Shown here piece after piece: positions 1 through 38,223 of a stretch of DNA of 38,223 nucleotides. Origin of the DNA: a virus. Position numbers and translations under genes: made by a program. The stretch lies in the IMG/VR virus record IMGVR_UViG_3300013006_002411, positions 1 to 38,223 of that record; one strand, written 5' to 3'. Below the pieces are notes generated by a model that worked only from the letters and a program-made list of their open reading frames with translations, searched no databases and was not told where the DNA came from. Each line of letters begins with the position of its first letter. Positions within the stretch are counted from its first letter, which is position 1.

Positions 1-1983
1 TCACCCAGCCGGGATGTTAAATACCGGTACAGGGTTCGTGCTGGCCACTTCTGTGGCTGTCGCATCACCAAAGACCAATCCCATCGACACCTGGAAGGCT
101 TGGCCACTGATACGCGGGATATTTAAGGACACCTCCACATAGCCATTGGCTACGTCTGTAGCACTCACAGTGCCTGTAGCAGGCGCAGGCATCACTATAC
201 CTGCCGTATTGGTCGGCGTGACTGTATAAGGCACTCCGAGCAAGCTCGACGACACTGGGAAGTGGAGAATCATCGGTGAGCTATCTGAGCTTGATGCACC
301 CATCCATGTGATTGGCAGACTATTCAAGAAGCCGGGGAAATACTGCCCTTGATGACCGGCCAGAGACAAGTCGACACTCATCACTATGCTGCCGTTCTGC
401 ACCCAGCCATACGAGATAATTACATCGCTATAATAGGACAAAGGCAGCGTGATATCCGCATAGCCTGCGGTCACGTCAGCCTGGGTGACAATGTAGAGTG
501 GCACGCCTGCAGATCCACCGGCCAGATAGACAAATATCTGATCACCGGCATGGGCATATGGCGGCAACGGCACATGGAGATGATAAGGATTGTCGTTGGC
601 GAAATACTCGGCCAGAGTGACAAGACCATCATTATTGGTATCGGCAGGGATCGTGGCCATAGGTGTGGCTGCGCGTGCGATGCCCTGATAGTCCTGGAAG
701 GACAATTGAGCGGTGGCCTGACGAGTCTGGGCAAATTGGGTGATATTTACTGTGACGGCCACAGTGACAGGCGGACTACCTGCTCCAGATGTCTGGGCAC
801 CTCCGCCGAGTGAGAAATCGACATAACCATTAGCCACGTCGGTCGAAGTCAGCACACCTTGAGCAAAAGTGGCACCCGTAGGATTTCCCCCGAAATAGCC
901 TGGAGGGATATATTGAGCGACATTCCCTTCCGGCGAGGCATAAATGGCCTGCCAAGATGCACCAGCAGTCATGTATTGAGGAATGGCCATGCGTCCAGTA
1001 AATGGACTATTGACTGCCTCACCCAGCTCAAGCACACCATCACCATTCGTATCCGCAGGGAAAGTCAGCGCGGTCTGCCCTACGGTCACACCGATCTGGA
1101 AGCCGTAAATGACACCGGTAGATGTCCGGGTACCATTGGTCACGCTACCAGTCACATTGTAATTGTTATATGGCGTCAAACCGGTGCAAAGGACTGAGAC
1201 AAAACCTGCTGCCACATCACCTGGCGTGACGACACCTGTTGCAGTACCGCCATTCTGATCAAGAGCAATCGTATAGGTTAATCCAACTGCAAGAGGTGTC
1301 ACTGTCATCTGGATCGTCGTAGCGTATGCTGGTGAATGTGAAGAGTCACTGCTCAGTACAAGGCCGAAACCATGGCCGGTGACTTGCCCTGAGATAATCG
1401 CACCAGGCGTGCCGTTTAGAGTAAATTGCGCAGTCACTGCCAAAGTCACACCATCATAGGAATATGCGCCCGGAATGGTCAGCTCTCCATTAGAGATAAA
1501 TGATGCAAGTTCACTCAATGGGAAGGTCTGATTGAACAAACCCATCGCGGGAATACTAAGCGTCATCGAGTCGGTCGATACATTGGCTGCGCTCGGTACC
1601 GGAATAATGATGTCTTCGCGGCCAGTGTAATCAAAGCCGGTCACATTACCATTGGCATCTGGCGCAGGATTAAACGTGATGCCAGGCGTCGGTGTAGGAG
1701 CCGGTGTGGCATTCGGATTGCCAATCGCAAAACTCTGCACATCCACGGTCTGGCTCAATGTCAACGCAGCCATAATCATCTTTTCAGCATTGCTGTTATG
1801 CCCATATAGAGCACGTGCTGTGCTGCGATCAACGAGGTCGACAGGGCCACTTGCTTCAACCAGTGGCGTATCGATGGTCAAGAAGAGCACGCGGATGATA
1901 TTAGCAGGCAGCCCAGTACGGCTGGTATCCAGGTCGAAATCCACATATGTACCAGGTGTACGGATTCCGGAAGGAATAGTCAT
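1..1983 (-). CDS. Sheath N-domain fused to Ig-like, Ca-loop tail adhesin
   Basis: A 660-aa protein with its stop codon at the window edge. Residues 1 to about 90 closely match the N-terminal piece of this phage's own tail sheath (12616-12897): both begin MTIPSGIRTPGTYVD and share RTGLP and MTAAL/MAALTL-like blocks. After a TPAPTPTP linker come about 550 residues of beta-rich, Thr/Ser/Gly-rich sequence resembling Ig-like adhesin repeats. It includes two EF-hand-like loops, near residues 310 (DTNGDGVLELGE) and 450 (DTNNDGLVTLAE). No transmembrane segment or signal peptide is seen. It is the last visible gene of the tail operon, after a fibre gene, where host-range or decoration proteins usually sit. 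I infer a virion surface protein anchored through the sheath-type domain. The family of the C-terminal part is not recognised. Confidence 0.7.
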   Translation of the reverse strand: MTIPSGIRTPGTYVDFDLDTSRTGLPANIIRVLFLTIDTPLVEASGPVDLVDRSTARALYGHNSNAEKMIMAALTLSQTVDVQSFAIGNPNATPAPTPTPGITFNPAPDANGNVTGFDYTGREDIIIPVPSAANVSTDSMTLSIPAMGLFNQTFPLSELASFISNGELTIPGAYSYDGVTLAVTAQFTLNGTPGAIISGQVTGHGFGLVLSSDSSHSPAYATTIQMTVTPLAVGLTYTIALDQNGGTATGVVTPGDVAAGFVSVLCTGLTPYNNYNVTGSVTNGTRTSTGVIYGFQIGVTVGQTALTFPADTNGDGVLELGEAVNSPFTGRMAIPQYMTAGASWQAIYASPEGNVAQYIPPGYFGGNPTGATFAQGVLTSTDVANGYVDFSLGGGAQTSGAGSPPVTVAVTVNITQFAQTRQATAQLSFQDYQGIARAATPMATIPADTNNDGLVTLAEYFANDNPYHLHVPLPPYAHAGDQIFVYLAGGSAGVPLYIVTQADVTAGYADITLPLSYYSDVIISYGWVQNGSIVMSVDLSLAGHQGQYFPGFLNSLPITWMGASSSDSSPMILHFPVSSSLLGVPYTVTPTNTAGIVMPAPATGTVSATDVANGYVEVSLNIPRISGQAFQVSMGLVFGDATATEVASTNPVPVFNIPAG

Positions 1984-2002
1984 TTTAGCTCTCTACTCTT
2001 AA

Positions 2003-2869
2003 TCATGCTGTCAATTGCAGAACTTCCCAAGAAAAATACACACCGCTGGTCACATAGTTTGCCGGTGAAGCAGCAACACTACCCACGGCATTAAAATTAA
2101 TGTCAAAACCATTGGCACGGCCATTCGGTACGGCATGTCCGACCACATTCTGGGAAGATGAATCACCAAAAGGAACGTTAGTGATGGCATAGCCAGTGAC
2201 GCGGACAAGATATTTACTGGAACTGAGGTCAATAGACGTTGAGCAATTGACAGCAGCAGATCCTGCAGGGGATGTCGAGGAAAAATTAAGCCCTGAGATG
2301 TCATGTGACCAGTTTGGAGAGGCGGTTTGAGTAGGTGATACATTGGACAGCGAAGAATAGTAACCTCCAGCGATGAGCCGTGGATAAGATGCGCCGTTGG
2401 CTTGATTGATGGCGTCAATTTCTTCTTGAAGATGCTGATCAGCATCTTGACGCGATTGTGTTTCAGCGTTCAGATCGGATTCATTGGCCTTGTTACCGAG
2501 TGCCTGTTCGATCTGTTGAATATTCTGGTTAATCGCAGTGATATTCTGGTCATTCTGAGTGTGGTATTGAGTATCTGCCTGCTCATGAGACTGCAGCTCC
2601 TCCTCAAGCGCCGCGAGTGCGGAAGTCGAGTTATCTCCAAGCGCTGCGAGCATGGCTCGAATCGCGGTCAGCAGCTGATTATTGGTACCCTTTGCAAGAA
2701 CAATGTCCTCCGCCTCGATCACATTGGCAATCTCTTCCTGGACTGCATTCAGAAAGTCTGGCGAGAGATAGGTCGCATCCATGCCACTGATGGTTTTATT
2801 ATCACTGAATCCTGATTTACCTTGGCCATTCTGATTAGGCTGAGCGTTGTCGGTATCAATACGAAACAT
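2003..2869 (-). CDS. Tail fibre protein
   Basis: A 288-aa protein. Residues 1-75 have the start common to Mu-like and lambdoid fibre proteins: FRIDTDNA, then a segment around LSPDFLNAVQEEIANVI. A coiled-coil stretch follows at about residues 85-155 (repeated EEELQSHEQADTQ and NQNIQQIEQALG-like heptads), typical of trimeric fibre shafts. The C-terminal 130 residues are beta-rich, Ser/Asn-rich and probably form the receptor-binding tip. It lies 11 bases downstream of gp48, the usual fibre position, and just before the 660-aa Ig-like protein. No collar domain or fibre-assembly chaperone is visible in the window. The fibre role is confident; the receptor cannot be guessed. Confidence 0.75.
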   Translation of the reverse strand: MFRIDTDNAQPNQNGQGKSGFSDNKTISGMDATYLSPDFLNAVQEEIANVIEAEDIVLAKGTNNQLLTAIRAMLAALGDNSTSALAALEEELQSHEQADTQYHTQNDQNITAINQNIQQIEQALGNKANESDLNAETQSRQDADQHLQEEIDAINQANGASYPRLIAGGYYSSLSNVSPTQTASPNWSHDISGLNFSSTSPAGSAAVNCSTSIDLSSSKYLVRVTGYAITNVPFGDSSSQNVVGHAVPNGRANGFDINFNAVGSVAASPANYVTSGVYFSWEVLQLTA

Positions 2870-2880
2870 GCTTTTATCCT

Positions 2881-3414
2881 CTATTGAAATACAGTCCGAA
2901 CCTCAAGCGAGGACGGGAGATAATTGGCGATCAGACAGCCTACGATGGCCTCAATGGTTGGTGTCGTGGCCTGCATGACCAGAGTCATTCTGAAACGGCT
3001 GTAAGGTGTATTGAGCAGCTGGGTGCAGGGCTTGGTGCACGTCGCTGGCGTATTGGTGATGATATTGATCAGGGTGATCCCTGCCCGTGCGAGCAGCGTC
3101 TGAATGCCGGTATAGGTGTAATAACGCTGGCCAGTCATTTTGCTGGCGATCAGCGCCTTGCGTTGATCCATGGTCAGGGATTGCGTGCTGGCCAGATTGG
3201 CAAAGCATTTACCCGGCAGGCCGTATTCAGCTTCGTATTCAGGGACAAGCCAATCAGGAATGGCCAGCGCAGCATTCAGGAGCGCATCACCTGCAGAAAG
3301 CACATCTTCAAAGGCCAGAGAATGCGCGTAGACATCTTTGCCCACTACTGTGCTAGGCGCTTTTTCATAGCCGGATGGCAATAATCCACGCAGAACTGCT
3401 GCAATTCCCCCCAT
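2881..3414 (-). CDS. Baseplate wedge protein, Mu gp48 family (DUF2313)
   Basis: A 177-aa protein starting MGGIAAVLRGLLP. The ATG overlaps the gp47 stop codon as TGATG, so I chose it over a longer in-frame extension that runs back into gp47. The pattern GLLPSGYEKA, then YGLP around residue 67 and the region MDQRKALIASKMTGQ, is typical of the Mu gp48/DUF2313 family. In Mu-like and P2-like phages this protein joins the baseplate to the fibres. Its place directly after the J-type wedge protein and before the fibre gene supports this. Confidence 0.8.
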   Translation of the reverse strand: MGGIAAVLRGLLPSGYEKAPSTVVGKDVYAHSLAFEDVLSAGDALLNAALAIPDWLVPEYEAEYGLPGKCFANLASTQSLTMDQRKALIASKMTGQRYYTYTGIQTLLARAGITLINIITNTPATCTKPCTQLLNTPYSRFRMTLVMQATTPTIEAIVGCLIANYLPSSLEVRTVFQ

Positions 3415-4478
3415 CAGGCACCTCCAAGAGTCACAGTGATATTGCCTGGACGAAACCACGTGAGGACAAACGGTGATACCGTGGCCACCTGATCGACTGA
3501 GGGTGTGAGCGTGGCATTGGTGACGCCTGGCTGAGCCAAGATCTGGGAGCCGAGCTCAAGCTCGACATAATTCTGAGCCGGGATGAGCGCAGCGAGATAA
3601 TCAGAGATGATCTGCTGGACAGTAGAGAGATTGACATTGGTGCCATAGACTACACATGTGACATCGAGCGGCGTGGCATTTGGTGCATATGCACGCACAT
3701 CCTCATTGGCCACGGCCACAGCCTGAATTGCAGCTTGTACCTGAGCCAGGAGTGCTGGACTCGGCAAGTCTCCGCCATTGGCTCCTTGAGCAGTGACGGC
3801 CACATCGACACTCCCGACACCGCGTCGCTTGTCATAGACATACGCACCCAGCACACCAGCAACGCCCTTGGCAGCTTGGGCGAAGTCAGCATCACGACCT
3901 TGAGATACGCCGAGCTGCTCGGCGGCGAGTAAGCGTGATCGCCAGCTTTCGAGCAGCTCGCCATCGGATCCGCCAGAGAGCTCAACCACAGTAGATGAAG
4001 GCTGCTGGCCAGACACTGGAGACGTCCACGTCAGGATTGATGCGGCCAGTTTATTCCATGAAGCTCCCACAGCCTGAGCCTGCACAGGCACAGTTACGGA
4101 CTGGCCAGCGATCAAGGTCGCATCTGCCGTGGTCATCCAGTAATAGCCATTTCCGTCAGTAAGCTGAGATCCTAGAGGGAGGTCTATGCCTGCGGTCGTG
4201 CCAATTGTAGTGATCTGGCCAGTAGCCAAAGAGCCCCCGAGTCGCGGAAGATTGAGGCGCTGCGCGTGAAGCACCAAACCTTGTTCATCAGCTGTACGCA
4301 CGAAGAGCTGACGCGCGATCCAGAGCTGATGATCATAGAGCCCTTCGGCCACAGCAGCTGTGCCGTCTGCACGGATTGCAGCATCAGAATCATCTGGCAG
4401 AGCAAGACCGGTATCATTGCGGCATTGCGCAAGCACAATCCCGCGAATAGTGTCAAAATCAGGAACTGCATAAGCCAT
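3414..4478 (-). CDS. Baseplate J-like protein, Mu gp47
   Basis: A 354-aa baseplate wedge protein of the gpJ/gp47 family. The start MAYAVPDFDTIRGIVLAQ and the middle segment GSQLTDGNGYYWMTTADATL with SGGSDGELLESWRSRLL are characteristic: these proteins carry a conserved GG(S/A)D-x-E-x(4)-RxR block in the middle. Length fits Mu gp47. The stop overlaps gp48, and the start abuts the end of the W-like gene, so V, W, J and gp48 form one tightly packed baseplate block. In the virion it is expected to form the wedge ring around the hub. Confidence 0.88.
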   Translation of the reverse strand: MAYAVPDFDTIRGIVLAQCRNDTGLALPDDSDAAIRADGTAAVAEGLYDHQLWIARQLFVRTADEQGLVLHAQRLNLPRLGGSLATGQITTIGTTAGIDLPLGSQLTDGNGYYWMTTADATLIAGQSVTVPVQAQAVGASWNKLAASILTWTSPVSGQQPSSTVVELSGGSDGELLESWRSRLLAAEQLGVSQGRDADFAQAAKGVAGVLGAYVYDKRRGVGSVDVAVTAQGANGGDLPSPALLAQVQAAIQAVAVANEDVRAYAPNATPLDVTCVVYGTNVNLSTVQQIISDYLAALIPAQNYVELELGSQILAQPGVTNATLTPSVDQVATVSPFVLTWFRPGNITVTLGGA

Positions 4479-4840
4479 TATCCACTCACCTTTACAAAGA
4501 AGTTATCTATCGTCAGCGTGCTGCCATCTGGCAATGTCATGGTGATGAGCACTTGGATTTCACTTTCATTGACCCATCCGGATGAAGCCGTGATCGAAGT
4601 CACTCGGCCATCATCCTGCAGGGGTTGAAGCGCCTCAATGGCGTACTGATTGGCGAGAGTCAGCGCCTGTGGCACAGCCTTCTGAATGAGATAAAACCGA
4701 CTACCGAGCGTCGGATCGCGCCAGTAGCTACCTCGGCGCGTTTCGAGGCGAAGGCGTGCTGCATCTTCCAGCGACATCACTATGGGCTGATTCAGCGATG
4801 CGACCTGATAGTCGCGGGAGACCGGATCGATCAGAGCCAT
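4478..4840 (-). CDS. Baseplate protein W, Mu gp46 (GPW/gp25 family)
   Basis: A 120-aa protein starting MALIDPVSRDYQVAS. The ATG overlaps the preceding stop codon as TAATG, which decides this start over one six codons upstream. It has the GPW/gp25 features: an N-terminal region ending in LRLETRRGSYWRDPTLGSRF and a C-terminal beta region with ALQPLQDDGRV. The family is the lysozyme-like, catalytically inactive sheath-to-baseplate connector that starts sheath assembly. It sits just before J as in Mu. Confidence 0.85.
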   Translation of the reverse strand: MALIDPVSRDYQVASLNQPIVMSLEDAARLRLETRRGSYWRDPTLGSRFYLIQKAVPQALTLANQYAIEALQPLQDDGRVTSITASSGWVNESEIQVLITMTLPDGSTLTIDNFFVKVSG

Positions 4841-5217
4841 TACACAGTCACCGTACATTGTGAGAAAGAGGTCGCCTTAGAAACTATCTTTTGTGAGAGC
4901 GATGCGATGCGCGAGGTCAGCGCTGCGAGCTGCTCTGCTGATGTGACCGAAGGCTGATACATGGGAGTCAGGACATGCTCGATATAGTTTCCGATCCACG
5001 AGATGGCCTCACCTGGACTGGTCGGCGGATTCAGGAGCGCCTGAATTGGAGCCAGAGCCGCGATCTGCGCATTGATGGCCGTCAGCTGAGCCTGTAGTGA
5101 TGCCAGCGACGACGCTGCGAACTGCTGCAGCTCACTGCACGAGGAGATCGAATCCACCTGTTTATCGAGTGAGTCGAGATATGCTGTATTGATAACGCCT
5201 GAGCCTTGCGGATTCAT
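4840..5217 (-). CDS. Small helical protein in the baseplate cluster
   Basis: A 125-aa protein that I do not recognise. It is predicted mostly helical: an Ala/Gln/Leu-rich heptad-like stretch runs about residues 28-60 (LQQFAASSLASLQAQLTAIN), and a second helix-rich part ends near the C-terminus. Cysteines occur near residues 27 and 121. No membrane segment is convincing. It is inserted between the V-type spike and the W-type connector, which are adjacent in Mu, and it overlaps W as TAATG, so it is co-translated with baseplate genes. A small structural or assembly role is inferred from position only. Confidence 0.6.
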   Translation of the reverse strand: MNPQGSGVINTAYLDSLDKQVDSISSCSELQQFAASSLASLQAQLTAINAQIAALAPIQALLNPPTSPGEAISWIGNYIEHVLTPMYQPSVTSAEQLAALTSRIASLSQKIVSKATSFSQCTVTV

Positions 5218-5226
5218 AGTCCCGTC

Positions 5227-5700
5227 CTATTCGATACTGATCACAATGCCGTCAGCCACAGTGACCACTTGACCCGATGGCGTGGTAAAGGAGCCAGTGG
5301 CTCCGGTACCGACGACGAGGTTATCTGTGGTCGTGACAGGGCCATCTATCGTGGTCTTGCCTTTGATATTGATGCCGGATGCACCTAGGACGATATGATG
5401 GTCAAACTGATCCCAGATGCAGGTCTCACCCTCATTGGGCGTCATCATCACCGGCGCACTGTCAGAGGCGATCACGATCACACGATTGGTACCCCCCATC
5501 AGTGGGACAAGCACCACACGTGAGCCTTTCGGAAGCCAGCTGGCCATGCCCACCTGCTGAATCACCTGGATGTCTTCCAGCATCTCATCGGTCATGCCAC
5601 TGACCTGCAGAGTGGATCCTTCTCGCGCTACTTTTCCAAAGAAGGGAAAGCGGAGCTGGCCTAGACGGCGGGTGATCTCTTTATGGATAAAATCCATCAT
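5227..5700 (-). CDS. Baseplate assembly protein V, Mu gp45 spike
   Basis: A 157-aa gpV/gp45-type protein. The N-terminal half is an OB-fold-like region (FFGKVAREGSTLQVSGMTDEM and LPKGSRVVLVPLMGG), followed by the conserved phage V block with GETCIWDQFDHHIVLGASG. The C-terminal part (NIKGKTTIDGPVTTTDNLVVG) is the repeating beta pattern of a membrane-piercing beta-helix spike. The ATG overlaps the gp44 stop as ATGA. In Mu this trimer forms the central spike at the tail tip, under the P hub, and the neighbouring genes agree. Confidence 0.87.
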   Translation of the reverse strand: MMDFIHKEITRRLGQLRFPFFGKVAREGSTLQVSGMTDEMLEDIQVIQQVGMASWLPKGSRVVLVPLMGGTNRVIVIASDSAPVMMTPNEGETCIWDQFDHHIVLGASGINIKGKTTIDGPVTTTDNLVVGTGATGSFTTPSGQVVTVADGIVISIE

Positions 5701-6959
5701 TGTTTGGTCGCTCCACTGATCGTGCTCTGCAGCTGCGCCTTGGCGGCTGCTTTGCGTCGAGCCTTGGCAGCTGCTTTCCGTTTGGCACGCCAGGCCGCAT
5801 CATGCAATTGATCGAGATGCTTAGGAGGAAGCATCCAGTCTGAGACGCGCTTCATTTTGAGTGTGGTGGTCATGCCCGCATCGCGGGAGAGCCGCAATGT
5901 ACGACCAAAGATGACCCAGGCACCGGGTTCATTGCTGACTTCTTCGATGGCATCCGTCTTGACTGTCACTATCCAGCCAGCACGCCAGACTTCACCTGTT
6001 GCACATTGCCAGCCCTTCACGGTTGCAGTCAGTGTATAAGCGTTGAGATTGGCGTCGTGCATGACCTTGTCAGCCAACTGGTTCGCCTCTGTTTCAGACT
6101 GAGGCTGGCCAGTTACGATGATGCGCAGACGTGGACGACTCAGGATCTGAGAGGCAGCGCCGTCGAATTTGGCTTTTTTATCGTTGACCAGTGTTCGATG
6201 ACTATCGATCAAGTTGCGACGCTTAGCGCTAAAGGCCGCACCATCACCAGTCCCTTGGCCAAGCACGTGCAGCTCACTGAAGATCTCTGTCACATCTTCC
6301 AAATAATCCAGATTGGTGACTACCGGATTGCCGGTCTCGCCATTCTGCATCAGTTGGATCACTGGCATCTGAGCCGGTTGCTTCTCATCGTGGATAGGAT
6401 TGCCGATGATGATGCTGCCGTCCGGATCACCCCAGGCATACAGACCCTGCGACTCTGCCACCTTCTGAATTGCCGTCCATTGTTGCTCGCCGGGCTCTAC
6501 CGCGATCTTCTGACTGAGCGTGCTATTCAGTACAGCATCACCGCCCTTAATCTGGATCGGCAAAGGCAGCACGGATCCATTATCAGAGCTGTAGTCCACG
6601 ATCTTGGAGACGATCTCAGGCAGTGATAGCTTGCTTCCTGCAAAGATCGGCACGGAGCAATCCACCAGTTGCCCGACCATATCGCGGCCAGAGACCTCGA
6701 CAAATGAGCCGTTTGAATAGACCGAGCGGTGACGACGATCAATCACGCCACTCAGCACGGTTTCGGAGCCATATTTGATCGTGATATCTGCGTCAGGTTT
6801 CACTGCTGCAGGGATCTTGCCCACATCCGGATTAAAGAGATGCAGCGACCAGCCGTCTGCAGGCGTCAGGATGTCGCTATCGATATCGACCAGATCCCAG
6901 TGCGTACACTCGACGTCGCCCACCACAAGCGTGAGATATTGTCCGGCATCATTGAGCAT
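5697..6959 (-). CDS. Baseplate hub protein P, Mu gp44 (late control D-like)
   Basis: A 420-aa protein of the Mu gp44/gpD hub family. I place the start at MLNDAGQYLTL because a GGTGA ribosome site lies 6 bases upstream; an ATG two codons earlier overlaps that site. Motifs include GWSLHLFNPD, VIDRRHRSV, VSGRDMVGQLVDCS and the segment WTAIQKVAESQGLYAWGDPDG, all typical of gp27/gpD-like hubs. The last 30 residues are unusually Ala/Lys/Arg-rich (AAWRAKRKAAAKARRKAAAK), probably a flexible basic tail. It lies between N and V as in Mu. It should trimerise to connect the tail tube to the spike. Confidence 0.85.
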   Translation of the reverse strand: MLNDAGQYLTLVVGDVECTHWDLVDIDSDILTPADGWSLHLFNPDVGKIPAAVKPDADITIKYGSETVLSGVIDRRHRSVYSNGSFVEVSGRDMVGQLVDCSVPIFAGSKLSLPEIVSKIVDYSSDNGSVLPLPIQIKGGDAVLNSTLSQKIAVEPGEQQWTAIQKVAESQGLYAWGDPDGSIIIGNPIHDEKQPAQMPVIQLMQNGETGNPVVTNLDYLEDVTEIFSELHVLGQGTGDGAAFSAKRRNLIDSHRTLVNDKKAKFDGAASQILSRPRLRIIVTGQPQSETEANQLADKVMHDANLNAYTLTATVKGWQCATGEVWRAGWIVTVKTDAIEEVSNEPGAWVIFGRTLRLSRDAGMTTTLKMKRVSDWMLPPKHLDQLHDAAWRAKRKAAAKARRKAAAKAQLQSTISGATKQ

Positions 6960-8187
6960 AGGCATTCACCGTCATACCGGCATACATCTGTGCAGGATTG
7001 GCCACTTGTGGGTTAAGGCGCACGATCTCCGGGGCGCGGGTGTGGTCGCCATACCATTTGAAGGCCAGCCAGCGCGGACATGTCAGGACGGGCACCGATT
7101 TAGGCACGAACGGTGGACGACGCTCGATGAGCTGCTGCACCTGTGTCTGAAAGACATCAGCTGCGTCTTTCAGTGCAGCGATATGCTGGACGGTTTGGGA
7201 TGGGATCGCGGGCGCATTGGCATTGATTGGCAGCTGCAGCTGCTGAGCTTGCACTTGCCGCTCAGTCGAAATAGTGGACTGGATGAGGCCGCGTATATCA
7301 CCCCGGATCTGCTCAAGCTCCGGAGGCGTGAAAGTAGGATTATCCACCTCACCAGCAAGCATGGCCTGAGCGATGCCAATGGAGCTGGCCACGACCAGAT
7401 TGCGGCTGACCTGCAGAAGCGGCTCAGGGATCGGAGCCTGCACTGTCTGACCAGAGGCTGCAGTGTTAAAGACCGTGGAGATATTCCCCACGGCACCAAA
7501 GAGCGCACGCCAAGCAGCCAGGCCACCCGAGCCAGGCACTACACCATCAGCCAAGCCCGTCACATCTGCGAGGAGCGATGAGATCCAGTCTGGAGGAGAG
7601 GTAAAGTCATCGATATCTGTGGTGATGATGCCGAGCTGCTGGCGCACAGCCGACGCGCCATTGCTCATCATGTTGGATAGCTGAGATGCAGTCTGTGAGA
7701 TCTGCGAGTAAAACGGGATCTGATCCAGCAGCTGTTGCAGGCGCAGCGTCGGGAAAGCCAGTGTCTTTGATGCCAGTGTGCTTGGGATGGATTGCTTGAC
7801 GGCTGTAAAGCCCGGCTGAGTGGCTGGATCTTCGGCACGTTTGAATGAAAGCGTGACCCGGCAGGCATCGACGAAATCTGGATCATGCCTGATGTCATGA
7901 TTGACGACAGAAACCTGCATCACGCCAAAGACGGGATGAACGAGCTCACCCTTGCCGAGCACAAGTGCAGACAGGAGTGCCTGCGCCTGCAGCTCATATT
8001 GATCGCCAGAGATCAGACCTTCGATGTGGATGTTATTCGGATCCGCGCCCATGTATTCGAGCGTGGCATGGTCGGAGTATGGCGTCTGATAGTGAGCCTG
8101 CTTGTAGTCCCGACTGTCAGAAGTTGAGAAGACGTCGAATCCGACTCCTCCAAAACTGGCAGGAAGCATGTTTTGTGCCCAGCTCAT
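6949..8187 (-). CDS. DNA circularisation protein N, Mu gp43
   Basis: A 412-aa protein of the Mu N family (DNA circulation protein, N-terminal domain). The start MSWAQNMLPASFGGVGFDV and the block TLEYMGADPNNIHIEGLISGDQY, then LVHPVFGVMQVSV, are the recognisable domain at about residues 5-110. The rest is helix-rich with many Gln/Ala residues. In Mu the N protein is a tail/baseplate protein linked to tail completion, and an N-like protein enters with the DNA and circularises it in infected cells. It follows the tape measure gene as expected. A 19-bp dyad and a terminator-like hairpin lie just upstream of its start. Confidence 0.85.
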   Translation of the reverse strand: MSWAQNMLPASFGGVGFDVFSTSDSRDYKQAHYQTPYSDHATLEYMGADPNNIHIEGLISGDQYELQAQALLSALVLGKGELVHPVFGVMQVSVVNHDIRHDPDFVDACRVTLSFKRAEDPATQPGFTAVKQSIPSTLASKTLAFPTLRLQQLLDQIPFYSQISQTASQLSNMMSNGASAVRQQLGIITTDIDDFTSPPDWISSLLADVTGLADGVVPGSGGLAAWRALFGAVGNISTVFNTAASGQTVQAPIPEPLLQVSRNLVVASSIGIAQAMLAGEVDNPTFTPPELEQIRGDIRGLIQSTISTERQVQAQQLQLPINANAPAIPSQTVQHIAALKDAADVFQTQVQQLIERRPPFVPKSVPVLTCPRWLAFKWYGDHTRAPEIVRLNPQVANPAQMYAGMTVNAYAQ

Positions 8188-8197
8188 CGCTCATCCA

Positions 8198-8225
8198 ATA
8201 AAAAAAGCCCCAGATATAGGGGCTA
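8198..8225 (-). terminator. Terminator-like hairpin upstream of N
   Basis: Read leftward, AGCCCC pairs with GGGGCT around a 7-base loop, followed at once by seven T. This is a canonical intrinsic terminator. It lies between the repeated dyad at 8250-8268 and the ATG of N at 8187, so it would cut readthrough from the tape measure gene, or act as a leader attenuator for N. Confidence 0.75.
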
Positions 8226-8249
8226 TTTTCTAGGGATTACGGGCTTCGA

Positions 8250-8268
8250 TACAGCCGGAAGCACTTCC
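8250..8268 (-). promoter_or_regulatory. Late-operon dyad element, copy D (upstream of N)
   Basis: On the + strand it reads TACAGCC-GGAA-GCAC-TTCC, one of four copies in the window. The core GGAA-N4-TTCC is palindromic and the TACAGSC flank is conserved. All copies are in the same orientation relative to the leftward late genes, with this copy about 63 bases before the N start. I infer a binding site for the Mor/C-type late activator; Mu has a late promoter before P at a comparable position. Confidence 0.55.
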
Positions 8269-8272
8269 TGCA

Positions 8273-10456
8273 CTAGCGAAGCACAGTACCCTGACCAATA
8301 CCGCGCTGCTGCTGACGGCGTAGTGTCTCCTGGAAGTCGAGTGCAGGGATCGGCGGACTACGCATAACGCTGTTGTTCTGGTTGCGCAGGTTGGTAGAGA
8401 TATTCTTCAGCACATCGAGCTGCTGATTACCTTGCTCGATCATCTTGTCATATTTCTCACGCTGCTCGATAGCTCCCTGAGCATCATCACTAAAGAAGTG
8501 CATGAGATTGGCAAGCATTCCTCCGAGATGATCGTCAAAAGAGCGGCCTGTGTCAGTATGAAGATAGCCCCACCTGACTGCTGAGCCGATGCCATAGCCT
8601 GCGAGTCCGGCTCCGGCTACGCCTGCAGCAGTTGTGCCCAGACCAGCAGCTCCCGCGCCAAGGCCCACACGTGCGGCCAAAACACCACCCAATCCGCCAG
8701 CAGCGCCCCCAACTCCTCCGGTGATCATCTTCACGCCACTAGAGGCCAGAGCCGCCCCACCTAGGGCACCCACTGCCAGAGCAGTACTATATGCTACCTT
8801 AGTGAGAGTCTGGTGACCTTCCATGAGTTTGGTGGCACTATCTTCCAGGCCACCAAGTGATTTAGACACATCGTCATAGAGATTATTGCGCCCATTCTGC
8901 CATTCATTCTCTACGCCCTGAGCCTTCGAGAACTCAAACTGATTGAGGAACTGGGTGCCTTCACCTGTCGCACCCTTGGAGTCGCCGATCTCACCTTGAA
9001 TGCGCGGGAAGTCGCCGGACATCATGGAGTTTGAGAGCGCGGCATAGCCCATGCGCGACTCTTGGTTATGGAAGAACTCACCCCATTTGGTGTGCATCGA
9101 GATCTGCATCATTTTCTCAAGGTTCTCTTGCTGAGCCTTGAGAGATGCATCATCCTGATTTGGAAGTGCCTTGAGCTTCTTCTGCTCGGCGACGAGCTGC
9201 TGATAGCCATGCTGCTTGCTCAGTTCCCGATTGATCAGCATATAGGCTGCATCATCGACATCGATCCCTTTGCGCTGCATCTGTAGATAGTATGCATTCA
9301 CATCAAAGCGTTTCGTCGGATTGCGCTTGCCTACAGCCTTAACAGGATCACCAGGCTCGACCTCGACAGCCTGAGCAGCCATTCGTGCGAAGTGCTGAGA
9401 CGCAAAGAGCGAATGCATCTGTTTGATATTGGTTGCGGCTTCACCCGTCGTACCTGCGGTATTCATGCCCACTTCAAGCTCAGCCAGCACATCACGCAGA
9501 CCTGACAAACCGATCTTACCTGCACCCATAGCATCCGGAAGCACTTCCGGCAGGAAGCGGGCGGCATCTTGAGCATGGAAACGCCCAGTAGAGCCAGCCT
9601 TGAAGACCATATCATAGCCTTTCTGGATGCCTTCAGGCGTGGTGATGCCCATTTGGCGGAAAGACGTCTGCAGAGCAGCTGCTTCAGCAGGTTCTGCACC
9701 CGAAGCAGAGGCGAACTGGAGTGTCTGGCCGAGAGCACTTTTAAAGACAGTAGCATTCGATAGCCCGTTTTTATCGGTTCCGGTGGGAGAATAAAGTCCT
9801 GACCGGATTAATGCCTTAGCTGCTTCTTCGCCATTCTCAAGCGACATCCCAGGCGCAGATCGAGTGGCTTCAAGGATCTGCTGTTGCAGAGTGTGTGCGT
9901 AGCCGACGCGGGCGGTCATCGGGAGATTGGACTTCTCTGTGAAAGTCAGCGCATCGTAGGCTAGCGACTTATTATAGGCCCGTGCCCGCTCAAGCGGATC
10001 CTTGATGACCTCGCCAGCCGCATATAAGCCAGCACCTGCACTGACCGCCTTATTCAGGACATGGCCAGCCATCTGCTTCCAATTGCGTGCTGCCTTCTCA
10101 GTATTGCGAGCGATCTCCTGAGAGTCTCGCGCAGCTTTGCTCATACCAGATCCAGCGATTGCAGCTTTGAGAGATTGTGCCTGCTTGGCAGACTCAGCCA
10201 TATGCTGCTCAAGAAGCTGGCCATTACGCTGGGTTGCATCCAAGAGTCGAGAAAGCATTCCAGTCTGATTCACCTGCTCGCGCAGTGTGCTGGTGACCTG
10301 CTGACCCTGCTGAATGATCTTGCCTGTAACTTGAGCCGAGAGACCGAGCTGCTCGTTGACCTTTTTCGTCAGGCTGATCTGATCGATCCCGATATCATGG
10401 ATCTTCTGCGCGGCATCTCCGGTCAGATTTAATCGCAGTGTGACTGTGTTACTCAT
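8273..10456 (-). CDS. Tail tape measure protein (Mu gp42-like)
   Basis: A 727-aa protein, the longest gene of the tail cluster, in the tape measure position between the chaperone pair and N. I start it at MSNTVTLRLNLTGDAAQKI, preceded by GGAG with proper spacing; upstream in-frame ATGs lie next to or inside a terminator hairpin and are unlikely. The N-terminal 120 residues are a long coiled coil rich in Gln/Lys/Ala. The phage tape measure core (residues about 170-430) has conserved AAKALIRSGLY, TSFRQMGIT and VLPDAMGAGKIGLSGLRDVLAELEV-type blocks. A Gly/Ala-rich hydrophobic stretch at about 590-640 may form membrane-inserting helices. It sets tail length and probably enters the cell during DNA ejection. 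Confidence 0.88.
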   Translation of the reverse strand: MSNTVTLRLNLTGDAAQKIHDIGIDQISLTKKVNEQLGLSAQVTGKIIQQGQQVTSTLREQVNQTGMLSRLLDATQRNGQLLEQHMAESAKQAQSLKAAIAGSGMSKAARDSQEIARNTEKAARNWKQMAGHVLNKAVSAGAGLYAAGEVIKDPLERARAYNKSLAYDALTFTEKSNLPMTARVGYAHTLQQQILEATRSAPGMSLENGEEAAKALIRSGLYSPTGTDKNGLSNATVFKSALGQTLQFASASGAEPAEAAALQTSFRQMGITTPEGIQKGYDMVFKAGSTGRFHAQDAARFLPEVLPDAMGAGKIGLSGLRDVLAELEVGMNTAGTTGEAATNIKQMHSLFASQHFARMAAQAVEVEPGDPVKAVGKRNPTKRFDVNAYYLQMQRKGIDVDDAAYMLINRELSKQHGYQQLVAEQKKLKALPNQDDASLKAQQENLEKMMQISMHTKWGEFFHNQESRMGYAALSNSMMSGDFPRIQGEIGDSKGATGEGTQFLNQFEFSKAQGVENEWQNGRNNLYDDVSKSLGGLEDSATKLMEGHQTLTKVAYSTALAVGALGGAALASSGVKMITGGVGGAAGGLGGVLAARVGLGAGAAGLGTTAAGVAGAGLAGYGIGSAVRWGYLHTDTGRSFDDHLGGMLANLMHFFSDDAQGAIEQREKYDKMIEQGNQQLDVLKNISTNLRNQNNSVMRSPPIPALDFQETLRRQQQRGIGQGTVLR

Positions 10457-10468
10457 CATCCGCTCCAT

Positions 10469-10494
10469 AAAAAATGCCCCGCATAGGCGAGGCA
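10469..10494 (-). terminator. Terminator hairpin upstream of tape measure
   Basis: Leftward transcript: TGCCTCGC pairs with GCGGGGCA (8 pairs, one G-U) around loop CTAT, followed by six T. It lies between the end of the 10505-10717 reading frame and the real tape measure start, so it probably trims the upstream head/tube transcript. It also explains a spurious N-terminal extension of the tape measure frame. Confidence 0.75.
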
Positions 10495-10504
10495 TAAGGG
10501 CATA

Positions 10505-10717
10505 TCACTTTTTTTTACGCCTCGCGGCGACATACGTCACCGGCTCTTCAACATCGGGTTGCTTACCTTGATCACGGGCCACTTGAGAAGGCTTAGATCC
10601 ATTCTTTGGCTTGCTACGCGAAGGATAAAGATCCTTGGCAATTTGGACTGCATCAGCCGCACTGAGACTTTTGATAATCTCCTCCGGAAATCCTTCATCC
10701 CGGAGGATCCTCATCAC
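10505..10717 (-). CDS. Tail assembly chaperone, frameshifted C-terminal part
   Basis: A 70-codon reading frame after the gp41-like chaperone and before the tape measure, the place of the frameshifted chaperone extension in long-tailed phages. It lies in the -1 frame relative to 10732-11046. The -1 frame stays open upstream of the nominal GTG start through the end of gp41, with a possible slip at the Lys codon of GAAAAGGAG. No Shine-Dalgarno precedes the GTG or the next ATG. The product (EGFPEEIIKSLSAADAVQ, then a basic tail ending RRKKK) is charged and helical. The long gp41-extension fusion is inferred by analogy with known tail frameshifts; independent initiation is the alternative. Confidence 0.6.
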   Translation of the reverse strand: MMRILRDEGFPEEIIKSLSAADAVQIAKDLYPSRSKPKNGSKPSQVARDQGKQPDVEEPVTYVAARRKKK

Positions 10718-10731
10718 ACGGACGAGATTTA

Positions 10732-11046
10732 TCAGGCCACTTGTGCGGTCTGTGCGGCCATCCGCTCCTTTTCTTCGAGCGCCTCACGCAAGCCGATCAG
10801 ATAGACACGGTTCTGATTGGCAGATGTGATCAACTGCTCGTAGGTCACTTGGGTGGCACCTTCAGCACCGTGAGTCCAGGTGAGCATAGAGGCCAGCTCA
10901 TTGACCTGGACATACTGACCTTGTTTGGCTTTGCTGATCGCGGACAGGCTTTCCTCCATGGTCAGGGCAGACATGGTGACTTCCTGCATTGGCTGGCCAT
11001 TGACCACGATAGGAACAGGCAGCTTGCCTTCTATAGAGATACCCAT
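10732..11046 (-). CDS. Tail assembly chaperone, Mu gp41-like
   Basis: A 104-aa protein between the tail tube and the tape measure. The N-terminal part (IEGKLPVPIVVNGQPMQEVTM) and the helical part beginning LTMEESLSAISKAK fit the small tail assembly chaperones of the E/gp41 type. These bind the tape measure protein while the tube polymerises. Its 3' end overlaps, in the -1 frame, an open stretch leading into 10505-10717, the classic arrangement for a frameshifted longer form. The identity rests on size, composition and gene order more than on strong motifs. Confidence 0.7.
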   Translation of the reverse strand: MGISIEGKLPVPIVVNGQPMQEVTMSALTMEESLSAISKAKQGQYVQVNELASMLTWTHGAEGATQVTYEQLITSANQNRVYLIGLREALEEKERMAAQTAQVA

Positions 11047-11049
11047 GGA

Positions 11050-11421
11050 TTAAGACTCCTTAATTTTGTCGAGGGCGTACATTTCAAGCGAACGCTTAGC
11101 CTCGCCTCCATCAGTGAAGGTGTCGCCAACGGTGGTGACGCCGACACCGGTATAGGTAGTCCGATTTGTACCATCCAGAGATTGGATGGTGATGGTGGCA
11201 CCAGAGATGGTGTCCCAAGCCAGATCACCTGTCTCAGGGATCACGACCTCGACCGAAAGTGCTATTGACGAAGTAGTTTTACATTCGCGCTGCACTCGGC
11301 CATTCGAGTTCATGGTCGAGACTGGCTTGCGACCTGCCGTGATCTTTGGTGTGCATGAGGTGCAGTCCACCTCCTGACCATTCACGTAGAGCACAATCGT
11401 ACCGACGACTTCCGTACCCAT
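11050..11421 (-). CDS. Tail tube protein (Mu M family)
   Basis: A 123-aa protein in the tube position directly after the sheath. It begins MGTEVVGTIVLYVNGQEVD and contains the tube-family block KPVSTMNSNGRVQR, followed by beta strands ending GGEAKRSLEMYAL, close to the Mu M pattern. Length agrees with the Mu tube (about 118 aa). It should polymerise into the inner tail tube, surrounded by the sheath made from the three reading frames upstream. Confidence 0.85.
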   Translation of the reverse strand: MGTEVVGTIVLYVNGQEVDCTSCTPKITAGRKPVSTMNSNGRVQRECKTTSSIALSVEVVIPETGDLAWDTISGATITIQSLDGTNRTTYTGVGVTTVGDTFTDGGEAKRSLEMYALDKIKES

Positions 11422-11434
11422 TGCTTATACCTCT

Positions 11435-12238
11435 TTAGTAGACATTTAAAGTGACAGCAGTAACATGCATGCCTCGCACCCAATGAGCAGGTACCTGCAC
11501 ATCAGCCTGCGTCAGATCTTGTGCATCCTGAGCCACGGTCAGCTGATTCTGATCTGCGCGGACATCTTCAAGAATCTCTGCGTCCTCAAGCGCCATATAG
11601 GCAGTGAGGAGCGCCGTGCGAAGCGTAGAACGCGCATCAGAAGTATTTTTCTGACGTGGGAAAGCGCTTTTGACAGCACGAGTCACCTTACGCACATATG
11701 CCAGCACCAAAGGGCCATTCACATCGAGCATGATGGTGTCTGGTGTACCATCTGGCTTTTGCTGATAAGTGGTGATCAGTCGCACGATCTTTGGCACACC
11801 GTCATCACCAGTTGCAACCACTGCCACACCGGCATTGAGTGCCTGCTCGATGCGGGAACGAGTCAGCGTGAACTTGGGATCCACGGCAGTCAGACCAGGC
11901 AGCTCGATATCATCGAACGGCACCGCAGGATCTGCACCACTGGCCATGGCTGCTGCAATGGACGCAGACAGCTGAGGCAGTTGGGTGGTGCCGTGGTAGC
12001 ACACCGCAACGAAGCGGTAGTTGCTGAGCGACTCAGCATAAGCCGCAAAAGTCGTGGCAGCATCGATGTCGTTGAACGGTACGACCAGGATGGCGTCGTG
12101 CTGCTCAATTGGGCCAGATACGGTATTCAGATAGTTCTGCCATGCGGCAGCATCTGCCTCTGCAGTGATTGAGCTGTCCAGGGCGATGATGGTATGCCCG
12201 AGCGGTTCAATCACGTTCAAAATATCTTGCAAAGCCAT
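11435..12238 (-). CDS. Tail sheath, C-terminal core (split gene, part 3)
   Basis: A 267-aa protein equal to the C-terminal half or more of a Mu L-type sheath. Recognisable are HDAILVVPFND, a hydrophobic ALRG-like YHGTTQLPQL region, the block IVRLITTYQQKPDGTPDTIMLDV (near-universal in Mu-like sheaths) and the terminal DQNQLTVAQDA and VRGMHVTAVTLNVY strands. The normal sheath start (IRTPGTYVEFD-type) is missing here and is found in a separate frame at 12616-12897. The ATG has its own good ribosome site (GAGGTGA, 5 bases upstream), so this part is translated independently. It lies in the same frame as part 2, after one TAA and four codons. This is the part that forms most of the contractile core. 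Confidence 0.85.
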   Translation of the reverse strand: MALQDILNVIEPLGHTIIALDSSITAEADAAAWQNYLNTVSGPIEQHDAILVVPFNDIDAATTFAAYAESLSNYRFVAVCYHGTTQLPQLSASIAAAMASGADPAVPFDDIELPGLTAVDPKFTLTRSRIEQALNAGVAVVATGDDGVPKIVRLITTYQQKPDGTPDTIMLDVNGPLVLAYVRKVTRAVKSAFPRQKNTSDARSTLRTALLTAYMALEDAEILEDVRADQNQLTVAQDAQDLTQADVQVPAHWVRGMHVTAVTLNVY

Positions 12239-12250
12239 TACATCACCTCG

Positions 12251-12592
12251 TTATACAGCTGGAATAAGACAGACTTGGAAACCGTCGCGTCCTGGCAACT
12301 CCTGATAGGTTGGATTGCTCACGTCTGCGACTGGTGTCGTGAAGATGGCAGATCCGTCGCTGGTGTAAACCTTCATCCGGATATTGCCGCCACCCGCCCA
12401 TTGCACGTAGTAAAAATAGTTATCCTCTGAGGCACTCACTCTGACATCGCTTTGCAGCGTTGGCAGTACCGTGTTAAACCAATAGCCCAGAGACTGATTT
12501 AATGGTACGTGGTAGGTTGTCCCATTGATCTCAACCACCCACGGCACCGTTACATTGGACGAAACAAAGTGATAGCCATTCGTCCAGTTCAC
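12251..12592 (-). CDS. Tail sheath, middle or protruding domain (split gene, part 2)
   Basis: A 113-codon frame from a GTG to TAA, open further upstream without stops to the slippery site at 12634-12640. The product is rich in aromatic and beta-forming residues (WVVEINGTTYHVPLNQSLGYWF, split here as two parts: WVVEINGTTYHV and LNQSLGYWF). Such a strand-helix pattern, VNG-x-Y-x-V then an amphipathic helix, resembles the variable inserted domain of Mu-like sheaths. No Shine-Dalgarno precedes the GTG, so translation probably comes from a -1 frameshift out of part 1. It has no clear homologue that I can name. Part 1, 2 and 3 together have about the length of an ordinary Mu L sheath. Confidence 0.6.
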   Translation of the reverse strand: MNWTNGYHFVSSNVTVPWVVEINGTTYHVPLNQSLGYWFNTVLPTLQSDVRVSASEDNYFYYVQWAGGGNIRMKVYTSDGSAIFTTPVADVSNPTYQELPGRDGFQVCLIPAV

Positions 12593-12602
12593 CGCACTAG
12601 AA

Positions 12603-12640
12603 GCCCCCTCGCAACTTATGCTGGAGGCACCCCCTTTCCC
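12603..12640 (-). promoter_or_regulatory. Candidate -1 ribosomal frameshift signal in sheath gene
   Basis: Read on the - strand, codons CTG GGA AAG GGG GTG give the in-frame heptamer G GGA AAG (12640-12634), the same slippery sequence used in lambda G-T, overlapping a second possible heptamer A AAG GGG. Five bases later GCCTCC (12628-12623) can pair with GGGGGC (12608-12603), a 6-bp stem with a 14-base loop. The -1 frame then runs open into part 2. A one-base indel in the G5 run is the alternative. Confidence 0.6.
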
Positions 12641-12897
12641 AGCGCTTGCACATTCACTTGAGTGTTGACAGCAAGCGCAGCGGTCATCATCTGCCCGGCG
12701 ATACTTGAGACACCGAGGGCAGCATCTGCCGTCGAGGTGTCATAGATCGTGACCGGCAGCGTCTGGCCATCTGTTTGAAACCGATCTGCTGTGATGAAGA
12801 GCAGCTTCTGAGGATTCAGTGGCAGACCTGTCCGCTGGGTATCCAGGTTGTAGTCCACATAAGTCCCAGGTGTCCGGATTCCTGATGGAATTGTCAT
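12616..12897 (-). CDS. Tail sheath, N-terminal core (split gene, part 1)
   Basis: A 93-aa protein beginning MTIPSGIRTPGTYVDYNLD, the typical N-terminus of Mu L-type sheaths (RTPGTYV-E/D-F/Y-D). It then has strands LLFITAD, VTIYDTSTADAALG and the helix GQMMTAALAVN. A normal sheath would continue for about 400 more residues, but here the frame stops at TAA 12616-12618 after GKGVPPA. A slippery site lies seven codons before that stop. The same domain, about half identical, begins the 660-aa protein at 1-1983. In known sheaths this region contributes the first core strands and the N-terminal arm that links neighbouring subunits. Confidence 0.8.
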   Translation of the reverse strand: MTIPSGIRTPGTYVDYNLDTQRTGLPLNPQKLLFITADRFQTDGQTLPVTIYDTSTADAALGVSSIAGQMMTAALAVNTQVNVQALGKGVPPA

Positions 12898-12910
12898 TAC
12901 TTACTCCCCG

Positions 12911-13768
12911 TTACTGAAGTGTCAAAGAGGCACTGGTGGGATTGGAGTTGATGCCAGACCCAGTGATCTGCACATTGACATCCATCACCACCGAGTGGCC
13001 TGTCGAAGACAGCGTGCCTGCCAGATTGACCGATCCAGCGGATATATCAGTCGAGGTCAGCGTGTATGGGCTGACGCTATAGACGCCAGCTGCAGGCGAG
13101 CCATTCTCGGAGAAGTTCGCATTGGTCAGGATCTGGTCACCGGCTTGTACGTCCGTGCTCGGCAGATCTACTTTGATCGAGAGACTGGAGCCAAGCGTGT
13201 ATTCCGTGGTTTCAAGGATGCCGTCCTGGTTCACGTCCGCAGGGAATGTCACCGAAGTCGGCGCACCGATTACCACGCGAGTAGAGCTGCTGCTATTAAG
13301 CGTGCCACCACTGGCCAGCGATTGATTCTGCACCATGGTGCCATAGCCCCAGTTCTGTGGCTGCAAGGTGGTTTGCACGTTATACAGACCATTCACAGGA
13401 GCGACACCAGCTTGCGGCACAGAGGTAGCTACATTGACGGTCTGTGCGACTCCAGAGAGGTTGATCACCTGAAACTGCAGGACACGCACACCAGGATCAA
13501 GCAGCAGTTGGACGCCCTGATCAGCAGAGGTGTCGGCAGGGATCAAGATAGCTGCTGTAGCATTCGCGCCGGTGATGGTGAGCGGGCCAGTCAGTGGCGC
13601 AGTTGCATCGAAGTTAGCAGCAGTACCGGCACCAGTACCGACACTGCCTCCATTCAGATCCTGGACAGCAGCCACGAGGGCATTAAACTTCGTCAGAAAT
13701 TCGCCGGAAGACAGATCGCGGGTATCGACGTTGAGAGTGAAAGATCCTGAAATCGTAGAGCCTGTCAT
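12911..13768 (-). CDS. Ig-like, Ca-loop protein upstream of sheath
   Basis: A 285-aa beta-rich protein placed between gp37 and the sheath, where Mu has only the small gp38. The first 80 residues (FLTKFNALVAAVQDLNGGS and a Gly/Ala/Thr linker) could be an attachment region. The rest resembles bacterial Ig-like repeats. It contains an EF-hand-like loop DVNQDGILETTE preceded by TFPA, and later GDQIL, the same combination seen twice in the 660-aa protein (FPADTNGDG, IPADTNNDG, GDQIF). No signal peptide or membrane segment is seen. A virion decoration or adhesin role is inferred from its repeats and position; no specific family is recognised. Confidence 0.65.
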   Translation of the reverse strand: MTGSTISGSFTLNVDTRDLSSGEFLTKFNALVAAVQDLNGGSVGTGAGTAANFDATAPLTGPLTITGANATAAILIPADTSADQGVQLLLDPGVRVLQFQVINLSGVAQTVNVATSVPQAGVAPVNGLYNVQTTLQPQNWGYGTMVQNQSLASGGTLNSSSSTRVVIGAPTSVTFPADVNQDGILETTEYTLGSSLSIKVDLPSTDVQAGDQILTNANFSENGSPAAGVYSVSPYTLTSTDISAGSVNLAGTLSSTGHSVVMDVNVQITGSGINSNPTSASLTLQ

Positions 13769-13778
13769 AATGAATATC

Positions 13779-14366
13779 TCAGTATTGATTTAAATTGATA
13801 AGGTCGCTTGCCTGACTATCCTGTGATGCTGGATCAAGGTGATAGTCCACATTGATTTTTTCGAGCCAGTCGGCTTCGAGCGAAGCAAAGTCAGTGCGGT
13901 CGACATACATATAGGTATGGAAGTCAATGGCCAGCACAGATACGGCCTCGTTGTTCGTTTTGGTGTTGAAGATCTGCATGATCTTGCCGGGTTGCATCTG
14001 ATTGATCGACAGACCGAAGTCCTGACCAGCGACGGCATACAGCACATCAGACACAAGCTGATAAGACCCCACGCGGAACTGCTGACCATTGACGACAGTG
14101 CCCTGACGAGCGGTTTCCTCATTTCGTACAGATCGGGCACCGACCAAGACCGTCCAGGTCAGATCTACATGCCACTTTTTGGCTCCGATCGTCTTGACGG
14201 ATGGCGCACCAGAGAACGTCACCCAGACAGCTGGAAACTTCTTCACCACCTGATTCAGGTCATCATCAAACTCACCCCCATAGGTGCGGATCTCGTTCAG
14301 GTACTCACGGCCCAGATTCTTGATTGCATCTTTGATGGCTTGTTCGATGGCTGACAGGCTTACCAT
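13779..14366 (-). CDS. Tail terminator-like protein, Mu gp37 (DUF1834)
   Basis: A 195-aa protein of the DUF1834/Mu gp37 family: start IEQAIKDAIKNLG, the strand FPAVWVTFSGA, the block WHVDLTWTVLVGARSVRNEETAR and a later helix SYQLVSDVLYAVAG. It follows gp36 with a 7-base overlap, as in Mu. Family context suggests a protein at the head-tail junction or tail end; the exact role is inferred. Confidence 0.78.
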   Translation of the reverse strand: MVSLSAIEQAIKDAIKNLGREYLNEIRTYGGEFDDDLNQVVKKFPAVWVTFSGAPSVKTIGAKKWHVDLTWTVLVGARSVRNEETARQGTVVNGQQFRVGSYQLVSDVLYAVAGQDFGLSINQMQPGKIMQIFNTKTNNEAVSVLAIDFHTYMYVDRTDFASLEADWLEKINVDYHLDPASQDSQASDLINLNQY

Positions 14367-14788
14367 GTGCGCCCCCAGTCATTGGGACGGACATTCTTGA
14401 TCAGGATCTCATCCTTCTGGGTCGGCACCGGCTCCATGTTCGGAAGCGGTGCGCCTAGGGAGATGATGCCCTTGGAGAGATTTGTAAGCGTCTTGATGGC
14501 CGACTCATATCGCACTTGGTCACGCTCAGTCACCCGCGCCGCGCCCGTCACCAGATGATAGCGGGCAATATCGCACGCCACTTTCACCAGGAACGGAGGA
14601 GCTGGATCCACTGGTACGGTGTATCGGGTACAGATGTACCCATCCACCTCACTATTGGCGGCATCCATGGCCAGTTGCAGGCGTGTCATATTAATCACGC
14701 CAGCATAGGGATCCTCGGTATCGGTGACATCGATCAGATCGTGTTCACCGAACTGGCTGGTCATGGTGATGAGCGTGGCGTAGGTCAT
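14360..14788 (-). CDS. Head completion protein, Mu gp36 (DUF1320)
   Basis: A 142-aa DUF1320 protein. I start it at MTYATLITMTSQFGEHDL, whose ATG overlaps the capsid stop as TAATG and has GGAG upstream, rather than at an upstream in-frame codon inside the capsid gene. Conserved features are LQLAMDAANSEVDGY, then RYTVP and the helix LVKVACDIARYHL, all seen in gp36 head-tail connector proteins. It sits between capsid and gp37 as in Mu. Confidence 0.85.
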   Translation of the reverse strand: MTYATLITMTSQFGEHDLIDVTDTEDPYAGVINMTRLQLAMDAANSEVDGYICTRYTVPVDPAPPFLVKVACDIARYHLVTGAARVTERDQVRYESAIKTLTNLSKGIISLGAPLPNMEPVPTQKDEILIKNVRPNDWGRTW

Positions 14789-15708
14789 TAACCAGCTCCG
14801 GTCGAGCCGATAGCCATTTGCCAAAAGCCGTAGCCCGCAGCCGCACGTGCTTCAGCGCCGAACAGATAAGTCTTCTGCATGAAGACTGTCGGAGAGTCCA
14901 TGTTGATCTGCTGCACAAAGACCGGCGCTTTACGCTCCTGGTAGATGAACGGCTTGACCGGTTTGGTGGTGTCCAGCAGAAACCACGCAGTGTCCGATGT
15001 CAGACGAGGCTCGATCACGACGGTCGCAGTGCCCTTATAAGGGTTCGGCATACCATCCTGCAGACGGTCATTGGTCATCAGCGTATTGGCAATATCCGCC
15101 AGAGCTGGAGGCACCAGAAGGATATTGGGGATGCAGTTCAGCGGACGACCAGCGTCATCTTTGAACTTCATCATCTGGATACGCGCAGCGCCATAGGACG
15201 CTTGAGCCGCTGCCAGACCTGCACAGGACAGCGCTTTGGTCATGGTGTTCGATACCGAAGTCTTCTTGGTTTCACCGACTGGATGACCGGCACTGAAGAA
15301 CGGTTGACCGTCATAGCACAACGCTTTAGGGCCGAAGCCATTGCTGATGATGTCAAAGATCAGCTCATCCGGAAGTTGCTTGGCACTGAAGCCCGCACCC
15401 TGTGCCTGCGGCTGATAGATCCCGAGCTGATCATCTTCGATGTCATTGCGGTCGACTTCGACAGTTGCCTGCCAGTCTTCGTTGATGATCTGATAGCCAT
15501 GCTGAACGAGCCGCTTGATGGTTTTTTCACCGACCCAGCGCTCCATTTTGGGGAAGCGGTTCAGCCAGCGATAGTCAGTATAGCGACCGGTAGACGGCAC
15601 CTTCATTGCCACCTTTTCCCAGTTCGATGGCGCGGCTTCAAAGGCGTTGTTAAAGTTTGCCTTCAGATTCAGAAAAATCGCATCAAGTGTACTGCCGTTG
15701 ATGATCAT
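14788..15708 (-). CDS. Major capsid protein, Mu gp34 (T)
   Basis: A 306-aa capsid protein of the Mu T family. The start at MIINGSTLDAIFLNLK is chosen because AAGGAG lies 10 bases upstream and the ATG overlaps the preceding stop as ATGA; an ATG three codons earlier is only one base from that AGGAG. Diagnostic stretches are FNNAFEAAPS, YRWLNRFPKMERWVG (with the phage-typical LGE/VGE-K), VEVDRNDIEDDQLG, NILLVPPAL and the C-terminal GYGFWQMA. Its length equals that of the Mu T protein. It builds the icosahedral shell. Confidence 0.92.
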   Translation of the reverse strand: MIINGSTLDAIFLNLKANFNNAFEAAPSNWEKVAMKVPSTGRYTDYRWLNRFPKMERWVGEKTIKRLVQHGYQIINEDWQATVEVDRNDIEDDQLGIYQPQAQGAGFSAKQLPDELIFDIISNGFGPKALCYDGQPFFSAGHPVGETKKTSVSNTMTKALSCAGLAAAQASYGAARIQMMKFKDDAGRPLNCIPNILLVPPALADIANTLMTNDRLQDGMPNPYKGTATVVIEPRLTSDTAWFLLDTTKPVKPFIYQERKAPVFVQQINMDSPTVFMQKTYLFGAEARAAAGYGFWQMAIGSTGAG

Positions 15709-16109
15709 TCGACCCATACTCCTTCAGAGGTGACTTCGACCACTACACCGGCCAGGGAGTTACCCGTAGCATTGGCAGTGACGGTCTGGTTGTCCAGGAT
15801 GTAGCACTTGGTGCCGAGCATGGCCTGGGTGACTGGATTCGCCGTGTCGTTATCCCAGAGGAATGCATCAGCAGCTGGGGTGCGGACATTGACAGCGAGA
15901 TCACCGTCAGCACCATCTGTATTGTCCACAGTCGACTCGAAGCGTCCCATATAGACCAGGTTGGTAGCGGTAGCACCTTCGACGGCATAGCCATTGGCAT
16001 TCACACATGCGATTGTGCCGTTGATCACTTCAGTGCCAGCTGCAATCGGCAGTGTGACCAGACCGCGTTCTCGGCGGATTGTTTGACGGTCAGTCGTGGT
16101 AGCGGTCAT
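15705..16109 (-). CDS. Capsid decoration-like protein
   Basis: A 134-aa beta-rich protein between protease/scaffold I and the capsid. It begins MTATTTDRQTIRRERG and continues with IAAGTEVINGTIACVNANGYAVEGA, then GVVVEV near the end. This alternation of short Gly-containing strands is like small head stabilisation proteins (DUF2190 or gpD-like). Position next to the capsid gene, with overlaps on both sides, supports a head protein. Which decoration family it belongs to is uncertain. Confidence 0.65.
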   Translation of the reverse strand: MTATTTDRQTIRRERGLVTLPIAAGTEVINGTIACVNANGYAVEGATATNLVYMGRFESTVDNTDGADGDLAVNVRTPAADAFLWDNDTANPVTQAMLGTKCYILDNQTVTANATGNSLAGVVVEVTSEGVWVE

Positions 16110-17125
16110 GCTTCACCCCCATGTTTCTTGAGGAACTCAGGTGTGTTGCCCATTTGCTTGGCAACTGCGAGTGCCTCGGCAGTGAGATCACCATCTTGTC
16201 GGCTTGCAGCCGCGGTATGGACGGACGTGGATTGACGGGCGGTCAGCGCAGCCACTTTCGGCGCTTTGTCCAGATATTCTTTCAGCGCGGCAGGGTTGCT
16301 TTTGCCCAGATCACGTGCCCAGCCGAGGAGCGCAGAGCCTTCTTTCAAGCGACCATCCGAGAGTGCTGCCTGGATCAGCGGCTCGACGCCATTCGATTCA
16401 GTTTTTTCGCGCAGTTGGGTGTTTTCAGCCTGCAGCTCGTTAAAGACTGCGACCGGCACGTATTTAGCAGGATCAGGCGTCTGGCTACTTGCTGCTGCAG
16501 TTTGCAGAGTCGAGAGCGCAGACATCACCTGATCCTCAGTTGCATCGTCTGGCAGCTTGAGTGCCGCCAGCATCTTCTTGATTAAGTCCACGGATGGATC
16601 CTCGTTGGCTTGGGGGAGTTGGAGAGCGGAAATCTTTTTGGTTGCAGCGGCCAGCATCACTTCGGGCAGCGTGTCCAGGCAGGGTGTGTTTGTCAGTGCG
16701 GCATGCAGCAAACCAAGCACTTCACCATCCTTGGTGTGTACGAATACCGGCGAGAGATATTTGTATTCCTGATCAGCGATCTGCTGAGATGCCCGGGGCG
16801 TCCATGACCAGTCGTTTGAGCACACCCCAAGACCCTGGACATACTCAAACTTTCCTGCCTTGCACCATCCAGCGGCTGGCGCTGGCGTGCCGTTTTCTTT
16901 GGCCATGAGCGTGGCGTGTTCCCAGTCAATGACCATATCGGTCTTGATCTGATTGAGCGCAGCCACAATCGCCTGACCGTTTTCCTTGGAGAGTGTCCAG
17001 TACTCCGAATCATTCGGACGACCGTCCACACCCTGGAATTTACCTTCAGGGATAAGCACAAGCTGCTTGCTTGTGTTGGAGTCGAGAGAGAGGCTGCACG
17101 CAGCGGCCAATAGATGCTTTTTCAT
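16106..17125 (-). CDS. Head maturation protease and scaffold I, Mu gp32
   Basis: A 339-aa phage I protein. The N-terminal half is the Mu I protease domain: LVLIPEGKFQGVDGR, then VIDWEHATLMAKENG and AAGWCKAGKFEY, ending SPVFVHTKDGEVLGLLHAALTN. The C-terminal 150 residues (from MLAAATKK, with a coiled coil around LQAENTQLREK and DGRLKEGSALLGWARDLG) match the scaffold part, which in Mu is also made separately as Z. Internal initiation at the Met near residue 157 is therefore possible here. A late dyad element lies 32 bases before the start, the counterpart of the Mu PI promoter. Confidence 0.87.
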   Translation of the reverse strand: MKKHLLAAACSLSLDSNTSKQLVLIPEGKFQGVDGRPNDSEYWTLSKENGQAIVAALNQIKTDMVIDWEHATLMAKENGTPAPAAGWCKAGKFEYVQGLGVCSNDWSWTPRASQQIADQEYKYLSPVFVHTKDGEVLGLLHAALTNTPCLDTLPEVMLAAATKKISALQLPQANEDPSVDLIKKMLAALKLPDDATEDQVMSALSTLQTAAASSQTPDPAKYVPVAVFNELQAENTQLREKTESNGVEPLIQAALSDGRLKEGSALLGWARDLGKSNPAALKEYLDKAPKVAALTARQSTSVHTAAASRQDGDLTAEALAVAKQMGNTPEFLKKHGGEA

Positions 17126-17156
17126 AGAGCAAGTTTGACCTTGCCCATGAGTGGGT

Positions 17157-17175
17157 TACAGCCGGAACGATTTCC
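17157..17175 (-). promoter_or_regulatory. Late-operon dyad element, copy C (upstream of protease I)
   Basis: TACAGCC-GGAA-CGAT-TTCC on the + strand, 32 bases before the start of the protease/scaffold gene and inside the only sizeable non-coding gap of the head region. It shares all fixed positions with copies A, B and D. Unlike those, no terminator hairpin lies between it and the gene. Confidence 0.55.
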
Positions 17176-17310
17176 GCTGTCTGGTGGATTTTTCGAGAGG
17201 GATAAAGCGAGGGGGATTGCGAGAAAGTACTGAAAGCTAAAGACGCCCTTTTAGCGTGATTTAGTGGGTTATGGCACCGACATGCTCACGACTGGTCTGC
17301 TAACGGCACG
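17176..17310. other. Non-coding gap before protease I
   Basis: No credible gene is seen in either strand between the inverted repeat after G and the dyad before protease I. The only structure noticed is a weak stem, GCTAAA with TTTAGC around an 8-base loop, near 17234-17253. The stretch may serve as promoter upstream sequence for the late operon that starts with protease I. Confidence 0.5.
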
Positions 17311-17342
17311 AAAGGGCTTTATAAATCTTTATAAAGCCCTTT
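17311..17342. terminator. Perfect 15-bp inverted repeat after gene G
   Basis: Arms of 15 bases (AAAGGGCTTTATAAA and its exact complement) separated by two bases. The first two bases of the gene G stop codon complement lie inside the repeat. A strong hairpin would end the portal-to-G transcript. The U-run is internal to the arms rather than after them, so a bidirectional or RNA-processing role is also possible. Confidence 0.65.
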
Positions 17343-17856
17343 AAGAACCGACAACACGCGTCCAGTAGAGATTGATGTCATCCGTGACCGCGATCAGCGC
17401 CTCGGGCTGCAGACGGCCACTCTTGTCGACCGGCATAAACTCCCGAGCTGGTATCTTGCTACCAGGGTGATGCACGACCTTAAAGAATTTGCCACCGAAG
17501 TGCAGTGCCTTGGCATTTTTGGGTTTGATGATGTGCGGGCGCGTCTGGCCACCGAACTGTTGAATCGCCGCATAAGGTACGTTCGTCGATAGCCCGGCAA
17601 AACCATTGCCAGAAAACGGCAAGATGCTCCGCGCCAGATGACCTGTGATCTGTAAGATCTTGCCCTTCTTGCGGGTCGCCGCATAGGCTGGAGACAGACC
17701 GGCCCACTTCGGACGGCCTTCAGCCGCGAAGTTCAGCTCGTTCTGATCCAGAAGCGTCATTGAGATGCTACGCGACAGCGGTGACAGATCTGTCATGCGC
17801 TGCGCGATGATGCCGAGTTTATGCGTGAGTGCGCTATCGTCGAGTTTGATTTGCAT
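17341..17856 (-). CDS. Virion morphogenesis protein G, Mu gp31
   Basis: A 171-aa phage virion morphogenesis protein (gpG, related to P2 S). Motifs in order: NFAAEGRPKWAGLSPAYA, RKKGKILQITGHLARSI, then NVPYAAIQQFGG and the C-terminal IPAREFMPVD. The W-x-x-L-S...K-x-x-I-L-Q-x-T-G-x-L pattern is diagnostic. In Mu, G takes part in head assembly or tail completion. It ends in a perfect inverted repeat, which fits a transcript end. Confidence 0.87.
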   Translation of the reverse strand: MQIKLDDSALTHKLGIIAQRMTDLSPLSRSISMTLLDQNELNFAAEGRPKWAGLSPAYAATRKKGKILQITGHLARSILPFSGNGFAGLSTNVPYAAIQQFGGQTRPHIIKPKNAKALHFGGKFFKVVHHPGSKIPAREFMPVDKSGRLQPEALIAVTDDINLYWTRVVGS

Positions 17857-18203
17857 CAGTAGACCACCTCAAGATCAGAACGGGTAGATTTGCCGCCGCC
17901 AGGTGATGGCAGTGGCAGATCATCCGAGACATACCCTAAGAAAGCCAGCACGACCGAGAGCTCGGATGCGGACTTCAATGGATCGCTGATCTTGAAGGTG
18001 TTAGTAGGCAGGGATGGGATCCCGAGGCGACCGGCAGCTTTAGCCATGCTTGCCATGTCTGAAATCTGCTTGAGTAATGTCCGGGCACCACCCACAAGTG
18101 CACCCGCCTGACTATCCCATTGGATAGTGGCGACGACATCCGGCTTGCCGATCAGTCTGAGTGCAATGTTCATGGTGTTTGGTTTTATCGTCCGGTCATT
18201 CAC
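17856..18203 (-). CDS. Small protein between F and G, unknown
   Basis: A 115-aa protein that I do not recognise, inserted between the F-like and G genes. It starts at a GTG overlapping the F stop codon (GTGAATGA), which suggests coupled translation; an ATG ten codons in (MNIALRLIGKPD) is the alternative. The sequence has a short beta region (IALRLIGKPDVVATIQWD), a helical middle with KQISDMASMAKAAG, and a Gly/Pro-rich end (LPLPSPGGGKS). The middle region contains few charged residues but no clear membrane segment. A head-morphogenesis role is inferred from neighbours only. Confidence 0.6.
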   Translation of the reverse strand: MNDRTIKPNTMNIALRLIGKPDVVATIQWDSQAGALVGGARTLLKQISDMASMAKAAGRLGIPSLPTNTFKISDPLKSASELSVVLAFLGYVSDDLPLPSPGGGKSTRSDLEVVY

Positions 18204-19869
18204 AGTGAAATAAGATCCCGAGTGCCAATTCTAACATTTTTTGATCAGATTTCCAGAGATTAAATAACATTCCGCCCGCCTGCAGGTCATCACCGAGGAT
18301 AGGCTGCAAAGACATTGTCATGACTTCCAGAGCTTCACGGCCTGCAGATGAAGAGTACTCACGGCCCATATAGGCATCGTAGTAGCCATCTGGCTTGGCG
18401 ACTTCGTCAGGCGCATAGTTAAATGGCGTGATATCACGCAGACGCTGCAGCTGCTCGCTGGCAGTACGCAAGCGATGCTCAGCCTGGAAGAGCGCATCGA
18501 TGTCATGCCGTGCCTCTTGGATACGGTGAGCATACTCATGCACGGCAGTACTTGAGTCGTCCGTCATCATGTAGCCATCGCCTTTGGAGGCACGGATCAC
18601 GCCAAAGCCCGGCAGCTTGCCCATCGTGTCTCGATCCGCTGTCCAGCACCAGCCACGTTCAGTGGTTGAGAACTTGACCTTGAGCGGGCCCAGCGCATTG
18701 GCGTCCTGCACCCAGGATGCTGGATAGACTTTAGATGCATTGTGGAGTGTTTTGACTGCCTTATGACCACCGTTGGCATTCGAGAGTACCGAGCCAGCCT
18801 GGCGTGTCTCGATCAGCTTGTCCACCACGGCTTGATGCCAGGCCGGATGATGCGGCAGGTAGTCGACCGGAGATGATGCCGTCTCAAGCACCTTGGCCAG
18901 CGAGCCATTGTCTCCGACTTTGGTGGCGAGCAGCTCCTCGAGGCGCTGAGCACCGAGCGCCTTGAACTCATCCAGTGAGCCGACCTTCGGTGGCAGCAGC
19001 GGCCAGCTGCTCGAAGGTTTGGCAGGAGGAGGTACCGGCGCTGGAGCAGGACTTGGTGCAGGTACCGGAGCTGGACTGACTGGTGGCTTCGGCGGGATAG
19101 GTGCATTCAGGCTGGGAGCCGTATTGAATCCGGGACTGGTGACAAAGGGCTGATTCATACCCGGCAGCTGTACCTTGTACACCTCTGTTGACTTACCGTC
19201 ACCGATGCCTACGACCTCGCGCCACATGACCCCATCGGTACTGTCCAGCGTGACGCCCATACGCAGTACTGCGGCCTCACTCATAGGAGACACGCGACAC
19301 TTACAGCCGTAGCCGTTCGGTGGATAGCCAACAGACCAGAAGGGATCATCATAGCGAAGCACACGGCCATCCATCGCCAGATGGTTCAGGCGCGGGTGCG
19401 ACACAGAAGTATGGATATACCGCCAGTACGGGTGCGTATCAGTCGCCTGCAGCATCTCTGTGCGGCGACCGGCTGCATAGGCCGACTGCATGTTTTGCTC
19501 ATAGATGAGCTGCATGCGCCGTGGGCTGCCAAGTTGTACCTTCTTCTCAGCGCCATCAGACGTGGTCACATTCTGCTTGCCCCACCAGCCTTTCGCCTTC
19601 ATCAGTGGTTCGATCTGAGCATGCCATTCGGCATAGGTCTGACCATTCTTGATCGCATCGACCAGGGATTGCTTGACGTCATTCAAGAGATCCTGCTGCG
19701 CCAGCTGCGCGACCACAAACGTGCGGTTATGCGCATCATCCAGCCATTCACGCCAGGCACCAGAGGGCATGGCGTGCTTGTCCTGCAGATACTGGATCAC
19801 TTGCTCAGGTGGCCGATTGAAAACGACTGACCAATCCACACCAGCGGGCACGCCGGTTGGACTAGGCAT
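18196..19869 (-). CDS. F-like head protein with C-terminal zincin-like domain
   Basis: A 557-aa minor head protein. Residues about 5-240 are the Mu F/SPP1 gp7 family: VDWSVVFNRPPEQVIQYL, FVVAQLAQQDLLNDVKQSL, the block RRMQLIYEQNMQSAYAAGR, and then HPRLNHLAMDGRVLRYDDPFW with NGYGCKCRV. A proline-rich linker (about 255-295) joins an extra 260-residue domain carrying HEYAH at about 444-448, an HExxH zinc-binding signature, and a later acidic site in GREALEVM. The start is the second of two ATGs, 7 bases after GGAGGAG. The domain could be a metallopeptidase acting in the head or injected into the host; catalytic activity is inferred from the motif alone. Confidence 0.85.
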   Translation of the reverse strand: MPSPTGVPAGVDWSVVFNRPPEQVIQYLQDKHAMPSGAWREWLDDAHNRTFVVAQLAQQDLLNDVKQSLVDAIKNGQTYAEWHAQIEPLMKAKGWWGKQNVTTSDGAEKKVQLGSPRRMQLIYEQNMQSAYAAGRRTEMLQATDTHPYWRYIHTSVSHPRLNHLAMDGRVLRYDDPFWSVGYPPNGYGCKCRVSPMSEAAVLRMGVTLDSTDGVMWREVVGIGDGKSTEVYKVQLPGMNQPFVTSPGFNTAPSLNAPIPPKPPVSPAPVPAPSPAPAPVPPPAKPSSSWPLLPPKVGSLDEFKALGAQRLEELLATKVGDNGSLAKVLETASSPVDYLPHHPAWHQAVVDKLIETRQAGSVLSNANGGHKAVKTLHNASKVYPASWVQDANALGPLKVKFSTTERGWCWTADRDTMGKLPGFGVIRASKGDGYMMTDDSSTAVHEYAHRIQEARHDIDALFQAEHRLRTASEQLQRLRDITPFNYAPDEVAKPDGYYDAYMGREYSSSAGREALEVMTMSLQPILGDDLQAGGMLFNLWKSDQKMLELALGILFHCE

Positions 19870-21550
19870 CATTCAGCTCCTCCATCACTGAGAGACGTCC
19901 CCAGATGTCTGAAGCAAAGATCAACTGAGATAGACGCGCAGTCATGACTTCTGGAGTTTGACCTGGTACGTATCGATCAAGCCGTGACTGTGCCTCATCG
20001 AGCGAGCTGCAGCCGGAGAGCATATTCATGATCGGATCCAGCAGCGCTCGACCCTGAGCATCAAGATCCTGCGCAAGCAGACCAGAGATGGCATTATCCA
20101 GTGCCTGCTGGTCGGGTGCCACACCAGGCAGTTGCTGAGAGAGCGCTGCGAGTCGTTTGATCCGACTTGGCTTAGGCACTGGAGGCGCTGCGGGCTTCAT
20201 CGTCTCGTTTGTCGGCGGCGTATTTGTGTCCGGCTCAGGCTCCGGAGTCGCAGTCACAGGCACTGGCGGTTTATCTTGAGGCGTTACTGCCTCGACGCGC
20301 AGGAGTGGTTCATCGCCTTCAGGCTCAGGGATGCCGAGCTTCTTCTTGGCCCAGGACTCAGGGATACGCATACCAGTACCGACGAGCTTGGGGAGCGCCT
20401 CTGCATAGACCGTGATATCTTCTGGTTCAGTCAGGTCAAAACGGAATTTTGGATAGCGCCGTGGATCAAGATCTGGATAGTTGATCTTCAGCATGACGCT
20501 GATCAAGCCACGATTGAAAGTACTGGCAAGCTGCTTTGCGTCAGATTCTGTAAGCTCTTTGCGCACCTCATTGTGTACATTGCCAAGGGCATTCGTTGAG
20601 GTCTTGCCGTCAGCCTGCGTAGTGAGCGTGCCACCCAGAATCGCCTTGCTCATGGACATTTCTGCCCATTTGATCATGGTCTCATGAGGTGCCGAAGTTC
20701 CTTCCGCCGCCTTCTCAAAATCTATCGACATCCCTGCTGGAATGATCCCAGCAGCGTTATGACCGATCTGAGTGACTGCCCGCAGGAGGTCCATCTTCTC
20801 ATCACGGCTGGCTCCGGGCGGATATTTACCCAGGCGCAGCGGCAGACCATAGATCTCCAAAAGCTCAGCGAGATCCCGGACAGCATAGTTTTTAAAAAGA
20901 TATGGCCACGCCAGCACACGGTGCAGACCGGCGCGGTAGGCATAGCCCGACTTGGCCTTATGCAGATGCACGAGCCAGCCTGCCTCCCAAAGCTCCGCAC
21001 CATCGACAGTCGTATCTCGCAATCGCACCTCATCTTGCGAGAGGCCAGACATGAGTGTCGGGAACTGGAAATGACGTGGTTGTTGCCATTCGATGCCGCA
21101 CGGCAGCCAGAGTGCTCCCAAGCGCTCCCAAGAGATCTCCTGCGCAGAGTATCCGTGTCCAATCCCATCCAGCGCATTAAAGACCACGTCTTCAAGATCA
21201 GGAATATTCTCGACCCAGTCCGTGACCTCTTCAGCGAGGGCTTTCTCTTTGGCCGAGGCATTCTTGGGAGGCTCGATCAGCCAGTCCACACCGAGCAGGG
21301 CACGCTTACGTTTTGAAATCTCACTAAAGAGGTGCGCATCACGCTCTTCCATGTCAGTGAAAAGATCAGTTTGATTCTGTAGACTGCCATGCTCGGCATT
21401 TGTGAGGATTGCATGCAGACGCTGTGGCGTTAGCCCACGCGCTGGGTGTTCTTCCCATTGCCGGTTGACGAAGCCAATCATCCCACTTTCAGACTGTTGC
21501 TGTGTCAGTGCGGGTGAATCAATGCGAGGTATTTTGCGTTTTTTGCCCAT
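19862..21550 (-). CDS. Portal protein, Mu gp29 (DUF935)
   Basis: A 562-aa DUF935 portal protein. I start it at MGKKRKIPRIDSPAL; the frame extends upstream only through the hairpin and the end of the terminase. Conserved stretches: GLTPQRLHAILTNAEHG, LFSEISKRKRALLGVDW, then GIGHGYSAQEISW, VRDLAELLEIYGLPLRLGKY and MSKAILGGTLTTQADG. A proline-rich segment near residues 435-480 separates the C-terminal helical part. It forms the ring at the head vertex through which the terminase packs DNA, and lies between terminase and F as in Mu. Confidence 0.9.
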   Translation of the reverse strand: MGKKRKIPRIDSPALTQQQSESGMIGFVNRQWEEHPARGLTPQRLHAILTNAEHGSLQNQTDLFTDMEERDAHLFSEISKRKRALLGVDWLIEPPKNASAKEKALAEEVTDWVENIPDLEDVVFNALDGIGHGYSAQEISWERLGALWLPCGIEWQQPRHFQFPTLMSGLSQDEVRLRDTTVDGAELWEAGWLVHLHKAKSGYAYRAGLHRVLAWPYLFKNYAVRDLAELLEIYGLPLRLGKYPPGASRDEKMDLLRAVTQIGHNAAGIIPAGMSIDFEKAAEGTSAPHETMIKWAEMSMSKAILGGTLTTQADGKTSTNALGNVHNEVRKELTESDAKQLASTFNRGLISVMLKINYPDLDPRRYPKFRFDLTEPEDITVYAEALPKLVGTGMRIPESWAKKKLGIPEPEGDEPLLRVEAVTPQDKPPVPVTATPEPEPDTNTPPTNETMKPAAPPVPKPSRIKRLAALSQQLPGVAPDQQALDNAISGLLAQDLDAQGRALLDPIMNMLSGCSSLDEAQSRLDRYVPGQTPEVMTARLSQLIFASDIWGRLSVMEELNDA

Positions 21551-21552
21551 AA

Positions 21553-21574
21553 GAAAGCCCCAAGGTTTGGGGCT
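21553..21574 (-). terminator. Hairpin at portal start
   Basis: AGCCCCAA pairs with TTGGGGCT around a 3-base loop; the leftward transcript continues TTCTT into the ATG. The 3' arm contains the only G-rich ribosome site (GGGG) before the portal start, so folding would also hide that site. It may be a terminator/attenuator or a translation switch. Confidence 0.6.
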
Positions 21575-21599
21575 ATTGTCGAAAGCATAGAGATTTGAA

Positions 21600-21618
21600 T
21601 ACAGCCGGAAGGGCTTCC
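21600..21618 (-). promoter_or_regulatory. Late-operon dyad element, copy B (upstream of portal)
   Basis: TACAGCC-GGAA-GGGC-TTCC on the + strand; its last base overlaps the terminase stop codon. About 17 bases downstream on the leftward strand is TATGCT, a fair -10 box. Inferred to be a late promoter or activator site like the other three copies. Confidence 0.55.
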
Positions 21619-23171
21619 TACCATCCGCCATTGAGCATATTGCGCCATTCTTCGTATTCAGGCATTTGCTCGATCTCCTCTTGAGTCGGTGCTGCCAACC
21701 ATTCAATCGGGGCTTCAGGGTTACGGCTGGCCGAGTGTGCCAGCACATGTGCTATCGCTGAGTCACCATGCCTGCCATTACCATCCGTACCTTTGGTGCG
21801 CGTGTCAGGGATACGTGCGACACCTTTGACCAAGCGAAAAGCCCGATGATCATCTACGATGTCCCTATCCTTGGGGATGCCCATAATCACGCCATCTTCT
21901 AATGCCGCCTTGAATGATGGCGTGTTATCCCGGTACCAGCCTTCAGAGAATTGGATCGCCTCAATCAAGGTGGTACCGAATGAAACCTGCATGGCTTCGG
22001 CAAGATAGCCACCATTACCGGATGCATCATGACGACCCTTACGCAGATTGGGCATGCGCTTCCAGATGTACAACATGATGACTTCCTGTTGCTTGTAGGG
22101 CATCTGATACATCTCAAGCACGAATGGACACGACAACCGGCGATCCTGCTGCTCGAGCAGTGGCCACATGCTGCAGGCATCTTTCTTGCGAGCGAAGTCG
22201 AGACCATAGTATGAGATCACATTGCGAGAGATCTGCTCGATGAGCGGCAGCAGTTGATCCTGACACCATTCCAGCACAAGGTTGGTACGCGCATCTTCAG
22301 TCCAGGTTTCAAAATCCTTGGGTGCCTGGAAGCGAATGACCGGGATTTCCGGATTCTCCAGCCGATCCAGCAGCGCCTGACTGAGCCACCGGCCACCACC
22401 TTTAGACGGCACCACGTCCAGTTCTTCCTCGGCATCGTCACCGTAGAAGTCATAGACCGACTGCACCCAGGCTTCTTCCTGAGCCGGATCATAGTCAATG
22501 CCGAGACGCAGGCAGACGCGTTTATACAGCCCTTCTGCCACAGCCTCCCGGAACGTCGTCCGATGCACTGTGCCTGAGCGTTTACCGGCGCGGATCTCGG
22601 AGATCAGTTCATTGAATGGATTGTCATCACCATCGTGGGTCGAGATGATGCGCACCTTACCACCCCAGATCAGCAGCGCTAGAGCTGCCTTGATCATGCC
22701 AGGCAGGTCATCATGGAATGCTGCCTCATCGAGCACGACCACACCCTGCTTACCACGTAGGTTGGATGGCCGAGATGTCAGTGCCGTGATGCGGTGATTG
22801 GACTGGGGGAAGCGGATGGTGAAGGTCTTGATCTGCTTGTCATCGTCATCCCAAAGACCTTCTTCGATCTCGGAGGCCGCATGGTTGAAGGCCCGCGCCC
22901 ACATGGCACAGGCTTCGATGAACTCGATGGTCATGTCTTGGTTATAGCCGACGTAGTAGACGTTCTGTCCACCAGCCGTCTTATCCGCAGCTGCGATCAG
23001 CACATCATCAGCAGCTTCAGCCCAGGTTAGGCCGATACGACGGGATTTCTCGGCGATCTTGAGCTGGGCATCATCCTGAATCCAGCGCTGCTGGTAGGGC
23101 AGTAATACCACTGGTGCATCCAGATCGGCTGGCACACCCATTGCGATGGCCAGTGGATTCTGGGCACTCAT
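21618..23171 (-). CDS. Terminase large subunit, Mu gp28
   Basis: A 517-aa large terminase. The N-terminal ATPase domain has a Q-motif-like LPYQQRW, an atypical Walker A in EKSRRIGLTWAEAA (about residues 40-53), and Walker B VVVLDEAAFHDDLPG (about 155-170), followed by a coupling motif with STHDGDDNPF. The C-terminal nuclease domain includes YYGLDFARKKDACS, with an acidic metal ligand, and FNE-type residues further on. It cuts and pumps phage DNA into the prohead. Mu-like terminases package DNA from integrated copies and take flanking host DNA. It overlaps the small subunit by 4 bases. Confidence 0.93.
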   Translation of the reverse strand: MSAQNPLAIAMGVPADLDAPVVLLPYQQRWIQDDAQLKIAEKSRRIGLTWAEAADDVLIAAADKTAGGQNVYYVGYNQDMTIEFIEACAMWARAFNHAASEIEEGLWDDDDKQIKTFTIRFPQSNHRITALTSRPSNLRGKQGVVVLDEAAFHDDLPGMIKAALALLIWGGKVRIISTHDGDDNPFNELISEIRAGKRSGTVHRTTFREAVAEGLYKRVCLRLGIDYDPAQEEAWVQSVYDFYGDDAEEELDVVPSKGGGRWLSQALLDRLENPEIPVIRFQAPKDFETWTEDARTNLVLEWCQDQLLPLIEQISRNVISYYGLDFARKKDACSMWPLLEQQDRRLSCPFVLEMYQMPYKQQEVIMLYIWKRMPNLRKGRHDASGNGGYLAEAMQVSFGTTLIEAIQFSEGWYRDNTPSFKAALEDGVIMGIPKDRDIVDDHRAFRLVKGVARIPDTRTKGTDGNGRHGDSAIAHVLAHSASRNPEAPIEWLAAPTQEEIEQMPEYEEWRNMLNGGW

Positions 23172-23725
23172 TCAGCGATCCCCAGGATGGCCTTACGGAT
23201 CTCCTGAATGGTCGCCTTGGCAAGTCCCCCCTTATGCGCGATCTTCTCAACCGCGTCAGCTGCGGCCTTTGCTTTGTCACGCACCTCGATCTGGTGTTTT
23301 TTGACATCGACCGATGCCTTGGCGATCTCGGCAATCCCCTTGCCGCACTTGGAGAGCAGCTCCAGACGCTTAGCAGGATCGACAGGCTTGCCTTCGACTA
23401 CTTCATTGGCCTCATCAAAATTCACGAGGGCATTGAAGAGCTGAGTCTGGATCAGAGACAGCACCGCTGACGAGCGTTGATCGCCATCGTCCGGAGCAGC
23501 TTCAGCGATCAAGACTGCTGCCTGAGTACTGGCCTGTACAGCGGCGAGCTTGCGCTCAAGATTGGCACCATAGCGATGCACTGAGCTTTTGCTGACGCTG
23601 TACCCGCGCTCCTGGAGCAGCTTGGCGACCTCTTCATAACCACAGAAGCCACGGTCAGTCAGTTGACGATCTAGCCAGACCTTATCATCTGGATCTAATG
23701 CACTGATGGCAGATTCGCGGCCCAT
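23168..23725 (-). CDS. Terminase small subunit, Mu gp27 (DUF3486)
   Basis: A 185-aa DUF3486 protein. It begins MGRESAISALDPDDKVWLDRQL and has a helix-turn-helix-like region GFCGYEEVAKLLQERGYSVSKSSVHRYG at about residues 28-56, the normal DNA-recognition part of this family. Coiled-coil helices follow. It recognises the packaging start and recruits the large subunit, whose gene it overlaps by four bases. Confidence 0.88.
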   Translation of the reverse strand: MGRESAISALDPDDKVWLDRQLTDRGFCGYEEVAKLLQERGYSVSKSSVHRYGANLERKLAAVQASTQAAVLIAEAAPDDGDQRSSAVLSLIQTQLFNALVNFDEANEVVEGKPVDPAKRLELLSKCGKGIAEIAKASVDVKKHQIEVRDKAKAAADAVEKIAHKGGLAKATIQEIRKAILGIAE

Positions 23726-23728
23726 GGC

Positions 23729-24037
23729 TTACTCCCAGTACTTTTCTGGTCGAGCAATGCCAGGCTCACAGTCGACGGTGTACTCGACCAGATCCACACC
23801 ATACCGATCCAGTGTGGAGTGCCACTGACCATCTGGCTTCTTATTCAGTTTGATGAGGTCTCGATCAGAAAGATATTGCAATTCAGCCCGCACCTCGTTC
23901 TTCGTAGCATCTTGATAGATTGAACGAATGACAGTCAGAAGCAATGACTCTGGCGCACCTGCAGGGCGAGCCTTATGCAATGCATTCAGCAGGATCCAAC
24001 GGGAGTCCTCGCGCCGGGCTTTGGCCAAATCAGTCAT
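23729..24037 (-). CDS. Mu gp26-like small protein, winged-helix fold likely
   Basis: A 102-aa protein between the TM/coiled-coil protein and terminase small subunit, in the Mu gp26 position. The sequence fits a small winged helix: an initial helix RWILLNALHKARPAG, a second helix ESLLLTVIRSIYQ, a recognition-like helix KNEVRAELQYLSDRDLIKL and a wing ending GQWHSTLDRYG. In Mu-like phages the corresponding gene has no settled role. DNA-binding in packaging or late regulation is possible, not shown. Confidence 0.65.
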   Translation of the reverse strand: MTDLAKARREDSRWILLNALHKARPAGAPESLLLTVIRSIYQDATKNEVRAELQYLSDRDLIKLNKKPDGQWHSTLDRYGVDLVEYTVDCEPGIARPEKYWE

Positions 24038-24368
24038 CTTTTTTCATCCCTTGTTGGATCTGTAGTATTTGAATACCCTTGGCCACCGAGTCTATCTTGG
24101 CTTCGATGATCGTCTGACCTCGGATGTAATCCTCACGTCGCACATAGTTGAGAGGCATGTCCGCCTGCATCTTGAGTACTTCACGCTCAAGCCGGAGCAC
24201 ATTTTCATTGGCCTTTTTAGCCTCTTCATTCGCAGAGGCTATCCCCTCAAACTTACTGTCGAGGTTCTTTTCAACCTGAGTCCAGATGGTTTTTCCGAGC
24301 GCCCATAATCCACCGATAATGGCCACAATAATCATGGCCAGTTGGTAGCCGTCCATTTGCAACGTCAT
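24030..24368 (-). CDS. Membrane-anchored coiled-coil protein, Mu gp25-like (DUF2730)
   Basis: A 112-aa protein with one N-terminal membrane helix (LAMIIVAIIGGLWALGKTIW, about residues 10-29), then a long charged coiled coil (NENVLRLEREVLKMQ). This matches the Mu gp25/DUF2730 layout in the lysis-to-terminase interval. I use the ATG that overlaps the preceding stop as ATGA, preceded by TAGGA; an ATG four codons upstream is less likely. A role in lysis, as a spanin-like tether, or in virion assembly are both possible. Confidence 0.65.
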   Translation of the reverse strand: MTLQMDGYQLAMIIVAIIGGLWALGKTIWTQVEKNLDSKFEGIASANEEAKKANENVLRLEREVLKMQADMPLNYVRREDYIRGQTIIEAKIDSVAKGIQILQIQQGMKKDD

Positions 24369-24568
24369 CGTCCTACGCACTCCAGTTTTTCTTGGCAGGT
24401 GATACAGGTAGATACCCCTTGCAGCGCCAGTTGACGCCGCTTCGGGATGGAGTGGCCGCAGTACTCGCAGTGAGTAAGGCTTGGCAAGCGCTCCGGGTGG
24501 ATGTGCGCCGACAGGGCTTCCTGGCGCAATTCCTCTTCACGTTCAGAAGCCATATCGACGATATCCAT
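24365..24568 (-). CDS. TraR/DksA-type zinc finger protein
   Basis: A 67-aa protein with a C4 zinc finger, CEYC at about residues 34-37 and CITC at 56-59, with the surrounding GHSIPKRRQLALQGVSTCI typical of the short DksA/TraR family carried by many phages. TraR-like proteins bind the RNA polymerase secondary channel and mimic DksA plus ppGpp. Here it could adjust host transcription at late times. It overlaps its neighbours by one to four bases in the lysis operon. Confidence 0.85.
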   Translation of the reverse strand: MDIVDMASEREEELRQEALSAHIHPERLPSLTHCEYCGHSIPKRRQLALQGVSTCITCQEKLECVGR

Positions 24569-25119
24569 CAGAAGCTCCCGGACAGTGAAATTCCTTTGGT
24601 GGTCAGGCCGCGTAACAGGAGATTAGCCGCTGTCACTGCAATCCCGGCCCAGGTGTAGGTCTCAGGCGTCATGACGGATTGCAGTTGAGGCATTGAGCTT
24701 GCCAGACCGAGACCCAGAGCAGACAGGCCGTTAAACCAGACAGTCTTGCTTTGCCAAAATGCCTTGGTTGTTGGTGCAGCAGTGGAGGACTGCATCGCTG
24801 CATGCACGCCATTCAGTACGCTAGGTACCACTGCCTTGGCAATGTCTGAGACTGAGGAGTTATGCAGCACAGCGGTTACCGGGCCTGCGGACTCTACGGA
24901 GCCCAGCATAGGAGTCAGAGCTACAGCTTTTTGAGCATCGGCAGCTGCCAGTGCAGTATTGACGGCATGGTTGATCAGAGGCGTAGCAGCCTCAATCAGC
25001 GCAGCAGTTTCAGGAGATGACGCAGCCACTTTGTCTGCAGTTGCTGTCACCAGGGCGTCAGCAGCCTGAGAGGCCAGAGGCACGGCCACGCTTTCCAGAT
25101 CTTGTTCAAGAGTACTCAT
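24568..25119 (-). CDS. Holin-like protein
   Basis: A 183-aa protein. The C-terminal 65 residues hold two hydrophobic helices (WFNGLSALGLGLASSMPQL, and WAGIAVTAANLLLRGL) framed by SKTVWFNG and LTTKGIS, which is the pattern of the phage holin families found next to M15 endolysins. The N-terminal 115 residues are Ala-rich and mostly helical (TAALIEAATPLINHAVNTAL), unusual for a holin and without a clear match. It directly follows the endolysin gene. The holin assignment fits position and hydrophobicity but is not proven by motif. Confidence 0.65.
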   Translation of the reverse strand: MSTLEQDLESVAVPLASQAADALVTATADKVAASSPETAALIEAATPLINHAVNTALAAADAQKAVALTPMLGSVESAGPVTAVLHNSSVSDIAKAVVPSVLNGVHAAMQSSTAAPTTKAFWQSKTVWFNGLSALGLGLASSMPQLQSVMTPETYTWAGIAVTAANLLLRGLTTKGISLSGSF

Positions 25120-25131
25120 GATTTATATACC

Positions 25132-25599
25132 TTATTCGACGATACCGTTCAGATAGAGATTGCGGCCATTGCCGCCTTTTTTGGCAGTCAGCACCTCGTG
25201 ACGCTGTACCATGCCAGGGCCATACACTCCGATATGCACCCAGTCTCCAAACTCCCAGATGATCTGATCCCACTTGATGCCGTGGAGCGGCAGCGTATCG
25301 ATCATCCATTTGGCCAGCTGCTTAGGAGTGCCAAATTCAGGACAGGTGATGTCGGCTGCAAATCCTTGGCAATGCGCACTGGATGCCACACCACCGATGA
25401 GCTTGTTTACGGCCACACTACGGTAGCCACTGGACACGTGGATTGGCTTGCCCAGCAGATCCCGTATTTTTTGCAGGGTGTCTGCCAGTATTTGCAGATG
25501 TTTCGAGATCACATCATCCGGAGCATTGCTTATCCCGGCTCGTGATGCTGTCTGAGAGAGCGTGAGCTCCTCCAGAGTAAAATCTTTGGTCAGGTTCAC
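25132..25599 (-). CDS. M15 peptidase endolysin
   Basis: A 155-aa peptidase of the M15 family, the usual endolysin of many BcepMu-like phages. Zinc ligands are visible in SSAHCQGFAAD (H76, D83) and DWVHIG (H122), with SSGYRS before them. It would cut peptide cross-links of peptidoglycan. I prefer the GTG start (VNLTKDFTLEEL), which has GAGGG 8 bases upstream; an ATG five codons earlier lacks a ribosome site. No signal peptide is present, so export through the holin-like partner just downstream is expected. A late dyad lies about 110 bases upstream. Confidence 0.88.
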   Translation of the reverse strand: MNLTKDFTLEELTLSQTASRAGISNAPDDVISKHLQILADTLQKIRDLLGKPIHVSSGYRSVAVNKLIGGVASSAHCQGFAADITCPEFGTPKQLAKWMIDTLPLHGIKWDQIIWEFGDWVHIGVYGPGMVQRHEVLTAKKGGNGRNLYLNGIVE

Positions 25600-25647
25600 A
25601 TGACTAGCCCTCATGTAGGTGAGAATAAAAATTGAATGAGAAGACTG

Positions 25648-25682
25648 AAAAAAATGATCTAAGTCTCTGTATCAGAGGACTT
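25648..25682 (-). terminator. Hairpin with T-run in the lysis leader
   Basis: Leftward, AAGTC-C-TCTG pairs with CAGA-GACTT (nine pairs, one bulged base) around a 3-base loop; seven T follow six bases later. It lies between the dyad at 25709-25727 and the endolysin start. It is weaker than the other terminators because of the spacing. Confidence 0.45.
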
Positions 25683-25708
25683 CATTGTTGCGTGGGCTAG
25701 GGAGTGGA

Positions 25709-25727
25709 TACAGGCGGAACGATTTCC
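25709..25727 (-). promoter_or_regulatory. Late-operon dyad element, copy A (upstream of lysis genes)
   Basis: TACAGGC-GGAA-CGAT-TTCC on the + strand, between the terminator of the lysogeny genes and the endolysin. It differs from copies B-D at one fixed flank position (G for C). Mu has its lys late promoter at the equivalent place. Function inferred. Confidence 0.55.
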
Positions 25728-25737
25728 GGCAGGCAAC

Positions 25738-25769
25738 AAAAAAGCCCCCGAAGGGGCTTTATATTTTTG
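25738..25769 (-). terminator. UUCG-loop terminator of lysogeny operon
   Basis: AAAGCCCC pairs with GGGGCTTT; the leftward transcript has a very stable CTTCGG-type loop followed by six T. It begins seven bases after the stop of 25776-26120 and would separate the repressor transcript from the late lysis operon. The other strand also ends in T-rich sequence, so it may work both ways. Confidence 0.85.
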
Positions 25770-25775
25770 ATCTGG

Positions 25776-26120
25776 TTAAAGGCACTTATCACCCAGAATC
25801 AGGTAGTGAAACATATTCACTTTTTCTGAATCGCCGAGAGCTTGATATTTCCTGAGCGCCTCATTTGCAGAGTCACATATGCGCCCATGATCAATGGATC
25901 CCTGAGAGAGCAAATAATATTGCTTCTCAGCCTCACTAGCCTGCAGCACAAGCTCATCATGAGATGGAAAAAAGAAAACCCGAATCATGATCACCACACC
26001 CATGATCATGAACGTCAACAGAAAGCCTCCGCCGATATACATGACCGGGCTTTTGTTGAAAACTCGGATGAATAGCGATATCACAATCCAAGCTAAAACC
26101 AAAGCTACTACCCAAAACAT
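25776..26120 (-). CDS. Two-helix membrane protein, lysogeny region
   Basis: A 114-aa membrane protein. Two hydrophobic helices lie at about residues 2-19 (WVVALVLAWIVISLFIRVF) and 27-48 (YIGGGFLLTFMIMGVVIMI). A polar tail of about 65 residues with two cysteines (HGRICDSA and GDKCL) follows. The start is the ATG with TTGGAG six bases upstream; a TTG four codons earlier overlaps that ribosome site. It is co-directional with the repressor and ends at a terminator, so it is probably made in the lysogen. It could be a superinfection-exclusion or other lysogenic conversion factor; no family is recognised. Local base use is more A+T-rich than in the virion genes. Confidence 0.7.
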   Translation of the reverse strand: MFWVVALVLAWIVISLFIRVFNKSPVMYIGGGFLLTFMIMGVVIMIRVFFFPSHDELVLQASEAEKQYYLLSQGSIDHGRICDSANEALRKYQALGDSEKVNMFHYLILGDKCL

Positions 26121-26132
26121 AGGAAACTCCAA

Positions 26133-26525
26133 TCAGCTATTCGGGGTCACTTCATCGATCTTGTACATGATGAACATCGCAAAGACACAAGAACCAGCTA
26201 TGAAGAAAAAACAATTGAGGTTAGTCAGCTGATACAACAAAAGGCAAATCATCATCAATGCAATCAAAACAAACATAGAGTAAAAGCGAAAATCGGCAGC
26301 GCGTTTTCTTTTTTCCTCTTTGATGATTGCTTCTTGAGCAGCATCAAACTGCACAAGATTAAATCCACATTTATGGCAATTATCATTATAACGCCAAGTT
26401 AATCTCAAACATTGTGGACATTCACGAGAGGGGTCATCTTCCGCTGGATCTTCATACACCCCAAGGCGATGAATCACGAACTTATCCCGTTCGACATAGT
26501 CTCCATGCACATCTCTGACTTTCAT
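26133..26525 (-). CDS. Zinc-ribbon membrane protein with GD-x-V-x-RDK motif
   Basis: A 130-aa protein. The N-terminus reads KVRDVHGDYVERDKFVIHR, which matches the last residues of the upstream repressor (KVRTVRGDMVQRDKIV). A zinc ribbon follows with CPQC at about 36-39 and CHKC at about 50-53. Two hydrophobic helices lie at about 81-100 (FYSMFVLIALMMICLLLYQL) and 104-121. It is in one apparent operon with the repressor and the two-helix protein. This suggests a lysogen-expressed membrane sensor or immunity factor; the function is not known to me. Confidence 0.7.
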   Translation of the reverse strand: MKVRDVHGDYVERDKFVIHRLGVYEDPAEDDPSRECPQCLRLTWRYNDNCHKCGFNLVQFDAAQEAIIKEEKRKRAADFRFYSMFVLIALMMICLLLYQLTNLNCFFFIAGSCVFAMFIMYKIDEVTPNS

Positions 26526-26549
26526 TTTTCAACCTATTTGATTCCATGG

Positions 26550-27008
26550 CTAACGATTATTGACAATCTTGTCTCGCTGGACCATGTCTCCACGAACCGT
26601 CCTTACTTTGGTGACATGGTCGGCAGATTCGTTTTTACTACGAACATCTTCAGGCTGTCTATCTTTTAAGGGTTTATTTTGCTGAATGGATGGATTTTCA
26701 CCCGCCCATATAAACGCAACTGTGCGCTTTTTAGTCGCCTCATCTAATTGACGATATCCATCAAGCAATAACAATTCATCCGGCACAAGCGTATGGGACG
26801 ACTCATTAACTTTCTGGCCTGTAACGATAAATAAAACATCAACACCAATTTTAGCGAGATTGGACAGGTAAAGCGCATCAGGGAAACGCTCTCCTTTTTC
26901 ATAATTAATTTGAGCCAATTTTTTCACGCCGCCTATTTCCGCAAAGGCTGACTGACTTAAACCAAGTCTCGTGCGCTCGTCTTTTAGACGCTCCCCGATG
27001 GTATTCAA
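26550..27008 (-). CDS. Phage repressor, XRE-type (BcepMu gp17-like)
   Basis: A 152-aa transcription regulator. The N-terminal helix-turn-helix is IGERLKDERTRLGLSQSAFAEIGGV-KKLAQINYEKGERFP (residues about 4-45), the XRE/Cro pattern. The middle, with VDVLFIVTGQKV, is shared with many phage repressors. The C-terminus carries GDMVQRDKI. I prefer a TTG start (LNTIGERL) preceded by GAGGG at 7 bases; a TTG 11 codons earlier at 27041 lacks this. It is divergent from the early genes, and a palindromic operator lies about 26 bases before its start, so it probably represses the early promoter and controls itself. Confidence 0.85.
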   Translation of the reverse strand: MNTIGERLKDERTRLGLSQSAFAEIGGVKKLAQINYEKGERFPDALYLSNLAKIGVDVLFIVTGQKVNESSHTLVPDELLLLDGYRQLDEATKKRTVAFIWAGENPSIQQNKPLKDRQPEDVRSKNESADHVTKVRTVRGDMVQRDKIVNNR

Positions 27009-27027
27009 AAAATTACCCTCAAATCTA

Positions 27028-27056
27028 TTGACAGTATTCAAACGAATACCTATGCT
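27028..27056 (+). promoter_or_regulatory. Early promoter, rightward
   Basis: A -35 box TTGACA (27028-27033, perfect consensus) and a -10 box TATGCT (27051-27056, 4 of 6) are separated by exactly 17 bp. It points to the BcepMu gp16-like gene starting at 27111. A palindromic operator fills the spacer, so a bound repressor would block polymerase. Confidence 0.8.
27034..27049. promoter_or_regulatory. Palindromic operator in early promoter
   Basis: GTATTC-AAAC-GAATAC, two perfect 6-bp arms, lies wholly between the -35 and -10 boxes of the early promoter. A further half-site, GTATTC, occurs at 27001-27006 over the start of the repressor gene. This is the expected target of the repressor or the gp16-like protein. 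Confidence 0.7.
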
Positions 27057-27110
27057 CGTATTACTTAAGTCGCATTAAGCCGTCTTGTCACCAAACCAAG
27101 GACACCCATC

Positions 27111-27332
27111 ATGAGCAAATTACTTACCGCCGACGAGGTCAAAAAAACTTTTGAAGCTAACGGCGTTTCTCTCGCCAGCTGGGCACGCACCAAAGGATTT
27201 ACTGCCCAAGAAGTCTACAAAGTGCTGAATGGCCAGACCAAAGCTAAATATGGTCGCGCACATGACATCGCAGTAGCGCTCGGCATGAAAGCCAAACCCA
27301 AAACCAATCCCTCGGATCATGTCGCCGCATAA
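27111..27332 (+). CDS. BcepMu gp16-family DNA-binding protein (Ner-like role)
   Basis: A 73-aa protein of the BcepMu gp16 family, which marks the first early gene in this phage branch. It has LLTADEVKKTFEANGVSLASWARTKGFTAQEVYKVLNGQTK with AHDIAVALGM, a compact helix-turn-helix over most of its length. AAGGA lies 8 bases before the ATG. It is first behind the early promoter and opposite the repressor, where Mu has ner, so it probably turns down early and repressor transcription after infection. Confidence 0.85.
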   Translation: MSKLLTADEVKKTFEANGVSLASWARTKGFTAQEVYKVLNGQTKAKYGRAHDIAVALGMKAKPKTNPSDHVAA

Positions 27333-27333
27333 C

Positions 27334-27361
27334 TTAGCACATGTTTGCACAACTTTGCACA
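27334..27361 (+). repeat. Three 10-bp-phased TTKGCACA repeats
   Basis: TTAGCACA, TTTGCACA and TTTGCACA start at 27334, 27344 and 27354, exactly 10 bp apart, in the short gap right after the gp16-like gene. One-turn phasing puts the repeats on the same face of the helix, as in protein-binding arrays. A binding site for gp16-like protein, repressor or transposase is possible. Confidence 0.5.
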
Positions 27362-27378
27362 CTTAAGGACTCAAGGCT

Positions 27379-27546
27379 ATGCAAAACCAATATCCACCTC
27401 AGGATCACCAAAGCGGCGACTGGATCATCATCCTTCTTCTCGCATTCCTCGTCATTGCGGCTATGGGCTGGGTCTGGGCCGAGGCTGACAACGCGATCCT
27501 CCGCCATCGTCTGTCCCTTTATGAAAACCAAGAGGTGCGTGTATGA
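27379..27546 (+). CDS. Small single-span membrane protein
   Basis: A 55-aa protein starting MQNQYPPQDHQSGDW. It has a single hydrophobic helix IIILLLAFLVIAAMGWVW at about residues 16-33 and a charged C-terminal tail. Its stop overlaps the start of the winged-helix gene as ATGA and an AAGGA-like site lies upstream, so it is a real early-operon gene even though it is short. Function is unknown. Confidence 0.65.
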   Translation: MQNQYPPQDHQSGDWIIILLLAFLVIAAMGWVWAEADNAILRHRLSLYENQEVRV

Positions 27547-27833
27547 GCGAAAGCGCACGCCTTCGACTTCGCGTCATCAAAGCGCTCAAAGGTCACACCC
27601 TTGGAGGCATGGCCAATTCAGAAATCGCCAAGGCCGTCTTTGAAACCCCCGTCAATGTCAGCCGTGCATTGTCTGATCTCGTAGCTGAAGGCTTTGCCGA
27701 GAAGAACGCTACAGGGCGTTACGTCCTATCCGTCTCCGTCCTACAGATTGCCCAAGCCCATCAGACCGAGCTTGAGCGGGCACGTGCTCGTTTCGACGAG
27801 CTGCACCAACGCACCACGCGCACCGTTTATTAA
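27543..27833 (+). CDS. Winged-helix DNA-binding protein (early)
   Basis: A 96-aa protein with a winged-helix domain of the IclR/MarR N-terminal kind: IKALKGHTLGGMANSEIAKAV (helices 1-2), then NVSRALSDLVAEGFAEK (recognition helix) and a wing with GRYVLS. A C-terminal helix (QTELERARARFDELHQ) could dimerise. It follows the gp16-like gene in the early operon, just as similar small HTH genes do in BcepMu-type phages. A regulator of early transcription or transposition is likely, its targets unknown. Confidence 0.75.
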   Translation: MSESARLRLRVIKALKGHTLGGMANSEIAKAVFETPVNVSRALSDLVAEGFAEKNATGRYVLSVSVLQIAQAHQTELERARARFDELHQRTTRTVY

Positions 27834-27842
27834 GGAATCATC

Positions 27843-28715
27843 ATGACCGAAGTCATTCTCGCATCAGAACAAAACCGCGACTTGGAAGTCATTCATCAGA
27901 ACGCCGCCAATTTGGCCATACAGTTAGGCTACGACGAGCAGCTCACAGTCGATTCACTCGAGCGCGGCATCCGCTTTTATCAGGGTCGTACTGTTGAAGC
28001 ATGCCTTGAGCTCGGCAAACGGCTTCTATTGCTCAAAGAGCTCGCACCACATGGCGAATTTGTGTCGCGCATTGATCAGCTCGGATTCCAGCTTCGATCT
28101 GCCCAGCGCCTGATGTCTGCTGCGCTCAAATTCTCCGGCTCAAAAACGACAACGTTGTCGCTTTTGGATGCCGCTGGCAACTCAAGCAAACTCCTTGAAC
28201 TCGTCACCCTTGACGACGCAGATATAGCAGAGCTGTCTGAAGGTAAGACTGTCGCCGGAATAAATCTTGACGACGTCGAGCGGATGTCAGTCCGTGAGCT
28301 GCGCAAAGCATTACGCGATGCACGCTCAGAAAGTGACGCCAAAGAGCAACTGCTGCAGAACAAAAATCTAAAGATCGACGAGCTAGACGCGCAGCTTACC
28401 CGCCGCCGCCAACCCGATCAGGCGCAAGAAGAAGCCCACCAGGCTGAGCTCGAAGCCATCAACCTCATGGCACAAGCCACCAACGCCATGATCACCGCAG
28501 TACACAAGTACCGCACCGACATGCAAGCCGCGATTGAGGTGTCTGCCACCTCTTACGTCTCCGAGCAATTCGACGCCAACGTGCAGTTTACCTTTCAGCG
28601 CATTGCTGATATCGCCCCCACGCTCGGCACCAATGTCAACTTCGAGCAGCAGGTCGTACCTGACTGGCTCATGCAAGCCCAGGCTGCAGCTACCGACATG
28701 TCGAACGAGGGCTAA
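27843..28715 (+). CDS. DUF3102 protein
   Basis: A 290-aa protein with a DUF3102 region at about residues 15-125 (DSLERGIRFYQGRTVEACLELGKRLLLLKE, split as RGIRFYQGRTVEACLELG and KRLLLLKELAPHGEF, then LGFQLRSAQRLMSAALKF). This family is common in plasmids and Mu-like phages just before the transposase and resembles ParB-like or DNA-partition helical domains. The rest is coiled coil (VRELRKALRDARSESDAKEQ) and an Ala/Gln-rich tail. It is translated just upstream of the transposase, so a role in transposition or target handling is inferred. Confidence 0.78.
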   Translation: MTEVILASEQNRDLEVIHQNAANLAIQLGYDEQLTVDSLERGIRFYQGRTVEACLELGKRLLLLKELAPHGEFVSRIDQLGFQLRSAQRLMSAALKFSGSKTTTLSLLDAAGNSSKLLELVTLDDADIAELSEGKTVAGINLDDVERMSVRELRKALRDARSESDAKEQLLQNKNLKIDELDAQLTRRRQPDQAQEEAHQAELEAINLMAQATNAMITAVHKYRTDMQAAIEVSATSYVSEQFDANVQFTFQRIADIAPTLGTNVNFEQQVVPDWLMQAQAAATDMSNEG

Positions 28716-28718
28716 TGC

Positions 28719-30512
28719 ATGGCTGCCAAGACCCCAAAAGTAACCGAGACCGATATCGCCGAGCTGGACTACCTGCGAGGCATTGCCGCCCAGCTCCAGA
28801 CCGCAGGGCATGGCAGCAAGGGTGCAATCACAGAACAGGCAATGGCATTTCTCAAGCTCAGCCGCGCAGAGCTTTATCGTCGGCTTGAGTCTGTGGGCTA
28901 TGTGACTGAGCGCAAGACACGCTCGGATAAAGGCAAGAGCGTCGTTTCTGAGCAGGCGGCACAGCTGATCGGTGGCCTTGTGTCTGAGGCCACGCGTGCC
29001 AACGGCAAGCGCACTACCAGCATCAAGAGTGCGCTCAAGATCGCCAAAGCCAATGGCTTAGCGCCCGATGTGAGCGCCGCAACCATCAGCCGGGCCATGC
29101 TGCGCCATCACTGCCATCCGACCTTGCTGGAGATGCCGACCGCACATATCCAGCAGCGCAGCCTGCATCCGAATCACGTTTGGCAGATCGATGCTTCCAC
29201 CTGCATCCTGTTTTACCTGCCAAAAGAAGGCGGCATCCGCGACATGAATCCTCGGGAGTTCAACAAGAACAAGCCCGAGAACCTTAAGCGCATCGAAAAG
29301 GACATGGTCACGCGCTACGTGATCACCGATCACTACAGCTCAAGCGTCTATGTCGAGTACGTGCGCGGTGGTGAGAGTAGCCTGAATCTGATCAAAGTCC
29401 TGCTGAATTGCATGCAGCGCCGTGGCGATCAGAACCCCATGCATGGCGTGCCATTCATCATCTACACCGACAAAGGCTCGGCGATGACCAGTAAGTTTTT
29501 TACCAATCTGATTGACCGGCTCGACATTGAGATCATTGACCACAGCGCAGGTAATGCACGCGCCAAAGGTCAGGTCGAGAACCATCAGAACATCGTCGAG
29601 CGCAACTTTGAAGGCCGGATCAAGTTCCTGAAGGACAAGATCACCACGCTCAAAGAGCTCAATGACTACGCCTTTGCATGGTGCAAGGTCTTCAATGAGA
29701 CCGAGATCCACACCCGTACCAAGCAAACCCGCAATGCCGTCTGGCAGACCATTACTGCACAACATCTGCGCAAGGCACCGCCACTTGAGCTCTGTGAAGA
29801 GCTGGTGACCACCGAGCCAGAAGAAAGGCCAGTCACGAACTATCTGACCGTCAACCACGCGATCCGTGGCTATGGCACCAACTCCTACGATGTACGCCAC
29901 ATCCCCGGCGTCTATCCCAAGGCCAAGCTCCTCGTGGTGGTCAATCCCTACCGCGCACCGGCTATCGACGTCATCACCACAGACGATCAGGGCATTGAGA
30001 CCGTCTACACCCTTGAGCCACGCCAGCAGGATCTGGTCGGCTGGCACGAGGACATGCCGATCATCGGTCAGGAGATGAAATCACTGCCCGAGACACCGGT
30101 CGATCAGGCTCGCAAGCAGATCCGCAAAGCCGCCTATGCCGTCGAGACCGAGGAAGAGCTTGCCCACGCCATCAAAACCCGGCAGAACCCCTACGCCGGG
30201 CAGATCGACCCGATGGCCGATATCAGCCAGACGACCGTGCCGAGCTACCTGCCGCGTGCAGGCGGCGAGTTGGCCACCCCAGCCACCGAGAGCATCAGCA
30301 GCCGTCGCACCCTGGCTCCAATTTCTCACGTCGAAGCCGCCAAGCGCATCAAGGCGCTCATCGGCGACCTCTGGGATCCAAGTATCCACTTTGCCGTCCT
30401 GCTTAAGACCTTCCCCGAGAGCGTGCCGGTGGACGTCATCGAAGACATTGCAGATGGCATCCGCGCCGAAGCCAATCCCAAACCCCAGACCCTGCGCGTC
30501 GTAGGCATCTAA
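28719..30512 (+). CDS. Mu A-type DDE transposase
   Basis: A 597-aa transposase with a DDE/rve core: D158 in VWQIDAS, D251 in IYTDKGSA and E287 in KGQVENHQ (the last two 35 residues apart). The N-terminal 150 residues contain HTH-like parts (LSRAELYRRLESVGYVTE and ATISRAMLRHH) for binding the phage ends. Residues beyond 370 (VNHAIRGYGTNSYDVRHIPG) form a Mu-A-type beta-barrel and C-terminal region for contacts with the ATPase. It carries out replicative transposition and lysogenic integration. It is followed in 12 bases by the AAA+ gene. Confidence 0.93.
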   Translation: MAAKTPKVTETDIAELDYLRGIAAQLQTAGHGSKGAITEQAMAFLKLSRAELYRRLESVGYVTERKTRSDKGKSVVSEQAAQLIGGLVSEATRANGKRTTSIKSALKIAKANGLAPDVSAATISRAMLRHHCHPTLLEMPTAHIQQRSLHPNHVWQIDASTCILFYLPKEGGIRDMNPREFNKNKPENLKRIEKDMVTRYVITDHYSSSVYVEYVRGGESSLNLIKVLLNCMQRRGDQNPMHGVPFIIYTDKGSAMTSKFFTNLIDRLDIEIIDHSAGNARAKGQVENHQNIVERNFEGRIKFLKDKITTLKELNDYAFAWCKVFNETEIHTRTKQTRNAVWQTITAQHLRKAPPLELCEELVTTEPEERPVTNYLTVNHAIRGYGTNSYDVRHIPGVYPKAKLLVVVNPYRAPAIDVITTDDQGIETVYTLEPRQQDLVGWHEDMPIIGQEMKSLPETPVDQARKQIRKAAYAVETEEELAHAIKTRQNPYAGQIDPMADISQTTVPSYLPRAGGELATPATESISSRRTLAPISHVEAAKRIKALIGDLWDPSIHFAVLLKTFPESVPVDVIEDIADGIRAEANPKPQTLRVVGI

Positions 30513-30524
30513 AGGAGATTACAT

Positions 30525-31712
30525 ATGGAAAGACCGCTGAAAAAACTGCTTGAAGAACATGACATCAGCGGCTCATGGCTTGCTAAAGAGGTCGACGTCA
30601 GTCACTCCGCGATCAGCCAATTGATCAACCACGACATTTGGCCCAAGCGCAACCCGGAGTTACTGCGCAAAAAGATTGAGCAAGCCATGACCGCCTGCCA
30701 AGTGCCAATTAACGATATTTCCGAGGCGCTCTATCCCGAGCGCAAGCGTGAATACCTCCAACCGCCCAAGACCCCAAAGACGACCCAATCGGCCACTGAT
30801 AAGGAAGACATTATGTTACTACGCAAGCAATCCCTGACGCCCGCTGCACGTAAGAAGTTCAGACTCCTGACCAACCCTTTTACGGGTGAGATTCAGGATC
30901 ACTCCGAACTCTTTCTAACCCCCGATATCCTCTATGTGCGCGAAGCATTGCTGCATACCGCCAAGCACGGCGGCTTCATCGCCATCACTGGTGAGTCGGG
31001 CGCAGGTAAATCGACCTTGCGTAAAGATCTTCTGGACCGGATCCAGCGCGAAAATCTGAATATCAAGATTATCGAGCCTTATGTGCTGGCCTGTGAGGAC
31101 AACGATATTAAGGGCAAGACCCTGAAGTCCGTGCATATTGCCGAAAGCATCATGAGCGTGGTTAACCCGCTGGCAAAACCTTTCCGCAGCACCGAAGCCC
31201 GTTTCAAGCAGCTGCACAATGCATTGAAAGAATCCAGCCGCTCCGGTTTCTCACATCTGCTGATCATAGAAGAAGGCCACGGCCTTCCGATCCCTACCAT
31301 TAAGCACCTTAAGCGTTTCTATGAGCTTGAGGATGGCTACAAGAAGCTGCTCGGCATCGTCGTCATCGGTCAGCCAGAGCTGGCCATCAAGCTATCAGAA
31401 AACAATCCAGAGGTACGCGAAGTCGTCCAGCGCTGCGAGCTGGTCACACTTGATCCGCTCACACCAGACGGCCTCGGCGACTACCTGCGCCACCGTGCTG
31501 ACATCGCAAATATCAAGCTCGATACGCTGATCGATGGATCTGGCATTCAGGCACTGGCGGAGCGACTGAATCCGCCCTCAGACCGTCGCGGCAAAGCCTC
31601 TCGCAGCCTGCTTTATCCACTGGCAGTGGGCAACCTGCTCACGGGCGCACTCAATGACGCCGCCGATATCGGTGTGCCTATCGTCACCCGTGACGTGGTG
31701 ATGGGAGTCTGA
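30525..31712 (+). CDS. Mu B-type AAA+ transposition ATPase
   Basis: A 395-aa protein, start ATG after a good AAAGGAG site. Residues 1-60 are an HTH (DISGSWLAKEVDVSHSAISQLINH), the arrangement of Mu B. The AAA+ domain has Walker A GESGAGKST (156-164), Walker B LLIIEEGHG (about 244-252) and a sensor-like VVIGQPEL. It resembles the ExeA/TniB-type ATPases of BcepMu-like phages more than classic Mu B. It binds target DNA, activates the transposase and gives target immunity. Confidence 0.9.
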   Translation: MERPLKKLLEEHDISGSWLAKEVDVSHSAISQLINHDIWPKRNPELLRKKIEQAMTACQVPINDISEALYPERKREYLQPPKTPKTTQSATDKEDIMLLRKQSLTPAARKKFRLLTNPFTGEIQDHSELFLTPDILYVREALLHTAKHGGFIAITGESGAGKSTLRKDLLDRIQRENLNIKIIEPYVLACEDNDIKGKTLKSVHIAESIMSVVNPLAKPFRSTEARFKQLHNALKESSRSGFSHLLIIEEGHGLPIPTIKHLKRFYELEDGYKKLLGIVVIGQPELAIKLSENNPEVREVVQRCELVTLDPLTPDGLGDYLRHRADIANIKLDTLIDGSGIQALAERLNPPSDRRGKASRSLLYPLAVGNLLTGALNDAADIGVPIVTRDVVMGV

Positions 31713-31714
31713 TC

Positions 31715-32014
31715 ATGCCAATTATCCGTAAGGTCAAAGTCACCATCGAAAAGGAATACCTCATCGAGTTGCCTGATGAGTTTGGAAACCCAGAGTTCAT
31801 TGCTGAGCATCTTGGATACAGACGTATCAAGACGGTGGATCAAGTTGCCAAGTTGGCTGCAGAAGAAGCTGCCGAAGAAGGCAGTCATTATCTTGGGGGC
31901 CTTGGGTGGCTTTGGGAAGCTGGTGATGAACCGCGATCAGTAGAGCGGGTCACTAAATTTACCCTTCTTGATGATGAGACCTTCATCGACTCTGAAATCG
32001 TGGAGGGCGACTGA
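31715..32014 (+). CDS. Unknown small acidic protein
   Basis: A 99-aa protein that I do not recognise. It starts two bases after the ATPase stop codon. The sequence has a beta segment at the start (PIIRKVKVTIEKEYLIELP), a helix KTVDQVAKLAAEEAAEEG and an acidic end. No membrane helix or metal motif. It is in the early operon and translated with the neighbours; its role is open. Confidence 0.6.
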   Translation: MPIIRKVKVTIEKEYLIELPDEFGNPEFIAEHLGYRRIKTVDQVAKLAAEEAAEEGSHYLGGLGWLWEAGDEPRSVERVTKFTLLDDETFIDSEIVEGD

Positions 32015-32016
32015 TC

Positions 32017-32175
32017 ATGTCTCTTTTAATCACCTTCACCCTCGTCCTGCTGATCGGCATGGCCCTCGGCGTTCTCATCGCCGACAAAGCCTTAGCTTTT
32101 GACATCGGCACCACCAACCACATCCGCATCGCTGGTCAGAAATACCGCTGCATTCATGTCAAGGAGGACAAATAA
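32017..32175 (+). CDS. Small membrane protein
   Basis: A 52-aa protein MSLLITFTLVLLIGMALGV, with one N-terminal hydrophobic helix and a basic C-terminal half (NHIRIAGQKYRCIHVKEDK). It could be a short membrane protein or a lipid-anchored one, but no lipobox is seen. Its stop overlaps the next ATG as TAATG. It is supported by tight operon packing rather than homology. Confidence 0.6.
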   Translation: MSLLITFTLVLLIGMALGVLIADKALAFDIGTTNHIRIAGQKYRCIHVKEDK

Positions 32176-32711
32176 TGCCTATCCGCAAGTACCCACTCCA
32201 TCAGCATTTCACAATGGCCATGATCAAGTCAGCCGTGGTCACGATGCCAGCTGACGCCGATATCTGCGCCTGCGGAGTACGCGAGGGCCGCATCTGGATC
32301 TACACAGAAGAGCCTCAGATTGCGGGCCCAGAAACACAGCGCCTGTTTTATCTGGTCTATCCAGGCGGTTCCGTGCCAGAGCTCACATCGTATGTCAGCA
32401 CTATGCGTATGTCTCTGGGCTTTTCTGTCGATATTTACGTTGAGAAAGCCCCTACAAACGACGCCGGTACAGAGGCATGTGGTTGCCTTGAGACCATTGA
32501 CGGCAAGCATTTTCTTGTCGTTGATCTCATCAAGTATCCACAGCTGAAAGCTGATGAGACCGTGAGCATCGGTGATTGGGTCGTGATGGAGAACTACAAC
32601 CTTGGCAAAGCTGAATCACCGCTTTATCGGCATCTTTTGGGTGTGACATCTGAGGATATTTACGACAGGCATCCTGATGTCATAGCTGTATTCAAAGGGG
32701 TAGCCGCATGA
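32175..32711 (+). CDS. Unknown protein, N-terminal part DUF7352-like
   Basis: A 178-aa protein. The first 90 residues (KYPLHQHFTMAMIKSAVVTMPAD and VREGRIWIYTEEPQ, then LFYLVYPGG) have the strand pattern of a small phage/plasmid family (DUF7352-like, tentative). The rest (HFLVVDLIKYPQLKADETVSIGD) is unfamiliar. It is in an early accessory block with no known role. I am not confident of the family. Confidence 0.5.
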   Translation: MPIRKYPLHQHFTMAMIKSAVVTMPADADICACGVREGRIWIYTEEPQIAGPETQRLFYLVYPGGSVPELTSYVSTMRMSLGFSVDIYVEKAPTNDAGTEACGCLETIDGKHFLVVDLIKYPQLKADETVSIGDWVVMENYNLGKAESPLYRHLLGVTSEDIYDRHPDVIAVFKGVAA

Positions 32712-33250
32712 AAACCCGTTGCCCAGCCTGCAATGCCACATCCAGTCTCGACGCCATCATCGGCCACGATCAGGACGCCCAAGCACTGATCGCCTTCGGC
32801 AAACTTCACCCAGATCTGGCCGAGCCCATGATTCGGTATTTGGCCATGTTTCGCAGTTCAAACCGAGACCTGAGCTTTGCCCGGGTCGCAAAGCTCCTAG
32901 AGCCGCTGCAGCAGGACATCGAGCGCCGCAGCATCCGTCGCAATGGTGCCGATTGTCCAGCGCCTGTCGAAGCATGGCTCTATGCCATCGATCAGGCCAT
33001 CAAACAGCGTGATGCCGAGGTGCTGAAGCTGCCTCTATCTTCCCACGGCTGGCTCTATGCAGTCATTGCAGCATACAAGCCCAGCAATGCGCCTGCGCCT
33101 CAAAGTCCTACCTCTGGCCGCGCTCCTCGCAAAACCTTGCGCGGTGTAGCTCCAGAGGACATGAACGCTCATCTCAGAAAGCACTGGAAGCCAGGCGAAA
33201 CGACTGATGAGACCTATGAACGCCTTTTAAAAGCACAAGGAGAATCCTGA
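32708..33250 (+). CDS. Unknown protein with a CPAC motif
   Basis: A 180-aa protein beginning MKTRCPACNATSSLD. Only one CxxC pair is visible, so a full zinc ribbon is not shown. A helical middle (LHPDLAEPMIRYLAMFRSSNRDLSFARVAKLL, given as two parts: LHPDLAEPMIRYLAM and RDLSFARVAKLLEPL) and a Pro/Ala linker lead to a C-terminal helix. The overall form (short metal-binding-like start, helical body) is seen in Mu-like replication-accessory proteins, but I cannot name a family. It overlaps its neighbours by a few bases. Confidence 0.55.
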   Translation: MKTRCPACNATSSLDAIIGHDQDAQALIAFGKLHPDLAEPMIRYLAMFRSSNRDLSFARVAKLLEPLQQDIERRSIRRNGADCPAPVEAWLYAIDQAIKQRDAEVLKLPLSSHGWLYAVIAAYKPSNAPAPQSPTSGRAPRKTLRGVAPEDMNAHLRKHWKPGETTDETYERLLKAQGES

Positions 33251-33879
33251 TGCACACCGCAACAGACACCCAACCGATCCAGGACGGCTACATGACCAAT
33301 AGCCAAGGTCATCTGGTTCCCATCAGCATGATCAAAGACATCGACATCGCCCGGCATGAACTCGTCACCAAGATCGTCGCCGATGCACGCGCACTGCACG
33401 ATGCAATGGCCAAGTTCAAAGAGCAGACATTTGCCGACATTCTGGCATTCGTCCAGCTCTCCGGCGAGCAGTACGGTGTTCAACTTGGCGGCAAGAAAGG
33501 CAACGTCACCATGCTGACCTTCGATGGTCGCTTCAAGGTCGTCCGTCAGTTTGCCGATCACATTCACTTCGACGAACGGCTGCAGGCCGCTAAAGAGCTG
33601 ATCGACACCTGCATCCAGCGCTGGACATCCGATAGCAATGACAACGTCAAAGCCGTGGTCAATAAAGCCTTCGAGGTCAACAAAGAGGGATCAGTCTCTA
33701 CCGGGCGCATTCTCGGCCTGCGCAGTCTGGATATTAAAGATCCCGAGTGGCTGCAGGCCATGCAGGCCATCGCCGACAGCATCACCGTCTCAGGCTCCAA
33801 AGCCTACGTCCGTATCTATGAGCGTGTCGGTGATACAGACCAATACGCAGCAATCAGCCTAGATATGGCGAACATCTGA
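33250..33879 (+). CDS. DUF3164 protein
   Basis: A 209-aa DUF3164 protein, a regular early gene of Mu-like phages. It shows QDGYMTNSQGHLVPISMIK at the start, then RHELVTKIVADARALHDAM and the middle FDGRFKVVRQFADHIHFDERLQ, split at QFADHI. It ends with a short beta strand region. The family is found next to transposition and HU-like genes but has no assigned biochemical role. It starts by a TGATG overlap with the gene before it. Confidence 0.8.
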   Translation: MHTATDTQPIQDGYMTNSQGHLVPISMIKDIDIARHELVTKIVADARALHDAMAKFKEQTFADILAFVQLSGEQYGVQLGGKKGNVTMLTFDGRFKVVRQFADHIHFDERLQAAKELIDTCIQRWTSDSNDNVKAVVNKAFEVNKEGSVSTGRILGLRSLDIKDPEWLQAMQAIADSITVSGSKAYVRIYERVGDTDQYAAISLDMANI

Positions 33880-33890
33880 CGGAGCAGCTC

Positions 33891-34004
33891 ATGTCACCAC
33901 GTAACGCCCGGATCGTCTGTCTCATCGTAGGACTGATCTACCTGATCCAAGGTAAAGACGGCGCAGGCTGGCTGCTCTTTATCGCACTTTGTATCGATGT
34001 TTAA
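33891..34004 (+). CDS. Tiny membrane protein (37 aa)
   Basis: A 37-aa protein MSPRNARIVCLIVGLIYLIQ with a hydrophobic helix over most of its length and a second hydrophobic part WLLFIALCI. The ATG is preceded by GGAGCAGCTC, a usable ribosome site. It lies in an otherwise empty 160-base gap between the DUF3164 and HU genes. A real but unknown small membrane peptide, or a non-functional frame. Confidence 0.4.
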   Translation: MSPRNARIVCLIVGLIYLIQGKDGAGWLLFIALCIDV

Positions 34005-34038
34005 CCGCTGTACCTACCAACCAAAGAGGTAATAAACC

Positions 34039-34314
34039 ATGTCACGCAAGAACTTCATCAAAGCCATCGCAGACAGCGAGGAAATCACACAGGCCAAGGC
34101 CGAAGCGATCCTCAAGACCATTGAAGGTCTGTACGTCTCCGAGCTTAAGGCTCACGGTGAGCACACCATCGCTGGTGTAGGCAAACTCAAACTGAAGCAA
34201 AAGCCAGAGCGCCCCGGTCGCAATCCCAAGACCGGTGAAGCCATCACCATCGCCCCATCCACCAGCGTCTCCTTCGTGATCGCCAAACCACTCAAGGAGG
34301 CCCTCAATGGATAA
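34039..34314 (+). CDS. HU/IHF-family DNA-binding protein
   Basis: A 91-aa HU-type protein. It has the normal MSRKNFIKAIADSEEITQAKAEAIL helix pair (given as IADSEEITQAKAEAIL) and the conserved DNA-arm signature GRNPKTGEAI at about residues 62-71, followed by VSFVIAKPLKEAL. It would bend DNA as a dimer. Mu transposition uses host HU and IHF, and a phage copy may make this step less dependent on the host. It overlaps the start of the acb2-like gene by 8 bases. Confidence 0.9.
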   Translation: MSRKNFIKAIADSEEITQAKAEAILKTIEGLYVSELKAHGEHTIAGVGKLKLKQKPERPGRNPKTGEAITIAPSTSVSFVIAKPLKEALNG

Positions 34315-34531
34315 CCAGCACCAGAAGATCAAGGGCTATCGCGATCTGAATCAGAACCAGATCGATCTGATGAACCAGATCAAAGAGATGGGCGAGCGTG
34401 TCAGAGAGCTGGTTCAAGATATCGCCAGCTCCGGTTCTGTCGATCAACGCTGGGTTCATATCGGGATGACTGATCTGCAAAAAGGCTTTATGTCCCTCAC
34501 ACGTAGCATTGCCCAACCCACCACCTTCTAA
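34307..34531 (+). CDS. acb2: Probable Acb2 anti-CBASS cyclic nucleotide sponge
   Basis: A 74-aa helical protein matching the Acb2 pattern known from Pseudomonas and Mu-like phages: KGYRDLNQNQIDLMNQIK at the start, then DQRWVHIGMTDLQKGFMSLTRSIAQP. The two residues that I recall as ligand-binding in Acb2, Y11 and K26, fall at exactly those positions here. Acb2 forms a hexamer that binds cyclic di- and trinucleotides and so keeps CBASS effectors inactive. The start has GGAGG six bases upstream and overlaps the HU gene. A hammerhead ribozyme begins right after the stop. Certainty comes from sequence memory, not from a search. Confidence 0.75.
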   Translation: MDNQHQKIKGYRDLNQNQIDLMNQIKEMGERVRELVQDIASSGSVDQRWVHIGMTDLQKGFMSLTRSIAQPTTF

Positions 34532-34594
34532 GCGAAACATGCGCCCCGGCGCATGTCTGCCGAGCGTAGTGGCCCGGCACTGATGAGCAGCTAA
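34532..34594 (+). ncRNA. Type II hammerhead ribozyme, copy 1
   Basis: All hammerhead core elements appear in type II order: GAAA (34534-34537), stem III ACATGCGC/GCGCATGT (34537-34544 with 34549-34556, 8 perfect pairs, loop CCCG), the cleavage triplet GTC ending at C34557, stem I TGCCG/CGGCA (34558-34562 with 34575-34579, extended by two pairs after a mismatch), and CTGATGA (34580-34586). The G-C closing pair of stem II follows, but only two Watson-Crick pairs of stem II are seen. The loop of stem I (GTAG) can pair three bases with CTA downstream. It sits on the sense strand right after the acb2 stop. Confidence 0.85.
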
Positions 34595-34608
34595 ACAGGA
34601 GCAAATCC

Positions 34609-34824
34609 ATGCCAAGAGAATTTACCAAACCAGAACTGAGAATGATCGCACAGCACTGTGATGCAGAAATAAAGCTCTGGACTGCAGCTAAGGCTAAACC
34701 CTTCATTGACCAGTTCGACCACAACTTTGAGTTGGTCAAGCACCTACTTGTGGAGCTGGCCAAGTCGCGTAAAGAGATTTCGACACTTAACCGAAGCCTC
34801 CGCAAGCGAAACACGACGCAATGA
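34609..34824 (+). CDS. Small helical protein between two ribozymes
   Basis: A 71-aa protein that I do not recognise. It is charged and helical throughout (LRMIAQHCDAEIKLW, FELVKHLLVELAKSRKEI) with a basic end. It has AGGAG nine bases before the ATG, after ribozyme 1. The last codons and the TGA lie inside stem III of ribozyme 2, so the end of the gene is also ribozyme sequence. Cleavage at both ribozymes would release a 275-base RNA that carries just this gene. Its neighbour acb2 suggests, but does not show, a counter-defence role. Confidence 0.6.
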   Translation: MPREFTKPELRMIAQHCDAEIKLWTAAKAKPFIDQFDHNFELVKHLLVELAKSRKEISTLNRSLRKRNTTQ

Positions 34825-34869
34825 CGCGTGTCTGCCAGGCTTAGTTGCCCGGCACTGATGAGCAGCTAA
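34806..34869 (+). ncRNA. Type II hammerhead ribozyme, copy 2
   Basis: A second copy with the same order: GAAA (34808-34811), stem III ACACG-a-CG/CGCGTGT (34811-34818 with 34825-34831, one bulge), GTC ending at C34832, stem I TGCC-a-GGC with GCC-c-GGCA (34833-34854), CTGATGA (34855-34861) and GCAGCTAA. Stems differ in sequence from copy 1 but keep pairing, while core bases are identical. The stem I loop TTAG can pair with CTAA just downstream. Stem II is again short. Confidence 0.83.
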
Positions 34870-34887
34870 TCAATACAGGAGAACATC

Positions 34888-35298
34888 ATGACCGATCTCA
34901 TAGAAATACCACAGATCAAATTCAAGATCACATGGCGTGAAAAGCACGTAGTACAAGGGGATGAGGATGATTTTGAAATGTGGCGTAAGTCCGAAATTTT
35001 CTTGGCCACTGACGAAGATGCCGCAGAGGCACTCTGGGCTGAAAAATACGCCCACCGCGCCATCAATGGTGAACTGTACGACATCGAAGAAGTATTCGAT
35101 GAGAGCGATACCGAAGACCCTAAAAAGATTTCGTTCCGAGTAACTCCTCGGCCAGCAGCACTTTGCGGAATCTATAGCGACTTGCCCGAGCTGCTCTGGC
35201 ACATCCAACGCCAGGACGGTGCAGTCGTAGCGTTTTTCCGCTATGAGACGGATGCCGAACTGTGTGCCACTGCGCTGAATACCGCGACAGGGAGCTAA
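34888..35298 (+). CDS. Unknown acidic protein after ribozyme 2
   Basis: A 136-aa acidic protein without a recognised family. It has two regions that look related to DNA- or protein-binding beta/alpha folds: IEIPQIKFKITWREKHVVQG, and a C-terminal YSDLPELLWHIQRQDGAVVAFF. There is no membrane helix. The start has AGGAG nine bases before it, downstream of ribozyme 2, so its mRNA would begin with the 3' fragment of that ribozyme if cut. Highly charged acidic small proteins in this accessory zone are sometimes DNA mimics; this is only a possibility. Confidence 0.6.
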   Translation: MTDLIEIPQIKFKITWREKHVVQGDEDDFEMWRKSEIFLATDEDAAEALWAEKYAHRAINGELYDIEEVFDESDTEDPKKISFRVTPRPAALCGIYSDLPELLWHIQRQDGAVVAFFRYETDAELCATALNTATGS

Positions 35299-35301
35299 GC
35301 C

Positions 35302-35739
35302 ATGAGTACATCACCACAGACCAAAACACTCACCCTCGGCCCTGAAGTCAATTTCTGGGATGGCATTCTGCAATTGGCGCAAGCTGCAATGCAGGCCGCT
35401 CATGATCAGGTCTCATTTACTAAAAAGCTCATCTCTGAAGATGGCAGACTTGAAGTCGAGTACAGCGCCACGGTTCGCATCATCAGCATGACGAAAAGCA
35501 CTCCTCATGGTGCGACGATTACCCGGATGACAACGCCCGAGCAGGATCTCATCGGTCTTCTAACCACGCTAAGTGGTATGGGTGGCTTTCGTATGTACCG
35601 TGCTTTTATGTCTAGCCAAGGTAGCGAGCAATACATCATCTCTGATGGAGATGACAACATGATCGCCTTCGCTGAAAACCCTCTAGCTGCGCTTGTTGCA
35701 GCCGTTCGCAAGATCGAAGCGCAACAAGAGGAGGCTTAA
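35302..35739 (+). CDS. Unknown protein
   Basis: A 145-aa protein, three bases after the preceding stop. It is mixed alpha/beta: an N-terminal helix (FWDGILQLAQAAMQAAHDQV), strands ending RLEVEYSATVRIIS, and a C-terminal helix AENPLAALVAAVRKIE. No motif is recognised. It lies in the accessory block downstream of the ribozymes, in the same direction and tightly packed. Confidence 0.55.
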   Translation: MSTSPQTKTLTLGPEVNFWDGILQLAQAAMQAAHDQVSFTKKLISEDGRLEVEYSATVRIISMTKSTPHGATITRMTTPEQDLIGLLTTLSGMGGFRMYRAFMSSQGSEQYIISDGDDNMIAFAENPLAALVAAVRKIEAQQEEA

Positions 35740-35741
35740 GC

Positions 35742-36050
35742 ATGTCACTCCAACACCTCATGGATCAACTAGCTGCCAAAGACCGCCGCATTGCCGAGCT
35801 TGAGGCGGTGACCCCTTCGGCATTGAAAGAAAAGCTCCGGTCTGCAGAAGATTACATCAAGGAACTTGAGATCGACAGAGCCAAGCTCAACGAAATCAAA
35901 CAGCACATCTGGGATTATTTCAAAGCCCTTGACGACCGTGAACATGGTGGCATGGCTCAAGAAAGTGCGTTCTGTTACATCAAAAAAACGCTCGGTATGT
36001 ACTGGCATAGCGGCATAACCAAAGCTCAGGAGAATCCCTATGTCTCTTGA
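35742..36050 (+). CDS. Unknown coiled-coil protein
   Basis: A 102-aa protein. A coiled coil covers about residues 2-55 (LMDQLAAKDRRIAELEAV, and LRSAEDYIKELEIDRAKL), then a short globular end (WDYFKALDDREHGGM and a C-terminal part with YIKKTL). No family recognised. Its stop lies inside a tiny overlapping frame that continues the same transcript. Confidence 0.55.
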   Translation: MSLQHLMDQLAAKDRRIAELEAVTPSALKEKLRSAEDYIKELEIDRAKLNEIKQHIWDYFKALDDREHGGMAQESAFCYIKKTLGMYWHSGITKAQENPYVS

Positions 36051-36084
36051 TCGTGATGACATCCTGCGCATTGAGGGAGCCTAA
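36040..36084 (+). CDS. 14-codon frame, possible gene remnant
   Basis: MSLDRDDILRIEGA, with AGGAG seven bases upstream, overlapping the end of the coiled-coil gene and ending two bases before the next ATG. Many phages have a small protein that starts in a similar way (x-R-D-D-I-I-R-x-A), so this could be a leftover of such a gene or a short leader for coupled translation of the next one. Confidence 0.25.
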   Translation: MSLDRDDILRIEGA

Positions 36085-36086
36085 CC

Positions 36087-37064
36087 ATGCTCTCCAACAG
36101 AAAGCCAGATCCAGCCGATATCGAAGCCAAGCTCAAAGAGTACGGCTTTGTCGAGTTTTTCGAGAGCGTCAAGACCATGCATCCGCATGAGCTCGACCGC
36201 TTCGGCTTGGGTCGGCCTTTTGTTGATCTCCCAGACATGCATTTGAGCCGCAAGGCCGCACTGATTAAAGAATTAGAAGACTGGGTGAACCTCACACCAG
36301 TCCACATCGCCCGAACAGAGATGTACAAGACCCGGATAGCCCGGAATATCGTGGTAGAGCGCCTGATCTGGTCAGCTCCGATTGATTCTCAGATCATCAT
36401 CTCGCTTGGAGAGGCTGGTTTTGCGACTGCACGCGTGCGTCAGATCCTGCCTGAAGACGGCACACTGATTGTCGATGCCATCCATGAAGGCAAGACCTAT
36501 ATAGCTCACGAGATCACTGTCCTAGATATCCATACGCTGCCTGCATACACACCATCACCCAGACTCAATCGCAAGAGCGGTATCGCCAGCCATCAAGCCG
36601 ACTTTAATGAGCTGAATAAGCGCCCATCCGTCAGCATTCTCAAGACCCATCCAATGGATCTGGCCGACCTACGCTTTTTCTACGGTCAATTCATCAACAG
36701 GATGCGTGCCACAGCGCCCCTCATGCAAAAAAAGTACCCCACTGGATCACGCATCAAGATCTGGGGTGGCCTCATCACCAGAAAGGCCGTCATCACCTCC
36801 GATGTTGGCGAAAAATTCGAGATCCCCGTTGGCGAACAACAGATCGATGCCACGGTACTCATGACCGACGGACTCGGACGCCTCACCGTTGACTATATAT
36901 ACCAAGGCGCAAGCCAAACCAAAACCATCGAATTTGAAGAGGTCGTCGGCTGCGACAGCATCAGCCCGCACGAGCTCGCACACACCATCACCCTCGAAAC
37001 CGTCAAGACTTTCTACCGTAAAAAGCGGTGGGAGATGAACAAACGCCAGGAGACCAGCCAATGA
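36087..37064 (+). CDS. Unknown protein with two similar beta domains
   Basis: A 325-aa protein with no recognised family, the largest unknown gene of the right half. After an N-terminal helical part (DIEAKLKEYGFVEFFESVK) there are two segments with a similar strand order: about residues 98-150 (IISLGEAGFATARVRQILPE and IVDAIHEGKTYIAHEITVLD) and about 235-295 (IPVGEQQIDATVLMTDG and TVDYIYQGASQTKTIEFEE). This suggests an internal duplication. It could be a nucleic-acid-binding or structural accessory protein. Neighbours are early/middle genes, and the 3' end overlaps the next gene as ATGA. Confidence 0.55.
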   Translation: MLSNRKPDPADIEAKLKEYGFVEFFESVKTMHPHELDRFGLGRPFVDLPDMHLSRKAALIKELEDWVNLTPVHIARTEMYKTRIARNIVVERLIWSAPIDSQIIISLGEAGFATARVRQILPEDGTLIVDAIHEGKTYIAHEITVLDIHTLPAYTPSPRLNRKSGIASHQADFNELNKRPSVSILKTHPMDLADLRFFYGQFINRMRATAPLMQKKYPTGSRIKIWGGLITRKAVITSDVGEKFEIPVGEQQIDATVLMTDGLGRLTVDYIYQGASQTKTIEFEEVVGCDSISPHELAHTITLETVKTFYRKKRWEMNKRQETSQ

Positions 37065-37327
37065 GCAGAAAAGTATACCGCCTGACCCCTGCAGAAGCTG
37101 CCGTGATCAATGAGCGGCGTGATCAGGAAGAGCGAAAAAGCAAATCCAATGAATTTCAGTTTGAGGCGATTCAGGTCGCAGCCAAGTGGATGAGGTGGTC
37201 AAAAAAGACTGGGCTTGCGCTGGGTTACGGCACCTTCGTCAACACCTTCGGCTATGACTCCGATGACAATCGACTGATGTATGAAGTCGTCCAGCGGATC
37301 GTAAAAGCTGCCTACGTAGAATTTTGA
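37061..37327 (+). CDS. Unknown small protein before GemA
   Basis: An 88-aa protein starting MSRKVYRLTPAEAAVINERR. The ATG overlaps the preceding stop (ATGA) and has CAGGAG upstream, so I take this start rather than a longer one that overlaps the previous gene. It is helical and charged, with RRDQEERKSKSNEF and a C-terminal VVQRIVKAAYVEF. Mu-like phages often carry a small gene here just before the gp16-type gene; no function is assigned. Confidence 0.6.
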   Translation: MSRKVYRLTPAEAAVINERRDQEERKSKSNEFQFEAIQVAAKWMRWSKKTGLALGYGTFVNTFGYDSDDNRLMYEVVQRIVKAAYVEF

Positions 37328-37340
37328 TTGGAGTAGCTTC

Positions 37341-37769
37341 ATGACCCAACGCAATCGCACCATACAACTGATCCACGTCGCCCGCCGCGAGCTCAATCTG
37401 GACGAAGATACATACCGCAGCCTGATCGAGCAGACCACTGGCAAAGAATCGCTCAAAGAGTTGACCATTCCCCAGCTCACCGCCGTGCTCGACCGTATGA
37501 AAGCCAGCGGCTTTAAGGTCAGAACCAAGCGCCCGCAAGACGTGGCGCTTGCCAGTGACGACCAATCCAAGAAGATTCGCGCCCTCTGGCTTCACCTACA
37601 CACCCATGGTGAGGTCAAGAATCCATCCGAGCGGGCACTGCTGGCCTACGTTGAGCGTCAGACTCACGTCAGCGCACTCCATTTCCTGAGCAGCACCAAC
37701 GCGAGCAAGGTCATCGAACGCCTCAAGAAGTGGTGCGAACGTAAAGATATCCCCCTCTTCGACGCCTAA
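37341..37769 (+). CDS. gemA: GemA regulatory protein, Mu gp16 family (DUF1018)
   Basis: A 142-aa protein of the Mu GemA/DUF1018 family. It has IQLIHVARRELNLDEDTYRSLI at the start, then LTIPQLTAVLDRMKASGF, and ends with a helical domain SDDQSKKIRALWLHLHTHGEV. In Mu, GemA modifies host gene expression, DNA supercoiling and replication control. It sits right before mor, the normal Mu order of late-early genes. Confidence 0.9.
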   Translation: MTQRNRTIQLIHVARRELNLDEDTYRSLIEQTTGKESLKELTIPQLTAVLDRMKASGFKVRTKRPQDVALASDDQSKKIRALWLHLHTHGEVKNPSERALLAYVERQTHVSALHFLSSTNASKVIERLKKWCERKDIPLFDA

Positions 37770-37782
37770 GAGAGCAGCCGAC

Positions 37783-38223
37783 ATGGATCACGAGCCACTC
37801 ACATCCAGTACCGACCACTTTGCTTGCAGTGCCCAGATTCTGGCCATCCTGCCAGAGTCACTTGGACGTATGGCACAGCTCATCGGCATCGACAACACCC
37901 TTGCGATGGTTGACCGCTTCGGCGGCACATCCGTCTATATACCTACTGTCGACCGCTGCTCAGAAGACCACGAACTGGCCGATATCATCGGTTATTTTGA
38001 GCTGCGCAAGCTCGCAATGGAGCACGGCCCACGTCGCTTGGAGATCCCGCTTGCTCACGCCATGATGCGCAGGATCCGCGACATGCGCATCCACGACCTG
38101 GCTCGCCATATGACGCACAAATCCATCGCCCGGCGCTTCCGCATGACCGAGCGTACCGTCCGCAACATCTGCGCCCAGTCCACTAACGCCCCAGCCATCA
38201 AACAGCGTGACCTGTTTGACTGA
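37783..38223 (+). CDS. mor: Mor-type middle/late transcription activator
   Basis: A 146-aa Mor/C-family activator. The dimerisation half has LPESLGRMAQLIGIDNTLAMVDRFGG with TSVYIP, the DNA-binding half ends with a helix-turn-helix (ARRFRMTERTVRNICAQS), preceded by MMRRIRDMRIHDLARHM. It replaces sigma70 -35 contacts by binding dyads in front of middle and late promoters. The four TACAGSC-GGAA-N4-TTCC dyads before late operons in this window are candidate targets of it or a related C protein. It is complete, with its stop at the window end. Confidence 0.9.
   Translation: MDHEPLTSSTDHFACSAQILAILPESLGRMAQLIGIDNTLAMVDRFGGTSVYIPTVDRCSEDHELADIIGYFELRKLAMEHGPRRLEIPLAHAMMRRIRDMRIHDLARHMTHKSIARRFRMTERTVRNICAQSTNAPAIKQRDLFD

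Follow-up and report, generated by a model that had tools for sequence, protein, structure and literature searches.

A split Mu-type contractile sheath with a conserved candidate -1 frameshift site and a putative exchangeable extension

Contractile sheaths and frameshift-extended tail proteins

To our knowledge, phage sheaths have been described as having one chain per protomer, the type VI secretion system (T6SS) being the known two-chain case among contractile systems. In phage Mu, gpL (PDB 9khy, 9ki1) is one chain of 495 aa into which a protruding domain is built. The T6SS sheath is made of two proteins, TssB and TssC (VipA/VipB) (PMC9230969). Frameshifting also produces long forms of repeated phage proteins, such as gp17.1* of SPP1, TpeX of the lactococcal 936 phages and the Ig-like extensions of phage coat and tail proteins, and the tube extensions of SPP1 and 936 bind, or are proposed to bind, cell surfaces (PMC8718954, PMC6669499, PMC5009743).

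Here, we report the analysis of a viral window of 38,223 nucleotides, the whole stretch of DNA under study, whose sheath locus resembles that of Mu by its homologous core and by its neighbours, gp37 and the tube gene. While Mu has a single chain, the window has two, with an optional extension at the position of the protruding domain. Judging from this locus and its relatives, we consider it likely that the two chains replace Mu gpL and that an exchangeable domain, located where Mu has its protruding domain, is added to some copies of the N-terminal chain by programmed -1 frameshifting.

The T6SS sheath, although also built from two chains, is an analogue of the window sheath and not a member of the same family. 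The window carries two sheath genes whose joint assembly is putative, the TssB/TssC sheath is without a frameshift extension, and no sequence match to the TssB/TssC families was found in the window, where Pfam returned only phage sheath models at E up to 1. The frameshift-extended tube proteins of SPP1 and 936 would be the nearest functional model. In them a repeated tail protein has a short and a long form, and the gene architecture of the window fits a putative pair of this kind. However, in these systems and in the Ig-like cases compared, the carrier is a tube or capsid protein encoded by an unsplit gene, whereas in the window it is a split contractile sheath. Indeed, the extension is carried by the N-terminal sheath part (sheath-N) and not by the tail tube protein, which has its own gene (11050-11421, minus strand, as are all features below).

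The sheath locus of the window

Sheath-N (12616-12897, 93 aa), the zero-frame product, corresponds to the N-terminal sheath core and matches phrog_5292 (E 7e-22) and positions 7-92 of phrog_165. Sheath-C (11435-12238, 267 aa), which has its own start, corresponds to the C-terminal core and matches positions 213-491 of phrog_165 (E 1e-49), PF04984 and PF17482. The matches are confined to roughly the first ninety positions of the sheath profiles for sheath-N and to roughly the last 280 for sheath-C, in agreement with the assignment of the two open reading frames (ORFs) made by the first-pass annotation. Both parts are homologous to the corresponding parts of a Mu gpL-type core and are present as separate ORFs with stops, in the window as in its relatives, with which they share 45-55% (sheath-N) and about 50% (sheath-C) identity. 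The locus also comprises gp37 (13779-14366), a 285-aa protein at the gp38 position (12911-13768) ahead of sheath-N, and the tube gene next to sheath-C. The G+C content of the window (54%) is above that of the Acinetobacter loci described below.

The first-pass annotation had the sheath spread over three reading frames. Three ORFs do exist where it placed them, but only two frames are used, as the middle stretch (12251-12592) and sheath-C lie in one frame with a single TAA between them. Moreover, the middle frame is open well upstream of its GTG, from 12739, within sheath-N, through the heptamer described below to the TAA at 12253-12251. This upstream opening, the frameshift signal and a second copy of sheath-N had been overlooked. 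The proposal that the breaks fall near domain borders holds: sheath-N aligns to Mu 9-94 and sheath-C to a later region, and in the alignment with SuMu the split position is the site of the extra domain, the insert of an intact SuMu-type sheath. The strong ribosome site attributed to the last part was likewise found, as a Shine-Dalgarno sequence read as GAGGTGAT at 12242-12249, just before the ATG of sheath-C.

The second sheath-N copy opens a 660-aa ORF (1-1983), in which it is fused in frame to beta-rich repeats and which adjoins a tail-fibre-like gene; in its first 78 bases the copy is 81% identical at the DNA level. It is possibly a permanently decorated sheath-N, and no such copy was found in nine related records. 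The 285-aa protein and this paralogue have FPADxNxDG-type repeats in common (E 3e-6, pairwise comparison).

We propose the following scheme for the expression of this locus. Sheath-N and sheath-C would jointly form the protomer core, for which Mu gpL uses one chain. Most ribosomes would read past the sequence G GGA AAG near the end of sheath-N and stop within 0-12 codons, which would yield the bare chain, and a fraction of them would slip back by one base to produce sheath-N with an extension, of 127 aa in the window. Translation of sheath-C would begin separately at its own ribosome site. The resulting tail would bear a mosaic sheath of bare and extended protomers, the extensions pointing outward; these would be exchanged between phages and would probably aid weak binding to cell surfaces. 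Frameshifting and its rate, the assembly of sheath-N with sheath-C, the presence of the products in virions and the role in binding are what we infer from the genes.

A slippery heptamer conserved among relatives

Relatives of the locus were collected by scans of IMG/VR and GTDB and come from Acinetobacter and related bacteria; the group is known here from prophages and viral contigs alone, and no split sheath was found among the isolate phages of the collection searched. They fall into three classes. Class a consists of short sheaths (355-367 aa) that are unsplit and lack a protruding domain. Class b, the window type, has sheath-N, a -1 frame extension and sheath-C. In class c, a sheath-N of 109-119 aa precedes one or two genes with starts of their own, of which the large one is of the tail-fibre type, and sheath-C comes last. 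In addition, sheath-N and the extension are fused in the zero frame in L058, which has no heptamer, in L106 (GGGAAAC) and in L034 and L107 (GGGAAAG). At the order and class levels, the sampled sheath genes were intact, with about 484-529 aa, apart from that of the Acinetobacter seed genome; one weak match sits in an unrelated 1207-aa frame.

As expected of a programmed -1 frameshift site, the window has an in-phase X XXY YYZ heptamer and an overlapping open -1 frame. The heptamer, G GGA AAG (12634-12640), is in the canonical -1 phase and of lambda type. On its 3′ side, the zero frame ends after a further five codons (GVPPA), whereas the -1 frame runs for 127 codons (12251-12634), which contain the middle ORF and a cysteine-bounded module (CEGA ... 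CL). In E. coli, G_GGA_AAG is a highly shift-prone sequence, and HCTV-5 uses it as its g-t shift site (PMC5009743).

The site and the -1 coding frame are conserved across relatives with one exception. After removal of duplicates and with the window included, the exact GGGAAAG occurs at the same codons in 31 of the 32 unique genes with a -1 frame extension. The exception, L205, keeps the -1 frame but has a G-run, CTGGGGGAG, at the junction, and counts against our explanation. Overall, 34 sheath-N genes carry an in-phase GGGAAA[GC] at these codons, namely the 31 with a -1 long product and three others, L034, L106 and L107. In these three the frames are exchanged: the zero frame encodes the long product, and a stop closes the -1 frame within one to four codons. 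The extension of L058 lies in the zero frame without a heptamer, so the bare form is not needed everywhere. At L034 (2696-4819), two sheath-N genes stand in tandem, a 425-aa fusion and then the heptamer-bearing gene with its zero-frame long form.

In genes of class a or class c, no GGGAAAG was found at the junction, and the in-phase heptamer has zero copies in 18,283 codons of sheath-C. From the codon use of each locus, the joint chance of the three heptamer codons is 0.002-0.036, or about 1e-18 over ten clusters, figures that are indicative only since both the amino acids and the codon identities were read off the observed site. The zero-frame tail is 0-12 codons long across relatives, and in six loci a stop lies directly 3′ of the heptamer. 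Stimulatory signals are less constant: downstream stems or upstream Shine-Dalgarno-like sequences are present in part of the loci only, no downstream RNA structure conserved across relatives was found, and the possible stem-loop just 3′ of the window heptamer (12599-12632) is weak (z about -1.2 to -1.9) and not kept in relatives. The tail chaperone genes were considered as a control within the window, and no suitable heptamer was found at their junction (10732-11046 / 10505-10717).

The extension could alternatively be a separate protein started inside the -1 frame by translational coupling, the heptamer being incidental. A -1 frame ATG indeed lies six bases before the heptamer in 10 of the 22 loci checked, in the window a GTG at 12592 is preceded by GAGG, and sister prophages encode the cargo as a separate gene. 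We nevertheless regard this as unlikely. An internal start is not common to the loci, as none lies near the junction in L031, L033, L043, L045, L084 and L089, and 20 of the 22 loci have no Shine-Dalgarno match at it. The heptamer, in contrast, is near universal, and conservation of the protein sequence begins at the heptamer itself in the pairs L053/L066 and L080/L093.

Two other routes to a longer product were rejected. Readthrough of the stop codon, which would link the middle part with sheath-C, does not suit the relatives, where sheath-C lies 2 to over 1,500 nt past the -1 stop, sometimes with whole genes between. Transcriptional slippage can be set aside by inference, as GGGAAAG contains no long homopolymer. 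In L031 (4164-4971), the stretch between the -1 extension and sheath-C holds what look, by eye, like a glycosyltransferase gene and the beginning of a GalE-like one, as though foreign genes were taken up there.

Seen in the window alone, the shift of frame and the stop within what Mu has as one gene might be taken for a damaged sheath gene or for a sequencing or assembly error. This is barely credible given that about thirty distinct genes, found in isolates as well as in metagenomes, share the architecture, that the neighbouring genes are intact and that the -1 extension is under purifying selection. Indeed, in close pairs, the -1 extensions have dN/dS values of 0.08-0.23 (dS 0.24-1.7), which indicates such selection. 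On this comparative evidence, the split is real and conserved, and not damage. The first-pass annotation had favoured a working split sheath and suggested looking for the same split in related phages; dozens of related prophages have it, and it recurs with the same heptamer in about thirty distinct relatives.

The extension and the history of the split

The window extension is a member of a divergent module family with two invariant cysteines (CxGA ... CL), which occurs in one to four tandem copies in other -1 extensions. At L049 (3073-4956), a 628-aa -1 extension comprises four tandem cysteine-bounded modules. The -1 extensions also include unrelated modules, and some loci are without the CxGA ... 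CL motif. No named family was found for the window extension in Pfam or PHROGs, and the extensions of relatives gave weak matches to PHROGs of unknown function. Similarly, a viral structure library gave no match at E 0.001 or below, and a PDB profile search of the module returned non-significant matches only, carbohydrate-binding proteins among them.

The AlphaFold2 model of the window extension is beta-rich (mean pLDDT 77). None of its structural matches is strong (best Z 5.5), but among these weak matches are the extra domain of the Mu sheath (residues 99-213, Z 4.6) and one from cyanophage A-1(L). When compared with intact Mu-type protruding domains, the extension profile gave E 0.006 with low probability, control comparisons giving 0.2-0.5. 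The first-pass annotation had proposed 12251-12592 as a protruding domain. This proposal is weakly supported by the shared position, by a beta-beta-beta-alpha-beta-beta-beta order and by the weak fold and profile matches; descent of the extension from the protruding domain is possible.

The kind of slippery site used here also serves lambda gpG/gpGT, both products of which are absent from mature virions (PMC5009743). By analogy, frameshifting might occur in the window to make an assembly helper that is missing from the finished tail. We find this very unlikely, since the lambda proteins are assembly chaperones, encoded by another gene and for another purpose, and sheath-N is part of the sheath itself. 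Furthermore, unrelated modules can stand in place of the extension, as do tail-fibre-like proteins in sister prophages, a pattern more in keeping with a surface component. In the class c loci L002-L019, the 3′ ends of sheath-N encode LxTExG-like repeats directly before the tail-fibre-like gene, perhaps a docking peptide for its product.

We retain a decorated sheath as the preferred reading, and its history can be approached from the relatives. The model of an unsplit relative superimposes on the Mu sheath with Z 27.3 over 321 residues. In a maximum-likelihood tree of sheath-C, the unsplit short sheaths form one clade (100/97) nested among class b, and class c arises several times. Support is moderate (80-87%) for the branches that connect the unsplit clade with single class b rows, and the outgroup branches are long, so the root is less sure. 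The first-pass annotation had counted close relatives with a single intact frame as evidence against the split. Such relatives formally exist in class a, but they form one clade inside the split group and therefore look re-fused. The simplest history compatible with these sequences would comprise a single split with its frameshift site, replacement by separate cargo genes on several occasions and a single re-fusion.

For no phage did we find a description of a two-protein sheath with a putative frameshift-added exchangeable domain. In a search that covered few subscription journals, no paper was found that mentions either a split sheath in a phage or frameshifting in a sheath gene, and the words 'split' and 'frameshift' are absent from the text of a paper on sheath evolution (PMC9230969). 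Gene finders annotate the parts of such sheaths as short proteins unrelated to one another, and the extended form escapes them.

We tentatively suggest, with somewhat less than even confidence, that the protruding domain has become a dosed and swappable accessory, the ratio of bare to decorated N chains being set by frameshifting, and that the sister set, with tail-fibre-like proteins between the two halves, would carry adhesins on the length of the sheath as well as at the baseplate. If true, this would be the first frameshift-dosed decoration of a contractile sheath known to us, taking the place that extended tube proteins have in non-contractile phages. More generally, a natural family of two-chain phage sheaths with unsplit, split and apparently re-fused members would make the costs and benefits of splitting a sheath testable.

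Follow-up and report, generated by a model that had tools for sequence, protein, structure and literature searches.

A 38,223-base record of a Mu-like phage (the whole stretch of DNA that was analysed, called the window below) has a split tail sheath gene, which very probably carries a lambda-type programmed -1 ribosomal frameshift; a minority long product would be made by it and displayed sparsely on the contractile sheath. An N-terminal sheath piece (N-core) has the heptamer G GGA AAG in its reading frame close to its stop codon, the -1 frame is open across this site, the arrangement is conserved in relatives, and the C-terminal sheath piece (C-core) is a separate ORF.

Organization of the sheath genes

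The structural genes of the window lie on the - strand. Three ORFs, namely the N-core, a -1 frame ORF and the C-core, are located between a 285-aa gene (13768..12911) and the tail-tube gene (11421..11050). The N-core (12616..12897, - strand; 93 aa), which is the frame-0 product, corresponds to the N-terminal part of a Mu-type sheath: it matches the tail sheath family phrog_5292 (E 6.7e-22) and phrog_165 over its first 92 positions (E 8e-10), and in the Mu sheath (PDB 9khy) residues 8-93 are matched by the N-core family profile (A2) with an E-value of 2.3e-7. The C-core (11435..12238, - strand; 267 aa) has its own start and a GAGGTG ribosome site, and matches PF04984 (E 1.2e-7), PF17482 (E 6.6e-7) and positions 213-491 of phrog_165. 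Homology to the Mu-type sheath core is present at both the N- and C-terminal ends (phrog_5292/165, PF04984, PF17482, PDB 9khy), while the single polypeptide of ~490 aa of a Mu-type sheath is not present here, the N-core and the C-core being separate ORFs. The original prediction had named the N-core and the -1 frame ORF sheath parts 1 and 2; the N-core is indeed sheath, but the C-core is a third chain with its own start. The -1 frame extension ('part 2'; 12251..12634, - strand) codes for 127 aa after the slip, its stop codon being included in the coordinates, with cysteines at residues 8 and 122, and has no family match in Pfam, PHROG or NCBIfam.

A second sheath N-core (phrog_5292, E 2e-19) is found at the start of a 660-aa gene (1..1983, - strand) that adjoins a tail-fibre gene. 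Its DNA is 81% identical to that of the first N-core over 78 bp, and it is joined in frame to repeated DxNxDG-type domains. This gene may provide a display version that is always long, or act as a donor for recombination. The stretch 'FPADxNxDGxLE' is common to the 660-aa gene and the 285-aa gene (12911..13768, - strand) directly upstream of the N-core; in relatives the place of the latter is taken by an optional gene with the conserved N-terminus RITGRDxxTGxDxxKLNALFxAVExLGG and a variable C-terminal part.

The slippery site and its surroundings

At the site, the N-core frame reads CTG GGA AAG GGG GTG CCT CCA GCA TAA. As predicted, the heptamer G GGA AAG (12634..12640, - strand) is in the N-core frame near its end, and the frame-0 stop TAA (12616..12618, - strand) follows 15 nt after it. 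A -1 slip would give the product ...A L G K G G A S S I S C E G A S S A V N W..., with 127 residues past the slip, and the -1 frame proved to be open through the site up to the stop at 12251. The earliest possible start in this frame is a GTG 14 codons past the slip site; no SD-like motif was found in the 16 nt preceding it, in line with the claim that part 2 has no ribosome site of its own. The heptamer by itself means little, since GGGAAAG occurs in the window in 5 copies against 3.5 expected. What goes beyond chance is its exact codon phase, its position and its synonymous conservation in 26 divergent relatives.

After a spacer GGGGT (12633-12629), GCCTCC (12628-12623) can pair with GGGGGC (12608-12603) in a possible 6-bp stem that includes one G-U pair (12603..12628, - strand); the region has a predicted energy of -14.7 kcal/mol and a z-score of -2.0. 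The predicted spacer and stem are therefore present in the window, but they are not a feature of the family: over 29 relatives the mean z was -0.77, with stems in only a few, and we rejected the downstream stem as an essential stimulator. The overlapping heptamer A AAG GGG, also pointed out originally, met the same fate as a working site, being found only in the window and not kept in relatives. The lambda G-T shift has a ratio of ~30:1 (about one long product in thirty) and no clear stimulators (PMC5009743), so that a missing downstream structure is no obstacle for a site of this type.

A conserved GTG codon (12655..12657, - strand), a possible stimulator, lies 15-17 nt upstream of the heptamer. 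The Val codon at positions -17..-15 is GTG in 24/25 cases among frameshift types, compared with 1/15 among fused and split types. For the 30 nt upstream, pairing with the 16S tail is predicted at -6.6 kcal/mol in frameshift types versus -3.8 kcal/mol in non-frameshift relatives (Mann-Whitney p 1e-4, not corrected for relatedness). Most frameshift loci have no AGGAGG core upstream of the heptamer; SD-like cores occur in L194 (AGGAGG, ~20 nt upstream) and L095 (GGAGG, ~14 nt upstream). It is possible that the GTG region acts as a weak Shine-Dalgarno-like stimulator.

Sheath layouts among relatives

Relatives were collected by searching viral contigs and Acinetobacter/Moraxellaceae genomes with C-core and N-core queries. 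The 96 distinct N-core loci fall into four layouts: fused, split, frameshift and in-frame insert. In the fused layout (L022 and others) one chain of 355-365 aa (365 aa in the L022 type) consists of the N-core, a short linker and the C-core, with no extra domain; a few longer, distant sheaths also belong here. The split layout, with 46 loci counted by the rule '114-119 aa' (phrog_5292 type), comprises an N-core ORF of ~115 aa, then one or more fibre-like genes, then a C-core with its own start. The frameshift layout accounts for 29 of the 96 loci, the window included. In the in-frame insert layout (L069 and L192) the N-core continues into an extension without a heptamer. Such in-frame fusions without the slippery site had been named beforehand as evidence against frameshifting; they exist, but they point to the long product being used. 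A further locus of this layout, the Moraxellaceae locus L193, keeps GTG GGA AAG and yet has an in-frame extension (271 aa), so that a slip there would truncate the product; its near relative L194 is an ordinary frameshift type.

In all 29 frameshift loci the heptamer is at the same aligned place and in the same codon phase, the frame-0 stop follows 0-36 nt after it, and the -1 frame stays open across the site. An end of the -1 ORF falls within the sequence in 26 of the 29 (the other three run off the locus); of 25 loci in which its distance to the C-core is measurable, 21 have this end 1-27 nt ahead of the C-core. Although the frameshift class was chosen by the heptamer, this choice does not create the result, since every early-stopping N-core ORF (<112 aa) among the loci examined has the heptamer.

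In many Mu-like phages of Acinetobacter (L003-L020, L023 and similar loci) a large fibre-like gene interrupts the sheath between N-core and C-core. The inserted genes encode 596-1228 aa, start with MAQQ... and belong to phrog_23037/14083, one of them also matching the tail-fibre family phrog_38670. A fibre-like insert between N-core and C-core is another use of the same place.

The phage collection held no isolated phage with the frameshift layout, only distant sheaths such as that of SuMu. Genomes sampled evenly from the order, class and phylum yielded no frameshift type outside the Acinetobacter centre; apart from that centre they contained only full-length open sheaths of ~470-550 aa. A tree of the N-core (82 rows, 89 columns), which is weakly resolved, needs 8 layout changes over all groups, and frameshift types stand on many of its branches, interspersed with fused, split and in-frame forms. 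Taken without a fixed root, the tree can be reconciled with a frameshift type that is old and with layouts that switched repeatedly. As layouts interconvert on it, the extension would appear to be dispensable over evolution.

Conservation and selection across the site

Codon conservation, which the original prediction had proposed as a check, was measured in 26 non-redundant N-cores (<85% DNA identity to each other, median 66%). At the heptamer, Gly is encoded by GGA in 26/26 and Lys by AAG in 26/26, whereas elsewhere in the same genes GGA makes up 14% of Gly codons and AAG 21% of Lys codons. The codon preceding GGA is NTG in 26/26. Other conserved N-core columns use two to six codons each, with GAT (24/25) and GTG (24/25) as nearly fixed exceptions. 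In the per-base profile, positions -1 to +6 of the heptamer carry 2.0 bits of information, and the bases that follow ~1.1 bits or less.

Conservation at the protein level also begins at the slip. An [IV]SC.GA-like motif is found soon after it in many loci, mostly upstream of any start codon. The dN/dS was computed in closely related pairs: for L031/L159 it was 0.08 for the extension as a whole and 0.04 in the 19 codons preceding any start, and for L084/L100 and L090/L093 the extension values were 0.18 and 0.23. Judged from these ratios, the -1 frame is under purifying selection. The in-frame extension of L069, which has no heptamer, shows the same ISC...FC termini as the frameshift extensions, indicating that the joined protein is the functional product. 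Three canonical marks of -1 frameshifting are found here, namely X XXY YYZ in the zero frame, an open and constrained -1 ORF and synonymous conservation at the site; the proposal of programmed -1 frameshifting in the N-terminal part of a sheath is thereby strongly supported.

The extensions

The extensions are 62-628 residues long after the slip, mostly 122-628, the shortest being that of L175 (62). By BLASTP (E 1e-3) the 29 extensions fall into 8 linkage groups, with that of the window alone in its own group and the largest group joined through partial matches of shuffled units. About two thirds have a Cys near each end, the C-terminal-side cysteine often lying 5-13 residues from the end of the extension, and the longer extensions have further Cys pairs every ~110 residues, as if cysteine-bracketed units of ~110 residues, with putative disulfides, were repeated. 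Two extension types, L062 and L107/L108, contain BspA-type leucine-rich repeats (PF13306).

Part 2 had been interpreted as the protruding domain of the sheath. Profile comparison showed no similarity between the extensions and the corresponding SuMu sheath domain, and with no family match either we rejected part 2 as the Mu outward domain; it has no sequence relation to that domain and looks instead like a swapped-in variable domain. No Ig-like family match for the extension of the window was found in Pfam or PHROG, and a search of the PDB with the extension profile gave only a weak match to a fimbrial subunit (E 0.022), which was not used. The rapid exchange of extensions between phages suggests a role in surface binding (adsorption) rather than in assembly.

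Proposed mechanism and alternative explanations

From the sequence features described above we infer the slippage itself, its ratio, the incorporation of the product into the sheath, its display on the outside and its binding function. Most ribosomes would stop at the TAA at 12616 and release the N-core; from this and the separately translated C-core a minimal sheath of two chains would be built, which corresponds to the single 365-aa chain of relatives. A smaller number of ribosomes would move back by one base on G GGA AAG and produce the N-core with a C-terminal extension; this long product would enter the same sheath lattice and show its extension sparsely on the outside. In the Mu sheath, the N-terminal end comprises the N-arm of the inter-ring handshake and a tube-touching helix (72-86), and domain III faces outward (PMC11915804). 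As the N-core covers Mu residues 8-93, with the N-arm and the helix, it could by itself join the C-core in the lattice, and the added chain could exit outward. G_GGA_AAG is highly shift-prone in E. coli and yields about 1/30 long product in lambda (PMC5009743), and we would therefore expect a sheath mainly of plain N-core and C-core, with a few per cent of the subunits extended.

Part 2 could be a gene in its own right, with no frameshift, whose translation begins by re-initiation or at a GTG of its own past the N-core stop. Possible starts do lie soon after the junction in L021, L083 and L119, in L021 with AGGT 7 nt upstream of the ATG. We nevertheless regard this as very improbable, since in five members (L048, L090, L095, L104 and L107) none of ATG, GTG and TTG occurs in the first 49-56 codons of the -1 frame, protein-level conservation starts at the slip site, ahead of any start, and separate translation would leave the invariant GGA AAG without a reason. 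An own start for part 2 was likewise rejected for the window, whose first GTG has no SD. Scarcely more credible, and if anything a little less so, is slippage of the polymerase rather than the ribosome on the G and A runs as the source of the long product. Sequence cannot fully tell the two apart, and the window has GGGAAAGGGGG; however, polymerase slippage usually needs runs longer than three, the tandem-slippage phase X XXY YYZ is kept everywhere, and no relative needs a longer run. The least probable alternative, to which we give almost no weight, is a one-base indel or sequencing error in a formerly continuous gene. It could appeal to the in-frame relatives L069, L192 and L193 and to the G5 run beside the site in the window, but the same interruption in the same direction recurs, with invariant codons, at 29 loci from many genomes and contigs, and the -1 ORF is under purifying selection. 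These 29 parallel loci rule out a pseudogene or a miscounted G run as a general explanation. A miscount of the G5 run, the other observation named in advance as contrary, is excluded because 25 other independent sequences share the layout without a G5 run.

A real frameshift could also serve another end, the long product being not a sheath decoration but a minor component of the baseplate or first ring, or a non-virion factor like lambda gpGT. In favour of this possibility, neither G nor GT of lambda is found in mature virions (PMC5009743). We consider it unlikely, though well ahead of the three explanations above, since the N-core is homologous to assembled sheath and the extensions, unlike an assembly chaperone, are hypervariable and include BspA-type leucine-rich repeats. 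If sparse decoration of the sheath by a frameshift product is taken as the preferred reading, a broader proposal, which we put forward tentatively and at slightly less than even chances, is that the sheath is a general low-copy display platform. The small, conserved N-core of the two-chain sheath would be the docking plug, the lambda-type slip, aided by an element of the mRNA upstream, would set the decorated fraction, and horizontally exchanged modules would bind a receptor or glycan along the whole tail, not only at the baseplate. As part of the same tentative proposal, the modules would be cysteine-bracketed units of ~110 aa, single or in tandem, or leucine-rich repeats.

Comparison with known systems

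In the open-licence literature we found no report of a frameshift or split gene in a phage sheath, though an unseen report is possible, and the text of a 2022 study of sheath evolution contains neither 'frameshift' nor 'split'. The mechanism is known; its place, a contractile sheath gene, is apparently undescribed. If true, prophages of Acinetobacter and other Moraxellaceae would share a conserved programmed frameshift in the gene of a contractile sheath, and this would account for the truncated sheath piece and orphan ORF that annotation pipelines are expected to report. It would also suggest that the phage contractile sheath subunit can be two chains, as in T6SS, and that the sheath is a place where binding modules can be exchanged while contraction is left undisturbed.

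Frameshift sites of this kind are common in tail chaperones. The present site, as had been claimed, is in a sheath gene and not in the chaperone gene: it lies within sheath homology and upstream of the tube gene (11421..11050), not between the tail tube and tape measure genes, which is the chaperone position. A candidate tail chaperone ORF pair (104 aa and 70 aa) is present at 10505..11046 (- strand); its second frame is open for ~22 codons across the end of the first ORF before the first start of the second, and inspection by eye showed no evident canonical heptamer in it. For the tail chaperone pair of Mu, a -2 shift has been reported. With the lambda G/GT chaperone the sheath site shares the heptamer G GGA AAG, located towards the 3' end of a tail gene, the -1 shift and the lack of a conserved downstream structure. 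The two differ in what is joined, a structural sheath piece and a variable outer domain here, a chaperone and the conserved T domain in lambda, where neither product stays in the virion (PMC5009743).

Also comparable are the Ig-like and other domains added by frameshifting to capsid and tail proteins of T3, Lactobacillus A2 and Listeria A118/A500/PSA and in SPP1 gp17.1*, where likewise a minority of an abundant virion protein gains a C-terminal domain and relatives have in-frame versions (PMC5009743, PMC9022992). Those are capsid or non-contractile tail-tube proteins, whereas here the protein is a contractile sheath, the chain that gains the extension makes up just the N-terminal part of a subunit of two chains, and there is no Ig-like family match. 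The type VI secretion sheath TssB/TssC (VipA/VipB) is not known to have a frameshift or a variable display domain; it resembles the present system in that a contractile sheath subunit is made of two polypeptides. Its homology to phage sheaths is stated in PMC5807055. A further comparison is with the Mu tail sheath (gpL/gp39, phrog_165, PF04984) and two-domain sheaths. The Mu protein is homologous at its two ends to the N-core and C-core, and in Mu-type sheaths the additional domain sits between these core ends; here, in contrast, there are two chains, and the place of that domain would be held by an unrelated, exchangeable module expressed by frameshifting.

Follow-up and report, generated by a model that had tools for sequence, protein, structure and literature searches.

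Introduction

Much of what is needed to interpret the locus described here has been in the literature since 2011: the type II class of hammerhead ribozyme, its tandem arrangement around single phage genes, its pseudoknot and the idea that it processes transcripts are already published (Perreault et al., 2011; PMC3088659). In ribozymes of this class the pseudoknot joins loop I to the 3′ tail, and a stem II of two base pairs is common. Tandem phage hammerheads cleave in vitro, an Agrobacterium set cleaves in E. coli, and processing into single-gene mRNAs has been proposed for the clustered hammerheads of prophages (PMC3088659). Phage hammerheads flank small, non-conserved ORFs, and what purpose hammerheads serve in bacterial and phage genomes has yet to be settled (PMC6155905).

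Here we describe two type II hammerheads, HHR1 and HHR2, in a window of 38,223 nucleotides that comprises the viral record IMGVR_UViG_3300013006_002411. A sequence-only reading of this DNA had regarded a tandem pair around one gene as unusual; such pairs were reported for prophages in 2011, and we find them in about ten loci besides the window. We show where the ribozymes lie in relation to the genes of the early operon, how they vary among related phages, and what they may do for the transcript that carries them.

Results

When the whole window was searched with Rfam cmscan, HHR1 (67.2 bits, E=5.1e-12) and HHR2 (50.0 bits, E=1.7e-07) both matched RF02276, Hammerhead_II, whose curated threshold of 37 bits they exceed. 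Across 4,227 Rfam families these were the only two matches over the gathering score in the 38,223 bases. The pattern GCGAAAC-N13-43-GTCTGCC likewise occurs twice in the window, at HHR1 and HHR2, and 100 dinucleotide shuffles gave no instance of it. Each element contains the invariant core (CUGAUGA, GAAA, and GUC as the NUH before the cut) and has the architecture of the family, with loop-closed stems I and III and an open stem II. We believe that HHR1 and HHR2 are almost certainly type II hammerhead ribozymes. The covariance-model scores, both over the gathering score, bear out the identity given in the sequence-only reading, the coordinates of which (34532-34594 and 34806-34869) agree with the sequence, as do its core and stems. 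Members of the family cleave themselves after C17, leaving a 2′,3′-cyclic phosphate and a 5′-hydroxyl. The ribozymes and the genes around them are as follows.

34039-34314, + strand: gene for an HU-like DNA-binding protein (PF00216, E=1.5e-23)
34307-34531, + strand: acb2, homologue of the anti-CBASS sponge (PF24729, E=2.6e-16); its TAA stop adjoins HHR1
34530-34596, + strand: HHR1, type II hammerhead adjoining the acb2 stop codon; predicted cut after C34557
34532-34537, + strand: GCGAAA of HHR1, as read from the letters
34537-34556, + strand: stem III hairpin of HHR1, an A-U and seven further pairs, loop CCCG
34555-34557, + strand: GTC of HHR1, preceding the predicted cut
34558-34579, + strand: stem I hairpin of HHR1, loop GUAGUG (-11.3 kcal/mol, z -2.63)
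34580-34588, + strand: CTGATGAGC, core strand of HHR1 after stem I
34591-34593, + strand: tail CUA of HHR1, complementary to the UAG of loop I
34609-34824, + strand: 71-aa ORF between HHR1 and HHR2, Shine-Dalgarno AGGAG
34804-34871, + strand: HHR2, type II hammerhead; predicted cut after C34832
34806-34811, + strand: GCGAAA of HHR2, as read from the letters
34830-34832, + strand: GTC of HHR2, preceding the predicted cut
34833-34854, + strand: stem I of HHR2, as read from the letters
34855-34863, + strand: CTGATGAGC, the same core strand as in HHR1
34888-35298, + strand: 136-aa ORF 3′ of HHR2, ATG 55 nt past cut 2, Shine-Dalgarno AGGAG
37341-37769, + strand: GemA homologue (PF06252), a downstream landmark in nearly all related phages

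In both copies the strands run in the order GAAA, stem III, GUC, an eight-position stem I and CUGAUGAGC, and stem II consists of two pairs, made by the GC preceding GAAA with the GC following CUGAUGA. Stem III has eight pairs in HHR1 (A-U included) and seven with a bulged A in HHR2, and each stem I carries a single A.C mismatch, at pair 6 in HHR1 and at pair 5 in HHR2. The shifted mismatch, the bulge and the mere two canonical pairs of stem II had all been seen at first reading, as had a contact of loop I with CUAA that might compensate for the short stem II. This contact proves to be the known type II pseudoknot: the UAG of loop I is complementary to the CUA directly 3′ of stem II in both copies, and in HHR2 the loop UUAG and the tail CUAA can form four pairs. 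Folded as 34534-34557, stem III of HHR1 reaches -12.3 kcal/mol (z -3.55). The minimum-energy folds of the whole elements are not significantly stable (z -1.39 and -0.82), and that of HHR2 in isolation, in a model without pseudoknots, differs from the ribozyme fold; since the core is non-helical and pseudoknots lie outside the fold model, the energy of the whole element is uninformative.

Stronger evidence for the fold comes from related phages. The nearest relatives by transposase among viral contigs, L105 and L106 (62% identity), carry one Hammerhead_II each (57.4 and 55.3 bits, respectively). Compensatory changes were sought in an alignment with the L105 and L106 orthologues and in counts of stem I pairs over 44 loci, and were found. 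Relative to HHR1, the aligned sequences show three consecutive two-sided changes in stem III (U-A to C-G, G-C to A-U, C-G to G-C), several in stem I, for example at pair 7 (G-C to U-A or A-U), and one in the pseudoknot, where A-U becomes C-G (UAG/CUA to UCG/CGA). The core bases, the loss of which in relatives would have spoken against a hammerhead, are kept: L105 and L106 read CUGACGA, the sole change falling at the free position 7 of CUGANGA. A set of 48 distinct ribozymes, drawn from phages and prophages of many hosts, gives 144 cells for the three pseudoknot pairs; pairing holds in 138 of them, a value that none of 10,000 shuffles reaches (mean 129.5). The middle pair never fails (G-C in 40, A-U in 3, C-G in 3 and G-U in 2), and sliding the tail by 1-3 bases lowers pseudoknot pairing from 94% to 2-63%. 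Given that the differing helices of the relatives still pair and that the middle pair of the pseudoknot never fails, we conclude from these alignments that the hammerhead fold is under selection at the level of RNA, and that HHR1 and HHR2 are structured, selected RNAs with predicted cleavage. Covariation had previously been argued from the two window copies alone; between them it is modest, as their 3′ halves are nearly identical, and it is the relatives that make it convincing.

These comparisons also bear on whether the elements are ribozymes at all. Stems I and III would by themselves be stable intergenic hairpins, and a structured leader, an attenuator or a pair of RNA-stability hairpins might resemble a hammerhead by chance. 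However, the non-helical CUGANGA and GAAA are constant across the phages of many hosts while the helices vary, and the trinucleotide before the cut is GUC in nearly all. Furthermore, neither a promoter nor a terminator was found near the ribozymes on the + strand, where a terminator-like U tract is absent. We consider a chance resemblance of this kind extremely improbable.

Two variants were seen among the prophage copies. In a Collimonas antrihumi prophage (L077, 1501-1565) the loop GUCGCG and the tail GCGAC could form a pseudoknot of five pairs with a C-G middle pair, a compensated variant. In an Aeromonas rivuli prophage (L091, 899-973) an invariant position of the core CUGAUGA is altered in an otherwise well conserved Hammerhead_II (CAGAUGA), and a normal partner copy lies about 840 bp away; the changed element is possibly an inactive or unusual variant.

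The gene order of the window resembles that of transposable phages of the B3/phiSHP3 type. The earlier description of the phage as BcepMu-like was not confirmed, BcepMu itself lying outside the collection compared. The 71-aa ORF begins 51 nt past cut 1 and its stop lies 8 nt ahead of cut 2, while the AGGAG motifs of the 71-aa and 136-aa ORFs stand 3 nt and 8 nt, respectively, past the pseudoknot tails. Neither ORF belongs to a family in Pfam, PHROG or NCBIfam, and no relatives of either were found in viral contigs, which is consistent with the remark that the ORFs flanked by phage hammerheads are not conserved (PMC6155905). The status of the 71-aa ORF as a gene rests, in the absence of relatives, on its position, start signals and length. 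Between HHR2 and gemA (34888-37064) there are four consecutive early-operon ORFs, of 136, 145, 102 and 325 aa, with no match in the same three collections. The 5′ part of HHR2, GCGAAACACGACGCAATGA (34806-34824), also codes for the C-terminal end of the 71-aa ORF and its stop (RKRNTTQ-stop), and the stop codon itself, at 34822-34824, falls within loop III. As this part of the ribozyme is coding, a ribosome terminating there would occupy the core of the ribozyme.

A close fit between ribozyme and genes recurs elsewhere. In at least 29 of 50 non-redundant loci, a lower bound because the longest upstream ORF was taken, the upstream stop codon lies -5 to +1 nt from GCGAAA. The downstream start codon follows the cut at a median of 49.5 nt (range 35-92; 50 loci). 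In the 45 loci where a Shine-Dalgarno motif was found, it lies at a median of 4 nt past the pseudoknot tail, within 8 nt in 29 and touching or overlapping the tail in 9. The ribozyme exactly fills the gap between the stop of one gene and the Shine-Dalgarno of the next.

This placement raises the question of whether cleavage is regulated. Instead of cutting constitutively, the ribozyme could act as a switch: a ribosome that ends translation of the upstream gene would cover the GAAA core and stem III and delay cutting, so that the transcript would stay whole under heavy translation and be cut otherwise. In most loci the stop codon adjoins the ribozyme or lies inside it, as in loop III of HHR2, which would suit such coupling, as would the Shine-Dalgarno motifs that adjoin or overlap the pseudoknot tail. 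However, compact phage operons place any intercistronic element by stop codons, and position alone is no proof of coupling. We consider a switch unlikely.

Most of the ribozymes that we found sit in a Mu-like early operon, upstream of gemA. Their flanking genes are diverse (HU, Acb2, DUF3164, DUF2786, zinc-ribbon-like proteins and many small proteins of no known family), and it is therefore the site and the RNA that are conserved and not the cargo. The HU gene recurs just 5′ of the ribozyme in several related phages. L105 has the order of the window, that is, an HU gene, an Acb2 homologue (PF24729, 44% identical to that of the window) and a ribozyme adjoining the acb2 stop; in L106 another ORF takes the place of acb2, and the ribozyme is kept at the same site after HU. 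The slot after HU thus holds acb2 in L105 (15099-15383) and an unrelated 151-aa ORF in L106 (15186-15641), with the orthologous ribozyme directly 3′ of each. From this synteny, the site after HU appears to be a slot for cargo swaps, with the ribozyme as its boundary. A blastn search of the region against phage records gave only short matches near the start of the query, on its acb2 side, with the ribozymes unmatched.

Two ribozymes lie on one strand within 2.6 kb of each other in 5 of 16 virus records; at least 6 more genomes show the same, two of these being duplicates of a virus record. Where pairs were analysed, the RNA from one cut to the next measures 275-1190 nt and holds at least one complete ORF, the start of which lies 44-78 nt past cut 1, with one exception at 25 nt that has no Shine-Dalgarno motif. 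In most pairs the stop of the last ORF is at or just ahead of the second ribozyme.

The recurrence of twins bears on the proposal that HHR2 is a selfish or neutral passenger, a recent and degenerating duplicate of HHR1 with little effect. HHR1 and HHR2 share the UAG/CUA pseudoknot as well as the near-identical 3′ half, HHR2 scores 50 bits against 67 and has a bulged stem III, both stems I carry an A.C mismatch, and the closest relatives have one ribozyme and not two. Yet HHR2 retains every core base and a possible four-pair pseudoknot, and twins recur in many unrelated phages with differing genes between them. A passenger seems to us decidedly unlikely.

A pair of cuts might also yield a circle, in which the RNA between them is joined and carries the 71-aa ORF. 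Ends consisting of a 5′-hydroxyl and a 2′,3′-cyclic phosphate can be ligated. The joining could be done by a host RtcB ligase, or it could be the reverse reaction of a hammerhead assembled from the 5′ half of HHR2 together with the 3′ half of HHR1. The released RNA would hold both halves around its ends and could form a complete hammerhead, because the halves of a type II ribozyme are self-contained hairpins joined by the two stem II pairs only. Nevertheless, spliced or circular products of tandem hammerheads were sought by Perreault et al. and none were found (PMC3088659). We regard circularisation as very unlikely, and the idea that the phage expresses a 71-aa protein, encoded beside its anti-CBASS gene, from a circular mRNA of 275 nt as more improbable still.

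The distribution of the ribozyme was surveyed with a DNA pattern of its 3′ half, which identified 16 viral contigs and 21 stretches of bacterial genomes; RF02276 was confirmed in every one of the 16 virus records and in 16 of 18 genomes. Among the 18 ribozyme-bearing virus records, a set that includes the window and the record of locus L044, 16 carry a same-strand GemA gene (PF06252) no more than about 2.8 kb downstream, 12 have DUF3164, and 7 have HU (PF00216), usually ending directly ahead of the ribozyme. In GenBank, 76 Pseudomonas records match, including the transposable phages DMS3, D3112, JBD30, JBD26 and MP22, and the ribozyme is also present in RcapMu, Chromohalobacter YPCBV-1, Alteromonadaceae B23 and Vibrio martha 12B12. 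In every GenBank record inspected it belongs to the early operon, 5′ of GemA, and carries no annotation. Mu, B3 and phiSHP3 have no Hammerhead_II, which indicates that the operon can work without it. The 3′ half was unmatched in E. coli genomes, and 3 of 369 gammaproteobacterial genomes scored above the cut-off, one of them being the centre genome, chosen for having ribozymes; the ribozyme is thus rare outside particular phages.

Some of the genes beside these ribozymes deserve mention. A small zinc-ribbon-like protein (CxxC...WP.D...CKAC) recurs directly 3′ of the ribozyme in phages of Vibrio, Shewanella and Halomonas (L076, L082, L098, L025 and L036), and the two members searched against Pfam (L076 and L036) had no match. 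In DMS3 (L094, 2971-3044 and 3044-3339), the annotation of gene 17 starts at record position 9136, and an in-frame ORF of 98 aa has its ATG about 39 nt past the predicted cut and about 113 nt upstream of the annotated start; judging by this reading frame, the annotated start is probably too late. In D3112 (L095, 3044-3200) a difference of 1 nt from DMS3 just after the start codon breaks the corresponding ORF (50 versus 98 aa), owing to either a sequencing error or a real frameshift.

Discussion

Based on these observations, we propose a model for the twin ribozymes. As the early transcript of this Mu-like phage is made, each ribozyme would fold and cut itself, after C34557 and C34832. The upstream product would be an mRNA ending with acb2 and capped at its 3′ end by the stem III hairpin of HHR1; the middle product would be a monocistronic mRNA of 275 nt, with the 71-aa ORF and its own Shine-Dalgarno and stop; and the downstream product would start 55 nt ahead of the 136-aa gene. 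Stem I would form the 5′ end of each product that lies downstream of a cut, and that end would be a hydroxyl. Hairpin-capped ends and a 5′-hydroxyl should slow both 3′ exonucleases and the 5′-end-dependent attack of RNase E. One operon transcript would then give pieces that are separately stable and separately translated, and cargo genes could be exchanged without effect on their neighbours.

We think it likely that the ribozymes cut the early mRNA co-transcriptionally into monocistronic units with hairpin-capped ends. The identity, structure, conservation and position of the elements, all read from sequence, lead us to infer cleavage and its effects on mRNA stability and expression. The most likely benefit would be independent stability and expression of exchangeable genes within one operon. 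Points that count against this model are the weakness of HHR2, with its bulged stem III and a minimum-energy fold in isolation that differs from the ribozyme fold, the patchy occurrence of the ribozyme across Mu-like phages, and the lack of relatives of the 71-aa ORF. The main rivals to co-transcriptional processing are translation-coupled regulation and a passive passenger, with circularisation a further possibility.

Taken together, the locus and its relatives show a rule: 5′ of gemA, among the freely exchanged genes of Mu-like early operons, the ribozyme takes the exact place of the intercistronic gap. In the open-licence literature we found no paper describing hammerheads in Mu-like phages or DMS3, nor a description of this regular placement, of the association with acb2 that two phages share at a syntenic site, or of the ribozyme in laboratory phages of the DMS3 type; published RNA-seq of the B3-like phage Fc02 makes no mention of ribozymes (PMC9936078). 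Since an unannotated ribozyme is present in widely used laboratory phages (DMS3 and D3112), the role of phage hammerheads can be tested by inactivation in a genetic model system.

HHR1 and HHR2 share with RF02276 (Perreault et al., 2011; PMC3088659) the core, the strand order, closed stems I and III, a two-pair stem II and the pseudoknot between loop I and tail. They differ from its consensus in the pseudoknot (UAG/CUA versus UGG/CCA), the A.C mismatch in each stem I and the stem III bulge of HHR2, all of which is normal variation. Like the clustered prophage hammerheads (Perreault et al., 2011, Figure 3; PMC6155905), they lie close to each other in a phage early operon, on the strand of the genes, and enclose a small ORF that is not conserved. 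In contrast to those of Perreault, which flank other genes such as ardA, the pair in the window neighbours acb2 and is set in the HU-to-gemA interval of Mu-like phages. DMS3, D3112, JBD30, RcapMu, YPCBV-1, B23 and martha 12B12 carry the same family on the coding strand in a similar position upstream of gemA, but theirs are single whereas those of the window are twin. Retrozymes and viroid-like circular RNAs likewise use two hammerheads to delimit an RNA of unit length. However, these are of types I and III, circular and replicating, whereas the twin ribozymes described here lie in the operon of a DNA phage with an ORF between them, where the sequence would permit a circle.
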